From contig CALSMY010000014.1 of the NCBI GenBank assembly GCA_943787575.1, positions 1 to 64,000 of the forward strand: a stretch of 64,000 nt of DNA, written 5' to 3'. The notes under the pieces are model-generated. The model saw only the letters and a program-made list of their open reading frames with translations. It had not been told where the DNA came from and did no database searches. Of the stretch, positions 1 to 64,000 are shown piece by piece; position 1 is the first letter of the stretch, and the number at the start of each line of letters is the position of its first letter. A program made the position numbers and the translations under genes. Origin of the DNA: an uncultured Opitutales bacterium. Lineage in GTDB: Bacteria > Verrucomicrobiota > Verrucomicrobiia > Opitutales > Seribacteraceae.

Positions 1-1196
1 CTTAAGGAAATGGTTTCTACCAGGCTTATCACAAGGATTGTTAATTATTCGGGATCCAATTGTAATTTGGATTTATTACCTTTGCTATGCTCAGGGACTC
101 TTTCCATCTTAACAACAAATACCTACAAAAATGCTTTCAGTGGGTCGGCTTGCAGTTGTATTATCCTTCTGATTAATCAAACCCATCCGGCTACCATTGC
201 CTATGGAGCCCGAACCAACCTGCTTCACTTTCCCCTTATCTTCATTATGGCCCGGGTGCTTACCTGGAATGATGTGATTAATTTTGGAAAAGCATTTCTT
301 TTACTCGCCCTGCCCATGACTTGGGTGGTCGCTCAACAATTCCAAGGAGATGCCGAAGATATCATGAATGTCGCGGCTGGAGGAACGGGTAGCCAGTTGG
401 AAACATCAGGAGGAAAAGTGCGGGCATCCGGGACTTTTACTTTTGTGAGTGGAATTGTTTTTTACTACTGCTTTACCGTAGCTTTCATTATTTACGGATT
501 CTTGATCAAGGAACCTTTCCCAAATGGATGTTATATCTTGGGTACCAGTGCTACCTTGCTTGCCATGGTAACTGCGGGAAGCCGTGCGGTGATAGCTGAA
601 TCCTTGCAGGTAGTTGGCTGTATTGCTTTTTTGGCCTACTACCGACCATCTGAATTTGGGAAAATTGCCACCTCAGTTTTGGCTTTAGTACTCTTACCTT
701 GAGTTCTTTACTCACAAATTGATCTATTTGCAGGAAGGCTTGGATTTCCTAAGTTTACGATTTGAAGAAGCGGCCAATGTGGAAGGTAACCCGATTGAAG
801 CTTACTTCAATCGCTACTTCCAAATGCTTGTCGCACCTTATTACTACAACATGTGGACGGATTGGCTGGGTAACAGTGGCTTAGGTGGAGCGACCCGGGC
901 AGGTGCGGCTCTTGGTGGAGGATGGGGAGGAGCTGAAAATGCCTGGTCCAGGCCCATTATTGAAAATGGATTAATTGTGGCGGATTATTTATTATCTGGC
1001 GAATTTGGATTACCAAAGATTTGCTCATTACTTGCATAAGGCAGTCAAGAGGGGAAGTTATCTTGCTATTTTCTTATTTGGAGCAGCTGGCCGATTCTTC
1101 TTTTGGTCTTCTCGGGCAACCAACCAATCTTGGATTTGCCGCATTTGGTAGTGGGCTATGTCTCGCCGCAGCAGTTTCGCAAAAAAGCCTACTTGA
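1..1196 (+). pseudogene. O-antigen ligase/polymerase-like membrane protein, 5' partial and frame-disrupted
   Basis: Polytopic membrane protein resembling the Wzy/WaaL-type O-antigen ligases of verrucomicrobial capsule loci, which join or polymerise lipid-linked glycans at the inner membrane. The reading frame is open to the window edge, so the start is probably upstream. Frame 1 to about 695 carries AYGARTNLLHFPLIF, a loop with AAGGTGSQLE and the motif ASGTFTFVSG. Frame 2 then continues to about 1015 (SLRFEEAANVEGNP, then ENAWSRPIIENGLI), a short piece follows in frame 3 (FAHYLHKAVKRGSYLAIFLFG), and frame 1 resumes with GQPTNLGFAAFGSGLCLAAA. The family order is kept across the breaks, so these are indels in one gene. 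Adding one A to the A6 run at 1181-1186 would end the protein at 1196, giving a 4-nt TTGA overlap with the next gene. Family moderately sure; intactness in the organism unknown. Confidence 0.6.
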
Positions 1197-2337
1197 AGCT
1201 GAAGAAACAGGTCTTGGTAATTACAAATTATCGTCCAGACCAACAACAAAGCATGTTGCGCTTTGGAGACCTCCTAACTTCCAATAAAAATAGCAAAAAC
1301 CTTGATATTGAGGAATCTTATCCAACCCCCGTTTTCAGGAAAATTTGCCCCATCGGAAAACTGCGTAAATGGGCAGCCTATTTAGACAAGTACTTACTCT
1401 TCCCCAAGAGATTAAAGCGAGAGCTAAAGAGCCGAAAAGATCCACTTCACTTGATCCATATCATCGACCATTCAAATGCTATTTACCTACCCAAGCTAAG
1501 CAGGATAACTCAGGCAAAGAAAATCATAACCTGCCATGATTTAATCGCCATTCGTACCGCGAAGGGAGAATTCGCTCAGGCTCCAAAAACCTCAAAATCG
1601 GGCAAGCGTTTGCAAAATTGGATATCAGACTCTCTCCATCATGCAGACTATTACGCCTGCGACTCACGGCAGACTCAGGAAGACCTCAACCGAGTTGATC
1701 CCGATGTCCAAAGAAAAATCCTCCGTCCTTCATCTGGGAACAGAACCAGATTCATCTACAATTTCGGAAAAGAAAGACCTTTCGAAAATTCTTCCTTTTG
1801 ACCCACTAATACAAATTTTCTCCTCCATGTGGGGAGTGCCGCTTGGTACAAGAATCGAAAAGCTGTTTTTCGTTCTTTTATCCATGCTCACACATGCCTG
1901 CCCGACCAAAACCTAAAGCTTGTCTTAGTCGGACCCGAACCACAAAAAGAGGAATTGGATGATCATTTGAAGAATTGGATTAAATCTAACCCGAGTGCCA
2001 TTCACTCTTTACAGAATCTTCCCGAAAATACTTTGGACACACTCTACAAATATGCCAAAGCCTTGGTTTTTCCTTCCTTCATTGAAGGTTTTGGGTGGCC
2101 ACCATTGGAAGCTGCCGTTCGGGGATGCCCAGTAATTACAACCCGTACAGGAGCAATCTCAGATTTACTGGGTAGACTATGCAAACTATGTGGAGCCAGA
2201 AAACCAAAATCGATCGATCAAGGGGTGCTGCAAGCATTACAAGTCATCTAGTCAAACAAGAGACCATTCATTTACCAAGCCATGAAGATTGCAGAAAGCA
2301 GTATTTCGATCTCTACGAGCAGATGATGGCAAACTGA
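1193..2337 (+). pseudogene. Glycosyltransferase family 4 (GT-B), frame-disrupted
   Basis: Retaining GT-B glycosyltransferase (GT4/GT1 group) for polysaccharide assembly. The N-terminal half in frame 2 reads KKQVLVITNYRPDQQQSMLRF, then CHDLIAI and HHADYYACDSRQTQEDL, an acceptor domain. The C-terminal nucleotide-sugar domain shows LLHVGSAAWYKNRK, KLVLVGPEP, YKYAKALVFPSFIEGFGWPP with the expected E...E spacing, and GCPVITTRTGAI. Frame changes are needed near 1735 and 1810 (a compensating pair), near 2173 and 2205, and near 2240. The tail (HLPSHEDCRKQYFDLYEQMM) ends at 2337. The start is probably TTG at 1193, overlapping the ligase stop by 4 nt. The donor sugar cannot be predicted. The order ligase-GT4-FkbM-GT2 marks an exopolysaccharide or O-antigen operon. 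Confidence 0.65.
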
Positions 2338-2356
2338 TCAGGTTCTACTTTTATAT

Positions 2357-3198
2357 ATGCTCCTTTTTACCGCCCCGCTGCACATACTTCGAAAAACCAA
2401 GGTTTTTCAAGCCCTACTCAGCAGTCGATTGAATCATCCCAAAGCTTTATGATCTCGGATACAGTCATCGGGTTGCCCTAAGACCCTTCACTCATGCATC
2501 CATTCGATGGAGAAAAACAACAATTGGAGCCGGTATTAATAAACTGGTTACTCGCATCGCTAAAGAGCTTGGATAATCAAAATGATCCAGGATGGTTCTT
2601 TGATGTAGGTGCAAATGTTGGACTGTATACCTGGGAAGTTCGTAAGGTTTGTCCTAACCGAAAAATTTTGGCCTTCGAACCCGATCCCGAAAACATAAAG
2701 CTACTTGAAAAAACCCTCAGAGGAGCCAATTTACAAAATGTAGAAATTTGCAAGTGTGCTCTGAGTAATCAACTGCAGAGGTTTCCTTTTTTCAGGACAA
2801 CTTAACATCCGCTACTGGATGTGTTGCAGGAAAAGACAAGCCATGGATCGAACAATACCTAAACGGTTCCTGCAAATGAAATTAGAGTAAAAACCGAGAC
2901 TCTTGATTCAATTGTAAGAAAAGACAGGACTCCTAGCTTGATAAAGATAGATGTGGAAGGGCATGAAGTTGAAGTCTTGCAAGGTGCAAGAAATACCTTA
3001 AGCGAAGCAAAACCGCTGATGATCATTGAATCTTTTCCCCCCAAACAATCCACAGTTCTTTCTCTCTTGCACGAACTTGGCTATCATTCGATGGATGCCG
3101 ATCGTCATACTTCCATTAATCCTAAAACCACCAACCTTTTTGCATGGCATCCTCAGGGCCCCCTCAATAAAGCCACCATTCAAAAACTAATTAATTGA
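2357..3198 (+). pseudogene. FkbM-family SAM-dependent methyltransferase, frame-disrupted
   Basis: FkbM-type methyltransferase, probably O-methylating a sugar of the surface glycan. The start MLLFTAPLHILRKTKVFQALL at ATG 2357 is supported by an in-frame continuation to SSRLNHPK. Later pieces are YDLGYSHRVALRPFTHAS, the SAM-binding DVGANVGLYTWEVRK and FEPDPENIKLLEKTL (residues about 80-125 of the joined protein), FQDNLTSATGCVAGKDKPW, and the FkbM signature LIKIDVEGHEVEVLQGA near the end. Shifts are needed near 2441, 2570, 2795 and 2875. All motifs are in the usual order, so this is one broken gene. The stop lies 8 nt before the next gene. Family assignment is firm; substrate unknown. Confidence 0.7.
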
Positions 3199-3205
3199 TG
3201 ACCCG

Positions 3206-4071
3206 ATGACCAAAGTACCTCTCAGTTTATTTGTTCCCTGTAAAAACGAGGAAGCCAATTTAGCGAGGTGCTTGCAGTCGGTACCTTGGGTAGATGAGGT
3301 CTTTGTGGTTGATTCGCAGAGCACCGATCGTACCGCAAGCATTGCAGAAGAGCATGGAGCAAAGGTCGTCCAATTCGAATACAAGGGCGGATGGCCCAAG
3401 AAAAAAAACTGGGCCTTGGAAAACCTTCCCTTTTCCCATGAATGGGTCTTGATTCTCGATGCCGACGAGTGCCTGCCTCCCGAGGCAGAAGAGGAGGTCC
3501 GAAAAATTGTCACCAACCCAGATGAGAAGCACGCAGGGTACTGGATAAACCGTAGGTACTTCTTTTTGGGCCAACCCTTAAAACATGCTTACTTTCCCAA
3601 CTGGAACCTTCGGCTGTTTCGGCACAAACTGGGGAGGTACGAAAAAATTACCGATCTTTCCACCGATAGTGGAGATCACGAAATCCACGAGCATGTGGTG
3701 GTGCAGGGAAGCACTGGTAAATTAACTTCGATCATGGATCACCATGCCTTTCCCACCATCGATAGCTTTGTGGAAAAGCACAACCGTTACTCCAATTGGG
3801 AAGCCATTGTCGAAAGCTCGGCAAAGGATGATGATACGGCCCTGCAACACGAGGCGGTGAAAGGGAAGCGAAGACTCGCCGAATCTTCCGAAAACTCCCC
3901 TTTCGCCCCACCCTACGTTTCCTCTATGTTTATTTGTGGCAGGGAGGTATTCTTGATGGATGGCCGGGCTATGTCTTTGCCCGCCTGCACGCCCAATACG
4001 AATTTTTGTCTCAGGCAAAAGCCAAAGCCGTTTTAAGAGGGAGAAAAGAGACGGGGAAGACTACGGGTTGA
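3206..4071 (+). CDS. Family 2 glycosyltransferase (WaaE/KdtX-like), C-terminus frameshifted
   Basis: GT-A inverting glycosyltransferase of the WaaE/KdtX-like group, which adds glucose-type residues to lipopolysaccharide core or capsule on the cytoplasmic face. Motifs: SLFVPCKNEEANLARCLQS at residues 5-23, VDEVFVVDSQSTDRT, KKKNWALENLPFSHEW, and the metal-binding LILDADECLPPE near residue 90; then GYWINRRYFFLG and FPNWNLRLFRH. The track ORF ends at 4036, but its last 60 or so residues look unlike the family. One indel between 3860 and 3885 restores RIFRKLPFRPTLRFLYVYLWQ and GILDGWPGYVFARLHAQYE, ending at TGA 4069-4071. The repaired end overlaps gluQ on the other strand by 39 nt. Confident on family, less on acceptor. 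Confidence 0.75.
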
Positions 4072-4845
4072 CTTGGATAGTTTCTGACCATCCGAACCAA
4101 GAAGTAATTTGCAGTGGTAAAAACTTGGGCGTTTCCAACCCAAAGCATCAAACAGTAGGCACTGACGGGCACTGGATAGCAAAAGATCTTCCCCGCGGAC
4201 AACCTCAGTAATTCCCATGAGGTAATCATCAACCACGGTTGCCAGTTCATAGGCGACCAAACCGTCCTTTCGCCAAACTAAAAAGTCGGATAAATCTTTT
4301 CCCACAAGGAAAGATTGACCGGCTTTTTTTGCGTCCAAAAATTCCACTTTTTTTCCCGCCTGGGTTAGAAACCTCCAATTTATCATCCCGGGAAATTCGG
4401 AGTTTTTAATATCCGTTTTCGAAGAACGAAAACTCTCAGGGTATAAATATTCATTGCCCGTAGCATCCAGTAATCCATGAGCTCGAATATCTTTCCGGCT
4501 TTTTTTACAGGGATAAATTAAACCTAGCTGATACAATTTCTTCATTGCATCGATATAGAATGATGAACGTTTGCTTTGCTCGTAAGGTGCGGAAGGCCCA
4601 CCGAGATCTGGACCCTCGTCCCAGTCCAATCCCATGCCCTGCATATCCTCGATACATGCAGTTGCGTAAGCCGCAGTACAGCGATTGGGGTCAAGGTCAT
4701 CCATACGAAAAAGTAATTTGCCTTCGTATTCCCGTGCTCGCTCCCAGGCTGTCCGGAAAGTAAGAATATGCCCCTCGTGCAAATAGCCGGAGGGAGTCGG
4801 AGCTAATCGTCCGCGGTAAGGTGTGGTCGGTTTGTCCTCGCTCAT
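4033..4845 (-). CDS. gluQ: Glutamyl-Q tRNA(Asp) synthetase
   Basis: Stand-alone paralogue of the GluRS catalytic core that activates glutamate and attaches it to queuosine at position 34 of tRNA-Asp. The 270 residues carry the class I signature PTPSGYLHEGHI (HIGH equivalent, about residue 16-27), RMDDLDPNRCTAAYA, LDWDEGPDLGG, VVRGEDLLLSSARQ and the KMSKS equivalent KLSKS near the C-terminus. There is no anticodon-binding domain, as expected for GluQ. Only about 11 residues follow KLSKS, shorter than E. coli GluQ as I remember it, and this tail lies over the end of the glycosyltransferase. A truncating indel or a real short tail are both possible. Start ATG at 4845 fits the family N-terminus. 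Confidence 0.85.
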   Translation of the reverse strand: MSEDKPTTPYRGRLAPTPSGYLHEGHILTFRTAWERAREYEGKLLFRMDDLDPNRCTAAYATACIEDMQGMGLDWDEGPDLGGPSAPYEQSKRSSFYIDAMKKLYQLGLIYPCKKSRKDIRAHGLLDATGNEYLYPESFRSSKTDIKNSEFPGMINWRFLTQAGKKVEFLDAKKAGQSFLVGKDLSDFLVWRKDGLVAYELATVVDDYLMGITEVVRGEDLLLSSARQCLLFDALGWKRPSFYHCKLLLGSDGQKLSKSTRSLPRLFSPS

Positions 4846-4925
4846 TAATGTAAACTAAGATTATGATCATTCCTTGAAAGAAAAGAAGAGCAAGAAGAAG
4901 CCACGCACCACCATCACTCAAAAAT

Positions 4926-6143
4926 ATGAAGTTTAGTGAAATGGGCTTAAGCCCAAAAATTTTACAATCCATCGAGGAGATGGGTTATGAAACCCCCACC
5001 CCCATTCAGGAAAAAGCGATTAATCCGATTTTGGAAGGACGCGACCTTGTCGGATCCGCCCAAACAGGCACAGGAAAAACCGCGGCCTTTGCCCTTCCCT
5101 GTCTCCATCGCTTGGGAGAACACGGAGCTTGCCGTGCCCTTGCCCTTGCACCGACCCGCGAACTTGCCATTCAAATTGAAGAAAATTTTAACAAATATGG
5201 AAAATTCCTCGATTTACGAATGGCACTCCTTTACGGAGGCGTAAAATACGGAAAACAACTTGAACAGTTAAACAACGAGCCCGATGTAATCGTGGCCACT
5301 CCTGGACGATTGCTTGATCATTTAAGCCAGGGAAATTTGAGTCTCCAAAAAATCGAAATTCTCATTCTCGATGAAGTCGATCGTATGCTCGATATGGGGT
5401 TTATCGAAGATGTTACCCGGATTATTCAAAAGACTCCCCGATCCAGGCAGACCCTCCTTTTTTCCGCGACTATCCCAGATTCGGTGCGTCGCCTTTCTGA
5501 TTGGGCTTTGAAAAACCCGGCAGAAGCAAAGATAGATATTAAAATATCAGCTGCCGATACAGTCAGTCATGCCTTGTACCCTGTGCCCGCCATCCAAAAA
5601 TTTGATCTTCTGATCGCCCTGCTCAAACGGATTAAATTCGATAACCTGATTATCTTTTTTCAAACTCGTAGAGGAACGGACAAAATTAGTCAGTGGTTGA
5701 CCGAACATGGACAAACTGTGTGTGTATTGCACTCGGATTTAAAACAGCGTGACCGCACTAAGGCCTTGGAAGATTTTAAGGCTGGAAATGTAAAGATTTT
5801 ATGTGCCACCGATGTGGCATCCAGAGGTTTGGATATTTCCAATGTCACCCATGTGATTAATTACGATGTGCCTCAGCACTCAGAGGATTATGTTCACCGG
5901 ATTGGACGCACCGGTCGTGCCCGAACCGAGGGTGAAGCTTTTACCCTTTGCAAACCGGAAGATATTTCGATGGTTGATTCCATTGAAAAGTTGTTGGGCA
6001 ATCCCCTACCCCGTAAGTTTGTCGACGATTTCCCCTATCGTAATGAACCTGAAAGTTTAGCCCCGAGTGCACCGGAGGTTTCGCGCAAGCGCAACCGAGG
6101 ATTTGGTAAGCAGTTAACTTTTGGCGGACGTCGGAGACGTTAA
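4926..6143 (+). CDS. DEAD-box ATP-dependent RNA helicase (RhlE-like)
   Basis: DEAD-box RNA helicase of 405 residues, acting in ribosome assembly or RNA turnover in the cytoplasm. Domain 1: Q motif (YETPTPIQ, 21-28), motif I AQTGTGKT (45-52), Ia PTREL, Ib TPGR, motif II DEVD (149-152, a variant of DEAD), motif III SAT. Domain 2: RGTDKISQWL, CATDVASRGLDI and motif VI HRIGRTGRA. The tail is short and basic (RKRNRGFGKQ then GGRRRR), typical of RhlE-type RNA binding. It is divergent from gluQ, and its TAA stop overlaps by 4 nt the stop of the convergent small lipoprotein. The precise subfamily (RhlE, RhlB, CsdA) cannot be fixed from sequence alone. Confidence 0.9.
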   Translation: MKFSEMGLSPKILQSIEEMGYETPTPIQEKAINPILEGRDLVGSAQTGTGKTAAFALPCLHRLGEHGACRALALAPTRELAIQIEENFNKYGKFLDLRMALLYGGVKYGKQLEQLNNEPDVIVATPGRLLDHLSQGNLSLQKIEILILDEVDRMLDMGFIEDVTRIIQKTPRSRQTLLFSATIPDSVRRLSDWALKNPAEAKIDIKISAADTVSHALYPVPAIQKFDLLIALLKRIKFDNLIIFFQTRRGTDKISQWLTEHGQTVCVLHSDLKQRDRTKALEDFKAGNVKILCATDVASRGLDISNVTHVINYDVPQHSEDYVHRIGRTGRARTEGEAFTLCKPEDISMVDSIEKLLGNPLPRKFVDDFPYRNEPESLAPSAPEVSRKRNRGFGKQLTFGGRRRR

Positions 6144-6358
6144 CGTACTCGAATAACCGGGGTGACCGGTTTGAGTATTTGTGCAGTCTTGCGGATAGGC
6201 TTGCCCACCACATCCATCGTTACTCCTGCCACCGCTTTCACAGGAGTGATTACGGCCTTGGTCGCCAAGCCGATTGGCTTGGTTACGATGCTGGCACAAC
6301 TGCTAGTTAAGGAGGCACCTACTAACAGCATAAAAACCAATAAAACTTCCTTGCTCAT
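6140..6358 (-). CDS. Small predicted lipoprotein
   Basis: Unrecognised 72-residue protein. The N-terminus is a lipoprotein signal peptide: MSKEVLLVFMLLVGAS followed by lipobox LTSSC with Cys near residue 21. The mature part is a small basic segment with repeated TKP/GKP and KAV units (IVTKPIGLATKAVITPVKAV), ending in VIRVR. It would be lipidated by Lgt, whose gene lies elsewhere in this window. Convergent with the helicase gene, sharing 4 nt at the stops. Support for being real: clean signal, start at the divergent intergenic region, and no better ORF on the other strand. Function unknown. Confidence 0.65.
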   Translation of the reverse strand: MSKEVLLVFMLLVGASLTSSCASIVTKPIGLATKAVITPVKAVAGVTMDVVGKPIRKTAQILKPVTPVIRVR

Positions 6359-6453
6359 GGCATTGACAAGTAGTAATCAGCTAGCCTTCGCAAACAAATT
6401 CTCTTACTCCTTTGATCTTTTCCTGATTTTAATCACCTAGAAATTTTCCGCAG

Positions 6454-7065
6454 ATGACAGAAAATTCTTCCTTACTTTTCTTACTCCCCTTGATTGCAGC
6501 CCTTATTGGATGGGCAACCAATTACTTGGCGATTAAAATGTTGTTCCATCCGCGTGAACCCAAAAAGATACTTGGGCTTTCCTTTCAAGGCGTATTTCCC
6601 AAAAGGCAAAATCAAATTGCCGAAAAGCTGGGAACTTTGGTGGCCAACGAATTATTCTCGATGAAAGATATCGGGCAAAGGATCGAAGAATTGTCCACCC
6701 AACCAGAAGCAATGGAAGAAGTGGGGAAGAGAATTGAAAAGACAATACGAGGAAAACTTATTTCTGCCTTTCCTATGCTCTCGATGTTTCTAAGTGATGA
6801 TATGATTGAAAAAGTGACCAACCTATTCAAGGGAGAGCTTGAAGACTTTATGAAAGCATCCGCCAGCGGGCTAGCAGTTAAAATGGAAGAATCCATAGAT
6901 GTGGAAGCCCTAGTTCGGGAAAAGGTAAGTACCTTTTCATCCGACAAGGTTGAAGAATTACTGATCGGATTTATGGAGCAAGAATTTCGCTTCATCGAAA
7001 AAATTGGGGCGGTACTTGGTTTTTTTATCGGATGTGTCCAGGTTGCATTGGTGTTAGCCATCTGA
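6454..7065 (+). CDS. DUF445 family membrane protein
   Basis: DUF445 protein, 203 residues. The N-terminal transmembrane helix (LLFLLPLIAALIGWATNYLAI, 6-26) runs into the family hallmark NYLAIKMLFHPREP and FQGVFPKRQNQIAEKLG. A long charged helical region follows, with EMxxVxxxI-like segments probably in the periplasm or cytoplasm, and a second helix closes the protein (VLGFFIGCVQVALVLAI). Members are common in Bacteroidota, PVC and Bacillota; their function is not established. It lies upstream of mscS with a 54-nt gap. The length is short for the wider family but matches the compact form. Confidence 0.8.
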   Translation: MTENSSLLFLLPLIAALIGWATNYLAIKMLFHPREPKKILGLSFQGVFPKRQNQIAEKLGTLVANELFSMKDIGQRIEELSTQPEAMEEVGKRIEKTIRGKLISAFPMLSMFLSDDMIEKVTNLFKGELEDFMKASASGLAVKMEESIDVEALVREKVSTFSSDKVEELLIGFMEQEFRFIEKIGAVLGFFIGCVQVALVLAI

Positions 7066-7119
7066 CCAAACTTTTTACCAGTTGCCAAAAAAGAAAGAAC
7101 TTTTCAGTTTTAAGGTTGC

Positions 7120-8418
7120 ATGAATGATCTGAGCCTTGCCCTCACCCAAGTGTGGGAAAACGCCTTCCAATTTTGGACGACTCCATCTGCTCGGATTCAG
7201 GCGGCAGTCATCGGACTTTCCATTTTTATTGCCTGGATAAGTAGCCAAAGAGCCAAGCCGAAAATCCTTAAATTATTACAAGATCAGACCAGACCGGCAT
7301 GGATTGAACGAACGATCCGTATCCTTGCACAACTCTTACTTCCTCTCTTCCTTCTTCTTTGCTCCCTTCTGGCTAGAGGCGTACTCGATCGCTTTGGCTT
7401 TGCATCGGTAGATTTGCTCAATCCATTTGTTCATGCCACGACTGCTTGGTTGATCTACCGTTTGGTGGCAGGTTTAACCCATAACCGATTTTGGCTTCGA
7501 TTAGCTGCGGTACTGGCTTTCGGGATGGCTGCACTACAAAGCTTTGGCCTCCTTGAGCCCACTCTTGATTTTCTAAGTTCTGCATCCTTCGCGATAGGAA
7601 AAAGTAAACTCTCAATACTCGATTTGGTAAACGGGGTTTTTATATTGCTCCTCTTATTATGGATGAGTTCTCTTTTAGGCAGTGCAGGTGAATCCCGTAT
7701 TCGCGAGCTCTCCAACCTCCCCCCATCCTTACAGGTCCTGCTCGCCAAGGTCATACGGGTATTCTTGATTTTTATCAGTTTTCTCGTAGCCATGTCTACC
7801 ATTGGGCTCGATTTATCCTCCTTTGCCCTTCTTGGAGGTGCGATTGGTGTAGGTATTGGATTTGGTCTTCAAAAGGTAGTCTCGAATCTGGTAAGTGGAT
7901 TAATTCTCCTACTTGACCGATCGATAAAACCTGGGGATGTGATAGAAATTGACGATACCTATGGTTGGATCAATTCCCTGAGAGCCCGCTATGCTTCAAT
8001 CATTACTCGAGATGGTAAAGAACATCTAATTCCCAATGAGGACCTAATCACCAATCGCGTGGTTAATTGGTCTTTCAGCGATAAAAATATCCGAGTACGT
8101 GTACCAGTAGGTATCTCCTACGACTCCGACCCCCGCCAGGCCATGAAACTTTGCGTGGATGCTGCGCTTTCATCCGGGCGTGTGCTCAATGATCCTGAAC
8201 CCCGTTGCCTGGTTAGAGGGTTTGGAGATAACTCAGTAGACCTTGAATTAAGGTTTTGGATTAATGATCCATCCAACGGAGTGGGAAATGCACGAAGTGA
8301 GGTATTGCTCAGCATTTGGGATCGCTTTCAAGAGGCTGGAATCTCCATTCCTTTCCCCCAAAGAGACTTGCACTTACGAAGCGTTCCAGAGGGATTTGGT
8401 CAAAGCCTTGAAAAGTAA
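7120..8418 (+). CDS. MscS-family mechanosensitive channel
   Basis: Small-conductance mechanosensitive channel, 432 residues, releasing solutes on hypo-osmotic shock. The N-terminal half has about five predicted membrane helices (AAVIGLSIFIAWISS, LLLPLFLLLCSLLARG, AAVLAFGMAALQSFG, LVNGVFILLLLLWM), then the pore helix TM3 with small-residue packing: LGGAIGVGIGFGLQKVVSN. The beta domain follows (RSIKPGDVIEIDDTYGWI, then LIPNEDLITNRVVNW) and the alpha/beta C-terminal domain with FWINDPSNGVGNARSEV. More N-terminal helices than E. coli MscS make it an MscK/YnaI-like medium-size member. It precedes the Sec genes but is separated by 95 nt. Confidence 0.88.
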   Translation: MNDLSLALTQVWENAFQFWTTPSARIQAAVIGLSIFIAWISSQRAKPKILKLLQDQTRPAWIERTIRILAQLLLPLFLLLCSLLARGVLDRFGFASVDLLNPFVHATTAWLIYRLVAGLTHNRFWLRLAAVLAFGMAALQSFGLLEPTLDFLSSASFAIGKSKLSILDLVNGVFILLLLLWMSSLLGSAGESRIRELSNLPPSLQVLLAKVIRVFLIFISFLVAMSTIGLDLSSFALLGGAIGVGIGFGLQKVVSNLVSGLILLLDRSIKPGDVIEIDDTYGWINSLRARYASIITRDGKEHLIPNEDLITNRVVNWSFSDKNIRVRVPVGISYDSDPRQAMKLCVDAALSSGRVLNDPEPRCLVRGFGDNSVDLELRFWINDPSNGVGNARSEVLLSIWDRFQEAGISIPFPQRDLHLRSVPEGFGQSLEK

Positions 8419-8513
8419 AAGATTATTCATTTTTCGCAGGTTGTACGAGTTTGCCTAGAGTGCCTTCCAAGCTTGCCAATTAGCAGGGCAATATATTTTA
8501 TAAATCTTTTCTC

Positions 8514-8849
8514 ATGATACACACTAGCTTCGACCTTTCTTCTTTTATTCAAGTGCTTGCGATGGCTCCCTCAGGAGACCCGTCATCGCCCGGAGGTGGA
8601 TTAATGGGTTTTTTACCCATGATTCTTATCTTTGTAGCCTTTTGGTTTTTATTGATTGCACCTCAAAGAAAAAAACAAAAACAGCACGACAAAATGATCC
8701 AAGCCCTTGAAAAAGGTGCCAAGGTAAAAACGGTTGGAGGTGTCTTTGGTACGGTAACTGGTGTAAAGGACGATCGTTTTGTAGTTCGAATTGCAGAAAA
8801 TGTAAAGGTTGAGGTCTCCAGAGAGGCAATATCGGCCAAGATCGACTAA
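8514..8849 (+). CDS. yajC: Sec translocon accessory protein YajC
   Basis: YajC, a single-pass membrane protein that associates with SecDF and SecYEG. 111 residues: a short N-terminal region, one strong helix (GFLPMILIFVAFWFLLIAPQRKKQKQHDKM, about 30-58) with the YajC hallmark LIAPQRKKQK, then a small soluble domain (LEKGAKVKTVGGVFGTVTGVKDDRFVVRIAENVKVEVSR). The fit to the family is textbook in order and length. It lies 59 nt upstream of secDF on the same strand, the usual arrangement. Confidence 0.93.
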   Translation: MIHTSFDLSSFIQVLAMAPSGDPSSPGGGLMGFLPMILIFVAFWFLLIAPQRKKQKQHDKMIQALEKGAKVKTVGGVFGTVTGVKDDRFVVRIAENVKVEVSREAISAKID

Positions 8850-8908
8850 TCCTGCTATTCTCATTTCCGCGGATCTCCCGCATTTACATCCATACCAGCC
8901 TCTAATCG

Positions 8909-11587
8909 ATGAACCGCTCAAATACCTGGAAGCTTTTTTTCACCGCTCTTTTAACGGCGGTCGGCATATCCCTAATCCTCCCTTTTGAGGATCGGCCCCT
9001 TGGCGAATATGCCCTCTCCCAAGTAACCTCCGATGCCAATGCATCGAACCATGCAGGACACGAAAAGTTCTCAGAGGTGATTGATAATTTGCGTCTGCAA
9101 CTACCCGAAGACCAATCAATCGACTATGCAGCTTTGCGTGACTACGGAAAACGGAACCGTTTAGATTATGCTGCCTACTTCGAGGCCCCCCGCGGAGTCC
9201 TTGGCACAGTAGGTTCAAGGTTGGTTCCCTTTTTAGTTAAGCCAGGAATTCGAGCTGGCCATCTCAAGGATCGTGACAAACGCAACGATTTAATCCTTCG
9301 TACACTTCTTAAAAATTCACAAGCTGCAATCAAGCGGGGATTAGACCTGCGAGGTGGCATCGCATTTACCATGGAAGCGAACGACTTGAACATCTCCACA
9401 GACTTGGACCAGGCTTCAGGAGCCTCGCCCATGGACAAGGTGGTGGAGATTATGAGCGAGCGTCTCAATGCCTTTGGGGTTGCCGAGACTGTGGTACGTA
9501 AAAAAGGAGACCGGGCAATTGAGGTGCAAATTCCTGACCTTACGACCAAGCAGGATCCAGGAATTATTAATGAATTGCAAAAACCCGCGAAGCTTGAATT
9601 TCGAATCGTTAATACAAATAGCGAGGCACCCGTACCCGTGCAGGAAGGAGAGGAATGGACAGATGATGAAGGCATTCCTTACATTGCTCTTCTACGCAGT
9701 GATGCCCAACCCAATGAACGGCCGATTTGGGTTCGTAGGTTGTGGTCCGCAGATGGAGAAATTATTGCTGAGGCTTATCCCCGACAGGACCAAATGGGCG
9801 GGTGGGAAGTCGGCTTGGACTTTACCCCGGAGGGCGGACAGACTTTTGGAGATCTTACTGGCAAAATTGCTGAGTCGGCTGATTTAACTACGGGTATCCC
9901 TGGTCGTTTAGCCATCGTGCTTGACGGACAACTAGAAAGTGCTCCTACCGTAAAGGAACGTATTGGAGGTGGAAGTGCAGTAATCTCCGGAAACTTTAGC
10001 TTCCGGGAAGCTAAGATGCTATCGGATATTCTTAACAACCCCCTAAAAGTATCCCTCACCATTGGCGAGCAATATGAAGTCTCCCCCACATTGGCTGCCG
10101 GGGCTTTATCCAGTAGCTTGAACGCATGTTTGCTCGGAGCCGTGCTCGTGGTTGCTTTCATGATCGTATGGTACAAAGCAGGCGGAATGGTTGCCATTTT
10201 TTCAGTTGGATTGAATGTCCTCCTGGTAATAGCCACCTTGGCTGGTATCTTCCAAGCCACCTTTACCTTGCCTGGTATGGCTGCCTTGGTCCTTACCATT
10301 GGAATGGCAGTGGATGCTAATATTTTGATCTTTGAACGGATCAGGGAGGAATTGAGGGCGGGCAAGAGTCCGGAAAATGCCCTTGAGGGCGGATATGCCA
10401 AAGCCTTCTCAACTATCATTGACGCTAATCTTACAACTCTAATTACTGCAAGTATTTTGATCTGGCTAGGTACAGGACCCGTGAAAGGATTCGGTATTAC
10501 CCTGGCTATTGGTATTGCCACTTCTGTCTTTTGTGCCCTTTTCGTTAGCCGGATGTTGCTTACTCTGCTTGTAAAATCGGGCGTGCGCAACCTCATCAGT
10601 TTGCAAAGCATTCAAAAATCTGACCCCAAGCAAGGAATTGATTTTCACCGGTACCGCAAGGTCGCATTTCTTACTTCTTGGATCATCGTTGGAATTGGTA
10701 TTTTTTCGGTATACTCTAAACAAGACACGATTCTAGGGATTGATTTTCGTGGAGGAGAGGAATTAGTTGCTGGATTTTCTGAACCCATTGATGCTGGTAC
10801 CCTTGACGAATCATTCAAGTCCAATCCAGACCTCGGAGAAGTTCAACATGTTTATCGTTCTGAAGTGGGTTCGGGCGAAGGGGCAAGCCGTTTAGTTTTA
10901 CAGACGGAAGAAGGAAAATCCCGGGAAGCACTCGCACATTTGCAGGAAAATTTTCCCGAGGTTTCATTGGTCGAAGAAGGACTGAGTAACATTGGAGGAT
11001 CTGTCAGCGAACAAATAAAGAGCGACGCGATTCTTTCGGTATCAGTCGCCCTGTTTGGTATCCTACTCTATGTTGCTTTGCGGTTTGAGATGGGCTATGC
11101 CATCGGAGCGGTTGTGGCAACGATCCACGATATTTTAATGACCGTTGGTTTATTTGTACTCATAGGTCATTTATCAGACGGGATGCTTTGCTCCGGTCAG
11201 TTTACTGCTCCCATGCTTGCATCCATCCTCATGATCGTAGGTTACTCGATTAATGATACAATTGTGGTCTTTGACCGGATCCGGGAAGAATTGGAACTCA
11301 ACCCTGTGACCAATCTTCGAAAGATCGTAATGATTGCGATCAATCGTGTGCTTTCCCGTTCGATCCTCACTAGTTTTACCACCCTATTGGCTGCAACTTC
11401 TTTGTGGATTTTTGGAGCCGGAATTATCAACGATTTCGCCTTTGTATTTGTTATCGGTATTCTTACAGGAACTTTTTCATCCATCTTTATTGCCAGTCCG
11501 ATTTTCTACTTTTGGCACCGTGGAGACCGGAAGCATGTGGAAGAAGGAGAGTTGTTACCAAAGTACGACTGGCAAACCTCTAAATAA
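8909..11587 (+). CDS. secDF: Fused protein translocase subunit SecDF
   Basis: Natural SecD-SecF fusion of 892 residues; it uses the proton gradient to pull exported proteins across the inner membrane. SecD part: N-terminal helix, then RGLDLRGGIAFTMEA (about residues 144-158), periplasmic domain with ERLNAFGVAETVVRKKG, the FTPEGGQTFGDLT region, and membrane helices with AALVLTIGMAVDANILIFERIREELRAGKS. SecF part from about residue 575: LGIDFRGGEELVAGF, FPEVSLVEEGLSNIGGSV, and helices with ASILMIVGYSINDTIVVFDRIREEL. Both conserved acidic helix motifs are present. Bacteria with fused SecDF include Bacillus and many PVC and Bacteroidota members. recJ follows after 39 nt. Confidence 0.95.
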   Translation: MNRSNTWKLFFTALLTAVGISLILPFEDRPLGEYALSQVTSDANASNHAGHEKFSEVIDNLRLQLPEDQSIDYAALRDYGKRNRLDYAAYFEAPRGVLGTVGSRLVPFLVKPGIRAGHLKDRDKRNDLILRTLLKNSQAAIKRGLDLRGGIAFTMEANDLNISTDLDQASGASPMDKVVEIMSERLNAFGVAETVVRKKGDRAIEVQIPDLTTKQDPGIINELQKPAKLEFRIVNTNSEAPVPVQEGEEWTDDEGIPYIALLRSDAQPNERPIWVRRLWSADGEIIAEAYPRQDQMGGWEVGLDFTPEGGQTFGDLTGKIAESADLTTGIPGRLAIVLDGQLESAPTVKERIGGGSAVISGNFSFREAKMLSDILNNPLKVSLTIGEQYEVSPTLAAGALSSSLNACLLGAVLVVAFMIVWYKAGGMVAIFSVGLNVLLVIATLAGIFQATFTLPGMAALVLTIGMAVDANILIFERIREELRAGKSPENALEGGYAKAFSTIIDANLTTLITASILIWLGTGPVKGFGITLAIGIATSVFCALFVSRMLLTLLVKSGVRNLISLQSIQKSDPKQGIDFHRYRKVAFLTSWIIVGIGIFSVYSKQDTILGIDFRGGEELVAGFSEPIDAGTLDESFKSNPDLGEVQHVYRSEVGSGEGASRLVLQTEEGKSREALAHLQENFPEVSLVEEGLSNIGGSVSEQIKSDAILSVSVALFGILLYVALRFEMGYAIGAVVATIHDILMTVGLFVLIGHLSDGMLCSGQFTAPMLASILMIVGYSINDTIVVFDRIREELELNPVTNLRKIVMIAINRVLSRSILTSFTTLLAATSLWIFGAGIINDFAFVFVIGILTGTFSSIFIASPIFYFWHRGDRKHVEEGELLPKYDWQTSK

Positions 11588-11626
11588 TTACGAAATCTAT
11601 ATTCGTTTTTTAATTCCCGTTCGGTT

Positions 11627-13354
11627 TTGAAAAAATGGGCCGAGCGTTCGGCGGAACCAAAATCCGTTGAACTTTTACAACACAAGTTAGGAATCTCCTC
11701 ACTTTTGGCTAATCTTTTGGTTAAGCGCGGCCTGTTAAACCCAGACGAAGTCGAATGTTTCCTCAGGCCCAAGTTAAGACACCTAGAGGATCCCTTTGCC
11801 TTAGCAAATATGGACTTGGCCATTTCTAGAATTTTACAAGCCCGCGAGAAAAAAGAGAAAATCTTACTTATTGGAGATTATGATGTGGATGGAATTACCT
11901 CTTCTGTGATAACTCGCTTAGCCTTGGAGTCTCTGGGTATGGTTGTAGAAACCATCATCCCTAAGCGCTTGAGTGAAGGATATGGACTGACCCAAAAGGC
12001 TCTCGAACGAGGCCTTGGTAATGATAATTTTGGATTGGTCATGGCTTTGGACTGCGGGACCAATTCCTCGACTGAAGCAAACTACCTTAAATCTGAAGGA
12101 ATCGATTTGATCGTCGTTGATCATCATCAACTCAAGGGAGATCAAGCAGCAGATGCGATTTTGATCAACCCTCACCTTCAGGAAGATAAAGGAGAACCTT
12201 GGCGAAACCTCTGTACCGCTGGACTGTGTTTCAAATTAGTGCATGCACTTTATAAACGGGCCCGTGAATTAAACCTTCCTAACTCTTCAGAACTAACACC
12301 CAGAGATTTCCTGCCACTCTGTGCGATCGGTACATTGGCTGACCTTGTGCCCCTGAAGGATGAAAATCGGATCTTTTCGCGATTTGGAATCAAGCGATTA
12401 TTTATCGATGCCTCACCTGGTTTACTCGCTCTACTCGCTGAATGCGGCCTGGACGATTCCATTGAACCCGAAACCGAAGATATTACTTACAAACTTGCCC
12501 CCCGAATCAATGCCTGTGGAAGGTTGAATGAGCCTGAAACCGCAGTTTCCCTACTTTTAGAAAAAAACCAAAAGGAATGCAAAAGCCTTGCCCGGCAACT
12601 TACTCAATTTAACGAGGAAAGGAAGGGCATTGAAGCCAAACTAACTGCAGATGCCCTTGCACAAGCTGAGGAAAATTTCGCCAATGAACCTGCTGCTGTG
12701 GTTTGTGGCACTGGAGATGCATGGCACCCTGGAGTGGTAGGAATCGTGGCCGGAAAACTTGCCAATTCATTGAACAAACCCTGCCTGGTTTTGGCTCAGG
12801 CGGAAGGCGGAGAATACTGTGGTTCAGGACGAGGTGTAACGGGAGTAAACTTAGTCGAAATTCTCGCATCCTGCCAAGACAAGCTTACGCATTGGGGTGG
12901 ACATCCCGTTGCTGTAGGGCTCGGTTTGAAAGAGGATCAACTCGATACATTTATTGAGGAATTTTTAAAGGCCGCCAAAAGGAGTGGGTCAACAAAGGAA
13001 GAAACTCCTGAACTAATTATAGACGCCTGGGTATCGAAAAATGATTTACGCTATGAATTATTGGATGAAATTAATGGCTTAGGCCCTTTTGGGCAGGATA
13101 ATCGCGAACCCGTACTAGCTATAAAAAGGGTTTCGCTGGAGTCTCCCGTACGAAAAATTGGAAATGGAGAACATTTTCAATTTTCATTACGCAATTCAAA
13201 TGGATACATCCGAGGAATTGCCTGGAGAATGGCAGACCGAATACCCGAAGAGAATCAATCTATCGACCTCGCCTTTAAACTAAGAAGAAATTATTGGAAT
13301 GGACGAAGTTCCCTTCAACTGGTCTTGGAGGATTGGAAACCAAGTGATTCCTGA
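11627..13354 (+). CDS. recJ: Single-stranded-DNA-specific exonuclease RecJ
   Basis: 5'-to-3' ssDNA exonuclease of recombination and mismatch repair; 575 residues. DHH domain: ILLIGDYDVDGITSSVI (about 81-97), GLVMALDCGTNS and the name-giving IVVDHHQLK; then ICAIGTLADLV-like LPLCAIGTLADLVPLKDENR and LAPRINACGRLNEPETAV. DHHA1 domain: WHPGVVGIVAGKL, then THWGGHPVAVGLGL. A C-terminal OB fold completes it (INGLGPFGQDNREPVLAI). The start is TTG at 11627 (MKKWAERSAEP), the only start giving the usual N-terminus without reaching into secDF. The stop faces glyS with a 43-nt gap. Confidence 0.94.
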   Translation: MKKWAERSAEPKSVELLQHKLGISSLLANLLVKRGLLNPDEVECFLRPKLRHLEDPFALANMDLAISRILQAREKKEKILLIGDYDVDGITSSVITRLALESLGMVVETIIPKRLSEGYGLTQKALERGLGNDNFGLVMALDCGTNSSTEANYLKSEGIDLIVVDHHQLKGDQAADAILINPHLQEDKGEPWRNLCTAGLCFKLVHALYKRARELNLPNSSELTPRDFLPLCAIGTLADLVPLKDENRIFSRFGIKRLFIDASPGLLALLAECGLDDSIEPETEDITYKLAPRINACGRLNEPETAVSLLLEKNQKECKSLARQLTQFNEERKGIEAKLTADALAQAEENFANEPAAVVCGTGDAWHPGVVGIVAGKLANSLNKPCLVLAQAEGGEYCGSGRGVTGVNLVEILASCQDKLTHWGGHPVAVGLGLKEDQLDTFIEEFLKAAKRSGSTKEETPELIIDAWVSKNDLRYELLDEINGLGPFGQDNREPVLAIKRVSLESPVRKIGNGEHFQFSLRNSNGYIRGIAWRMADRIPEENQSIDLAFKLRRNYWNGRSSLQLVLEDWKPSDS

Positions 13355-13397
13355 ACCGCCCTTTAGAAAACCTCTCAGGATCAAATAACTCTAACGG

Positions 13398-14903
13398 TTA
13401 GGGGTTTATTTTTTCCTCCAAATAAGCAACCGCTTCATCCTCAGATAATCTTTCCTGCTTTGTGGAATCCCGATCGCGCAAGGTGATTGATCCATCCCCT
13501 TCTAAAGTGTCAAAGTCTACGGTTAATGCATAAGGTACGCCTGCTTCATCCGCCCGACGATAGCGGCGACCAATCGCTCCTGACTGATCGTACATCACAT
13601 TCCATTTTCTTTGTAACCGTTGATAAAGAGATTGAGCCTTCTCCACTAATTCCGGTTTGTTTTTAACCAGAGGGAAAACGGATGCCTTAATAGGTGCGAC
13701 CCTTGGATGAAATTTCATAACCGTTCGTTTTTCCCCACCAACTTCATCAATTTGATAGGCGGCACACAAAACTGCCAGGAATGTACGGTCTACCCCAAGA
13801 CTGGGCTCAATCACATTTGGCAGGTAGCGTTCCTTCAATCCCTCGTCAAAATACTCCAAGCTCTTTCCTGAGTGTTCCTGGTGCTGAGTGAGATCAAAGT
13901 TTCCTCGAGCGGCAATTCCTTCGAGCTCATGTTCACCGAAAGGAAATTTAAAGGTAATATCTGTACAAGCCTGAGCATAATGGGCGAGTTTGTTTTTGGG
14001 ATGAACCTCTTCCCCCAACATATCTGAGGTCAATCCAATCGATTGAAACCATTTCTTTCTGGCATCAATCCATTCGCGATGATAGCGAGGCCAATGCTCA
14101 TCTCCAGGCGGAATAAAGTATTCAATTTCCATCTGTTCAAATTCGCGCGAACGAAAGATAAAATTTCGGGGAGTAATTTCATTGCGAAAAGCCTTACCGA
14201 TTTGAGCAATGCCAAAAGGAACTTTCACGCGGCCCGTATCCACGATATTTTTAAAATTGGCAAAAATCCCCTGGGCTGTTTCAGGACGCAAGTAGCATTT
14301 GGAAGAACCATCTCTCAAAGCTCCCACATGAGTCTCGAACATCATATTAAACTCGCGCGGGGGAGTAAGAGAACCAGGCTTGCCCGTTGCCGGGGATGGA
14401 ACCAGTTGTTGCTGCTCGGTTGACAATTCGTCGTAAGGAAGAAGTTTGAGCTCGCTCAGGCTTCCCTGCTTGGCTGCTTTTCGCTTGATAGATTCTGCCA
14501 TTTTAGCCGCATCCTCCTGCATGGATTCAGACTCAAGCATAGATATCCAACCCAAGGAATCTCCATCCACCAAAACTTCTGCAGCAAAAAGCTGATCCGC
14601 ACGGTACCGCATTTTAGACTCCTTACAATCTACCATTGGATCGGTGAATCCGTCCACATGACCGGAAGCTTGCCATATCCTTGGATTCATAATGATACTC
14701 GAATCGAGTCCCACCATGTCATCCCGGCGACGCACCATATCTTCCCACCAGGCATCTTTTATGTTCTTGCGCAACTCCACACCAAGCGGGCCGTAGTCAA
14801 AGAAACCATTTAAACCGCCGTAAATTTCAGATGATTGAAATACAAATCCGCGCCTTTTGGACAGGGATATGATTTCCTCGATCAAGCTATTTTCCTTACT
14901 CAT
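13398..14903 (-). CDS. glyS: Glycyl-tRNA synthetase, homodimeric class II type
   Basis: Alpha2-type GlyRS (the eukaryote/archaea-like form also found in many bacteria), 501 residues. Motif 1 region: [25 protein letters not shown] (about 24-48); then [26 protein letters not shown]. Motif 2: [17 protein letters not shown] and [34 protein letters not shown]. Motif 3: [18 protein letters not shown]. The C-terminal anticodon-binding domain runs from about residue 400 ([17 protein letters not shown]). Name note: this class is often labelled glyQS or glyS; it is not the alpha2beta2 enzyme of E. coli. Monocistronic; divergent from the small lipoprotein gene at 15038. Confidence 0.95.
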
Positions 14904-14982
14904 TTTAAAAAATGATATAACCTAGCTATTACCCGGTGACTGGACAATCTAATAACAAGCCAGTTTTTGAGCAAAGTTCATG

Positions 14983-15011
14983 TTGACTCCGAGTGAGTAA
15001 AATTTTTGTAT
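14983..15011 (+). promoter_or_regulatory. Candidate sigma70-like promoter for the 15038 lipoprotein gene
   Basis: TTGACT is followed after 17 nt by TTGTAT, giving a good -35 but a weak -10. If used, transcription would begin near 15018, which removes the upstream GTG at 14993 and supports ATG 15038 as the start of the lipoprotein. By-eye match only. Confidence 0.25.
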
Positions 15012-15037
15012 TAACCTTGATGGGCAAATACTCGACC

Positions 15038-15292
15038 ATGCAAAAAAGGCTTCTTCCTCTTTGCTTACTTGCATTGGTAAGTTTGGCGTCATCCAGTTGT
15101 GGATTGAATCCTAAAAAATATTTTTCTAAAAAAGTAAATTTAGCGGGAGTGGTAACTCACGAACCTGCTTCATACACTCCTATCGAAACAGGAACCTTTC
15201 GGTTAAGCTCTGATGAGTTGGTGAACCGGAGAGACCACAAGGGTGGAAAAACCACTCTTTTTTGGGGTTTGCTTACTTACACAGATTATTAA
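15038..15292 (+). CDS. Small predicted lipoprotein
   Basis: Unrecognised 84-residue lipoprotein. Starting at ATG 15038 gives a clean signal peptide (MQKRLLPLCLLALVSLASSSC) with lipobox LASSSC, Cys at residue 21; the longer track start at GTG 14993 would bury that signal behind 15 residues and is disfavoured. The mature part is basic then mixed (GLNPKKYFSKKVNLAGVV), and ends in KTTLFWGLLTYTDY. No domain recognised. It stands alone between glyS (divergent) and the Fur gene, followed by a short palindromic hairpin. Confidence 0.65.
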   Translation: MQKRLLPLCLLALVSLASSSCGLNPKKYFSKKVNLAGVVTHEPASYTPIETGTFRLSSDELVNRRDHKGGKTTLFWGLLTYTDY

Positions 15293-15303
15293 TCCGTAAA
15301 TTC

Positions 15304-15317
15304 GCGAGTTAACTCGC
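15304..15317. terminator. Perfect 14-nt palindrome, possible weak terminator or operator
   Basis: GCGAGTTAACTCGC equals its own reverse complement. As RNA it can fold as a 5-bp stem (GCGAG/CTCGC) with a TTAA loop, 12 nt after the lipoprotein stop. The following bases are AATTCTAAGCTTTT, a weak U tract. As DNA it could equally be a dimeric repressor site upstream of fur. Confidence 0.4.
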
Positions 15318-15337
15318 AATTCTAAGCTTTTCAGGAA

Positions 15338-15352
15338 TTAGAATAATTCCAA
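15338..15352 (+). promoter_or_regulatory. Fur/PerR-like 7-1-7 box upstream of fur and suf
   Basis: TTAGAATAATTCCAA reads as TTAGAAT-A-ATTCCAA; the perfect reverse complement of the left arm would be ATTCTAA, so one of seven positions differs. This is the spacing and base pattern of Fur/PerR family boxes (for example TTATAATNATTATAA for PerR). The wider repeat GGAATTA-GAA-TAATTCC is also symmetric. It lies 44 nt before ATG 15397, consistent with autoregulation of the Fur gene and the sufCBD genes behind it. Confidence 0.55.
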
Positions 15353-15396
15353 TTTAGCTTGTGAAGTATCTGACATTGGATAAGATTATACTTTCA

Positions 15397-15834
15397 ATGC
15401 CTAACTCACTTTCATCATTCAATAGAGATACTTTTAACACAGCTCTGCGTGAAAAAGGCCTACGCCCGACTAAACAACGAGCCTGTGTTTACGGAGTAAT
15501 TCTTGATAAGCGGGACCATCCAACTGCTGACGATATTTATGACCGAGTTAAAAGGCATTTGCCGGGAACTTCTTTTGCTACGGTTTATAACTGCCTTGAA
15601 ACCCTAGTTGGATGCGACTTGGTTAGGCAAGTTAACATGGATCGCTCCCCTACCCGCTACTGTCCAAATCTTACACCTCACGCTCATTTCAGGTGTACTC
15701 AGTCTGGCAAGATTTATGATGTCGAAATCGATAATGATACATTATCACTAATGCAAGCACTTGTACCCGAAGGATTTGAAGCAGAAAACCTAGACCTATC
15801 TTTTTCAGGAACAGCTAAATCTTCAAATAATTAG
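15397..15834 (+). CDS. Fur/PerR-family transcriptional regulator
   Basis: Fur-superfamily repressor of about 145 residues, probably controlling the Fe-S assembly genes that follow. Winged helix: [57 protein letters not shown]. Metal/dimer domain: [25 protein letters not shown], with the conserved HAHF metal ligands. The usual structural-zinc CxxC after HAHF is reduced to a single Cys (FRCTQSG), and there is no second CxxC at the C-terminus. The GTG at 15361 used by the ORF track would put the Fur-like box just 8 nt before the start; ATG 15397 gives a more normal layout. Whether it senses iron or peroxide is not visible. sufC starts 32 nt downstream. Confidence 0.85.
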
Positions 15835-15866
15835 AGTCTCCAAACTTTTACACCTACCTACCAATT

Positions 15867-16622
15867 GTGAACTCATTAAAAATTGATAACCTACAAGCCT
15901 CTATAGGCGACAAAAGCATACTCCATGGACTTTCCCTGGAAATACCCAAAGGCGAAGTCCATGCAATCATGGGTCCGAACGGAAGTGGAAAGAGTACCTT
16001 GGCTAAGGTATTGTCTGGTCACCCCGATTACGAAGTAACAGGTGGAACCGCGACCTTAGATGATGACAGCCTGCTTGGTTTGGAACCTGATGAAATATCA
16101 AGGCTTGGATTATTTCTCGCCTTTCAATACCCGATGGAAGTTCCAGGGGTAAGTATCGCTAACTTTATAAGAGCGGCGCTAAATGCTCGATTAAAAGAAG
16201 GCGAAAAAATAAAGGCAGTTGAGTATTATAAAGATTTGTATGCCCACATGGATGATTTGGGTATGGACCGAAAGTTTACTTCCCGTTCACTTAATGACGG
16301 ATTTTCAGGCGGTGAAAAGAAACGTTGTGAGATCCTGCAGATGTCGATGTTAAACCCCAAGTATGCGATTTTAGATGAAACAGATAGTGGTTTGGATATT
16401 GACGCCTTGCGAGTGGTTTCAGACGGGGTTAACCGGATGCGTAATCCAGAGCGAGGAATCCTCGTGATTACCCATTACCAAAGGCTTTTAGATTACATCG
16501 TGCCGGATTATGTCCATGTGATGTCAGAAGGAAAAATTGTCCGTACCGGTGGCAAGGAACTTGCCCTTGAATTAGAAGACCGCGGATACGACTGGATCAA
16601 ACAAGAAGCTGTCGCTTCGTAG
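15867..16622 (+). CDS. sufC: Fe-S cluster assembly ATPase SufC
   Basis: ABC-type ATPase of the SufBCD scaffold, 251 residues, cytoplasmic. Walker [10 protein letters not shown] (36-44), Q loop in [14 protein letters not shown] with the SufC-typical PxExPGV, signature [14 protein letters not shown], Walker [19 protein letters not shown], and switch His in [13 protein letters not shown]. Start GTG 15867 gives [14 protein letters not shown]. Order C-B-D as in many Gram-negatives and Bacillota. It has no transmembrane partner, as expected. Confidence 0.97.
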
Positions 16623-16646
16623 AACCCTCCCTACCCCCATTTACAT

Positions 16647-18053
16647 ATGATTAGTCCGTCCCAACTCGATGTTGATCGCGATAAAGGTAATTTTCACTAC
16701 GATACCGATTATTCCTTCGATGCCGGTATCGGTTTATCCGAAGATGTAGTCCGCTACATTTCAGAGGTTAAAAAAGAGGATCCTTGGATGCTTGATTTCA
16801 GGCTAAAAGCATTATCCACTTTCGAGAAAAAGCCTATGCCTACTCATTGGGCAACCGATGACTTGAAAAACATTAATTTCGATGTCATTCGCTATTATTT
16901 GGCCAAAGGTCAGCAACCAAGCCGGACATGGGACGAGGTGCCGGATGATATCAAAAATACTTTTGAGCGCCTGGGTATCCCCGAGCAGGAAAGAAAATTT
17001 CTTGCCGGCGTGGAAGCCCAGTTCGACAGTGAAGCGGCTTACTCGAATATGAAAGAGGACCTAGCAAAAGAAGGGGTTATCTTCGTGGGTTCAACCGAAG
17101 GATTAAAAGAACATCCGGAAATATTCCGCAAATGGTTTGGAAAAGTTATCCCAACCTCAGACAACAAATTTTCAGCCCTAAACAGTGCGGTGTTCAGTGG
17201 AGGTAGTTTTATTTACATTCCACCGGGAGTTAAACTTGCTCAGCCTCTTCAGGCTTATTTCCGTATTAATGCAGAAAACTTTGGTCAATTTGAACGTACC
17301 CTAATCATTGCCGACGAAGGTTCTGAAGTCATGTACATGGAAGGTTGCACTGCACCAAAATTCGAAACCTCAACCCTGCACAGTGCAGTGGTTGAATTGG
17401 TCGCATTAAAGGGAGCTAAAATCCAATATGTAACCGTTCAAAACTGGTCCAATAATGTATTTAATTTGGTTACCAAGCGTGCTCTTGCCGAAGAAGAGGC
17501 TGAGGTAAGATGGATCGATTGTAATATCGGTTCTCGCCTAACAATGAAATATCCCGGAGTTATTTTAAAGGGAAGAAAAGCCCGCGGTGAAGTTGTCTCT
17601 ATAGCCTTGGCAAATGATGGCCAGCATCAGGACACCGGAGCAAAAATGGTTCATGCCGCCGATGAAACCACCAGTAATGTAGTTTCCAAGTCTATTTCCA
17701 TTGGTGACGGGCGCTCTTCTTACCGTGGATTGGTGCAAATGCCCGGACATTTGAAGGGCTGTAAAAACAATACCGAATGCGATGCCCTTTTGATTAACAA
17801 CAAAAGCCAAACCGATACCTATCCTGCGATTACCGTGCAAGGAGATGCTAATTCAGTCCAGCATGAAGCCAGTGTTTCCAAGGTCAGTGCCGAGCAAATA
17901 TTTTACATGAAGCAACGTGGATTAGGGGAAGCCGAAGCGATGAGTCTATGCGTAAATGGATTCGTCAATGATTTGATTCGAGAATTCCCTATGGAATACA
18001 GTGTGGAACTAAAACGCTTAATTGATCTGGAGATGGAGGGCTCCGTAGGATAA
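16647..18053 (+). CDS. sufB: Fe-S cluster assembly scaffold protein SufB
   Basis: SufB, 468 residues, forms the SufBC2D scaffold on which Fe-S clusters are built. N-terminal part [23 protein letters not shown]; beta-helix core with [48 protein letters not shown] and the acceptor-Cys region [19 protein letters not shown]-terminus [20 protein letters not shown] and [14 protein letters not shown]. All family hallmarks are intact. Follows sufC by 24 nt and precedes sufD by 9 nt. Confidence 0.97.
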
Positions 18054-18062
18054 TTCGTCGTC

Positions 18063-19319
18063 ATGAGCCAAGAAACTCTTACATCTCCCGTTTCCATGCC
18101 TCCCTTCTCTTTTAATCAACCTCAAACCTTCGAACTCTTTGCTGAAGGCAGATCCTGGGAACCCGGTTGGCTGGCCGACTACCGCAAGGAATGTTGGGAA
18201 CAATTCTCCGCTTTACCAGATAGGATTCTCAAAGATGAAAGATGGCGGTTTTCTCCCCGTGCTCGTTTTGGGCTTACTAAAATCGACGGATTGGCAAACG
18301 CCAAAGAATCTCTACTTATCGAATCTGCCAGCACCGTGGATGGTATATCCTTTGATCTTTTGGATCGTTTGATCCTTGACCAAGCTCATTCACTTTCGCT
18401 GCTTCCCAAAATTTCCGGTCCAAATTTAGGGGCTGATGATTACTCCTTGCTAACCGGGGCTTTTGCAGAAAATGGGTTTATACTGCGTGCTCAAGCTTCA
18501 ACACGATCAGATGAACCTTTAATCATTGAGCATCGGGAACCAGAGGCAGGGAAAATCGCTTTTCATCACAACCTCATCGAACTGGAAGCTCATGCAGAGG
18601 TCACCTTGATTGAAAAACTTACGGCACATCCAGATAATCCGGGTGGTCATATTTCCAATCTTTTAAAAGTGCGCCTTGGGGAAGGTGCCCGCCTAAACCG
18701 AGTGGTTCTACAAGAATGTTCCCAGAGTTCATCCCTAGTACAAATGGAAAATTTCATTGTGGGGAAAAATGCCAACTTAAACACGGTTACCTTACATCTT
18801 GGATCTGGCCAATCCCGTATCGAGTCAAAAGGTGTTTTGCAGGGAGACGGGGCTAATTTTGATTACGGCTCAGTCTACCTTGGTAAGAATGATCAGCTTT
18901 TTGACCAACGGACCATCCAGGTACATGAAGCCCCTCACTGCACAAGTAATTTGCTTTGCAAAAATGTTTTGTGTAACCAATCAAGGTCGATTTTTTCTGG
19001 TTTAATTAAAGTGGAAGAGGAAGCTCAGCATACCGACGCTTATCAAACCAATCGAAACTTGCTTCTTGGATCAGAAGGAAAAGCAGACTCTTTGCCTGGG
19101 TTGGAAATTTTAGCAAACGAAGTTAAATGCAGTCATGGTGCCACCACCAGCAGAATTGATCCTCAGGATTTATTCTATCTGCAAAGCCGAGGAATTACTT
19201 CAGAAAAGTCTGAAAAATTAATTGCCCTTGGTTTCCTTAACGAGCCATTGATGGGGATAAACGATAAAAACACCAGAGAATGGGCTTTGCAATGCCTGGA
19301 ATCTTCTTTTGCGTCCTAG
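18063..19319 (+). CDS. sufD: Fe-S cluster assembly protein SufD
   Basis: SufD, 418 residues, partner of SufB in the scaffold. The N-terminal helical part (ALPDRILKDERWRFSPRARFG) is followed by a parallel beta-helix (LVQMENFIVGKNANLNTVTLHLGSG) and the conserved stretch LEILANEVKCSHGATTSRIDPQDLFYLQSRGI, carrying the Cys-Ser-His-Gly motif with the His proposed to assist cluster assembly. Sequence is more variable than SufB, as usual. The next gene starts 12 nt later. Confidence 0.94.
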   Translation: MSQETLTSPVSMPPFSFNQPQTFELFAEGRSWEPGWLADYRKECWEQFSALPDRILKDERWRFSPRARFGLTKIDGLANAKESLLIESASTVDGISFDLLDRLILDQAHSLSLLPKISGPNLGADDYSLLTGAFAENGFILRAQASTRSDEPLIIEHREPEAGKIAFHHNLIELEAHAEVTLIEKLTAHPDNPGGHISNLLKVRLGEGARLNRVVLQECSQSSSLVQMENFIVGKNANLNTVTLHLGSGQSRIESKGVLQGDGANFDYGSVYLGKNDQLFDQRTIQVHEAPHCTSNLLCKNVLCNQSRSIFSGLIKVEEEAQHTDAYQTNRNLLLGSEGKADSLPGLEILANEVKCSHGATTSRIDPQDLFYLQSRGITSEKSEKLIALGFLNEPLMGINDKNTREWALQCLESSFAS

Positions 19320-19331
19320 CTATTTAAATAT

Positions 19332-19877
19332 ATGAGCCAACAAGAAGTTGAACTTACCCGTGATGTAGTTGCTACTTTAATTCCACACGGTGAAGAATTT
19401 ACCTTAGGTCGGGGTGAGAAAGTAACCATCACCCACCGGCTTGGTGGAAACTTCACCGTTATGACCCTTCAGGGAATGTACCGTATTGCTGCCCGCGATG
19501 CCGATTCCTTGGGCGAAGATCTTAAAGAAGCGTCCAAGCTACCTGATGATGGAAATGCTAAGCCTGCAAGCGTTGAGGAGATTAAGGAAAACCTAAAGAC
19601 CGTGTTCGATCCTGAAATTCCCGTAAATGTGGTCGATCTCGGCTTAATTTACCGGGTGGAATTAGAGGATACTAATGACCATGGTCGTGTGGCCTATGTT
19701 GATCTAACTCTTACCGCCCCGGGTTGTGGCATGGGACCAGTCATTGCAGATGACTGCAAAGGAAAAGTACTTGAACTTCCAGGAATTGATCATGCAGAGG
19801 TGGAAATTGTTTGGGATCCCCCATGGACACAGGACATGATTTCTGAGGAAGGTAAAATGGAACTTGGCCTTATTTAA
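19332..19877 (+). CDS. sufT: Fe-S assembly factor SufT (MIP18/DUF59 family)
   Basis: SufT, 181 residues; auxiliary factor for Fe-S protein maturation. The N-terminal SufT-specific half (TLIPHGEEFTLGRGEKVTITHRLGGNFTV) is followed by the MIP18/DUF59 domain from about residue 80: VFDPEIPVNVVDLGLIYRVEL, LTAPGCGMGPVIADDC (the reactive Cys of the family) and VEIVWDPPWTQDMISEEGKMELGL. Placement after sufCBD matches PVC and Proteobacteria clusters. No cysteine desulfurase (SufS) or SufE/U is visible in this operon, so these must be encoded elsewhere. Confidence 0.92.
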   Translation: MSQQEVELTRDVVATLIPHGEEFTLGRGEKVTITHRLGGNFTVMTLQGMYRIAARDADSLGEDLKEASKLPDDGNAKPASVEEIKENLKTVFDPEIPVNVVDLGLIYRVELEDTNDHGRVAYVDLTLTAPGCGMGPVIADDCKGKVLELPGIDHAEVEIVWDPPWTQDMISEEGKMELGLI

Positions 19878-19904
19878 ACTTCAAGGCCACACACCACAAA
19901 TATT

Positions 19905-20339
19905 ATGAAAATAGCTCTTGGTACAGACCATGCTGGATTTACTTACAAAGAAGCCGTCAAAAAACACTTACAAAAACTTGGCCATGAAGTTCAGGACTTT
20001 GGCACTTTTTCCGAAGAATCCGTAGATTATCCTGCTTTTGTCCGTCCAGCTGCAGAAGCTGTTGCCGACGGATCTTGTGATCTTGGAGTAGTGTTTGGAG
20101 GAAGTGGCAATGGTGAAGCCATGGCGGCAAATAAAGTAAAGGGGGTACGGTGTGCCCTTTGCTGGAGTGAAGAGACCGCCCGTTTGGCTAAAGAACACAA
20201 CAATGCAAATGTTCTTTCTATTGGCCAAAGACAGATCAGTCAGGAACTTGCATTAAATATTATCGATACCTGGCTGAATGCCGAGTTCGAAGGCGATCGG
20301 CATATTCGCAGAATCGAGATGCTCGACAAAAACATATAG
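19905..20339 (+). CDS. rpiB: Ribose-5-phosphate isomerase B
   Basis: RpiB/LacAB family, 144 residues: interconverts ribose 5-phosphate and ribulose 5-phosphate. Motifs: ALGTDHAGFTYKEAVKKHL (4-22), DFGTFSEESVDYPAF, the active loop VFGGSGNGEAMAANKVKGVR and HNNANVLSIGQRQI. The E. coli catalytic Cys before the GTGIG loop is absent; instead the loop is GGSGNGE, as in actinobacterial (M. tuberculosis-type) RpiB, where the Glu acts as base. Start ATG 19905. Lies between sufT and clpP with small gaps, so probably cotranscribed. Confidence 0.93.
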   Translation: MKIALGTDHAGFTYKEAVKKHLQKLGHEVQDFGTFSEESVDYPAFVRPAAEAVADGSCDLGVVFGGSGNGEAMAANKVKGVRCALCWSEETARLAKEHNNANVLSIGQRQISQELALNIIDTWLNAEFEGDRHIRRIEMLDKNI

Positions 20340-20361
20340 TCCGCTATACATATTCACTTTC

Positions 20362-20943
20362 ATGAGCGAAGACAAAGAAAAGGATAAGAAAGCCGCATCG
20401 GTCGCTGAGGCCATACAATCAAAGTTTATTGAAGATCGTAAGATCTTTCTATGGGGAGAAGTTAGTGACAAATCCGCCCGGGATATCACCGAGAAACTTC
20501 TTCATCTGGAAGCCACGGATCCAGGAAAAGAAATTACTTTTTATATAAATTCTCCTGGGGGCTCAATCACTGCAGGTATGGCCATTTTTGATACCATGCA
20601 ACTGATCAGCTCACCAATCAAAGTGGTGGTGACTGGCATGGCAGCAAGTATGGGATCGATATTGCTTTGCGGGGCATCAAAGGGTAGACGCTTTTTATAT
20701 CCTCACTCGCGTGTCCTCATCCACCAACCCCTGATTACTGGAAGGATGGTAGCTGCAGCTGTGGATATTAATATACAGGCTCAGGAGATGGAACGTTTAC
20801 GGGAAGAACTCAACACCATTTTGGCCCGCACTTCAGGACAACCCATGGAAAAAATCCAACAAGATACAGATCGGGATTTCTACCTCAATGCTGAGGAAGC
20901 AATTGAATATGGGTTAGCTGACAAGATCGTAGACAAAATCTAA
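20362..20943 (+). CDS. clpP: ATP-dependent Clp protease proteolytic subunit
   Basis: Serine protease of the Clp machine, 193 residues from ATG 20362; the longer track start runs into rpiB and gives a non-family N-terminus. Catalytic Ser in TGMAASMGSILL (Ser96), His in SRVLIHQPLITG (His121) and Asp in the TDRDFYLN stretch (about 170-172) are all present; YINSPGGSITAGMAIFDTM forms the substrate-binding strand. It lacks the usual long propeptide. No clpX or lon lies next to it; instead it ends the suf cluster. Confidence 0.94.
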   Translation: MSEDKEKDKKAASVAEAIQSKFIEDRKIFLWGEVSDKSARDITEKLLHLEATDPGKEITFYINSPGGSITAGMAIFDTMQLISSPIKVVVTGMAASMGSILLCGASKGRRFLYPHSRVLIHQPLITGRMVAAAVDINIQAQEMERLREELNTILARTSGQPMEKIQQDTDRDFYLNAEEAIEYGLADKIVDKI

Positions 20944-20959
20944 CCTACGCCCTTTTTTT
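20928..20959 (+). terminator. Weak candidate terminator after clpP
   Basis: CGTAG and CTACG form a 5-bp stem with a 12-nt loop at the clpP stop, then CCC and seven T residues. The T run is shared with the stop of the convergent menE gene. Weak stem, so only a candidate. Confidence 0.3.
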
Positions 20960-22083
20960 CATTCCAAGATATAATTAGGTTTCCCCATCTCTGACATTGG
21001 GATCCTATCTGATGTTATCCACTCCTTAGGCATCAGAGGACCTTGGAGCTTCTTTTTAACTTCTTGTTTAAGGTATTTTAGGCTCACATCTGCCGGGGTG
21101 ATAAGGGCAACAACTCTTTGCCCCCATTTTTGATCGGAAACTCCATATACCAAACAGTTTTCGATAAGACCTGTGGAATGTAGAACCTTTTCTATTCTGC
21201 TTGGGTCAACCTTTTCTCCTCCCGTGTTAATTAGACGATCCAAACGTCCCTCTATGGTTAAATTTCCTGAAGAATCAATTTTTCCAAAATCAGGGGTTTG
21301 CAACCATTCATTGGTTACAAACATACGCTTACCCCGTCTGATACAAAGACTTGAACATTTAATGAAAACTTGGCTATTCTTCTCTGAAAGCCTAACTTCT
21401 GCATGGGGCAAACAAGGCCCCACTCCATTAATTCCATTAAGAAAAGAACCTGATTCGAGCAAGGTAATCATCCCAGCCGTTTCCGACGAACCATAACATG
21501 GACAAACGGGCAAATTAAGAGAACGGGAAACATCAATTAATTGCGCATTCATGCCGGCTCCTCCAACAAAAATGCCACGGGCTTCGCTCAATGCAGTTAT
21601 GGCGGTTGGAGATTTAATAAGTTCATGCAATTGTGCAGGGACCAAAGATATTAAATTTCCGGATACTTTTCCTGCGACCTTTGGATTTTTAAGATCTCGA
21701 TAATCACAGAAATATATCTTTCCACCAGTACTCCAGGCTCTTTCTAATTGCATCCATCCACCCACATGCCAAAGGGGTAAACAACAGATGGAATTCATAG
21801 CCTGATCTCCGATACGCGAAGCTAAACCTCCTACTGCTGATTGCAAAGTCCCATGGTTATGTTCCACAAATTCTGGCTGACCACTGGTACCCCCAGACAA
21901 AAAGTTTAAGCATACTTCTTCCCCCGATTCACCACATTGAACTGCTTCGTCTTGGTCAAATTGAACAGAGAAACCCTTTTTCAAAAGGTCTAATACGCCC
22001 TTAGCGTATTTAATCAATTGGAGACCCCGTTTACTGGAGGAAGCAGTCCAACTGTCAGGTAATATAGCGTAGGGATTGTTCAC
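20959..22083 (-). CDS. menE: AMP-binding acyl-CoA ligase, probably o-succinylbenzoate-CoA ligase
   Basis: ANL-superfamily enzyme of 374 residues; the neighbour menC indicates the menaquinone step joining CoA to o-succinylbenzoate. ATP loop LNFLSGGTSGQPEF (variant of SGTTGxPK), LPLWHVGGWMQLERA, PVCPCYGSSETAGMI, and hinge region TPDFGKIDSSGNLTIEGRLDRLINTGGEKVDPSRIE. The C-terminal domain ends in SEMGKPNYILE, holding the catalytic Lys. It is shorter than typical MenE (about 450-490), mainly because the N-terminal part is compact, a form seen in other PVC and Bacteroidota members. GTG start overlaps the menC stop by 4 nt. Confidence 0.85.
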   Translation of the reverse strand: MNNPYAILPDSWTASSSKRGLQLIKYAKGVLDLLKKGFSVQFDQDEAVQCGESGEEVCLNFLSGGTSGQPEFVEHNHGTLQSAVGGLASRIGDQAMNSICCLPLWHVGGWMQLERAWSTGGKIYFCDYRDLKNPKVAGKVSGNLISLVPAQLHELIKSPTAITALSEARGIFVGGAGMNAQLIDVSRSLNLPVCPCYGSSETAGMITLLESGSFLNGINGVGPCLPHAEVRLSEKNSQVFIKCSSLCIRRGKRMFVTNEWLQTPDFGKIDSSGNLTIEGRLDRLINTGGEKVDPSRIEKVLHSTGLIENCLVYGVSDQKWGQRVVALITPADVSLKYLKQEVKKKLQGPLMPKEWITSDRIPMSEMGKPNYILE

Positions 22084-23033
22084 AGGGCTAAAATTCTATC
22101 CCATAGCTCAACGAGTTTATGGTTCGAAACGCACGGACTTCTTAGGGTGCCAAGATGATGTTCCATGAATTCATATTGGTTTCCACGAAAACAAGAACGT
22201 TCCAATCCAGGAGACATTAAAGAATGAGAACTTAACCTTAGTAATGCTTCATAACCAAAAGGACTTTCAAAAGCAGTTGAAAAAATAACCCGCGCGAATT
22301 GATCAGTTAATAAATTTAAGGTTTTTCCCCAATTAGGAAATAAAAGGGGCTTGATTACCAAATATAGTTGGGAAGGAAGGTTTACGAACTCTTCAAAAGA
22401 CTTAATCCGGGAAAGTCCCTCATCCAAAGCAATCGGAACTGGGGAATCCTCAGCGAATTTAAATAACCATTCGTCATCAGTGGGCCCAGTTGGTTGCTCA
22501 ATGAATTGAACTGACCGGTATTGCTGCAGGGCATCTATCCATAACAATAAATCATCTCTGGAAAAACTTTCATTGGGATCTAAACGAACTTGAATATGAG
22601 GGGCTAAGGTTTCCAACCAATCCACAATCTCAGGAATTTCATTTTGAGGAAGAGAAAGCCCAACCTTTCGCTTGATCACCCTCGCATCCTCACAGCCTGG
22701 CGTACCCCAAAGCCTGGCGGATGAAGGAAGTTTAATTTGTTTATCCCCATCTTTCCAAATATTTGACTCCAAAGAGCTTATTGCTGGCCCGATAATCGAA
22801 AATTCATCTATGTGCCCGCCTTCCCTACTCCATTGTTCCGCTTCCTTCTGGGCATCCTTAAGATTGAAATCAAAAAATCCTGGAAGAGCAGAAACTTCAC
22901 CAAAAGAAGTGAAACCATTCTCATGATCTTGTCGAAGCACCAAACTCACTCGATCTGTCCAAACACCTCGTGCAGTCTTTATGGGACAAACAAAAGATTG
23001 CCGGAAAAGCATGTATGTTCTTGGTTTAATCAT
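22080..23033 (-). CDS. menC: o-Succinylbenzoate synthase, enolase superfamily
   Basis: MenC-type dehydratase of 317 residues, converting SHCHC to o-succinylbenzoate in menaquinone synthesis. N-terminal capping domain (RTYMLFRQSFVCPIKTARGVW, GFTSFGEVSALPGF) and barrel with the superfamily acid/base and Mg ligands: VIKRKVGLS (KxK), VRLDPNESF, QFIEQPTGP, IALDEGLSRI and YLVIKPLLF. These suit MenC better than dipeptide epimerase because of the downstream ligase. Only menC and menE are here; menFDHB must be elsewhere if the pathway is complete. Divergent from guaB. Confidence 0.87.
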   Translation of the reverse strand: MIKPRTYMLFRQSFVCPIKTARGVWTDRVSLVLRQDHENGFTSFGEVSALPGFFDFNLKDAQKEAEQWSREGGHIDEFSIIGPAISSLESNIWKDGDKQIKLPSSARLWGTPGCEDARVIKRKVGLSLPQNEIPEIVDWLETLAPHIQVRLDPNESFSRDDLLLWIDALQQYRSVQFIEQPTGPTDDEWLFKFAEDSPVPIALDEGLSRIKSFEEFVNLPSQLYLVIKPLLFPNWGKTLNLLTDQFARVIFSTAFESPFGYEALLRLSSHSLMSPGLERSCFRGNQYEFMEHHLGTLRSPCVSNHKLVELWDRILAL

Positions 23034-23104
23034 TAAATATCCTTGAGAATAAAAGCGTATGTATCATTATAAAGCATACTCGATGGACAACGTAAGCACC
23101 AATC

Positions 23105-24658
23105 ATGGATAACGATTTATTCCTCGAAGCGGATGAGTTTTTTACCCGTACGCTTCCTAATGGCCTGACTTTTGACGATATTTCATTGGTCACTCGCTAT
23201 TCAGAAGTTCTACCTGGTCAAGTAAAGCTCGATACCAAGCTGTGCGAATCCATCCACCTAAGCCTACCTATCGTTTCTTCCGATATGGATACCGTTACCG
23301 AATCGGAAATGGCAATTGGTATGGCCCTTAATGGCGGACTTGGCCTGATTCACTACAACATGACTCAGCGCCAACAAGTCAAAGAGGTTACACGGGTTAA
23401 ACATCATGTGCATGGCTTAATCCAAGACCCAATTTGCTTCTCAGCAGACAAACTAATCGGAGATGTTCTCAAAACGATTGAGGAAAAAAACTTTCAATTT
23501 CGCACTTTTCCCATTGTAAACGAAGATGGAAAATTACAGGGACTTCTACCTGGCAGGGTAGTCAAAGAACGCTACAAGGATCGAAAAGTAACGGATGGAA
23601 TGCTTTCCCGAGACAAGGTCTTTACTATTCGTGAAACCGAGGTCGATGACGACCCAATTGCCACCGCCGACAAATTTTTCAGTAAGCACATGGGGATTCA
23701 TAAACTCTTGGTGGTCGACGAGGAAGACAGAATGCGCGGGCTTTACACGCTTAGTGATATCGAACGGATCATGGACGAATCCAGTGATCACTTAAAACCA
23801 TCAAGAGATACCAACTTTCGATTACTTTGTGGTGCTGCTGTCTCGGTACCCCGGGATGATGATGGGGCCATTCTCAGAGACTCTTTGGTTGAACATGTTG
23901 GAGAAATGGTAGATCAGGGGTTAAACTTGGTTGCGATCTCAACTGCTCATGGACACACCAAAGGGGTGGGCGATGCAATCCGTCTCTTAAGGGATGCATT
24001 TCCCGAACTCCCTTTAATGGCAGGTAATGTTACAACTGGAGAAGGTGTAGAGTTTTTAGGCTCGTCTGGTGCTAATGTTATAAAGATTGGACAGGGTCCC
24101 GGATCAATTTGCACCACCCGTATTGTGGCTGGTGTAGGAACCCCCCAAATGACCGCACTTTTTGCTGCGTCAAAAGCCAAGAAACAATCTGGAGTAACCT
24201 TGTTAGCCGATGGTGGGATCAATAAATCTGGAGATATTGTTAAAGCCCTAACTCTAGCCGATGGAGTAATTTGTGGTGGTTTACTTGCTGGTTGCAGAGA
24301 AGCACCTGGGGGTATCATCGAGATCGAAGGAAAGTATTATAAACAATACCGAGGAATGGGAAGCTTAGAAGCGATGCGCGAAGGATCTGCTGCACGCTAC
24401 GGTCACAAAACAACTGATCTCAAAGGTAAAAGTACCGCTGAAGGCATCGAAGCTTTAAAAGAAGTATCCGGTTCACTACGAGAAGTGCTGGAAAATCTAG
24501 CTGGTGGAATTCGTGCAGGACTTGGATATTTAGGTGCAGATGACCTGACCGAACTCTCCGAAAACGCCAGGTTTATTCGGGTGACTCCTGCAGGTCAGCG
24601 AGAGTCTGCTCCTCATGATGTCGTAGAAATCAAACGTTCCGACCTCAAGCGTTCCTAA
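23105..24658 (+). CDS. guaB: IMP dehydrogenase
   Basis: Oxidises IMP to XMP, the committed step to GMP; 517 residues, slightly longer than usual. N-terminal barrel start [20 protein letters not shown] (about 18-37), [30 protein letters not shown], two CBS motifs (about 105-230; [14 protein letters not shown] and [21 protein letters not shown]), catalytic loop [19 protein letters not shown] with the active Cys, and flap region [19 protein letters not shown]. Followed by purA after 16 nt, so both branches from IMP are encoded together here. Confidence 0.96.
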
Positions 24659-24674
24659 CTAATTTATTTTTATC

Positions 24675-26253
24675 ATGGCTGACATGGATCAATCATTTGT
24701 ATCTTCTTTGGTTTCAGTAACCGGAATTAGTATGGGAGACGAAGGCAAGGGCCGGGTAGTCCATGAAATCCTCGAACACGAAAAGAAAAGTCTTGGCAGA
24801 CCAGCTGCTGGAGTCATGAAGGTAAACGGGGGAGCGAATGCAGGGCACACTGCAGCCGGACTTAAGCTCAACTTACTTCCCTCTGGCGTCGGGGATCCTG
24901 AGGTGGAAACTTTACTGATTGGATCAGGTGTGGTCGCGGACCCTCGCAAATTTCTCTGGGAAGCAATGCCATTAGAAGCCCGCGGGCTTGAGGTGATCAA
25001 TCGTTTGCTTATTGATCAAAGATGTCAGGTAAGTGATTTGAGCCACCGACTCCTTGATTTGGCTTGGGAAAACTACCGGGTTAATCAATTAGGTATGGAA
25101 AGTCGCGGATCTACTGGGCGAGGAATAAGCCCGGCCTACGGAGACGAAACCGGACAATGGCAAATTTTTTATCAAAGCTTTCTGGGAAATAAGGACTCTT
25201 TTGCCCAGGCCCTAAGAGAACGTTGCCAACGGGCTTTGGACACCATTCAATGGGTATGCAAAGTAAATGAGGCAGACTGGCATGGTTTTTTCAAAACCCT
25301 TACCACTGCCGAGACAAGGGCAAATCAAGCATCCCTGGATGAGAAGATTTTTTCAGTCGATGAATTCGACTTTCAACGATTCCAAGGCAACGAACCATTC
25401 TCCCTCAACCTAGACGAATTGATCGAGGTTTATTGGGAAGCAGGAAACAAACTTAAAACCTGTATAGGGGATGGCCGTGACTTCCTCCTTAGTGCTGCCC
25501 AGGAAAAACGCCTGGTAGTGGCAGAGTTCGGACAGGCTTACTGGCTGGATAAAAGACATGGATTTACCCCAAATGTAACCGCATCCCATACCACCAGTGC
25601 TGAGCTCTTTCATTCTGGAGGCATCCCGGTGCAACCCATTAACCAGGTTGGCTGTTGTAAAGCATATGATACCAAGGTTGGAACACACCACTTTCCTGAC
25701 CCAAATGGATCATCTGTCCGACCCATGGGGACAGAAACTGGCAAAATTAGAATTTGGAACCTCTACAGGCAGGCAACGTATGGTCGGTTGGTTTGATGCT
25801 GTCGAAAAAGGTAATGCATTGAGGTACGGAGGCTTTGATCAGATTGTAATCAATAAACTTGATGCCCTTACCCTTGATAGTTCCGTTCCTTCTGAACTAA
25901 AGATTTGCACGGCCTACCAACTGGCTGATGGTCAACTCACTCGGGCTGTGCCAAGGGATGAAAATTTAAGAAAAAGCCTCAAGCCGGTCTATAAAACAAT
26001 CGCCGGATGGAATGAGAACCTTAAAGGCATGAAGTCTTTCGAACAACTGCCCGCGCAAGCAAAGGAATATATTTCCGAAATGCTTGCCGCCATCATCGAG
26101 GTCGCCTACCCCAATGGTTGGTCAAACATAGCACTTCCTAAAATTCGTTTTATTGGCATTGGACCTGACCCTGGAGAAATTATCTCAGACCTGCCCACAA
26201 CCCGCCAATTATTGGAATCCCTTTCTCCAGAGCCCTTGCCGGTCGCTTCGTGA
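24675..26253 (+). CDS. purA: Adenylosuccinate synthetase, divergent, split by one indel
   Basis: Makes adenylosuccinate from IMP, aspartate and GTP. The P-loop is variant (GISMGDEGKGRVV, in place of QWGDEGKGK), then VNGGANAGHTAAG, STGRGISPAYGDET, and FTPNVTASHTTSAEL. The track ORF stops at 25796; the rest lies in the next frame: FGTSTGRQRMVGWFDAVEKGNALRYGG, NKLDALT and ICTAYQL. Removing one A from the AAAA run at 25743-25746 joins them as TETGKLEFGTSTGRQR, exactly the family order. The joined protein is about 525 residues, clearly longer than the usual 430. The frameshift is best explained as a sequence error, since the flanking pathway genes are intact. Length and P-loop divergence are real features. 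Confidence 0.85.
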
Positions 26254-27183
26254 CATCTTCCCCTGCCCGACTAAAAGATTTCCGCCAAAAGATATCATGG
26301 CGTGAGATCGAACAGTCCGAGTGTTTTTGGAAACGCCTATTGGCAGGTTGTGTGGAGGAAGATCTCGACATGCCAATTACTTCGCAAGCATGGAAAGGTG
26401 ACCTAACATCGTCTCTTTGCTCACTAAAAGGAAACGGAACTGCTGAATTAGTCGCTCGCGAACCTCTTGTTCTTTGTGGGGTTCAACTGCCTAAAATTCT
26501 TTTCGATACATTTTCTTGTTACGATCTTGAATTCTCTACTAATGGAAAAGATGGCGAAAGCTACCTAACTGGAAATAGCCTCGGCACCCTCAGAGGTTCA
26601 ATTCCGCAACTTTTGGCAATTGAAAGAACCCTACTTAATTTCATGCAACGTTTGTCTGGAATTGCAACCTATGCGGCAGAATTTGTAAAGGTTACGAAGC
26701 CTGAAAAAGTTGGCCTGCTTGACACACGCAAAACAACCCCGGGCCTACGAATTTTAGAAAAGTATGCCACTGCCTGTGGAGGCTCTTTCAATCATAGGAT
26801 GGGGCTGTTTGATCGGGCTCTTATTAAAGACAATCACCTTGCCGCTGCTGGAATTAAAGACCTCAATTCATTGGTCAATTTTCTACTTGCAGCCAGGGAA
26901 CAGGCAAAGGAGAAAATTGATTGAACTTGAGATCGATCATTTGGAACAGCTTGAATATGCAATCCTGGGAGGTGTAGATGCTGTATTACTCGATAATTTC
27001 ACGCCCCAAGAAGTTGCCCAAGCAGTAGAGATTAATCAAAACCGAGTTGTACTCGAAGCCAGTGGATGTATAAACCGCGGAAATCTCCACGAATACGCCA
27101 AGGCTAAACCTCATTTCATTTCCACGGGTGCTCCGGTTCATTCAGCCAAGTGGGTAGACATTGGATTAGACTGGATTAACTAA
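26250..27183 (+). CDS. nadC: Nicotinate-nucleotide pyrophosphorylase, split by one indel
   Basis: QPRTase of NAD biosynthesis: quinolinate plus PRPP to nicotinate mononucleotide. First part (frame of 26250): FWKRLLAGCVEEDLD, LVAREPLVLCGVQLPKILF, LLAIERTLLNFMQRLSGIAT, LLDTRKTTPGLRILEKYA, and FNHRMGLFDRALIKDNHLAAAGI. It stops at 26924. Continuing one frame over gives LIELEIDHLEQLEYAILGGVDAVLLDNF, VLEASGCINRGNLHEYA and FISTGAPVHSAKWVDIGLDW. Deleting one A from AAAA at 26913-26916 joins them as AREQAKEKLIELEIDHLEQ. GTG start overlaps the purA stop by 4 nt; the stop abuts birA. Total about 310 residues. Confidence 0.87.
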
Positions 27184-28239
27184 ATGGCCAAGTACCCAAA
27201 AGGAGTTAAAAAAGCTTACACCCCTAAGTTGAAACAACGCCGTGTGCGAAAACGAGAGAATCCAGACGTTTATGTTTTGCGCTGCCTGTTGCAAGCTTCC
27301 CCGCATTATGTCTCCGGTAATCATCTCGCCGAAAAATTGAAGATGTCAAGGGTAGGTGTTTGGGCACATGTGGATAAACTGCGCAAGGCTGGTCTATCCA
27401 TTGAAGCGAGTCAAAATCGTGGCTACCGCCTTGCAGGGGAACCAGACTTATTGGTTTCACCCTTATTGGAAGCTTGGTTAAAGGAATGTAAAACAGATTG
27501 TCCCTTTTACCTTTTACAAAAAACCGATAGTACAAACTCGGAAGCGGAAAGATTGTTAGCCGAGGGAGTCGAAACTCCTTTTGCCGTACTTAGTCACCAA
27601 CAAGATTCGGGCCGCGGAAGAATGGGTAGAACTTGGCATAGTCCGAAAGGTGGAAACCTCTACCTAAGCATAGCACTCAGGCCCAATGTGGAATTAGTCA
27701 AATTTCGCAACTTTACTCTATGGCAGGGAATATCCATTGGGAAATACCTTAAAGATCTTACTGGAATTCAAAACCTGCTCGTTAAATGGCCCAATGACCT
27801 GATCTGTGACAACAAAAAGTTGGGAGGCATGCTTACCGAAGCCTCAATCGATTGCGATCAGGTTAGATCAATAGTTTTCGGCATTGGCCTAAATGTAAAC
27901 TCCAAGCTCGGAGATTTCCCCAAAGACCTTCGTGACTCTTCGACCTCCTTACTTGCAGCAAGCGGAATAAGTTGGAGGCTCCATGAATTAGCAGCCAAAC
28001 TAATAAAGACCTGTCTCGTAGCAAGTAAAGAATGTTTGGGCAAAGATGCTGATACTAAACTTCTAAAAGAGTGGAAAGAAATGGATTACCTAAAGGGTAA
28101 AAAAATTAAAGTTCAAAGTGGCAAGGAGACTTACACTGGTCGGGCTGATGGAATTGATCATTCAGGTGGTTTACGCTTGAAGTTGCGAAATGGTAGAGAC
28201 CGAGTTGCTCATGCTGGTGAGGTTTCATTACTTTTATGA
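27184..28239 (+). CDS. birA: Biotin-[acetyl-CoA-carboxylase] ligase / repressor BirA
   Basis: Bifunctional biotin protein ligase, 351 residues. A basic leader (KRRVRKRENP-like, residues 1-30) precedes an HTH (RCLLQASPHYVSGNHLAEKLKMSRVGVWAHV, about 39-70) and the ligase core: biotinyl-AMP loop QDSGRGRMGRTWHSPKGGNLY, KWPNDLICDNKKLGGMLTE, then IGLNVN. A C-terminal SH3-like domain ends the protein (KKIKVQSGKETYTGRADGID). The HTH implies repression of biotin genes as well as biotinylation of AccB, encoded about 9 kb downstream. Start directly follows the nadC stop; the stop overlaps coaX by 4 nt. Confidence 0.93.
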   Translation: MAKYPKGVKKAYTPKLKQRRVRKRENPDVYVLRCLLQASPHYVSGNHLAEKLKMSRVGVWAHVDKLRKAGLSIEASQNRGYRLAGEPDLLVSPLLEAWLKECKTDCPFYLLQKTDSTNSEAERLLAEGVETPFAVLSHQQDSGRGRMGRTWHSPKGGNLYLSIALRPNVELVKFRNFTLWQGISIGKYLKDLTGIQNLLVKWPNDLICDNKKLGGMLTEASIDCDQVRSIVFGIGLNVNSKLGDFPKDLRDSSTSLLAASGISWRLHELAAKLIKTCLVASKECLGKDADTKLLKEWKEMDYLKGKKIKVQSGKETYTGRADGIDHSGGLRLKLRNGRDRVAHAGEVSLLL

Positions 28240-29000
28240 GGTATTTAAATGAGCCTCTCCTCTGCCTTGATCTGGGTAATACAACTTGCAAGATTGGAAT
28301 TTGGGAAGATGGTAAAATTAGTAAGGAACGGATAATTCCTACTCATACTTTTGTTGATTCCGAGCAACCATGGCTAAAGGAATGGTCAGCGGATGAGGGT
28401 ATTGCTTATTGTTCGGTTGTCCCTAACGCAGAATCGTCCTTACTTAAAGCTCTTGTATCAAGAAAGGTTCCTCCTTACAGCCTAACTGCTCGTACCCAAT
28501 CGATTCTTCCCATTGGATACCCGAACCCTGAAGAGATTGGTGCCGACCGGATTGCTAACGCCATCGCAGTTTATCAAAATTTTGATTTACCAGCGGTGGT
28601 TATCGACTTGGGAACTGCTACGACCTTTGATGTAGTAACGGCAAACGGAGGCTATGAGGGAGGAGTAATTATACCTGGACCTCAGGGAATGCTCGATTTT
28701 TTGGGGAACAATACCGCATTATTACCCAACCTTAGGCTTTCCCCTGACGAAACCCTCGTTGACCCAATTGGGAAAAGTACATGTGGGGCAATACAAAGTG
28801 GTTTACATTTTGGCTATCCGGCAATGTTACAGGGTATCCTCAATGCACTTGAAGAGCAATTGGAAGAGAAACATGGAAAAATTAAGTCGTTGATTCAAAC
28901 AGGTGGTGAGTCCAATCGCTTTCAAATTCAAGGGAGCTCGATTCGTCCATCTCTTACTTTGGAAGGACTTGGCTTGGCGTTCGCCAACCAACAAGTTTAA
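28236..29000 (+). CDS. coaX: Type III pantothenate kinase
   Basis: CoaX, 254 residues; phosphorylates pantothenate, first step to CoA, using the acetate kinase/hsp70 fold. PHOSPHATE 1 motif LCLDLGNTTCKIGIWEDGK (about 9-27), PNPEEIGADRIANAIAVYQN, PHOSPHATE 2 motif AVVIDLGTATTFDVVTANGGYEGGVIIPGP, and ADENOSINE region IKSLIQTGGESNRF. The pairing birA-coaX is a common genomic neighbour pair. ATG overlaps the birA stop (ATGA). Confidence 0.94.
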   Translation: MRYLNEPLLCLDLGNTTCKIGIWEDGKISKERIIPTHTFVDSEQPWLKEWSADEGIAYCSVVPNAESSLLKALVSRKVPPYSLTARTQSILPIGYPNPEEIGADRIANAIAVYQNFDLPAVVIDLGTATTFDVVTANGGYEGGVIIPGPQGMLDFLGNNTALLPNLRLSPDETLVDPIGKSTCGAIQSGLHFGYPAMLQGILNALEEQLEEKHGKIKSLIQTGGESNRFQIQGSSIRPSLTLEGLGLAFANQQV

Positions 29001-29017
29001 GGTGTTACCAACATAAC

Positions 29018-30067
29018 ATGAGTGCCGAATCAAAACCCTTGCCAATAGTAGATGTAATCAATCTGCGCAAACGGTATGGCTTGGTTCAGGCCCTTAAGGG
29101 GATAAGTTTTTCCATCGGCAAAGGGGAAATTGTTGGATTCCTCGGTCCTAATGGAGCAGGAAAGAGTACAACCCTTCGAATACTTTCAGGTCTAATTCCT
29201 GCAGACTCCGGTGAGGCAAAGGTTTGCGGGGTTGACCTAGCGGAAGAGGAAGGAGAGGTTCGTAAACACATTGGTTTCCTCGCCGAAAATAACCCATTAC
29301 CAGAAGAACTGAGGGTTATTGAATACCTTAATTTCCGCGCCAACTTAAAGGGGTTGGAAGGAAGTAGAAAGCGTGAAAGAATTCGCTTAGCCCTAGATGC
29401 CTGCGATTTAGAGAGACGGATTGCAGAACGAAAAATTGGCAATCTTTCAAAAGGCTATCGCCAAAGGGTGGGCATTGCCGACGCTCTCTTGGCTGAGCCA
29501 AGACTCGTGATTCTGGATGAACCTACGATCGGTCTAGACCCAAGACAATCTGCCATTACCCGCAAAATGATGGAAAGACTGCGCGGAGATGTATCGTTCC
29601 TTCTTTCCAGTCATATACTCTCAGAGGTAGAAGCCTGTTGTGATCGTATGATCATTCTAAGTCACGGACAAATTGTCGCAGAAGGAACCATGAATGATTT
29701 ACAAAAAATGTTTATCAATAAAACAGTTTTTGAAATTGTTTCCTCCGATAGCAAAATTGACCTGCAAAAAGCTATCCGTCGGATCGATCAAAGCTGCGAA
29801 CTTTTATACGATGATCCTGTAGAAGTTTTGTCTAAGCGCAGATTCACCTTTTCGACCAACCGGGGAGAAGAAAAAGCGGAAGAAATATTACGGGCACTAA
29901 TAAAAAATGAAGAGCTTAGCATTTCAGAGTTTCAAATCTCTAGGCCTGATTTGGAGACCATCTTCTTGCGGGCAACCAAAAAGAATTGGGAAGTGCAAGA
30001 TTATTTAGGTCGAGGAAAGAAAAACCGCTCAGCTAAGATTGAATCTCATAAGCCAAAAACCTCATGA
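29018..30067 (+). CDS. ABC transporter ATP-binding protein, GldA-like
   Basis: ATPase of an ABC-2 exporter, 349 residues. Walker A FLGPNGAGKSTTLRILSGL (about 44-62), Q-loop HIGFLAENNPLPEEL, signature NLSKGYRQRVGIADALL, Walker B LVILDEPTIGLDPRQ, D-loop/H-switch FLLSSHILSEVEACCDRMI. The C-terminal extension (about 230-330) is the regulatory domain common to NatA/GldA/CcmA-type subunits. The next gene, a permease, overlaps by 4 nt. With the following two genes it makes the GldA-GldF-GldG-like set; in non-gliding bacteria the substrate is unknown. Confidence 0.9.
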   Translation: MSAESKPLPIVDVINLRKRYGLVQALKGISFSIGKGEIVGFLGPNGAGKSTTLRILSGLIPADSGEAKVCGVDLAEEEGEVRKHIGFLAENNPLPEELRVIEYLNFRANLKGLEGSRKRERIRLALDACDLERRIAERKIGNLSKGYRQRVGIADALLAEPRLVILDEPTIGLDPRQSAITRKMMERLRGDVSFLLSSHILSEVEACCDRMIILSHGQIVAEGTMNDLQKMFINKTVFEIVSSDSKIDLQKAIRRIDQSCELLYDDPVEVLSKRRFTFSTNRGEEKAEEILRALIKNEELSISEFQISRPDLETIFLRATKKNWEVQDYLGRGKKNRSAKIESHKPKTS

Positions 30068-30843
30068 ACGGTTATTGGCACATATTAAAGCACGAGCTAT
30101 TTGGGCTTTTTATATCTCCATCAACCTATGTTGCCAGCTTCTATTTTCTCTCCCTGCTGGGCATTGGTTTTCGCTTTTTCATTGAAGGGTTTTCCAATAC
30201 TGCATGGATTCTCCCTCCCCTTTCATCCTTAGTCGTTGGATTGACCTTTGGGGCACCTGCACTTGTTCCATTCCTTACCATGCGATCATTTGCTGAAGAA
30301 AGAAGGCTGGGTACTCTTGAAACCCTGATGTCCGCTCCGGTTGGTTCTTTTGGTTTGGTGCTTGGAAAATGGACGGCTGCCCTCTTTTTCTTCCTCATTA
30401 TTTGTGCACTCGCTCTCTGCTTCCCACTTCTTCTGTGGTACGGATTCCCAGAACAAGCAGTAAGCTTGGGTTTTAACGAACTTGAGCACTGGATTGGCGG
30501 ATGTGCTTTTTTGGCCATCTTTGGAGCTAGTTTTACCGCGGTTGGAATTTTCGCTAGTTGTTTAACCAAAAATCAAATGGTTGCCGGCATGCTTACATTC
30601 ACTTTGCTTACTTTATACCTAGCAGCTATGGCTTTTACTTTTGGAGAACACCAAAATATCTCTTCCCCTTCTGACCTAAGCCAATTTCTTCAAGTTGGCT
30701 TAGGTTCTTTAAACCAGGGTTTAAATAAGGCTCAGCATTTTGCGGTTGGAATTATTGACCTCTCGACCCTACTGCATCAAGCCGTACTCACCTTTCTATT
30801 CCTCGGATTATCCACCTTGCAAGTTGAGAGGCTCAAGCACTAG
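30064..30843 (+). CDS. ABC-2 family permease, GldF-like
   Basis: Integral membrane subunit, 259 residues with six predicted helices: LFISPSTYVASFYFLSLLGIGFRF, LVVGLTFGAPALVPFLTM, WTAALFFFLIICALALCFPLLLWY, IGGCAFLAIFGASFTAVGIFASCL, VAGMLTFTLLTLYLAAMAF, and AVLTFLFLGLSTLQ. It carries the GldF-type loop TMRSFAEERRLGTLETLMSAPV between helices 2 and 3. The ATG overlaps the ATPase gene stop (ATGA); the GldG-like gene follows after 3 nt. Confidence 0.9.
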   Translation: MNGYWHILKHELFGLFISPSTYVASFYFLSLLGIGFRFFIEGFSNTAWILPPLSSLVVGLTFGAPALVPFLTMRSFAEERRLGTLETLMSAPVGSFGLVLGKWTAALFFFLIICALALCFPLLLWYGFPEQAVSLGFNELEHWIGGCAFLAIFGASFTAVGIFASCLTKNQMVAGMLTFTLLTLYLAAMAFTFGEHQNISSPSDLSQFLQVGLGSLNQGLNKAQHFAVGIIDLSTLLHQAVLTFLFLGLSTLQVERLKH

Positions 30844-30846
30844 GCC

Positions 30847-32457
30847 ATGGATTTTAAACACGCTAAAAGAAACCGCAGGCTCGACCTATGGATTGTAGTA
30901 GTCTTACTCTTTAGCCTATCCTTTGGATTCAATTTTCTTGTCTCTGGTATAGATACTCAAATCGATCTGAGCCCTAATAAGAAATACAGCCTTTCTAGGG
31001 AAAGCCTTGCTCTATTAAATAAAATGGACCAACCGGTTGACCTGATCATTACTTTGCCGGAAAAAGCCAGCATGCCAAAGATAATTCAAAGGTTCACTCA
31101 TGACCTTGATTTGCTTTTGGATGCTTTTGAGAGAGCTGATACCCCCTTCCCGATTAGGGTCCACCGTATGGATGTTCACACTCCTCCGTCCCATGACAAT
31201 ATTTTGGACCGTTATAAAATAACCCAGCCAAACCTCGTACTTGCCGCTTCTCCACAAAATGGAACTCGTATTATTTTTAGATACAAAGATGAAAAAGGAA
31301 GTAATCCGTACGATTCCAGCCAAGCCTTTCGCTCAACCGAGTCCCTTGCTCGCCAAGCCATTTGGGAGGCGGGCTTTTATTCCGACTGGAAAGAGGTAAG
31401 GAATGGAGTCATGGAACCGGGAAAGTTCAGAGGAGAGGAAACACTCATGCGCTTTATCTTGGATTTAGCCAGCCCTGCCATGGAACGTAGGGTGATATAT
31501 TTCACCAGAGGTCACGGCGAATCGAGTCCACAAGACCTCGACCCGAGGGAAGGAAACTCGGTATTAAGAGGATTGATGGAGGATAGGAATATAAAAGTAG
31601 CTACGCTTGACTTGGGAACGATCGAAAGAATGCCTAATGATGCACTTGCTCTAGTCATTTCTGGGCCCAAAGCTATCTTTCAAGATAAAGAAGTTAAGCT
31701 TCTTCGAAATTTCTTAAATCAAAATCGGGGCCGAGTCTTGTTGGCTTTAGATCCAGTCGAGGAAATTGCACTGAGCGATCGTCCTGCTCTTGGATTACGC
31801 CCCTTACTTAAAGAATGGGGAATAAGATGTCATGATATGTTGGTTTTTGACCCCAAGAGGGAAAATTTTGATCTATTTTCTGGTGCCTATTTTTTAAGGA
31901 CTTACCAAAGAGAAGCTTCCCACCCAGTTGTTAAAAACTTGATGAACGAAGGTTTTTCAATTTTAGCAGATCGTTGCAGACCCGTGGAAATAGAAAATTC
32001 CACCCAGTCCCCCTTTGTGGGACAAGAGTTAATTTTTTCATCTCGAGATTCCTGGGCTCTTTCAAGTTGGACTGAAAGATCATTTCCTCCTGAAAAAAAT
32101 ACCCTGTTAGATTTAGCGGGACCAGTACCTGTACTTTCAGTTTCGCAGCCTAATCCTAAACAGGCATCTCAAGCAGGCTTAACTGCGGCAGGCAAATTAA
32201 TGGTTCTTGGCTCTTCGAAAATATTATCGAATGAAAAACTTCGCTCCGGCGCAGGTAATCAGGCACTGGCCCGCAACATCATTTATTGGATGGGTGAAAA
32301 CAATGAAATGTTGGATGTACCTCCAAGAATTTTACAATCTTACAGCGTTTCGATGTCCAAAAATGAGTTTGAACTTCTTTTTTATTACTTTGCCAGCGTA
32401 CCTCTTGTGGTTCTATTTAGCGGAGTTTTTGTGAGTTGGTTGAGAAAGGAATTATGA
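30847..32457 (+). CDS. GldG-like ABC-associated membrane protein (GldG/DUF4350 type)
   Basis: 536 residues. The N-terminal helix (LDLWIVVVLLFSLSFGFNFLVSGI, about 11-34) is followed by a large periplasmic domain of the GldG/ABC_transp_aux type: DLSPNKKYSLSRESLALLNKMDQPVDLIITLP, then YFTRGHGESSPQDLDPREG and ALVISGPKAIFQDKEVKLLRNFLNQNRGRVLLALDPVEE, and a C-terminal helix (YYFASVPLVVLFSGVFVSWLRKEL). Position directly after the GldF-like permease is diagnostic. The periplasmic domain probably binds the cargo or an envelope partner; that is inference. Confidence 0.85.
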   Translation: MDFKHAKRNRRLDLWIVVVLLFSLSFGFNFLVSGIDTQIDLSPNKKYSLSRESLALLNKMDQPVDLIITLPEKASMPKIIQRFTHDLDLLLDAFERADTPFPIRVHRMDVHTPPSHDNILDRYKITQPNLVLAASPQNGTRIIFRYKDEKGSNPYDSSQAFRSTESLARQAIWEAGFYSDWKEVRNGVMEPGKFRGEETLMRFILDLASPAMERRVIYFTRGHGESSPQDLDPREGNSVLRGLMEDRNIKVATLDLGTIERMPNDALALVISGPKAIFQDKEVKLLRNFLNQNRGRVLLALDPVEEIALSDRPALGLRPLLKEWGIRCHDMLVFDPKRENFDLFSGAYFLRTYQREASHPVVKNLMNEGFSILADRCRPVEIENSTQSPFVGQELIFSSRDSWALSSWTERSFPPEKNTLLDLAGPVPVLSVSQPNPKQASQAGLTAAGKLMVLGSSKILSNEKLRSGAGNQALARNIIYWMGENNEMLDVPPRILQSYSVSMSKNEFELLFYYFASVPLVVLFSGVFVSWLRKEL

Positions 32458-32461
32458 ACAA

Positions 32462-34222
32462 ATGATCAAAAATCGAACTTTTCTACTCTTGGCGGCAAAT
32501 GTTTTGCTGGCCGTATTCATTGTATTAAATTTGGACGATGAGCCTTCATCCATAGGTAATATTGACAGTGATCTTTCTGAAATGATTGCCAACATGAATG
32601 AGATTGCAATTAGACAACCAGTCAGAGAGCAAGAAATTATCCTGAAAAAAAATCAAATGGATTGGTATCTCACTCAGCCCGTTTTCTGGCCCGTAGAACC
32701 AATCACATTGGCAAACCTTATTTCTAAAATCTCACACTTGGAGCCCACTTTTGTATGTGCAGTCGACGAGCTTTCAAGTAAAGGAGAAATTAAACAGGAC
32801 TATGGTTTTGATACGAATTCTTCCTCCCTTCAATTATCAGCTGGAAGCAAAACCTTGAATTTTACTTTAGGTGATATGACCAGGGATCAGAGTAGCCGTT
32901 TTTTAATGATCGAAAATTCAGAGGGGGAAGGAATTTGGCGAGCACCACGCCAAATTGAAGACCTATTAAACCAGACCACAGTTGATTGGACGACGCTTAC
33001 CTTTTGGGATACCCCCTTGTATGCAATTGAAGCGCTGAAAGTTGTTGAATTCAAAACCGATGAAGAAAATATTGAAACTGTTCTTACCAAGCCAAAGGAA
33101 AGCTGGGAGTTTTCATCGCCTATAAATGGACCTGCAAACAATGAAGAAGTTTCCTTACTGCTCCATAAAATTGTGTCCGAAAAACTAATTGGGTTTTCCG
33201 AGATTAAAGACGATCAGAATTTATCTAAACTTTTCGATATTTCTCTTCAAGCGATGGGAAAAACACATAGCGTGACACTTTTTCAATCTTCTCAAGATGA
33301 TGTTACTGAGTTACTGGCTTTGTTTTCAGGCAAAACACAAGCCTTCCGGGTACAGGGAGCATACGCTGAAATCTTCAAAGCTTTATCAACAAAACTTCGT
33401 GAGAAAAGATTGTTTAACCTAGAAATTGATCAAGTAAAAAGGCTTAGAATGGTCGAGGGGAATCGCTCACTGACCCTTCGGAAAAACGACATGAACTCTT
33501 GGGTTGGTTTGGAAGATAATGGAACTGACTCTTTCACATTCCAAGCTGATCTTTCTGTTATTGTAGAACTAATTCACAATTTAAATATGGTTGAAGTGAA
33601 GGACTTTATTCTTTTTAGCCCAGATCAGTCAGCTTTTCGCATGCATGGTTTTGAGCAACCTCAATTAAAACTTGAGATCGAGCAAATGGATACAACCCGT
33701 CAAAATTTATTGATCAGTAAATCTAATATCGAGTCCTCATTATGGAATACCTACATTACTGAACAGGCATTGATTTGTTTGGTTAACACGCAATGGAATG
33801 AACTTATATCCACGCGAGCCATTAATTTTAAAAACCGCGAGCTTTTACCTGATCAATTCATTTCCGACCGCGTAGTTCTAAATTCTATTACAGAAAAAGA
33901 AAATCTTCATATTTTCTCTTACGAAACGGATGGTGAAGCATATGATAGAATTATGGAGTTCCAAGCTGAGTCATTCATTGAACTTTCTTATAATGATGAA
34001 GGCGTATGGGTGGAGGGAGATTGGCTACCGTGGAAATATTCAGTTGAATTCCAGAACAATGCCGAAAATGGTGTTAATTCGATCCTTTTTAATTTAACTG
34101 ACCGATACGGGGCCACGAAATGGTTTGCGGGCTCTCCAGAGCTTGGGCTTGTCTGCAATTTACCAATATCAGTGATTGATGAATTATCAAAGGGGTTGAA
34201 TTCAAAACCTCTTGAACCTTAA
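32462..34222 (+). CDS. DUF4340 domain-containing membrane-anchored protein
   Basis: 586 residues with one N-terminal membrane anchor (TFLLLAANVLLAVFIVLNL, about 5-23) and a large soluble periplasmic region. DUF4340-type features: MNEIAIRQPVREQEIILKKNQMDWYLTQPV, then repeats of the form LxIDQVKRLRMVEGNRSLTLRKNDMNSWVGL. These repeated beta units, each ending with a W in a DGWVL-like position, define the family. Such proteins usually follow a GldG-type gene, as here (4-nt gap). Function not established; context says part of the same exporter. Confidence 0.8.
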   Translation: MIKNRTFLLLAANVLLAVFIVLNLDDEPSSIGNIDSDLSEMIANMNEIAIRQPVREQEIILKKNQMDWYLTQPVFWPVEPITLANLISKISHLEPTFVCAVDELSSKGEIKQDYGFDTNSSSLQLSAGSKTLNFTLGDMTRDQSSRFLMIENSEGEGIWRAPRQIEDLLNQTTVDWTTLTFWDTPLYAIEALKVVEFKTDEENIETVLTKPKESWEFSSPINGPANNEEVSLLLHKIVSEKLIGFSEIKDDQNLSKLFDISLQAMGKTHSVTLFQSSQDDVTELLALFSGKTQAFRVQGAYAEIFKALSTKLREKRLFNLEIDQVKRLRMVEGNRSLTLRKNDMNSWVGLEDNGTDSFTFQADLSVIVELIHNLNMVEVKDFILFSPDQSAFRMHGFEQPQLKLEIEQMDTTRQNLLISKSNIESSLWNTYITEQALICLVNTQWNELISTRAINFKNRELLPDQFISDRVVLNSITEKENLHIFSYETDGEAYDRIMEFQAESFIELSYNDEGVWVEGDWLPWKYSVEFQNNAENGVNSILFNLTDRYGATKWFAGSPELGLVCNLPISVIDELSKGLNSKPLEP

Positions 34223-34238
34223 AGCCTGCAGCTTCTAG

Positions 34239-36927
34239 ATGAAGCCTGTGCGTGCATATGCCTCCCTTTATAGAGTGAGAAACAAAGTAAATTTGCTTCT
34301 CTTCATCTGTTTACTCGCACAAATATTTTTTCTTTTGACCGGTTCGCAACGGATACCATTACCAAGTAGATTTGTAGAAGTTTTGGTAAATTCATTTTTG
34401 CCGAATGATATCCTTGTAAAATTAGAAAGACCCGAAATCCTTGGATTTTCTGAACTTGAATGTGGGAAAGCAGAAATCTGGGCAAAAGGTTCTAATCTTT
34501 TAGAAATTAAAGACCTCTCAATTTCTCTCAATCCATCCGGTGCCATTAATAGGGCCCTTTTTTCAATCAATAAAATCAAGTTTTCCTCAGCTAATTTTTT
34601 AAAAGAAGACAAAGCAGGTCCAGTAATTGAAATTAAGGAATTTTCATTAAAAAATCGATCACTGGAAGAAACATTATTTCTCAAGGGAAATATTATTTTG
34701 GGTTCATTACAGTCATCTATTCATCTTGAAGTAAAAAAAATGAGTAGAATTTTCCACCAAGGTTTTGGGCAGAAGCAAAAACCAATACCTCTGGAGAAAT
34801 TTCTAGAACATGCATTCGCCTTTAAGAAAAACCTTTTACTTATGGAATGAGAAATTCCCAGTCGTTCATGTGGATACACGAGGAGTAGTTAATGGTCAAA
34901 TGGGCGAAGTTTTAATTTCACAACATAATAGTGAGGACAAAAAAATAAAAGACATGTTAGCAAGACTTTCATGGAATAAAGCCGAAAGAAACAAGCACCT
35001 GACAGTCGCATCTCTTGAGGTAACTGCTGATTCCATAAATCTTAATAATGCAGGCATTGAATTAAGTTTTTTAAAGCCATATATAAAAGCAAATAGTCTT
35101 ATTAACCTGGAAACTCTCGAGATTCCAGAAACAGATTTACTTGCATCATTCCAAAATCTTTTCTTGGAGGGTAAAATTTCTGGTAACCTCGACGAAATGT
35201 ACATCTACTACATGGGCGAAGGAAATTCTACCGATGTCCAGGTTTTATCAGACACAAATAAAACAAGGATTAGTCTAAATGCTCGAAAAAAATCTAACAA
35301 ATGGGGACTAAAAGGTTCGATGAAACTCATCCCTAAAAACTTCGATCTTTTTTGCGACCTTCCGCAGGGAAATCTTAAAGTTTTAGATGGTGAAAAGTTC
35401 AGTCTTCACTTTTGGAGCAACCCCACTCCTACGAGACAAAAACAACCTGTACAATTCTTACTTAACGCAAAAAATTTCTCTGTCCTGGAAACTCCACCAG
35501 GTAAATTTCATGCAGTTGGAGAAATTGCAGAAGATTTTACTGTTTGGGTAAACCAAGCCCATGGAAATCTTGGAAAGAGTAAGGTTACTGGAAAATATCT
35601 TCAAAAATGGAATCCTCACAGGTACAGATTTTTAATTGACGGAACTTGCCACCCTCCAGACATAAATAATTGGTTAGGGCTTTGGTGGAAACCAATCTGG
35701 GAAGATTTTTTATTCTCAGACACTATTCCAAAAGGTAATTTCTCGATTTCTGGGATTTGGGCTGGTCCACCAGGGAATTCACTTACAAAGGGCTGGATAA
35801 AAACGGAAAAATTAGGATACAGAGGCTTTGAACTCGATCGTTCATCAATCCAGGTTGAGGTCGATAAAACATCAACGCGTTTAAAAGCAAAGAATATAAA
35901 ACATGGGTACGGACAGGCGACTGGCACTTTAGTTCTCCCGAGAACTCTAGAGAAATCCAACTTATCTATGAATTTCTCCTTTAAGGGTGACTATCCAGTG
36001 AACCAAGCCAAAGAAGTCCTTGGAGATGAGGTTTACCAAGTTATATCCGATGTCAACGCAACCGTAGTTTATTGCGAGGCAACCGGGGAAATTTACGAAG
36101 AACAAAAGAACAATGAAAAGGATAAAAATGTTTCTTGGTACAAGGTCTACCTTTCTTCAAATCAACCTTTTTCATATTCGGGAATCGAACTTGATTATGC
36201 TCGTGGGAGCATTAATAGCTCAGAAGGGCTGACCAAGGTTAATTTTGATAAAATTGGAATCGCTGGCGGAGAGGGTACGCTGTCTGCTATTAAAAATTCT
36301 GAGAAAACCGATCACATTAGCTTAGACATTGAGCTTAAAAATGCTGACCGAAACCGACTGACTCGAAGCTTAATGAAAAGTTCACACCTGCAAGACCAAG
36401 AAGTTGAAGATGCTGATCAGGTTGAGAGTAACATTTACCCAGAAGACTCGGAAGAAGGTGGCCGTATCGATTTCTCACTACAAGCTGAAGGGCCTTTATC
36501 TGAACCCAGGCATTTTGAAGGAAGTGGAAACTTTGATTTTTATGATGTAGAGATTGGAACGATGCATCTTCTAGGAGGGATAAGATCAAAACTGGGAGCA
36601 TTTAATCTGCCGTTGCCATCAGATGCCCTAAGTTTTAATCGCTTAAATGCTCCATTTCTTCTGGATCACGACCGGATTCTTTTCGACCAAGCAACCCTAT
36701 CCGGTCCCTTGTCCACTTTCGACGCCAAAGGTGAAGTAAACTGGGTTAATTCGGATGTCGACTTACTGGCAGATTTAAAATTGGCAGGAAATTTAAAGAT
36801 TCCAGTATTGAAACAACTTGTAAATTTAGCCGACCCTCTATCCAGGCTAAGTACATTGAAAATTAAAGGTGACTGGGAAAACCCTGAGTGGACTATTCAT
36901 CTCAAAACCAATCCCTTGAAGCGTTAA
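34239..36927 (+). CDS. AsmA-like large envelope protein, split by one indel
   Basis: Broken into 34239-34850 and a later frame from about 34810. The first part has an N-terminal helix (NLLLFICLLAQIFFLLTG, about 18-35) and beta-strand sequence about sugar- or lipid-protein length scale (VIEIKEFSLKNRS). Deleting one A from the A5 run at 34827-34831 joins FAFKKTFYLWNEKFPVVHVDT continuously. The joined protein is about 895 residues of repeated beta strands; the C-terminal part (NAPFLLDHDRILFDQATLSGPLSTFDAKGEVNW, then LAGNLKIPVLKQLVNLADPLSRL) matches the AsmA/DUF3971-like C-terminus, a family of inter-membrane lipid transport proteins. Alternative: two genes, less likely as the second lacks a start. 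Follows the DUF4340 gene by 16 nt. Confidence 0.72.
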
Positions 36928-36932
36928 TTCTA

Positions 36933-36960
36933 TTGTTTTTGAAGAATCCAACAAAAACAA
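36933..36960 (+). terminator. AT-rich hairpin between the AsmA-like gene and accB
   Basis: TTGTTTTTG and CAAAAACAA form a perfect 9-bp inverted repeat with a 10-nt loop, starting 5 nt after the stop. There is no T tract on the plus strand, so it may be a weak terminator or simply stabilise the transcript end. Confidence 0.35.
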
Positions 36961-37031
36961 GCATTGCATGTAGTTCCAAATCAGCTTTGATAAAGGGAAC
37001 ATGATAATCTTCAAATTAGGAGGACCATAGA

Positions 37032-37499
37032 TTGGACTTAAGCGAGCTAAAAGGAATTGTTTCATTAATGCAAAAATCGGATCTCACAGAACTTGAGATA
37101 GAAGTAAAGGACTTGAAGCTAAGGCTATCTCGTCCAGGATCTAACCAAGGCTCGGTTTCCCATCGGGAAGTTGTGGTTCATCCGCAACCGATTCAGGCAC
37201 AGCCTCTTGATACTCCTGCATCTAGCAAACCCACAGATGCAACAAAAGATAAGGAAGACGCCAATTCATTTGTATCTCCGATGGTTGGAACATTTTACCG
37301 GCGTCCCTCTCCGGAAGATCCAGAATTTGTTAAAGTTGGAGATAAAATCAAAAAAGGCGATGTCTTGTGCATTATAGAGGCAATGAAAGTAATGAATGAA
37401 ATTCAATCTGATGTTTCAGGTGAACTTTTAGAAATCTTAGTCGAAGACGGCGTGAGCGTTGAGTTTGGCCAGGCTTTGTATAAGATCCGCCCATCCTAA
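37032..37499 (+). CDS. accB: Acetyl-CoA carboxylase biotin carboxyl carrier protein
   Basis: BCCP, 155 residues, carries carboxybiotin in malonyl-CoA synthesis. N-terminal part [23 protein letters not shown], a flexible linker rich in Q, P, S and T ([20 protein letters not shown]), and the biotinyl domain [45 protein letters not shown] with the target Lys in EAMKM-type EAMKV. Start is TTG 37032, supported by AGGAGGA at 37018-37024, a spacing of 7 nt; it is one of the few strong Shine-Dalgarno sites in the window. accC follows after 7 nt. Confidence 0.95.
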
Positions 37500-37506
37500 T
37501 TTCCCC

Positions 37507-38880
37507 ATGATTCGAAAGATCCTCATTGCCAACAGGGGAGAAATCGCCCTTCGCATTGTCCGAGCTTGCCGTGAACTAGGCATTCAAACGCTGGCAGTTT
37601 ATTCGGAAGCCGATGAACAGTCGCTTCATGTGCAACTTGCAGATGAAGCAATTTGTATTGGCCCAGCTTCAGGAGCTGAAAGTTATCTCCGAGCAGACCG
37701 CATATTAAGTGCTGCTGAAATTGCTGATGTCGATGCAATTCATCCCGGATACGGTTTCTTATCGGAAAACGAAGAATTTGCCGAGCAATGTGCCTCATGC
37801 AATATCAATTTCATAGGTCCTAAGGCTGAGACTATTGGTAAAATGGGAGATAAAGCAATGGCACGCGAAACCGTCAGCAAAGCTGGTGTCCCTATCATTC
37901 CCGGAAGCGATGGGCCTATTGAGAATGAAAAAGATGCGATTAAGGTTGCTCAAAAAATTGGCTTCCCGGTTATTATAAAAGCTGTTGCAGGAGGTGGTGG
38001 ACGCGGAATGCGAATAGCCCACAACGCGGTAAGCTTTGCTAAGGAATTTCAATCTGCTCGCTTGGAAGCTACCAAAGCTTTTGGTAATGGTGCCCTTTAT
38101 GTTGAAAAATATTTGGAGAATCCAAGGCATATCGAATTTCAGGTATTAGCGGACAAACATGGAAATGTTATCCACCTTGGTGAAAGAGATTGTTCTGTGC
38201 AAAGAAGACACCAAAAAGTCATCGAAGAAGCACCCTCCCCCTTCCTTGATAAAAATTTACGTACCCGCATGGGAAAAGCGGCAATTAAGGCAACCAACGC
38301 AGCAGATTACGTAAATGCCGGCACCATCGAATTCTTAGTCGATTCAAAAGGAAATTTTTATTTTATCGAGATGAACACCCGCATTCAGGTGGAACATGCA
38401 GTTACTGAAGAAGTTACGGGCATCGATTTAATTAAAGAACAAATTAATATAGCCTCAGGAAATCGCCTCAGCATATCTCAAAAAGAAATCACATTTGATA
38501 AGCACGCCATCGAATGTCGTATTTGTGCAGAAAACCCGTCTAATGGATTTGCCCCATCCCCTGGAACCATTGGCCTTTATTATGCCCCTGGCGGACACGG
38601 TGTGCGTGTAGACTCCCATGTTTATGGTGGTTACACAGTTTCCCCTTACTACGACAGCATGATTGCCAAGCTTGTTACCTATGGCAGAACGCGAAAAATT
38701 GCACTGGATAGAATGTACCGGGCACTCAGCGAATATATAATTCGGGGAATTGATACAAATATCGAATTCCTCAAGGCTATAGTATTGGATCCAGGCTTCC
38801 GCCAAGGTGAGGCTACCACTTCATATGTGGAAGAATTTTTGGCCCGGGCACCCAAAGATGTTTTTAAAAAATCTCAGTAG
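37507..38880 (+). CDS. accC: Acetyl-CoA carboxylase, biotin carboxylase subunit
   Basis: Carboxylates the biotin of AccB using ATP and bicarbonate; 457 residues from ATG 37507 ([20 protein letters not shown]). The longer track start lies inside accB. Biotin carboxylase N domain ([17 protein letters not shown]), ATP-grasp loop [16 protein letters not shown], active-site [23 protein letters not shown]-type [19 protein letters not shown], and [22 protein letters not shown]-terminal domain with [18 protein letters not shown] and [15 protein letters not shown]. The Asp23-family gene follows after 12 nt. Confidence 0.96.
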
Positions 38881-38892
38881 GAGAAAATCAGC

Positions 38893-39348
38893 ATGACTAA
38901 AAAGAAAACAAATTCAGATTCTGAAGAAAGCATTCCAACCTTCTCAGAAGAAAGCGGGAACTTAGGAACCATTCGAATTAATCACAGTGTGGTTGCTGGC
39001 ATTGTAAGGCTTGCTACCCAATCGGTAAAAGGCGTTATTAATGTTGGCGGAGCAGGTGTAGTGGAAGGCTTGACTGATTTTTTCGCCAAAAAAGAATCGG
39101 AGCGCGGAGTATCGGTCACAGAAGGAGATGACGGAACTTATCAAATCGAAGTCCGAGTCGTTTTAAGGTTTGGAGTAGACCTTGCCAAAACAGGTGCCCT
39201 AATCCAAGAAGCGATTCGTGATCAAATCCTTTCAATGACTGGTAATCATGCATCTGTAATTGATGTCGTCATTGATGATATTAAACAAGAGAATCTAGAT
39301 CGGGATGAGGATGGTGAGGATACCTGGTCTGGCCCTGATTCCGAATAA
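38893..39348 (+). CDS. Asp23/Gls24 (YqhY-like) family protein
   Basis: 151 residues. The core is the Asp23/Gls24 fold: GNLGTIRINHSVVAGIVRLATQSVKGVINVGG, then EVRVVLRFGVDLAKTGALIQEAIRDQILSMTG. Ends acidic (DREDGEDTWS-like). In Bacillus subtilis the same family member YqhY lies directly after accB-accC and influences acetyl-CoA carboxylase activity; the identical order here suggests a conserved role in tuning fatty acid synthesis. That function is inferred from context, not visible in the sequence. The next gene starts 3 nt later. Confidence 0.82.
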   Translation: MTKKKTNSDSEESIPTFSEESGNLGTIRINHSVVAGIVRLATQSVKGVINVGGAGVVEGLTDFFAKKESERGVSVTEGDDGTYQIEVRVVLRFGVDLAKTGALIQEAIRDQILSMTGNHASVIDVVIDDIKQENLDRDEDGEDTWSGPDSE

Positions 39349-39351
39349 CTT

Positions 39352-39792
39352 GTGTCGATACTTATTCAGATTCAAGACTACCTGAGTCTTGATTCAAGTG
39401 AGGCAATTGCATCCCCTGTTTTTTGGTATTCACTTGCTGTAACCTTTATACTTTTTATCACATGGTGGTTTCTTAGACTTGGAAAGCCTGAACTCGTCTC
39501 AGTATTTTCCGACGAAGAAGGTGCTGTGCAAATTACTCCTCAAGCGTTGAGGGAATTGGTTCGCAAATCTTGTTCGAGCATTCCAGGAGTACATTCACCA
39601 GCTACCAAGATTTATAAAAAATCAAATGTAATTCGTCTATTAGTTCGTTTAAGGGTGGAACCGGATTGCAAGGTTAAGGAAGTTAGGTCTCAACTCCGAG
39701 AAAAACTAGAGCATGTAATGATTGAAAATTTAAACTTTTCCAATTTTGGCGGTGTCGATGTTATTATTCGTGGCTTTCAAGACCCTAAATAG
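39352..39792 (+). CDS. Small membrane-anchored Asp23-associated protein (AmaP-like)
   Basis: 146 residues: a short cytoplasmic N-terminus, one helix (ASPVFWYSLAVTFILFITWWFLRL, about 20-43), then a soluble domain (VQITPQALRELVRKSCSSIPGVHSPATKIYKKSNVIRLLVRLRVEPDCKVKEV) whose strand pattern resembles the Asp23 fold, as in AmaP anchors of Staphylococcus. Start is GTG 39352. It would anchor the Asp23 protein to the membrane near AccBC. This identification rests on layout and weak resemblance. Confidence 0.6.
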   Translation: MSILIQIQDYLSLDSSEAIASPVFWYSLAVTFILFITWWFLRLGKPELVSVFSDEEGAVQITPQALRELVRKSCSSIPGVHSPATKIYKKSNVIRLLVRLRVEPDCKVKEVRSQLREKLEHVMIENLNFSNFGGVDVIIRGFQDPK

Positions 39793-39824
39793 TTCAACAA
39801 TCCTATAGCAATATATGGCTGAGC

Positions 39825-40931
39825 TTATTTTTTCCCCGCTGCTTTAATTCTGCCTAGAACAGGTAATCCCAAGTCCAATTGGATTTCATTATTTCTAAGC
39901 ATAGCTCTCCATCCTTTTAGGCTAAGATTTGTCGATGCAGAAGCATCTATTAGTGCAGTCCCCATCGGCTTTTTGAGCAGAGGGGAGTATCCACCTGACA
40001 AAACCGATCCAACTTCATTTCCATTCGGGCATTTAATTACACATCCATGACGGGGAATTCTTCGATCATCTACCAAATAATGAATTACCCGCTGGGATGG
40101 ACCATTTTCTCTTTCAAAACTTAATGAATTTAAACCACAAAAGTTTTGTTTTTTCCAACCAACAACCCAGGAAAGACCGGCTTTGACCGGAGAAATTTCC
40201 GGAGAAAGTTCATGGCCGTGTAAAGGAAAGCCTGCTTCCAAGCGTAGACTATCACGGGCGGCAAGACCAACCCAGGGCACATGGAACTGCTCCATTGCAT
40301 CAGCCCAGATTTCCAACTCAGGTGGAGAACAATAAATTTCAAAGCCATCTTCTCCCGTATATCCTGATCTGGCCAAAATTGTTTTTTGCCCCATCCAATT
40401 ACCCTCAAGAAAGCTCATTTTGGTAAGTTTGCTTAAGTCCTGATCAATGATTTGACTGAGTATCTTTTCAGAAGATGGCCCTTGCAAAGCGAGCTGTCCA
40501 AATGAGGAAGTCAAATTGTGAACTGAGCAATTAAATCCCAATGAACGCTCTACCAAAGTGTTGTAATCATCCTCTACATTGGATGCATTAACACAGAGGA
40601 AAAAATGGTCATTCTTTAGACGATAAACTAAAAGGTCATCCAGTGTGCCTCCATGTTCGTTACAAAGAAGACTGTATTGTGCCTGCCCCACTGAGCATTT
40701 GTTCAAATCATTGGTAAGGGCGAAATTTAGAAATTCCAAGGACTGAGGACCAGAAACCTCAATTTCTCCCATGTGTGAAACATCAAACAATCCGACATTT
40801 TCTCTTACGCTTAAATGCTCATCTATTGAACTTCGGTATGAAACCGGCATATCCCAGCCTGCAAACGGAGTGAATTTCGCCCCGTTCTTCTTGTGACGAT
40901 TGTAAAGAGTGAGTTTTTTTAAGTCTGTCAT
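39825..40931 (-). CDS. gcvT: Glycine cleavage system T protein (aminomethyltransferase)
   Basis: 368 residues from ATG 40931 (MTDLKKLTLYNRHKKNGAKFTPFAGWDMPV); the longer track start adds a non-family leader. Transfers the aminomethyl carbon from the H protein to tetrahydrofolate. Motifs: VGLFDVSHMGEIEVSGPQ, GGTLDDLLVYRL with the FLCVNASN stretch, GPSSEKILSQI, LARSGYTGEDGFEIYCSP, LAARDSLRLEAGFPLHGHELS. gcvH and gcvP are not nearby, so it is a stand-alone gene. A conserved Arg and Asp pair of the folate site is within the quoted motifs. Convergent with the Asp23 gene cluster; no terminator evident. Confidence 0.95.
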   Translation of the reverse strand: MTDLKKLTLYNRHKKNGAKFTPFAGWDMPVSYRSSIDEHLSVRENVGLFDVSHMGEIEVSGPQSLEFLNFALTNDLNKCSVGQAQYSLLCNEHGGTLDDLLVYRLKNDHFFLCVNASNVEDDYNTLVERSLGFNCSVHNLTSSFGQLALQGPSSEKILSQIIDQDLSKLTKMSFLEGNWMGQKTILARSGYTGEDGFEIYCSPPELEIWADAMEQFHVPWVGLAARDSLRLEAGFPLHGHELSPEISPVKAGLSWVVGWKKQNFCGLNSLSFERENGPSQRVIHYLVDDRRIPRHGCVIKCPNGNEVGSVLSGGYSPLLKKPMGTALIDASASTNLSLKGWRAMLRNNEIQLDLGLPVLGRIKAAGKK

Positions 40932-41017
40932 TTTCAAAGCTTGCCAAATCCGGCAGATGAGTAGTTTGTAATAGGGATGAGCTACTGCTCTGTCAAAGTA
41001 CAAGAAATGATTTTTGA

Positions 41018-42076
41018 ATGGCTAGCCAGCTAGTAATTGCCGTAAGTTTGACTATCGGTGTTTCCGCCCTGTGCTCCATTCTCGAGGCGATGGTTCTCAG
41101 TGTAACAACTGCTGAAATTGAACAATTTAAAAAGAAAGCTCCCAAACGAGGAAGATTACTAGATCAGGCGAGGTTCGAGATTGAGGAAACAAGTGCGGCT
41201 ATCCTTAGCCTAAACACCATCGCAAATACACTCGGTGCTACACTTGCAGGCGGTTTGGCAGAGAAAACCTTTGGCGACGGTAGTAATTCGATTCTATTCT
41301 TTGCTGGAGGAATGACCTTGGGAATCTTATTTTTTTCCGAAATTCTGCCTAAGAACCTAGCCGTTAGTTATCGTGCCGAAATGCTTGCTTTTTTAATTCC
41401 TCCTCTTGTGGCTGTGCGATGGCTCATGACTCCATTTTCAAAGATCTGCAAGTTTACGATGCAGGCTATGGTTCCTCCCAAGAAAAAATCGAGTGATAAA
41501 GACGAAGAAGAAATAATCTTATTAGCTCGCAAAGGCGCAAAAGAAGGAACGCTCTCCAACGATGAAAGCGACTGGGTTACTAACGCACTGCGACTGGATG
41601 GTGTAAAGGTTAGCGAAATTATGACCCCTCGTACTGTCATGCTCGCATTAGATGAAAACTTGACGGTCGAAAAAGTCTTTCAAAATTATCCCAATGTCCC
41701 ATTTGCCAGGATTCCCATCTACTCTGATAATATTGACCATATTACCGGCGTGGTACGCCGACGAGATCTTCACAATGCAATGGTTGAGGAAAAGCCCCAA
41801 GCCTTACTAAGCAGTTTAGCCTTTAACCCGCTATTTGTTCCTGAAAATGCTGGTGCAGATAAAGCCTTAAGATTGTTACTCGGGGAGCATTCTCAACTTT
41901 CCATTGCTGTGGATGAATTCGGTTCGGTAGCTGGAGTTCTGGCAATGGAAGACATCATGGAAAGTATTTTGGGGCAAGAAATCTTTGAACATGATGATTT
42001 GGCAGTTGATATGCGCGAGTTGGCCAAACGTCGTCATGACGCTCAGTCCAATTTAGAGATAAAACCTAGCAACTAA
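41018..42076 (+). CDS. CNNM/CBS-domain transporter (HlyC/CorC family)
   Basis: 352 residues. N-terminal CNNM/DUF21 transmembrane domain with four helices (LVIAVSLTIGVSALCSILEAMVLSV, TSAAILSLNTIANTLGATLAGGLAE, ILFFAGGMTLGILFFSEILPKNLAV, AFLIPPLVAVRWLMTPFSKI), carrying the SILEA and SEILPK signatures of Mg transport. A CBS pair follows (VSEIMTPRTVMLALDENLTVEKV, and LSIAVDEFGSVAGVLAMEDIMESI). It lacks the C-terminal CorC domain common in this family. Likely divalent cation efflux; substrate not proven. lgt follows after 8 nt. Confidence 0.87.
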   Translation: MASQLVIAVSLTIGVSALCSILEAMVLSVTTAEIEQFKKKAPKRGRLLDQARFEIEETSAAILSLNTIANTLGATLAGGLAEKTFGDGSNSILFFAGGMTLGILFFSEILPKNLAVSYRAEMLAFLIPPLVAVRWLMTPFSKICKFTMQAMVPPKKKSSDKDEEEIILLARKGAKEGTLSNDESDWVTNALRLDGVKVSEIMTPRTVMLALDENLTVEKVFQNYPNVPFARIPIYSDNIDHITGVVRRRDLHNAMVEEKPQALLSSLAFNPLFVPENAGADKALRLLLGEHSQLSIAVDEFGSVAGVLAMEDIMESILGQEIFEHDDLAVDMRELAKRRHDAQSNLEIKPSN

Positions 42077-42084
42077 GATTAACT

Positions 42085-42924
42085 ATGGATTTTCTTGCTT
42101 CATTTTGGGTTCATGACCTCAGTCCCTTTTTATGGAAATTTCCTGATTCATGGGGAGACTGGGGACCGGGAGGATTAAGGTGGTATGGCTTGTCCTACCT
42201 AGCAGGTTTTATAACCGCCTATTTTCTTTTGCTTATTGCTTACCGAAAAAATCGTAGTCCCTATGATAAGGATCAAATTGTCAACCTGATGACTTTCCAA
42301 GTGTTAGGAGTATTGCTTGGAGGTAGAATCGGTTTTGCTCTTTTATATCGGACGGAAGAACTTGTTAACGATCCATTGATGTTACTTTATGTATGGCAAG
42401 GCGGCATGGCTAGTCATGGTGGATTTATTGGAGTCATATTGGCCACTTATTGGTATGCAAAGAAATCTCATCAATCTTTTTGGCCGGTGGCAGACTTAAT
42501 TGCATGCGTTGTCCCCCCCGGTCTCTTCTTTGGAAGATTGGCAAATTTTATAAACGGAGAACTTTGGGGAAGAGCAACAGATTGCTCATGGGGAGTTCTT
42601 TTTCCCAAAGCTCCAGATTTTTTAATGGGGATAGCTCGGCACCCATCTCAACTTTATGCAGCAGTTTTAGAAGGCCTTCTTGTATTCATCTTTGTTCAAT
42701 CAAGATTTTGGAAGTCTCAAGTTACTCAGAAAGTTCCCGGAAGGTTAGGAGGAGAGTTTTTAATCGCTTATGCTATTGCACGTATTTTAGGCGAATTTTT
42801 TCGCGAACCAGATGCCTCATTGATTTTGGGGATGTCGCGCGGGCAATTCTACTCTATTTTCCTTCTTATTGGAGGCTTTCTTGTAGTATTTCTCTCTGAA
42901 AAAAGAAACAAATCTTTAGCTTAA
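42085..42924 (+). CDS. lgt: Prolipoprotein diacylglyceryl transferase
   Basis: Lgt, 279 residues, seven-helix membrane enzyme that attaches diacylglycerol to lipobox cysteines; substrates in this window include the two small lipoproteins. Motifs: WGPGGLRWYGLSYLAGF, LGGRIGFALLYR, GGMASHGGFIGVILA (with the catalytic His), FFGRLANFINGELWGRATD, RHPSQLYAAVLEGLLVF and ARILGEFFREPD. Good match in order and length. Upstream of mreB by 114 nt. Confidence 0.95.
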   Translation: MDFLASFWVHDLSPFLWKFPDSWGDWGPGGLRWYGLSYLAGFITAYFLLLIAYRKNRSPYDKDQIVNLMTFQVLGVLLGGRIGFALLYRTEELVNDPLMLLYVWQGGMASHGGFIGVILATYWYAKKSHQSFWPVADLIACVVPPGLFFGRLANFINGELWGRATDCSWGVLFPKAPDFLMGIARHPSQLYAAVLEGLLVFIFVQSRFWKSQVTQKVPGRLGGEFLIAYAIARILGEFFREPDASLILGMSRGQFYSIFLLIGGFLVVFLSEKRNKSLA

Positions 42925-43038
42925 TTTGAGGCTGATCATTGCAAGTTTTCCCCAACTTATTAGCTATGTGAATGCTTTCTCTTTGACACCTGCAAGAAAA
43001 CCGAAAGAAATCATGGGTACTCTTTTGATAATAGACAC

Positions 43039-44079
43039 ATGATAAGCAACCTATTCGGCTTTCTTTCCAATGATATTGGAATAGACTTGGGCACGGCCAA
43101 CACCTTGGTTTTTGTCAAGGATCGTGGAATAGTGCTTCGTGAACCAAGTGTGGTCGCTCGCTACAAAACGAGTAAGAAAGTATGTGCAGTAGGTTCCGAA
43201 GCCAAACGTATGCTTGGTCGTACTCCCGGAACTATCGAAGCTTTGCGCCCCATGAAAGACGGTGTTATTGCTGACTTTGAAATATCCGAAGCCATGCTCC
43301 GATATTTCATCGAAAAGGTTGATAAACGAAAATTGGTTCCCCCGCGCGTTGTCATTGCTGTTCCCTCTGGTATCACTGCGGTTGAAAAACGAGCAGTGAA
43401 AGACTCTGCAATTAGAGCAGGAGCTCGGGAAGTTTTATTATTAGGTGAGCCCATGGCTGCATCTATTGGTGCTGGCCTCCCTATCCATGATGAATACGCA
43501 AACATGATTGTGGATATTGGTGGTGGAACAACCGAAGTTGCCATTATTTCAATTTCTGGGGTTTCCTTTCAACGAAGTATACGCGTTGGAGGAGATGAAT
43601 TAGATGAAGCCATAGTTGCCTACATGAAAAAAGCCTACGGTTTATTAATTGGTGAAAGAACTGCGGAAGAAATCAAGTTTTCCATTGCGTCAGCTTCACC
43701 GTTAGAATCAGGTGAGCTAAGTATGGATGTAAGAGGTAGAGATTCTACTGCGGGCTTGCCCAAAACCATTCATATCACTTCCCAGGAAATTCGAGAAGAA
43801 GCACTCAAGGAAGTGGTTCAACAAATTGTTGATTTAGTTAAAAATGCTCTGGATCGTTGCCAACCCGAACACTCCGCTGACCTGATCGATCGTGGGGTTG
43901 TACTGGCCGGTGGTGGTGCTCTTATTAGAGGATTGGATCAAGTTATCAGTGATGCAACTGGCTTAACTGTGATTCAGGCAGAAGACCCATTAAGTTGCGT
44001 GGCTAATGGCACAGGCGAATTCCTCAACCTGCTCGACTCCTTGAGTCGCGAACAGATTGATCGATTGGTAACCCAATAA
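43039..44079 (+). CDS. mreB: Rod shape-determining protein MreB
   Basis: Bacterial actin, 346 residues, cytoplasmic filament organising the elongasome. PHOSPHATE 1 [27 protein letters not shown] (about 12-38), [43 protein letters not shown]-type loop, PHOSPHATE 2 [19 protein letters not shown], and ADENOSINE [13 protein letters not shown]. All intact. mreC follows after 9 nt. The 114-nt gap upstream probably holds the operon promoter, but no convincing -35/-10 pair is visible. Confidence 0.96.
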   Translation: [346 protein letters not shown]

Positions 44080-44088
44080 CTTTTCACC

Positions 44089-44964
44089 TTGGCCGCTCCC
44101 AAGGACAGGCCCAAGTTTGGACCCTTTTTTATATTGGGTGTCTTTTTTGCTCTTTTTATCGGACTGCCATCTAGTTGGAAAATATTCACCCAATCAGCCT
44201 TTGATGAATTCCAGGCCCCCATTTGGGAAATTACTTCGAGAATATCAGATTTAAGTAACTACTGGGGGCACCAGGCTGATTCTAAAAAAACTCTTATCGC
44301 CAAAAACCGTGATCTTGCAAGAATTCGTGCAGATTGGACGGTTCACGAAAACAACAAAAAAAATTGGGAAAATGAAATATCCCGTCTTAAAGACCTAAGA
44401 TCACGCCTAGTTATCCTGCAAAAAGAGATCGGGATTGACCCTGAAGTTTCCTTCCAACCTATAATCGCTAGGGTTACCCACCGTAATCTCAGTTCATGGT
44501 GGCAAGAACTATCCTTACGAAAAGGAAGCAACCAAAAGATATCCCCTGGTATGGGTGTAGTTTTTTCTCATGGAATTGTTGGAAGAATTAAACGATCTGG
44601 GTTTAATTCCTCAAAAGTTGAGCTATGCACAAATCCAAATTTTCGAATCGTTGCCCACTTTCAAGGAGATGACAGACCGGTAACTTTTCAGGGTGACGGA
44701 ATCCTTCCCGGTGGTAAACCCATGGGCGTAGTCTTAGATGTGCCTCACGACATAACCATTGAAAAAGGCAAACCACTGTTTTTAAAAACATCTGCCCTGG
44801 GAGGTACCTTTCCAAGCGGCCTTCATATTGGAACAGTAAGAATGCTCGAGGAAAGTGGGGATGGACTATTTAAAAATGGTAAAGTTATCTTACATAAAGA
44901 CCTAGGAAAAGTCCCCGAAGTCTCAGTACTCAGACCTACTCCCCCTCAAGGAAAACAGGAATAA
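44089..44964 (+). CDS. mreC: Rod shape-determining protein MreC
   Basis: 291 residues: an N-terminal helix (GPFFILGVFFALFIGLPSSW, about 10-30), a coiled coil (SDLSNYWGHQADSKKTLIAKNRDLARIRADWTVHENN) and the periplasmic beta-barrel domain (PIIARVTHRNLSSWWQELSLRKGSNQKISPGMGVVFSHGIVGRI, then PGGKPMGVVLDVPHD). The start is TTG 44089, the only one compatible with the family N-terminus. mreD follows after 3 nt. Confidence 0.9.
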   Translation: MAAPKDRPKFGPFFILGVFFALFIGLPSSWKIFTQSAFDEFQAPIWEITSRISDLSNYWGHQADSKKTLIAKNRDLARIRADWTVHENNKKNWENEISRLKDLRSRLVILQKEIGIDPEVSFQPIIARVTHRNLSSWWQELSLRKGSNQKISPGMGVVFSHGIVGRIKRSGFNSSKVELCTNPNFRIVAHFQGDDRPVTFQGDGILPGGKPMGVVLDVPHDITIEKGKPLFLKTSALGGTFPSGLHIGTVRMLEESGDGLFKNGKVILHKDLGKVPEVSVLRPTPPQGKQE

Positions 44965-44967
44965 GAG

Positions 44968-45498
44968 ATGGCTTTAAACCGACTTTTGGGCGTACTTATC
45001 TTAGCCAACTTCATATTTATCGTAACCTTATCCTTATTTAATTCGGTAATTGGGAAGTGGGGCTTTTTTCTTTATCTGCCTGGCCTTTTTTTTATTCCAC
45101 ACTATCAACTACTTGGATTGAATCGTAGTTTGCCTGCTCTTTTTCTTAGTGGCCTAAGCTTCGATCTTTTTTTTAACCATACTCTTGGTTTCCATGCGTT
45201 TGCCATGTGCCTAATTTTTCTAATCGCCCGGGAATTTTTGCACTTAGGAAAGCAAAGCTCTATCCAAATTACTATTTTTCAGCTCATTGCCAACCTGATC
45301 ATGGCTATTCTATGGGCAATACTCTGCACCTCATTCCAACCAAGCCTTTCATCTTGGACATGGACACGTTTTTTGATCGAACTTCCACTATCTATGGTTT
45401 TTCTCATTCCACTTTCGCTATGGTTTTCTAGCTTTTGTAATAGTTTGATTATGAGAATAAAGCCCACATCCGAAGGACTTCCTTTGCTTAATAAATGA
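44968..45498 (+). CDS. mreD: Rod shape-determining protein MreD-like
   Basis: 176 residues, about five membrane helices: LLGVLILANFIFIVTLSLF, GFFLYLPGLFFIPHYQLLGL, LPALFLSGLSFDLFFNHTLG, LIANLIMAILWAILCTS and LPLSMVFLIPLSLWFSSFC. The LFLSGLSFDLFFNHTLGFHAF stretch matches the MreD family position. Assignment relies on location between mreC and mrdA and the helix layout; MreD sequences are poorly conserved. The stop overlaps mrdA by 4 nt. Confidence 0.78.
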   Translation: MALNRLLGVLILANFIFIVTLSLFNSVIGKWGFFLYLPGLFFIPHYQLLGLNRSLPALFLSGLSFDLFFNHTLGFHAFAMCLIFLIAREFLHLGKQSSIQITIFQLIANLIMAILWAILCTSFQPSLSSWTWTRFLIELPLSMVFLIPLSLWFSSFCNSLIMRIKPTSEGLPLLNK

Positions 45499-48083
45499 AG
45501 TTTTTTGAGAAATATTTTCCTGAAACTCGACGCTTTCGAATTTTTGCAGGAGTCTACCTTGGTCTTTTTCTTGTTTTATTTGGTTATTTATTTTTTAGGC
45601 AAATTTGGGAGCGGGATGCTTACCTGGAAAAAGAGCGTATTCAGGGTCAAAGAAGAATTCTAAAACCTGGAGCTAGAGGAGATGTTGTAGACCGAGAAAA
45701 TAATCTCTTAATTGGCAATCGGGCACATTATTCAGCTACCCTTCATCTTGAGCTTCTTAATAGAAAAATTTGGGAAGAAAAAGTTAAACTTCGAAGATTA
45801 TCTTATTCGATGCGAGAGGAACTCTCTAAAATTCCTCATTTGGATTTAGTCGATTTACTTAACTTTAGCTTTACTAATGATCATGTAAGCAAACGAGCAA
45901 TTACTCTTAGCGGGAAGGTTATTTCACCCGATAAAAAAGTAGCCGTATGGATAAACGAAAAACAACTAAGTGTAAAACAATCACGAAATTCATGGGTTTG
46001 CAGAATCGAAAAGTCTTTGACCAAAAAATTCCGGTCTTTTCGAGTTGTTAATTCGGAAAACCACCTAGTTGCCGATATTGGAGGTTTGTTTTCTTTGGAT
46101 TATGATCTGGATTCCCAAGGCCTGCCCCTAGCAAAGGTTAATAGTGCAAAGGTTGACCAATCGTGGCTTGGAAATGTTCTCAATGGGACCGAGGATGGGT
46201 CTCTTGATTTTTCGGTAAACGGATTTTCACATTCCTGGGAAGCAAGATATACTGTGGTACAAAATTACCTAAGTGAAGTAAATCGCTTAACTGGTCGAAA
46301 TAGCGAGTTAAGTATGAACGATATTCAAAAACATTGGCGTAGAAAACTCGTTCTTCCTCTGGAAATCTGTGGTGATTTAACGAACGAAGAATATGCAGTT
46401 CTAGTAGAGAAACTTCCCCCAGAATCGCCTATTCAGGTTCAAGCAAAAGCGGTTCGGTATTATCCGGAAAGTTACCTTGCTTCTCATGTTTTGGGATATG
46501 TGGGCAGTGGCTATGAAGCAAACTTAGATTCACTTGCCGGTGCTGACCTCGCTACTTTTGAACTCCAAGGAAGAACAGGTAAGGCTGGTGTTGAAAAAGC
46601 TTTTGACCATCAATTACGCGGCAAAGACGGTGCGGACATTTGGATCGTCAATCCAATGGGTTCGCGTTTTGAAAGAGTGCAAAGGCAAGCGTCCGAGAAA
46701 GGAAAGTCTGTCCACCTTACCCTTGATCTCGATCTTCAAAAAGTTGCCGAACAATCAATCGATCGAATGGTTACGAAAGTGGCCAGCCAAAGGATTTTAC
46801 CAGATCGGGATTGGGCTCGGACTTTAGAGCGCAGAACGAGTCGTGCCCTACTTGGGACGAATGAGACAGAAGTTCGTGCTGAATTACTACTCTCCGCTTT
46901 CAAAGATGCCCCTTTCCCCTTAACAGGAAAACAAGCATCAACCGTGGCCGGTTTCAAAGGGACAGAAGAGGATGCTCAAAGACTCCTTAGGCGTCTTTAT
47001 TCGCAAGGTGTTTTACAAAGGGCGGCAAATAACCCAGGAGCTTTTTCCCTATCCCCCCCCCTTCCGCCCCCCGGTGCTGCTGTTCTTCTAGATTTAGAAA
47101 CCTTTGAAATTCTTGCTCTTGCCAGTAAACCAAATTACGATCTTAGCAGTTTAACTCCTTATATTTCACAGGCTGCTTATGATGAAATTCAGAGGAATGA
47201 GGCTTGGTTACCTCGGGCTTGGCATCCCGGCTATGCTCCGGCATCTCCATTTAAATTAGTAACCGCACTTGCGGGACTAGGAGCCAACACGCTGGACCCG
47301 AGCGAAGAATTAAAGTGCGAGGGGATTTACCGGGGTATGAAATGCCATGTACACCCGGGACAGCATGGAGAATTGAATCTTCGTCAAGCAATTGCTCAGA
47401 GCTGCAATGTTTACTTTTTTAGATGTGCAGAAAGGATGGGACATGAGCATTTAATTTCTGAAGCAAGAAGAGTGGGAATGGACCAAAGACCTTTGTTGGA
47501 TCTCCCATCATTAAGAGACTCACCTATCGTCCCGGATCCGACTTGGAAGAAGAATCGAGTTGGAGTTAATTGGACAATGGAAGATACCTTTAACATATCA
47601 ATTGGCCAAGGCGGTCTCAGACAAAGTCCACTACAAATGGCTTGTTTTATGGCAAAATTGGCGGCCAATCTTAAGTCTTTCGACCCTAAAATCACGATCA
47701 ATCCGAAGCCTGAATCCATTCCTTTGGAACCGCTCACAGATGATGCAAGCAGGCAAGCCATCGTTGACGGTATGATCTTGGCTACTAAGGAAGGAACGGC
47801 GAGAAGGTGTCAAATTGATGGAGTCTTGGTTGCGGGCAAGACAGGTACAGGGCAATGGCGTAACCACAATATGAAATTAAACCTCGCATGGTTTATCGGT
47901 TTTGCTCCGGCAGATTCTCCCAAGGTTGCGGTATCTGTATTAATCGAAGGCGTTATTCCTCAAGACCAAGTACAAGGAGGATTGACCGCTACGCCAATCG
48001 CCCGAGACTTACTTGCGGCCTACTTTGCAAAATATCCGAATTCCTTATCATCAATAAAACATAATACCCCCCAAGCCCCCTAA
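45495..48083 (+). CDS. mrdA: Penicillin-binding protein 2, elongation transpeptidase, with insertion
   Basis: 862 residues, larger than typical PBP2 (about 600-650), acting in lateral wall synthesis with the Mre proteins. N-terminal anchor (FRIFAGVYLGLFLVLFGYLFFRQIW, about 14-38), KPGARGDVVDRENNLLIGNRA, and GYVGSGYEANL with the ELQGRTGKAGVEKAFDHQLRGKDG stretch of the dimerisation region. Transpeptidase motifs: SPFK (Ser about 584), SCN (SCNVYFFRCAER) and KTG (VAGKTGTGQWRN). Between LTLDLDLQKVAEQSI and PGAAVLLDLETFEILALAS, where relatives have only a few residues, about 105 residues are inserted. RodA is not in the window. Start ATG overlaps the mreD stop. Confidence 0.9.
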   Translation: MKFFEKYFPETRRFRIFAGVYLGLFLVLFGYLFFRQIWERDAYLEKERIQGQRRILKPGARGDVVDRENNLLIGNRAHYSATLHLELLNRKIWEEKVKLRRLSYSMREELSKIPHLDLVDLLNFSFTNDHVSKRAITLSGKVISPDKKVAVWINEKQLSVKQSRNSWVCRIEKSLTKKFRSFRVVNSENHLVADIGGLFSLDYDLDSQGLPLAKVNSAKVDQSWLGNVLNGTEDGSLDFSVNGFSHSWEARYTVVQNYLSEVNRLTGRNSELSMNDIQKHWRRKLVLPLEICGDLTNEEYAVLVEKLPPESPIQVQAKAVRYYPESYLASHVLGYVGSGYEANLDSLAGADLATFELQGRTGKAGVEKAFDHQLRGKDGADIWIVNPMGSRFERVQRQASEKGKSVHLTLDLDLQKVAEQSIDRMVTKVASQRILPDRDWARTLERRTSRALLGTNETEVRAELLLSAFKDAPFPLTGKQASTVAGFKGTEEDAQRLLRRLYSQGVLQRAANNPGAFSLSPPLPPPGAAVLLDLETFEILALASKPNYDLSSLTPYISQAAYDEIQRNEAWLPRAWHPGYAPASPFKLVTALAGLGANTLDPSEELKCEGIYRGMKCHVHPGQHGELNLRQAIAQSCNVYFFRCAERMGHEHLISEARRVGMDQRPLLDLPSLRDSPIVPDPTWKKNRVGVNWTMEDTFNISIGQGGLRQSPLQMACFMAKLAANLKSFDPKITINPKPESIPLEPLTDDASRQAIVDGMILATKEGTARRCQIDGVLVAGKTGTGQWRNHNMKLNLAWFIGFAPADSPKVAVSVLIEGVIPQDQVQGGLTATPIARDLLAAYFAKYPNSLSSIKHNTPQAP

Positions 48084-48086
48084 ACT

Positions 48087-48677
48087 ATGGTTGCTACTCC
48101 ATCTACTATGCTTCCATTGGGAACAAAAGCTCCCTCCTTTTCCTTACCCGATGTTTGCACCAATCAATCTACTGATCTTGAGGCTGTCGATATTAACAAA
48201 GGATGCTTAATTGCATTCGTCTGTAATCACTGCCCTTATGTCATCCACCTCTTAGACCCACTCGTAAGAATGAGTAATGAATGGATCAAAAAAGGAATCA
48301 AAGTTTTTTTGATTTCTTCGAATGATGCGGATAAATATCCGGATGATTCTCCAGTTAAAATGAGAGAACTCGCTGAAAAAAAACAATTTCAATTCCCATA
48401 CCTCTATGATGAAGATCAATCTGTTGCCTTAGCTTACAGAGCAGCATGCACTCCAGATTTTTTCCTTTTTGATTCCAAGCTTTCTTTATTTTATCGTGGA
48501 CAGTTTGATGATTCTCGCCCCGGAAATCAACTTGAGGCAACTGGGACTGAACTATCATTGGCCGTTGATAGTCTTTTGCTAAATCAGCCAGCTCCGAAAG
48601 TCCAAAAGCCTAGCCTAGGATGTAATTTGAAATGGAAGAGTGGAAACGAACCTGAATATTTTAAGCCCAAAAAATAG
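48087..48677 (+). CDS. Thioredoxin-fold AhpC/TSA-like protein
   Basis: 196 residues of the redoxin (AhpC/TSA-like) superfamily. Start MVATPSTMLPLGTKAPSFSLPDV; active site IAFVCNHCPYVIHL with CxxC (CNHC) in the thioredoxin position; then WIKKGIKVFLISSNDADKYPDDSPVKM and the cis-Pro region AACTPDFFLFDSKLSLFYRGQFDDSRPGN. Similar proteins in marine bacteria are annotated as thioredoxin family with unknown partners. No signal peptide, so cytoplasmic. Follows mrdA by 3 nt. Confidence 0.82.
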   Translation: MVATPSTMLPLGTKAPSFSLPDVCTNQSTDLEAVDINKGCLIAFVCNHCPYVIHLLDPLVRMSNEWIKKGIKVFLISSNDADKYPDDSPVKMRELAEKKQFQFPYLYDEDQSVALAYRAACTPDFFLFDSKLSLFYRGQFDDSRPGNQLEATGTELSLAVDSLLLNQPAPKVQKPSLGCNLKWKSGNEPEYFKPKK

Positions 48678-48699
48678 TTTTAATTCTCAAATTAAATTA

Positions 48700-48720
48700 A
48701 ACACCTTAGTAGAAGGTGTT
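48700..48720. terminator. Bidirectional hairpin terminator between the redoxin and cyclase genes
   Basis: AACACCTT-AGTAG-AAGGTGTT forms a perfect 8-bp stem with a 5-nt loop, between two convergent genes. T-rich or A-rich flanks lie on both sides (TTCTATTT to the right; AATTAAATTAA to the left, which reads as a T-rich tail on the minus strand). Suits termination from both directions. Confidence 0.65.
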
Positions 48721-51700
48721 CTATTTGGTTGTCATCACATAAACACCATCCCAATCCGCTGCTGGAGGGTTTTCTCTCATCACCTTGCAACGATCTATTA
48801 AGATCATTGATGGATTGTCTTTCACCCCTGGGGTTACGCCTGGTTTATTTGGTTCCATCCCCTTCGCTTTTTCAAAAAGGCCCAAGGCTCCATCCCAATC
48901 TTGCAACAAGTATTTGTCTATTCCCTGCTGAAAACAATCTAGGCAATCTTGTGTTTCCTGAGTTAACTCAGACAGAAAACCGGTTGGTTCATACATGGCA
49001 ACAGGTTGAGATCTGCCCTTGACCACAATTCTATCCAGATACCGAAAGGCAATATCATCTTTCGTCTTTTCAGAAGCCAACTTGGTTTCCTCAGTAACCA
49101 TGATGTATGCCCCGTAAGCTTTGGCTCCACTCTCACACCGAGCTGCCAAGTTCACCATATCGCCCATCATCGTATAATTGAAACGATCCAATGCTCCCAT
49201 ATTTCCAACCGTAGCGGTTCCAGTGTTACAACCAATACGGGTTTGCATTTGAGTGACAAGCCCATGACACTTCCCCCACTTTTCAACCTCAGGCACCCAC
49301 TTTTCCCGAAGAGCAATTTGCCTTTGCTGCATTAGGATAGAGGTCCTTACAGCTTGATACGCATGATCTTCCATAGGGATAGGTGCACCATACATGGCCA
49401 CAATTGCATCTCCTATGTATTTGTCTAATGTGCCTCTTTCCTCCTGTAAAATATTGGTCATCTCGGTCAAATACTCGTTCATTAAATCAACCAGACCCGT
49501 AGGAGTGAGAAGTTCCGAAAAACTGGAAAACGCTTGAACATCACTAAAGAAAGCGGTGATTGCCGTTTCCTCACCACCCAAGTGATGGTTCTTTTCCAGA
49601 TGCAACCATTTCCTCAACCAAATCGGAAGAAACATAACTACCGAACATACCCTTCAATCTACCCTTAGCTTTTTGTTCGATCACCACCATAGCGGCCAGC
49701 CCAATAAACGAAGTACTTAACCCAGCACAAGCAGGGACGGTAATAGGCCAGATCACATGAGTCTGGGAAAAAGTCTCGAAGCCAAAATAAACATAAGCTA
49801 TTAAAAGAATAAGACCACTAGCTTGTACTATACTTGCCCTTTTTCCTTGGTATACAGCAAGGAAAGCCATAACAAGACAAACTCCCAAAGTTGCTAAGTG
49901 ATCCGCCCTAATCGGCAAACGATGTAAGTATTCTTGGTGGGTTAAAGTTTTGATCAAGTTCCATGTACGCTAACCTTAGGGACTGAAGACTGATCAAATG
50001 GAGTAGGTGCCAAATCTTGAAATGTAGCTTCCTCAGGACCAATCAAAACAATTGAATCATTAAAAATATTAAAAAATGATTCAATTCGAGCCATTTCTTC
50101 TTTTTGACCAAGAAGAGTTTTTTTATTATTCGCGATAAGTTCCTTAACAACTTTAATGAAATTCTTATATTCCGGATTTTGGGGATCTTTAGAAAGTGCA
50201 TCTTGAGCTTCTTTTATCTTCTGTTGACCTTTTTCTATAGCTTTTTCCAATTCATTTATTTTCGCCGAGACCGTGTCGTGATATCTTCCATAATTTAAAA
50301 TATCAACCATTCCACACATAGGGTTATATTCTGACTCAATGCTTGCTGGAATAAAGTAGTAAGCAATACCATCCAACACCTGAATTAACTCATTAAGTCC
50401 GGGTAGATCTTGGAGTTTATCAGAAGAATTAACGAGTAATTTTTGGGCTATATCAATAAGTTCATTTTCCAACCCTAAATCGGTCATTGCTTGTATTAAA
50501 CCTTCGTTACCTATCAATACTTTCAAATTCTCGACACGATCTAGAGTAAGTCGAAAAATTTTGGGAATTACTGACAAATATGCTTCGATATCACCATCAC
50601 TGTAGTCTTTTTTAGCTTTCCTTATGAGCACATCTACGGTCGAAAGTTGAGACCAAGACGAGAACCAGTTTACTTCGATCCATTGCCCCTCGGTCAAGGG
50701 TGCCTCAAGCAGAACTTCCCCAGAAAGGTTATATAACACCATATTCTCCCGGTTTTGGGAAATCTCAACCTGTTCAGGACCAATTCCGTAATAAGCCAAT
50801 AATGCCTCTAAACCTAAGGTGAAAAAATTCTCATTTCTGAACAAAGGAACTTCATTAGGCAAAGAGTCGACTAAAACACCAGCCGATTTGTCTCCCTCAG
50901 CTCTTTTGTACACCAATCGCAAGGTGTGATTTGTTTCTACTAGCTCTGTGTCAACCAAACCTTGAAGCTTAGAAAGAGTAAACTGAATATTCTCCACCGT
51001 ATTTTCAGTTTCAGTGAGTTGGTCCCTTGCTTTATTAAGTTTAACTGCCGTATCTGCTAATACCGGGAGGATATCCAGTAATTCCTTATCTTTAAGAGCT
51101 TGCTTACCTGAGAGGCGTTCTAAGACATCTAATATCTCTTGGTCCGCGACTGGCTTACCAAGTGCTTCAATTTGCTTTAACAAATAAACTCGCCTCGACA
51201 AATGACCTTCAATTTGAGGGTTTATTACAGCAGACAAACCGGGGTTTGTCTTTAAAGTTTCTTTAAAGTTACCAATAACTGTATTTATTTCAGCCAATTC
51301 GGTCTGAATTTCATCAGGAGAATAAACATTTTCCCACCCACCTGTTTCCACTACTGAAAGAACTTGCCAATAAATAAAGCCTCGCTTGGAAATCCTCTCA
51401 TCTATTTGTGGCCTTAAGGTAGTTGCAAGAGTAGGAACTGCCTTCAATGTACCTTTAAGAGTAGTTATTTCATCTCCCAAACCCTTAAGATTGTCTTTCA
51501 ATTTTTGTAATCGATCAATTCCACTCTCAATTTCTATTTTCTTTTGATTGTAAGTTGAATGCTCTGCTTCAGCTTCTGCTATCTCCTTCTTACAGAAAAC
51601 CATTAAATCTAAATTCTTAGACAATTCACTCTTTAGATCGTCTATTGAGGTTTTGTTTTCTACAGAAGATTCTAATTCAAGAACATTTTGTTTTCCACCT

Positions 51701-52443
51701 AACAAGTTGTATGCGTGTGCCTTGCCACCCCCAGGGAACCATAAAGGAGCCCACCTTGGAATTTCATCTACTGCACGGAAAGGTGGCACTGAAAAAGATC
51801 CTAACCTACCAATATACTTTCCGTTTTTATAATTTTGTAAGGGGTAAGTTGGTGACTCAGGATAAGTAAAGTCACTACTATTTTCAGAATACCCCTCCGA
51901 AAAAAGAGGTGCAAATGCACTGGCATTTACAGGTTTAACGAAGGGTGTTTGTACTCCCGAATATAAACATCCCAAAATTACTTGATTTGGAAATTTATCC
52001 ACCAATTGGCCCATGGCTAAGTCACTGCGATATGAATTTTTGCGAGGTACCATTTTCGACATACTTTTGGGAGTAAAACCAAAGTCGAAGCCTATTGAAC
52101 GAGCACGCCCTTTTTCCAAAAGAGTAAAGGCAGTATCACGAAAAAAAGCACGATCCCAAGGACGCTCCCCTACTCCGTCCATTGCCAATGTAGCTGCATC
52201 AAAGTTGACATAAACTAACTTGGGTATTCTGGGAACCGTTTTGTTGTTCTTCTACTTGTAATTCTGTCCAATGCATTCTCGTCAAAATCTCTGAGGAATC
52301 TCGCCGCGGTATTGTTTTCTCAAATCGACCGATTTGATTTTTAAATAATCGAGAGTTCCGAAATGATTCAGAGCAACCCAAATAAATGGGATAAAGAGAA
52401 GGGCGAAAAAAGTAAGTTTAGATTCTTTGCTTAATTTAAACAT
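48721..52443 (-). pseudogene. CHASE2-domain adenylate cyclase with large coiled-coil insertion, frame-disrupted
   Basis: Membrane-bound class III cyclase of about 1240 residues once repaired. N-terminus at ATG 52443 with one helix (SKLTFFALLFIPFIWVALNHFG), then CHASE2: LVYVNFDAATLAMDGVGERPWDRAFF, SIGFDFGFTP, and after a long insertion SIVLIGPEEATFQDLAPTPFDQSSVPKVSVHG. Several helices follow (AYVYFGFETF region), then the catalytic domain AITAFFSDVQAFSSFSELL, LDKYIGDAIVAMYGAP and TMMGDMVNLAARCESGAKAYG: both metal Asp residues, the adenine Lys and Asp, and the transition-state Asn/Arg are present, so adenylate rather than guanylate cyclase is likely. Indels at about 52284-52287 (extra T), 52239-52242 (missing A), 49959 (missing A) and 49577-49579 (extra G) break it; each is a one-base repair. 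Confidence 0.75.
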
Positions 52444-52599
52444 GATTAGGACATATAAATAACTAGCTCATAAGATTGTGCTAACACTACCTTCTTAAAG
52501 ACCCAAGTTTTAGCCAAGCCGAAAAAAACGGATTACTTGATTGCATTCTTTTCCCTTGGACAAAAGTAACGATTAGATACGCTATGTACTTTGTAAATT

Positions 52600-53613
52600 A
52601 TGACATCTTCTTTATCACCATCCACTCCACCAGCTCCTGAAGAGCAAGAGAAAATCAAAAACGAGGCGTCTTGGGTTTCATTACTCAAACAAGAAATCGG
52701 ACAAGTAATTGTCGGGCAAAAATACCTCATCGATCGCTTGGTGATTGGATTGCTTGCCAATGGTCATGTCTTGCTGGAAGGCGTACCTGGATTAGCCAAA
52801 ACCTTGGCGGTTAAAACCCTGTCCGATTGCATGCAGGGAGATTTTAAACGAATACAATTCACACCCGATCTTTTACCCGCCGATGTCGTGGGCACTTTGA
52901 TCTACAGTCCGAACCAAGGCGAGTTTACCACCAAGAAAGGCCCTATCTTTACCAACCTTCTTCTTGCGGATGAAATAAATCGGGCACCGGCTAAAGTACA
53001 GAGTGCCCTACTTGAGGGCATGCAGGAAAGACAAGTTACTATTGGTGACGAGACTTTTCCCCTGCCCTCACCTTTTCTGGTTTTAGCAACAGAAAACCCT
53101 ATTGACCAAGAAGGTACTTATCCTTTGCCCGAAGCTCAGATGGATCGGTTTATGCTAAAACTCGTGGTCGACTATCCAGATCGTTCTGAGGAATTAAAAA
53201 TTCTTGATGCCAATGCCAATGTATCGGTTCAACGAAAAGTCAATCCAGTGGTTGATGCAGAAACTATTTTTCGGTCACGGAAATTGGTTGATCAAATCTA
53301 TTTGGATGAAAAATTAAAGGGCTACTTGGTTGACTTGGTCCTCGCTACCCGGAAACCATCCGAACACGGACTTAGCGACCTTGAACCTTTTATCCGTTTT
53401 GGGGCATCTCCTCGGGCAACCATCAGCCTGGCATTGGCCGCAAAAGCAATTGCATTCACACAGGGACGAAGTTTTGTTACCCCGCAAGACCTTAAGGACA
53501 TTGCCCCAGATGTTTTGCGTCACCGAGTCATTGTAAGTTATGAAGCTGAAGCAGAGAATGTAAACAGCGACGAAATTATCCAAAGAATTCTCGATACCGT
53601 ACCAGTGCCCTAA
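52600..53613 (+). CDS. MoxR-family AAA+ ATPase
   Basis: 337 residues. MoxR AAA core: QEIGQVIVGQKYLIDRLVIGLL, Walker A HVLLEGVPGLAKTLAVKTLS (about 54-73), pore region VVGTLIYSP, Walker B LLLADEINRAPAKVQSALLEGMQERQVTIG, sensor 1 LVLATENPIDQEGTYPLPEAQMDRFML and the C-terminal lid FGASPRATISLALAAKA. MoxR ATPases act as chaperones with vWA proteins; the DUF58 and vWA genes that follow are the expected partners. First gene of the Bat operon. Confidence 0.94.
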   Translation: MTSSLSPSTPPAPEEQEKIKNEASWVSLLKQEIGQVIVGQKYLIDRLVIGLLANGHVLLEGVPGLAKTLAVKTLSDCMQGDFKRIQFTPDLLPADVVGTLIYSPNQGEFTTKKGPIFTNLLLADEINRAPAKVQSALLEGMQERQVTIGDETFPLPSPFLVLATENPIDQEGTYPLPEAQMDRFMLKLVVDYPDRSEELKILDANANVSVQRKVNPVVDAETIFRSRKLVDQIYLDEKLKGYLVDLVLATRKPSEHGLSDLEPFIRFGASPRATISLALAAKAIAFTQGRSFVTPQDLKDIAPDVLRHRVIVSYEAEAENVNSDEIIQRILDTVPVP

Positions 53614-53666
53614 TTTAGAAATCCTTACGCCTCTTCAATATGGTCCTAAAGTAAGGCACTTAATTT

Positions 53667-54596
53667 ATGAACGAAAATGACCCAGAATTTACGCGGGAAA
53701 TTTTGCGGAAAGTTAGGCAGATCGAAATCCGGTCCAATCGATTGGTATCAGAAGTTTTTGCCGGTTCTTACCACAGTGCATTTAAAGGTCAGGGGATTGA
53801 CTTTGAGGAAGTAAGAGAATATCAGCCTGGAGACGAAGTACGATCGATCGATTGGAATGTTACCGCCAAAACTGGAATTCCTTTTGTTAAGCAATACCGA
53901 GAAGAACGAGAACTAACCATTTTACTTATTGTCGATATTTCTCCGAGCACATCCTACGGATCGGTTCATCACAGCAAACGAGAAAAACTAGCTGAACTTG
54001 CTGCGTTACTTGCTTTCTCTGCAAATCGAAACGGAGATAAAGTCGGACTTCTTTTAGTTTCAGACCAGATTGAATTGTATTTGCCTCCAACCAAAGGTCA
54101 AAAACATGTTTTGCGAATCCTCAGAGAAGTCTTATTTCGACCCGCCGAAGGAAAGGGTACAAACCTAAGCGAAGGGGTACGAATTGCGAACCAAGTAATG
54201 AAAAGACGAGCAGTGGTTTTTTTGCTCTCAGACTTTATTATTCCAGAACATGGTTCGGAAGAGGAATCTAATACGAAGATCTTTCTTGACCAGATGGCAT
54301 CCACCCGCCGTAAGCACGACCTTATTTGTGCACGGGTTTATGACCCGGTTGAAAGAGAACTACCTGCTGTTGGCTTAGTTGAAATGGAAGATCCAGAAAG
54401 TGGAGAAAAATTCACGATTGATACATCCGATCAAAATACCCAATCACAATACAAAAACTCATTTACTGAAAAAGAAGAAGAGTTTTCTCGAGATTTGAAA
54501 AAACGCGGAATTGACGCCTTTGTTTTTGATAATCAATCCGATTATTCTAAAGAACTTTATACATTCTTCAAAATGCGAGAAAAGAGGAGACGATAA
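53667..54596 (+). CDS. DUF58 domain-containing protein of the Bat operon
   Basis: 309 residues. DUF58 signature: SEVFAGSYHSAFKGQGIDFEEVREYQPGDEVRSIDWNVTAKTGIPFVKQYREERELTILLIVDISPS; the last part is a vWA-like fold with DISPS at the metal site (about residues 90-94). Later segments NGDKVGLLLVSDQIELYLPP and RAVVFLLSDFIIPEHG fit the same fold. Standard second gene after MoxR. The stop TAA overlaps the next ATG by 1 nt (TAATG). Confidence 0.9.
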   Translation: MNENDPEFTREILRKVRQIEIRSNRLVSEVFAGSYHSAFKGQGIDFEEVREYQPGDEVRSIDWNVTAKTGIPFVKQYREERELTILLIVDISPSTSYGSVHHSKREKLAELAALLAFSANRNGDKVGLLLVSDQIELYLPPTKGQKHVLRILREVLFRPAEGKGTNLSEGVRIANQVMKRRAVVFLLSDFIIPEHGSEEESNTKIFLDQMASTRRKHDLICARVYDPVERELPAVGLVEMEDPESGEKFTIDTSDQNTQSQYKNSFTEKEEEFSRDLKKRGIDAFVFDNQSDYSKELYTFFKMREKRRR

Positions 54597-55215
54597 TGGT
54601 CTTTTGGACAAGCAATCAAAAACCTTATCTACTGGATCCTACTGTTCTCGTAGACTCCCCCATCCCTATTTTTAAGTCCCTTGGCCAATTAGCGAAAGAG
54701 AACATTTGGGGTATCCTCATCGTCCTGGCTTTTTTGCTAAGTACTTTATTGTTATATTTGTATAAAAAAAAGATTAGTCCAATTGAAGAAACCAAAAAAC
54801 TGAGCCTGAGATTGATCCCTTTACTGAAGCATTAAAACAATTTAACGAATTAAGCACATCAACACCCCGACCTAAAGCAAAGCCGTTTATTTTTAAGCTA
54901 TCTGAAATCTTGCGCCTCTATGTTGAAAGGCAATTTAAATTGCCAGCTATGGAAAAAACAGGGGAGGAATTCATTCAGGAAGTAAGTATTCATCCCTTGC
55001 TTCGCCAAAAGTTTGAAATGCCTTTAAGGGAGTTTGTTCAGCGGGGAGACAGGATTAAATACTCAGCTGAAAATTTCGATTCTAAAGAACTTTCAAACTT
55101 ACTTGATTCTGCCCGTGAATTTGTTTGCGATGCTCAAAAGGATTGGGAAGAAAAACGGCGCATAGACGAAGAAAGATTAAGTTCGGAAAAAGCCCTAAAC
55201 AGTCCATCATCATGA
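54596..55215 (+). CDS. DUF4381-like Bat operon membrane protein, split by one indel
   Basis: About 207 residues after repair. N-terminal helix (KENIWGILIVLAFLLSTLLLYLYKKK, about 36-60), then a cytoplasmic helical region. The frame breaks at the A6 run 54794-54799; one added A gives ETKKTEPEIDPFTEALKQFNELSTSTPRPKAKPF, and the second half continues SEILRLYVERQFKLPAMEKTGEEFIQEVSIHPLLR, matching the DUF4381-type proteins that sit between DUF58 and BatA. The two track ORFs (54596-54835 and 54910-55215) are the halves. Its stop overlaps the BatA ATG by 4 nt. Family by resemblance and place. Confidence 0.68.
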
Positions 55216-56267
55216 GTGATTTGTGGGAAGCTTTTCATTTCGCAGATCCCGCATGGGCGTTGGGAGTTCTCGTCTTGCCTCTAATTTATTGGATTAAGAA
55301 AAAATTAAACTATGAAAGAGCGACTGTTTTTTTCCCAACTATTTCACAGGTTAAAAGATCTTTAAAACTACGCTCCAATCGATGGACTGCGCTGCCCCGA
55401 GTATTTCGAAGCCTTGCATTGATCTTTCTCTTTCTTGCTTTGTGCCGCCCGCAGTTTGATCGCAGCACGACGACCATATTATCCAGTGGCGTTGACATCG
55501 TTCTCGCTGTTGATTTATCCGCTTCTATGCTTGCTCTCGATATGAGTGAATCCAATTCTCTTGATCTCACGAGACTTGATGTGGTTAAGGAGGTGCTTAA
55601 GAAATTTATTGAGCAACGAAAGCATGATCGGATCGGAATAGTCGCATTTTCAGTCGATCCTTACTTAGTAAGTGCATTGACTTTGGACAAAGAACACTTG
55701 CAAAGGAACTTGGACCGATTACGAGTCGGTCTTACACACCAAACAGGAACAAACCTAGGATCTGCTCTGGCTGAAGGAATTAATCGATTGCGCCCATTGG
55801 AATCGAAATCAAAAATTCTCATCCTGCTAACAGATGGAAAAGACGAGCCTGCACCGCCACACAGCCCTCTAATTTACGCTAATGGTGCAAAATCTGACGA
55901 AATCAAGATCTACACCATTGCTATAGGTTCCAGCACCAGAACCCGCACCTATTTGTTTGACCCCTCCACCCGAGATCTCCTTCGTGCTCCCAACGGTCTT
56001 CCCATTGTACGGGTTGCCGACTATCCGGTAGACAAACAGATCCTTGGACAAATAGCCAAAACCACCGGAGCTCAGTTTTTTGAAGCACAAGACAAAGAGG
56101 CGCTTGAATCTATTTACAATGAAATTGACCGCTTGGAAAAATCTGATGTCGAAATGGGTGTGAATGCACTTTTTGAAGATTTATACTTTTGGCCCTTAGG
56201 TGCATCCATTCTTTTTCTATTTATTGAATTCATCCTTTCCCGGACTCGGTACCTTCGAATCCCATGA
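55212..56267 (+). CDS. vWA-domain protein BatA
   Basis: 351 residues from ATG 55212 (MSDLWEAFHFADPAWALGVLVLPLIYWIKKK), chosen because the upstream extension in the track overlaps another gene. Two membrane helices at the N-terminus (about 15-30, and IFLFLALCRPQF at about 75-87), then a vWA domain with MIDAS motif IVLAVDLSASMLALDMSE, a long loop ALTLDKEHLQRNLDRLRVGLTHQTGTNLGSALAEGINRL, ILLTDGKDEPAP, and a C-terminal helix (FWPLGASILFLFIEFILS). Classic BatA layout: VWA between membrane segments, facing the periplasm. Confidence 0.88.
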   Translation: MSDLWEAFHFADPAWALGVLVLPLIYWIKKKLNYERATVFFPTISQVKRSLKLRSNRWTALPRVFRSLALIFLFLALCRPQFDRSTTTILSSGVDIVLAVDLSASMLALDMSESNSLDLTRLDVVKEVLKKFIEQRKHDRIGIVAFSVDPYLVSALTLDKEHLQRNLDRLRVGLTHQTGTNLGSALAEGINRLRPLESKSKILILLTDGKDEPAPPHSPLIYANGAKSDEIKIYTIAIGSSTRTRTYLFDPSTRDLLRAPNGLPIVRVADYPVDKQILGQIAKTTGAQFFEAQDKEALESIYNEIDRLEKSDVEMGVNALFEDLYFWPLGASILFLFIEFILSRTRYLRIP

Positions 56268-58663
56268 ATTTCTTTGCACAACCAGATCTTCTACTTGTGA
56301 TTCCTTTAATTCTGGGAGTTCTTATTTTGGTATACTTAAACAGTCGCAAGGTTGCCCGCGAGAGATTGTCACAGCTAATCGCATCAAAACTCCTTCCGGC
56401 CGTTATTCCCCATTTTTCAAGAAAGAGAGAAGGAATAAAGATCGCATTCTTTTTTGCTGGTATGATCTTCCTCTTATTATCGCTGGCAGGCCCTCAATGG
56501 GGATTTTCTAAACGTACGGTGTCTCCCCGAGGGATTGATCTACTCATAGCCGTTGACTTGTCTAAAAGTATGCTTGCCCGAGATGTTCGACCCAATCGTT
56601 TAGAGCGGGTAAAACTGACTCTATCTAATCTGCTCGAGAAAGTAAAAGGTGACCGACTTGGACTGATTGCATTTTCAGGCTCTGCATTTTTACAATGCCC
56701 ACTGACTCTTGACCATCAGGCATTTGTAAAAACATTAGATGAATTAAAAGTGGGACTCATACCAAGGCCTGGGACGAATTTAGCACGGCCCATACAAGAA
56801 GCTGAAAGATCTTTCTCCAAAGACGACACTGATAAGTTTCTCGTGCTTATTTCTGATGGTGAAGACCTAGAAGGCCAAGGATTGATGCAAGCAAAAGAGG
56901 CCGCGAAAAAAGGCATTCGGATTTTCACCATAGGCATTGGATCAGATCAAGGGGCCCGAATTCCAACCGACCCCCTTAATCAATCACCACAGAATTTTTT
57001 GAAAGACAGAGCAGGGACTGAAATTCTTACAAAATTAGACGCAAATGCCCTAATTGACATTGCCCGAACTACTGGTGGACAATACCTTCCCATCGGCCCT
57101 ACTGGTGAAGGTCTCACTCATGTATTCTCGGAGCTACAGGCTTTTGGTCAGAAAAAATTACGTGAACAATTATCCACAACTTTACCTATTAACCGCTATC
57201 AAATATTCGTGATTCTTGGCATACTTTTTTTAGTGATCGAAAACCTTTCGCCTTCATCCAAGAAAAATATACTTAAGTCTGCGACTAAGTGTTTTCCGGT
57301 CGCTATATTCTTAATGTTTGGGTGCTCACAACCCGACAACACTAGGAGGGCGGAAGAGGCAACATTGAAAGGGAATCACCTTGAAGCAGCCAGGCTTTAC
57401 TCCAATGAAATTGATTCACTCAAAGATGGTGATGATTCCCTCAAAGTACTTCGTTTAAATGCTGGCCTCTCTTATTTACAAGCTGGCTCATTCCCAAAAG
57501 CCGAAGAATTTCTTCAGGCAACCCTTGAGCAATCGACGGATGATCCAGAAATTCAGTCAAAAGCAATCAACGCGTTGGGCAATTTATTCTACGCCAAAGC
57601 AAATTCATTTTTGGACCAGCAAAATGTAAACGAAGCTAGAAAGTCTTGGGAAAAAGCGAGAGAGTTTTACTCGGCAGCCTCGCAGATTGACGCCAACCCG
57701 TTAGCCGAAAAAAACCTGGATTCTTTAAATGATCAAATTCAGAACAGAATCGAATCTTTAGTGAGCAAGATTCAAGGATTGGTTTGGCGAGATATCAACG
57801 GAAATGGAAAACGGGAAGAAAACGAACCTCTCCTTAAAGCTAGAATTTTTTGGGATAAAAATGATGATGGTGAACACAACGAATCCTTAGAACCTGCAAT
57901 TCCTGGGAACGAAATGGGCCAGTTTGCATTTGAATGGATTTCGGGAATTTATCCAACATCCTTAAAGCTCGCCTCTATTATCCCTGATCAAAATGAAAGT
58001 TCACCCTCAATTCTCTTACCTCTTTTTCCTCCCCCCCCTCCTCCATTCGAAGCCTCTGGAACCAGAAATCATTTGGTAGAAATTGATAAGCCAGGCAGTC
58101 TTTTTATCCCTATGCCCTGGCGAGCCGCACCTTCGCTCAATGGAATAGTTTGGAATGACTCGAACATAGACGGCAAAGTTGATGATAACGAATCCGGAAG
58201 CACAGCAGCCACACTGTTCATCGATAAAAATGGCAATTTTCAACTAGACGATAATGAAACATCCTTTAAACCATCCGATGATGGCAAGTTTTCTCAAATT
58301 GTCCCACCCGGACAATATTCTTTGTGCATAAAACCAGATAACCCTGATGCAAATGTAACTTACCCAATTGAAGAGCATAAAGCTTATTTGACTTGGGTAG
58401 ATTTCGAGCAATCCTCCAAGCCTATGTTTTTTGGAATTCAAGACAGATCTGAAGGAAATAGCTCATCCGAAAGCAGTCCTCAAAACAATCCCAATCCTGA
58501 AAGAATCGAGGAAGATGAAGAAAACAAAGAGGCAAAAACTCCCTCAACTGAAGAAGTAAATGCCCTCTACGAAAGACTTTTACAAGAAACTGAATCAAAA
58601 AGTGAACCGTTGGAAAACGACATCCCAAATTCTAATCCTGTCCAAGCTGGCAGAGACTATTAA
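56264..58663 (+). CDS. BatB vWA protein fused to TPR lipoprotein-like and Sdr-like repeat modules
   Basis: 799 residues, about twice a normal BatB. Part 1 (1-340): two N-terminal helices, vWA with MIDAS LLIAVDLSKSMLARDVRPNRLERV (about 95), LVLISDGEDLEGQG, and closing helix NRYQIFVILGILFLVIENL. Part 2 (about 340-500): KCFPVAIFLMFGCSQPDN, an internal hydrophobic stretch with lipobox-like LMFGC (about 350), then TPR-like repeats (EATLKGNHLEAARLYSNEI, LNAGLSYLQAGSFPKAEEFLQA), as in the BatC lipoprotein. Part 3 (from about 506): VWRDINGNGKREENEPLL, NGIVWNDSNIDGKVDDNESG and LFIDKNGNFQLDDNETS, Ca-binding-like units of the SdrD B type, with a poly-Pro linker. C-terminus acidic. One long frame. ATG overlaps the BatA stop. 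Confidence 0.8.
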   Translation: MNFFAQPDLLLVIPLILGVLILVYLNSRKVARERLSQLIASKLLPAVIPHFSRKREGIKIAFFFAGMIFLLLSLAGPQWGFSKRTVSPRGIDLLIAVDLSKSMLARDVRPNRLERVKLTLSNLLEKVKGDRLGLIAFSGSAFLQCPLTLDHQAFVKTLDELKVGLIPRPGTNLARPIQEAERSFSKDDTDKFLVLISDGEDLEGQGLMQAKEAAKKGIRIFTIGIGSDQGARIPTDPLNQSPQNFLKDRAGTEILTKLDANALIDIARTTGGQYLPIGPTGEGLTHVFSELQAFGQKKLREQLSTTLPINRYQIFVILGILFLVIENLSPSSKKNILKSATKCFPVAIFLMFGCSQPDNTRRAEEATLKGNHLEAARLYSNEIDSLKDGDDSLKVLRLNAGLSYLQAGSFPKAEEFLQATLEQSTDDPEIQSKAINALGNLFYAKANSFLDQQNVNEARKSWEKAREFYSAASQIDANPLAEKNLDSLNDQIQNRIESLVSKIQGLVWRDINGNGKREENEPLLKARIFWDKNDDGEHNESLEPAIPGNEMGQFAFEWISGIYPTSLKLASIIPDQNESSPSILLPLFPPPPPPFEASGTRNHLVEIDKPGSLFIPMPWRAAPSLNGIVWNDSNIDGKVDDNESGSTAATLFIDKNGNFQLDDNETSFKPSDDGKFSQIVPPGQYSLCIKPDNPDANVTYPIEEHKAYLTWVDFEQSSKPMFFGIQDRSEGNSSSESSPQNNPNPERIEEDEENKEAKTPSTEEVNALYERLLQETESKSEPLENDIPNSNPVQAGRDY

Positions 58664-58667
58664 TTCA

Positions 58668-60458
58668 ATGAATCGATTCTGTCTCCTCATTTTTTGGCTT
58701 TTTGTCTTATTTACCCCTGCCCTATCCTCGGCCGAGGCTGTTCGCATAGAAACCTCTTTTGATCCGCCAAATATAACTCTGGCAAACACCTCAACCTATA
58801 AAATTGTGGTTCATGGAAGTCAGCAAGGACCAGCAGGTGGTCTTCCCCAAATAGATGGATTAAAGTTCTCCAACCCACCGCAAACTTTTCGATCAGCTTC
58901 GTTTATAAATGGTGTTCCATCCGTTCGATTTGAATTAAGCTTTACCGTAACACCTCAGAGGGAAGGCACTTTTGTTGTTCCGACCTTACAGCTTACCATT
59001 GAGGGCAAATCCTACCAAGCTCCTGCTGCCAAGCTTTCAGTGGTTCCTCCAACCCAAGCGGATAAAATTCGCCAAGCCGAGCGTCGCAACCAGGAGAATA
59101 ACTTAAAACAGGCTGCTTTTCTTGAATTTCAATGCCCCCGTCCATTTCTGTTTAAAGGAGAAACCGTAGAGGCAACTGTTAGTCTCTTTTTGTGGGATAA
59201 ATTACCGGTTACGCGAATCGATCAAGTTCCTTTAAAAATTGGAGACGGAATTTCCATGACGGAATTGGGCCAACCAAACGAAGAACGTGGAGTACGTAGG
59301 TTTAACAAAAGCTATTCCGTATATTCGTGGAAATTTGGCCTTACAGGAGCTCTACCCGGAAAGCATGACCTATCTTTTGGCTCATCCATTCGTGTTCGTG
59401 TTCGCAACAATAGAAACTCCCGCCTGTCTAACCCATTTTTTAATGATCCATTTTTTGGGTTTGGCAGAGAGGAAAGCCTGGAAATTAAAAGTCAACTGCA
59501 ACAGCTTGAAATTCGACCTCTGCCTTCCCTACTTCGACCTATGGGCTTTCAAGGTGCAATCGGTAAGTTATCGATAAATTCATCCCTCGATACCAATCGA
59601 GTCTCGGTCGGTGACCCCATAAAACTTACCTTGACGATAAGTGGTAGCGGAAATTTTGCAGCAATGCCGGCTCCCAAACTATCAATAGGAGAAAATTTTA
59701 AAGTCGGCCCACCCGCCTTTTCTTTTAAAGGCAACGAGGCAACTATGCAGAAAGGCTCTCAAACTTTTGAATTTGTTGTTACGCCTTTGCAGGCTGGTTT
59801 AATTGATATCCCTCCTGTAGACTTTTCCTTTTTTGACCCATCGGAAGAAAAATATTTTTCGATAAGTTCTCAATCTCATTCTATTCGTGTAGATCCTGGC
59901 GAAATATGGACGGACCCAAAGCAGAACAACCTCTCTACCCAAAACTCAGTTCCCTCTGTTTCCCGGCAAGATTTGTTCCAAACCGAATCAGAACCAGGTC
60001 AGTGGGAAGAAAACTTAAGCACCCCTAAGCCATTAAAATCTTCCATTTTTTGGATTGCTCAATTCGGTTGCACAATTGTTGCTGCCAGTATTTTGATCTT
60101 TCGTATTCGAAGAAGGAATCCAAAGCTGGAACTACGTAAGCAGAAAGAAAAACTTCTCGATGGAAAAATCCGTGAAGCTTTAAAACACAAAGATACTTCT
60201 GGATTCCACCAGGCCCTTCGAAGGAAAATTCGTTTACGGGTTGGTATCGTCTGCGATCAGACAAACACCTCTGCTCTATCGAGCTCGGAGATCATCAATC
60301 TTCTAAGACAGAAACAATTTCCCGAAAATGTTGTCACTGATATCCTCAATCTTCTCAAAGTGTGCGATGATTTGGAATATGCCCAAAATCCTAATAATGT
60401 CACCACTCTTGAACTTGTATTTAAGAATGCATCTGCAACTTTGAAAAATATTAAATGA
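58668..60458 (+). CDS. BatD-like protein
   Basis: 596 residues from ATG 58668, where a signal peptide begins (MNRFCLLIFWLFVLFTPALSSAEA). The track start is 36 residues earlier and overlaps the BatB gene, so it is rejected. BatD features: RIETSFDPPNITLANTSTYKIVVHG, FELSFTVTPQREGTFVVPTLQLTIEGKSY, LRPMGFQGAIGKLSINSSLDTNRVSVGDPIKLTLTISGSGN and TFEFVVTPLQAGLIDIPPVDFSFFDP, repeated beta-sandwich domains exposed to the periplasm. One helix near residue 490 (SIFWIAQFGCTIVAASILIFRI) and a cytoplasmic tail. BatE overlaps by 4 nt. Confidence 0.86.
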   Translation: MNRFCLLIFWLFVLFTPALSSAEAVRIETSFDPPNITLANTSTYKIVVHGSQQGPAGGLPQIDGLKFSNPPQTFRSASFINGVPSVRFELSFTVTPQREGTFVVPTLQLTIEGKSYQAPAAKLSVVPPTQADKIRQAERRNQENNLKQAAFLEFQCPRPFLFKGETVEATVSLFLWDKLPVTRIDQVPLKIGDGISMTELGQPNEERGVRRFNKSYSVYSWKFGLTGALPGKHDLSFGSSIRVRVRNNRNSRLSNPFFNDPFFGFGREESLEIKSQLQQLEIRPLPSLLRPMGFQGAIGKLSINSSLDTNRVSVGDPIKLTLTISGSGNFAAMPAPKLSIGENFKVGPPAFSFKGNEATMQKGSQTFEFVVTPLQAGLIDIPPVDFSFFDPSEEKYFSISSQSHSIRVDPGEIWTDPKQNNLSTQNSVPSVSRQDLFQTESEPGQWEENLSTPKPLKSSIFWIAQFGCTIVAASILIFRIRRRNPKLELRKQKEKLLDGKIREALKHKDTSGFHQALRRKIRLRVGIVCDQTNTSALSSSEIINLLRQKQFPENVVTDILNLLKVCDDLEYAQNPNNVTTLELVFKNASATLKNIK

Positions 60459-61285
60459 ATAGAATTTACCTAAAACTGTATTTTATTATTTCTGCAGCCT
60501 GTTTTACTTTGTTACCAAGTTTAGAGGCTTCAAATAATAAATTATTTTATGACGCAGTACGGGCTGAAGCTTCAGGAGACTTGGTTAAAGCAGTTGATAT
60601 TTACTGTAAAATTACCGAATCTGAGCACTCAGCCAACCTGCATGCGAACTTGGCAAACCTCTATTTCAAATTAGAGGATTATGCCCGAGCTATTCTTCAC
60701 TTGCGTAAAGCAATTTGGCTTGATCCTGAAAATCGCGAGCATTCAACCAACCTAGCATTTGCCATGAAAATGGGTGGGGTTGTAGATCAAACCGATCTTG
60801 ATCTTGTACCGGCTTTTTCTGTTTATTATCAGATTCATTGGTTAATCGCATTTAACCTTCTATTCTGGATAGGAATTTTTGTGGCTTCATCGTTTCTCCA
60901 GCCTTCTTTTCGAAATGCTAAAGTCTATGTGCTTGGAGCTTTTTGGATCGCTGGGCTCTTTTTTTCAGGATGGGGATGGTATCAGTCAAATTTAAGTTCC
61001 TTGAATCTAAACAGGGAAGTTATCGCAATAAATGCGACAACTCAGGAAAATGATTTAAAAGAAAACTTGGCTTTGAGAGTTTTTGCCGGAAGTGGCAGTG
61101 AGGCAAATACAGAAGTTCCTTTAGGTTCGAGTTTATTTTTGGATTTGGATGGCAATGACCTTCCCCGTTTTCATACAAGTCCGACTGGTGATAAATGGTT
61201 TTTAGCACGAAGTGCTTCAGGAACAAATAAAGGTTGGGTAAGAGAGGAAGAAATTGAATCCATTCTTGATTTCGCCATTAAGTAA
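60455..61285 (+). CDS. BatE-like TPR/SH3 membrane protein
   Basis: 276 residues: signal peptide (YFIISAACFTLLPSLEAS), TPR repeats (FYDAVRAEASGDLVKAVDIYCKI, HANLANLYFKLEDYARAILHLRKAIWLDPENREHSTNLAFA), two helices (IHWLIAFNLLFWIGIFVASSFL and VYVLGAFWIAGLFFSGWGWY, about 130-185), then an SH3b-like domain (ALRVFAGSGSEANTEVPLGSSLFLDLD) ending GTNKGWVREEEIESIL. This matches BatE: TPRs, membrane pair, SH3. ATG overlaps the BatD stop. It closes the operon; dnaX ends 33 nt beyond on the other strand. Confidence 0.84.
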   Translation: MNRIYLKLYFIISAACFTLLPSLEASNNKLFYDAVRAEASGDLVKAVDIYCKITESEHSANLHANLANLYFKLEDYARAILHLRKAIWLDPENREHSTNLAFAMKMGGVVDQTDLDLVPAFSVYYQIHWLIAFNLLFWIGIFVASSFLQPSFRNAKVYVLGAFWIAGLFFSGWGWYQSNLSSLNLNREVIAINATTQENDLKENLALRVFAGSGSEANTEVPLGSSLFLDLDGNDLPRFHTSPTGDKWFLARSASGTNKGWVREEEIESILDFAIK

Positions 61286-61317
61286 AAAAACTCATCCAAA
61301 CCTTGCACAGGGGGAAT

Positions 61318-62844
61318 TCAAATTAATTTGTCAGGATCTATTCGTTCCAAGGCAAAATATTCTCCACGGAACTTTTCTTCCACTACCTTGCGAACTGCTG
61401 GTGGTAAAGATCCTATTCTTTCCTTAATTTTGTCTGGGTCCGTTGATTGTCGGGGGGGAGCACTTTCAATATCCTGCGTATCAACATTTGGAAGATCTGT
61501 ATCTGCTAATTCACTTTGCACAGATTCCTCCACTTGAACAGATTTGCCTACCGAAGCATTTTCAATTGTTTCGGCAGGCTTAACCGGGTTTTTATCCAAT
61601 CCGAGAATTTCACTCGGTTCCCCGCTAGCCAGGACTTTTTCATCAGAAGTTCTAATGCTTTTTACTGGATCCTCCCTAGTAAGATCCAACACGGGTTCTT
61701 TTATAGGTTCAGGTTTGGCTTTTAGATTCGTTTTTTTTTTCGCTTCTCGGGGAACCAAGTTCGATATTTTACGAATCACCTGATCGATCGAGCGGGTACG
61801 ACCCGCTTCTATTGCACGAAAAAGAGTAACTTCAAAATTAGCTTTTTCAGAAAGGCCTGAACGGACTAGAGATTCTCCATCCCTTAAAGCATCCAAAATC
61901 CGGGATACTTGTTCAGGAGATATATCTTGGCTATCTGATACGCTTAAAGACTCGACTAAGCTCGAGCGGAATCTCTCGGAAAGATCTAATAAAGCTCGGT
62001 AAAAATCCAATCCATTCTCTGAAAATTTATCGGTTATATTTAAAATGGTGTCGTAATTAGCCGTAAGGACTGACTCGCTTAATTGATTGATCATATCAGA
62101 TGATGCTAATCCATAGACCTCCAAAACATCCGATTGGGATATGGATTTTCCACAAAATGAAATCATCTGGTCTAAAATGCTCTGAGCATCCCGCATTCCC
62201 CCCATCGCCATACGGGAAATAGCATCTAAAGCATTTTCGTCTGCATCAATCTGTTCATACTCACAAATTTCTTTGAGTTTACCAGTTATTAGAGGAGCAG
62301 GGATAGATCGAAATTCAAACCGTTGGCAACGAGATACAATGGTGGGCAATACCTTTTGTGATTCAGTGGTTGCGAATACAAATTTCACATGCGGGGGTGG
62401 CTCTTCCAATGTTTTTAACAAGGCGTTAAAAGCCTGCTGACTTAGCATATGTACCTCATCAATCACATATATCTTAAATCTGCATTGAGACGGAGCGTAT
62501 TGGCACTCGTCCCGCAAGTCTCTGACCTGCTCGACCGAATTATTTGAAGCCCCGTCAATTTCGATTACATCTAAGCACCGACCCGCCATAATCGATTTAC
62601 CTATCTCTGAATCTTCTGGCACTTCAAGGGATGGGCCATCCTCCCAATTCAAGGATTTAGCAAACAAACGAGCAGATGTAGTTTTGCCCGTACCCCGAGG
62701 TCCAACAAACAAATAGGCATGGGCAATTCTCCCCAACTCAATTGCATTGCCCAACGTACGCACCACATGGTCTTGACCGACAAGTTCGGAAAATTGCTTG
62801 GGTCGCCAACGGCGGGCGATTACTTGATAGGCTTCGGAGGACAT
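61318..62844 (-). CDS. dnaX: DNA polymerase III subunits gamma and tau
   Basis: 508 residues from ATG 62844 ([23 protein letters not shown]); the track start 14 codons upstream lacks support. Clamp-loader AAA+ motor: Walker [18 protein letters not shown] (about 45-61), [21 protein letters not shown], Walker [30 protein letters not shown], sensor/Arg finger [14 protein letters not shown]. The four zinc cysteines between Walker A and the IEIDGASN loop are not there; only one Cys remains ([20 protein letters not shown]). Domain III ends near residue 365, followed by [11 protein letters not shown] on an A10 run and a charged tau-specific tail. Slippage there would give a gamma-like form; see that entry. 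ffs lies just upstream on the same strand. Confidence 0.94.
61731..61740 (-). promoter_or_regulatory. A10 slippage site in dnaX, candidate gamma-forming frameshift
   Basis: On the coding strand GCG is followed by ten A and then CG: codons GCG AAA AAA AAA ACG (Ala368 to Thr372). One extra A or a -1 shift yields [10 protein letters not shown] then stop; one missing A or a +1 shift yields KKKRI then stop. Both alternative frames end within about ten codons, giving 378 or 373 residues, which is domains I-III without the tau tail. dnaX genes of Thermus (transcriptional slippage on A9) and E. coli (A AAA AAG -1 frameshift) use the same strategy. The run sits just after the motor domains. Confidence 0.65.
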
Positions 62845-62930
62845 GGTGAAAGGAATATCTATTGTTCCTCTTTGCCAACCGTGCAAGTCAAACTAAACAA
62901 GTTTGAAAATTAATGGCAAAAAAAGGCACA

Positions 62931-62940
62931 AAAAAGGCCA
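62931..62940 (-). terminator. Intrinsic terminator tail of ffs
   Basis: The closing GGCC arm of the SRP RNA hairpin is followed directly by TTTTT(T) on the minus strand. The RNA hairpin itself acts as the stem. A second T run (TTTTTTT at 62918-62924) follows. Confidence 0.6.
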
Positions 62941-63033
62941 GGCACCCCACAGCACACAACTCTTGCGATTACCGCTGCTTCCTTCCGGACCTCACGGAGT
63001 TCATCCAATCGTCGTCGCATGGGACCCGACCTT
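62931..63033 (-). ncRNA. ffs: Signal recognition particle 4.5S RNA (small bacterial type)
   Basis: The minus strand reads GGTCGGGTCCCATGCGAC... with the conserved SRP core GGTCCGGAAGGAAGCAGCGG in the middle (the Ffh-binding helix 8 with the GGAA tetraloop and AGCAG asymmetric loop). The 5' GGTCGGGT...CCCA pairs with the 3' TGGGGTGCCTGGCC, closing one long hairpin of about 100 nt. Ends with GGCC followed by a T5 tract. The RNA binds Ffh (SRP54) to target membrane proteins to SecYEG, working with SecDF/YajC encoded here. Edges are approximate. Confidence 0.93.
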
Positions 63034-63040
63034 AAATCTA

Positions 63041-63069
63041 ATTATCAATTATTCGACTGGTCTAAGCAA
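63041..63069 (-). promoter_or_regulatory. Sigma70-like promoter for ffs
   Basis: On the minus strand TTGCTT is followed after 17 nt by GATAAT, four and five matches of six to the consensus hexamers, and the SRP RNA 5' end (GGTCGGG) lies about 8-10 nt downstream of the -10 box. That spacing is what a short stable RNA gene requires. Confidence 0.6.
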
Positions 63070-63159
63070 CGACTTTTTCAAATTTTATGTAGTTAACAAA
63101 TTCCATACCCCAATCTTTTTAACTTTGCCATTTCCACCTTTAATCATTTGAAAAACTTA

Positions 63160-64000
63160 ATGGGAAATTCATTTGGAACGCTCTTTCGTATAAGTTCCTG
63201 GGGGGAAAGCCATGGCGGTGGCATTGGTGTGGTCATCGACGGTTGCCCGCCCAGACTGCCCCTCAGCGTTGAAGATATTCAACCTGACTTAACCAGACGG
63301 CGCCCCGGACAAAGCAAAATTACCACCCCAAGGGATGAAGCCGACCAAGTGGAAATTCTTTCCGGGGTGTTTGATAGCCTAACTTTGGGAACCCCTATCG
63401 CCATGCTTGTCCGCAACCAGGATGCCCGACCACAAGCCTATGACGAAATGAAGGAAAAGTTTCGCCCATCTCATGCCGACTTTACTTATCAATCCAAGTT
63501 TGGTCACCGAAACCACGAAGGCGGTGGTCGCTCATCTGCACGCGAGACTATTGCAAGAGTGGCGGCTGGAGCCGTGGCTAAAAAAATTCTTTCCTACGAT
63601 CACATTGATATCCGTGCCTATGTTGAAAGAATTCACGATATACAGGCCCCATCAATCGAGGAATTGCCCACACTCGAACAAGTGGAATCAACCCCTACCA
63701 GATGTCCACACTCTGAAACTGCCGAGCTCATGGAAAAACGCATACTCGAAGCCAAAAAAGCCGGTGATTCTGTAGGAGGATCAATCCTTTGTCGGGTCTC
63801 CGGACTTCCTGTTGGCTGGGGGGCTCCAGTCTTTGATAGGCTCGAGGCAGATTTAGCTAAAGCTATGCTCAGCCTACCCGCCACCAAAGGATTTGAAGTA
63901 GGCAGCGGATTTGACGGGACCTATTTAAAAGGTTCCGAACATAACGATCTTTATGAATCGAGAGATGGTAAAGTTAGTACCTCCTCAAATCGATCGGGAG
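63160..64000 (+). CDS. aroC: Chorismate synthase (3' end outside the window)
   Basis: Last step of the shikimate pathway; FMN-dependent, converts EPSP to chorismate. At least 280 residues are present, open to the window end, so the gene is partial here (usual length about 360-390). N-terminus [31 protein letters not shown] (signature GESHG, residues 16-20), [66 protein letters not shown], and [25 protein letters not shown]. The ORF track lists only fragments in other frames because the true frame is not closed. Chorismate also feeds the menaquinone branch to which menC and menE belong. Confidence 0.96.

Follow-up and report, generated by a model that had tools for sequence, protein, structure and literature searches.

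A family-specific insert, probably a winged helix, in the transpeptidase domain of an Opitutales PBP2

A PBP2-type protein and its described relatives

PBP2, which cross-links the growing cell wall, is among the core enzymes for growth as a rod. The head subdomain of A. baumannii PBP2 comprises pedestal residues 78-165, and zinc is held there by D350, D365, H371 and C384 (PMC9974482); in H. pylori the head of PBP2 contacts MreC (PMC5626683). Lineage-restricted domains are known in other peptidoglycan synthases, where UB2H of PBP1B and ODD of PBP1A, the latter a region between the GTase and TPase domains, bind their cognate lipoproteins LpoB and LpoA (PMC3060616). The protein described here has in common with the PBP2/MrdA enzymes of E. 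coli (6g9p), P. aeruginosa (7kis), A. baumannii (7zg8) and H. pylori (5lp4) a pedestal and a transpeptidase domain, the three catalytic motifs, an mreBCD-PBP2 operon and a RodA encoded in the same genome. It differs from them in an insert that follows the first transpeptidase helix, a further insertion in the head of the pedestal, and a score below the cut-off of the PBP2 equivalog.

The gene lies in the window, the whole stretch of 64,000 nucleotides that was analysed, at 45495..48083 (+), an open reading frame of 862 amino acids encoding a PBP2-type class B penicillin-binding protein with two family-specific insertions. It is preceded by mreB (43039..44079, +; Pfam PF06723), mreC (44089..44964, +; Pfam PF04085) and an mreD-like gene (44968..45498, +) that was assigned by position and has no Pfam match, so that the locus reads mreB-mreC-mreD-PBP2. 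The order is identical in the sister families wherever the neighbours are readable, and this common operon supports orthology with the sister-family PBP2, to which the neighbourhoods, the alignment and the tree all point. Besides the 862-residue protein the only PBP2-like match in the genome is an FtsI-like protein; there is no second copy of PBP2, and the gene is therefore single. Pfam places the end of PBP_dimer at residue 394 and the start of Transpeptidase at residue 527. A full-length AlphaFold model has a long N-terminal helix (residues 10-37), which by eye reads as a membrane helix. The prediction is of a single membrane crossing close to the N-terminus, with the remainder of the protein outside, and of the membrane helix, PBP_dimer and transpeptidase domain of a PBP2/MrdA.

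All three catalytic motifs (SxxK, SxN/D and KTG) are intact, as the first-pass annotation had stated. By alignment they are SPFK at residues 584-587, with the catalytic serine S584 (47244..47255, +), SCN at 636-638 (47400..47408, +) and KTGT at 782-785 (47838..47849, +), and S584, K587, S636, N638 and K782-T783-G784-T785 are invariant across 16 relatives. Between and beside them runs a putative zinc-ligand stretch (C608, C617 or H618, H624 and C637; 47316..47405, +). C608, C617, H618, H624 and C637 are invariant, adjoin the active site and correspond in the alignment to the zinc ligands of the A. baumannii enzyme, which suggests a Cys-rich zinc site, one that some of the sister families have lost.

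Against the NCBI PBP2 equivalog TIGR03423 the protein scores 368 bits, under the cut-off of 455 bits, which is a threshold for annotation. With both insertions cut out the score is 389 bits, as against 497 for one sister-family PBP2, and this persistent shortfall indicates that the core has diverged too. We assign the protein to the PBP2 type because of where it stands in the operon, its presence as a single copy, and its domains and motifs.

Two neighbouring genes may be recorded here. In those family loci that have downstream DNA, PBP2 is followed by a gene for an AhpC/TSA-type redoxin (48087-48677 in the window), whereas no such gene was seen next to PBP2 in those loci of sister families that were read. 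Beyond it a long gene on the opposite strand (48721-52188, -) ends in an adenylate/guanylate cyclase-like part. In the window it is broken into three overlapping open reading frames in different frames, and in six relatives (L003, L005, L006, L008, L009 and L013) it is a single frame of about 1156-1252 amino acids; three further loci end at a contig or locus edge. The frameshifts are either assembly errors or decay.

The transpeptidase-domain insert and its predicted fold

The insert occupies residues 423-525 (46761..47069, +), as defined by alignment lengths and a family profile, and lies between the flanking blocks LTLDLDLQ (residues 408-415) and AAVLLDL (528-534). From residue 405 to residue 535 there are 131 residues in the window PBP2, compared with 31-39 in 20 phylum-wide PBP2s and three re-aligned sisters, and at the equivalent point there are 110 residues compared with 10-15 in 37 sister-family PBP2s (over all 57 aligned PBP2s from outside the family, 31-39 residues stand against the 131). 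Whole-protein matches to the sister families break off at about residue 423 and restart at about 527. An insert of about 105 residues had been noted at 46765-47075, corresponding to residues 424-527; it is real, and from the lengths given above it amounts to 100 residues more than in PBP2s outside the family.

Three parts can be distinguished. The first is a helical lead-in (residues 425-455; 46767..46859, +), in which AlphaFold prolongs the first transpeptidase helix and adds a second. There follows a probable winged-helix part (residues 456-520; 46860..47054, +) with the predicted order helix-helix-helix-strand-strand, delimited from AlphaFold, Foldseek, the PF08100 match of one basal copy (G329) and conservation, and carrying the conserved pattern FxxAPFPLxxxxASTVAGFxGTxxDA. 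The third is a proline-rich exit linker seen in the alignment (residues 520-526; 47052..47072, +), of which P522, P525 and P526 are invariant.

The fold is a predicted one, and the first-pass annotation had proposed both a winged helix and an AlphaFold model as the means of checking it. A model of the insert with its flanks, built from 16 sequences, gives fragment helices 5-28 and 36-55 for the lead-in, then helices 58-63, 74-79 and 87-99 and strands 103-105 and 113-115, i.e. three helices and a two-stranded wing. Its confidence is moderate (pTM 0.43; overall pLDDT 65, with about 70-80 in the final part). The full-length model also has the two lead-in helices (412-432 and 437-452), but is poor (pLDDT 57, pTM 0.38), and its listed fold matches are PBPs; for this reason we do not read from it where the insert lies with respect to the active site. 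The best Foldseek matches of the insert model are largely winged-helix proteins, among them regulators of the IclR and MarR types, Z-alpha and the N-terminal region of O-methyltransferases, with probabilities up to 0.99 and the tightest matches at about 3 Å rmsd over some 61 residues. The E-values are at least 0.04 in the PDB and at least 0.03 in a viral library, so that none reaches 0.001.

Sequence comparison leads to the same group of folds. The insert of G329 matches PF08100 with E = 5.4e-5 (23.4 bits, where the gathering score is 25.6) and TBPIP with E = 0.0055, and that of G328, the other basal genome, matches PF08100 with E = 0.0084, all of these being under the curated cut-offs; the basal copies also match SelB winged helices (E = 0.046). 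MarR regulators rank first, not significantly, when the insert profile is run against the PDB. In profile-profile comparison two sub-threshold matches had probabilities of 79% and 52%, against about 0.1% for two unrelated controls, and these scores check only the register, as the matches had been chosen by the same profile. Taken together the results support the winged-helix proposal with moderate confidence, and the insert is likely a helical lead-in followed by a winged helix. That it is instead some other small helical domain, with a function as in the readings considered below, is doubtful: in absolute terms the confidence of the model is low, and the fold-search E-values are above 0.001, which leaves some room for this, but the model, the fold search, the Pfam matches of the basal copies and the profile matches converge on winged helices. 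An unstructured linker, which the first-pass annotation had named as the other outcome, is ruled out by the conservation and the predicted helices.

The predicted winged helix has a net charge of -6 to +2. With a near-neutral or acidic domain, and a predicted site outside the membrane, DNA binding would not be expected; prediction supports the fold, its topology and a surface that is not of the nucleic acid-binding kind.

Distribution, constraint and possible function

How general is the insert? Of 42 genomes sampled from the window's own family, 38 have a PBP2 that covers the point, and every one of these carries the insert, at near-constant length. A profile of the insert and its flanks found it in none of 237 other Opitutales genomes (the order sample being 273 genomes, 36 of them from the window's family), and in a wider sample of the phylum the one clear match was in the window's own genome. 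The insert is thus lineage-specific, as had been proposed, being confined to one family of uncultured Opitutales; in PBP2 of other Verrucomicrobiota, where the first-pass annotation had suggested looking, it is missing from the sampled families outside the window's own. The thought that it might belong to ordinary PBP2 holds within that family but is false for every other family sampled from the order and the phylum, and we reject the insert as a general PBP2 feature. In a tree calculated without the inserted columns the insert-bearing proteins form one side of a branch with an SH-aLRT of 100, and the trait is explained by one change on this tree. The insert was gained once.

No source for it was found. 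There is no second copy in the genome, viral contigs gave no further relatives, and no donor gene was seen among the sub-threshold profile matches in other genomes, which are winged-helix-like segments of unrelated proteins (the N-terminus of RNase R and the C-terminus of a YihY-like protein, for example) together with some apparent noise.

Purifying selection on the insert is about as strong as on the catalytic domain, with dN/dS of about 0.03-0.10 compared with about 0.035-0.08 for the transpeptidase domain (a simple counting method, using only pairs with finite, non-zero estimates). The basal genus aside, conservation over residues 456-508 at least matches the catalytic domain and exceeds that of most of it, and the conserved residues include ASTVAGFxGT, a likely surface turn. 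Given the low dN/dS, and the same place and near-equal length throughout the family genomes covered, the insert is no chance feature. The basal genus (G328 and G329) has only 19-21% identity to the window over residues 456-508, where its dN is 0.63-0.74 compared with 0.28 for the catalytic domain. Its copies (L088 in G328 and L089 in G329) have 3-4 extra residues and a very different sequence, and are nearer to ordinary winged-helix families than are the other copies in the family.

A second insertion, missed by the first-pass annotation and also unique to the family, lies in the pedestal head at about residues 100-245 (45792..46229, +; alignment lengths and AlphaFold strands), is about 115-130 residues long, and is predicted to be beta-rich over about 133-205. 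The span of residues 67-249 contains 183 residues in the window PBP2 and 161-199 in the family, compared with 29-68 in the sister families and 15-66 across the phylum. The full-length model has strands at 136-205 with pLDDT of about 80-90, and there was no match in Pfam. This insertion is fast-evolving and of variable length (dN/dS 0.15-0.67). From the position of the A. baumannii head and the contact of the H. pylori head with MreC, it would lie in or adjoin the region that binds MreC.

What might the transpeptidase-domain insert do? We suggest that the elongation transpeptidase acquired a domain of about 100 residues once, in the stem of the family. It would sit between the first transpeptidase helix and the next strand of the catalytic sheet, as a helical extension and a winged helix outside the cytoplasmic membrane that leave the catalytic motifs intact, and the winged helix may provide a site of protein-protein docking or regulation coupling the transpeptidase to a family-specific envelope partner. 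The strict position and length (bar the few extra residues in two genomes), a dN/dS near that of the catalytic domain, the conserved turn ASTVAGFxGT and the single gain are consistent with this, and by analogy with UB2H and ODD we infer that the insert docks a partner. Of the readings considered here we favour a lineage-specific docking or control site, but tentatively, at a little short of an even chance. A co-inserted partner in RodA or MreC is rejected, as neither has a matching insertion and both are of ordinary length in the family. The divergence and rapid evolution of the basal genus at residues 456-508 make it unlikely that there is one conserved interface throughout.

The constraint and strict length would also fit internal packing, in which the winged helix lies on the transpeptidase domain or the pedestal and governs how substrate enters or how the domains are oriented, an outside partner playing no part. 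The pedestal insertion arose on the same branch. In the SxxK fold the loop that leads into the first core strand shares one end of the sheet with the loops that border the active site, and this general feature of the fold would place the insert near them. Yet the pedestal insertion is variable, both in length and in sequence, where the transpeptidase insert is not, and packing cannot be read from so poor a full-length model; we consider such an intramolecular regulator unlikely, if well worth keeping in mind. It is improbable that the winged helix binds and positions peptidoglycan strands or stem peptides. The insert is in the catalytic domain and is predicted to be on the side of the membrane that faces the cell wall, but matches no peptidoglycan-binding family, and its near-neutral or acidic surface gives no pointer to such a role. 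Least probable of all, in our estimate, is an insertion that has little specific function and is tolerated where PBP2 varies in length, with only the fold being kept. The junction does accept added length, as the two aligned blocks of C. difficile PBP2 (7rcw) are separated there by some 24 residues, and the copy in the basal genus is fast-evolving; against this stand a dN/dS in the catalytic range, no loss in 38 genomes and invariant residues of surface type.

Comparison with inserted and winged-helix domains of other proteins

The presence of a strongly conserved domain in the catalytic half of PBP2 in one family only suggests that the control of cross-linking there differs from that in model bacteria. 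If the docking reading were true, it would be a new mode of control of the Rod complex in bacteria that keep MreBCD, PBP2 and RodA. That a winged helix not binding nucleic acid has been recruited in this way, to serve docking or control by a regulator that this family alone has, is possible, and we would put it at appreciably less than even. In one full-text search of an open library of papers, penicillin-binding protein, winged helix and transpeptidase domain occurred together only in a paper on the mecD resistance gene, which is off the subject.

The same predicted fold and order of helices and wing is found in PF08100 (O-methyltransferase dimerisation), TBPIP/Hop2, SelB, the MarR and IclR regulators and the N-terminus of RNase R. 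Those winged helices are known as intracellular domains that make contacts with nucleic acid or protein. The insert is unlike them in being predicted to lie outside the membrane, in belonging to a cell-wall enzyme and in not being basic. For the pedestal insertion the nearest parallel is the insertion of 60 residues that subclass B5 PBPs carry in the equivalent N-terminal subdomain (PMC4038516 mentions it). Each is a large addition to that subdomain of a class B PBP, of a kind proposed to serve protein contacts, but the B5 insertion consists of four helices and that of the window PBP2 is predicted to be beta-rich.

UB2H and ODD differ from the transpeptidase-domain insert in belonging to class A PBPs, in their places within the protein and in having known lipoprotein partners, and no match of the insert to either was found in Pfam or the PDB; the resemblance is one of role only, and unproven. 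Like them, the insert adds a small domain with no catalytic role to a peptidoglycan synthase, and does so in a restricted lineage.
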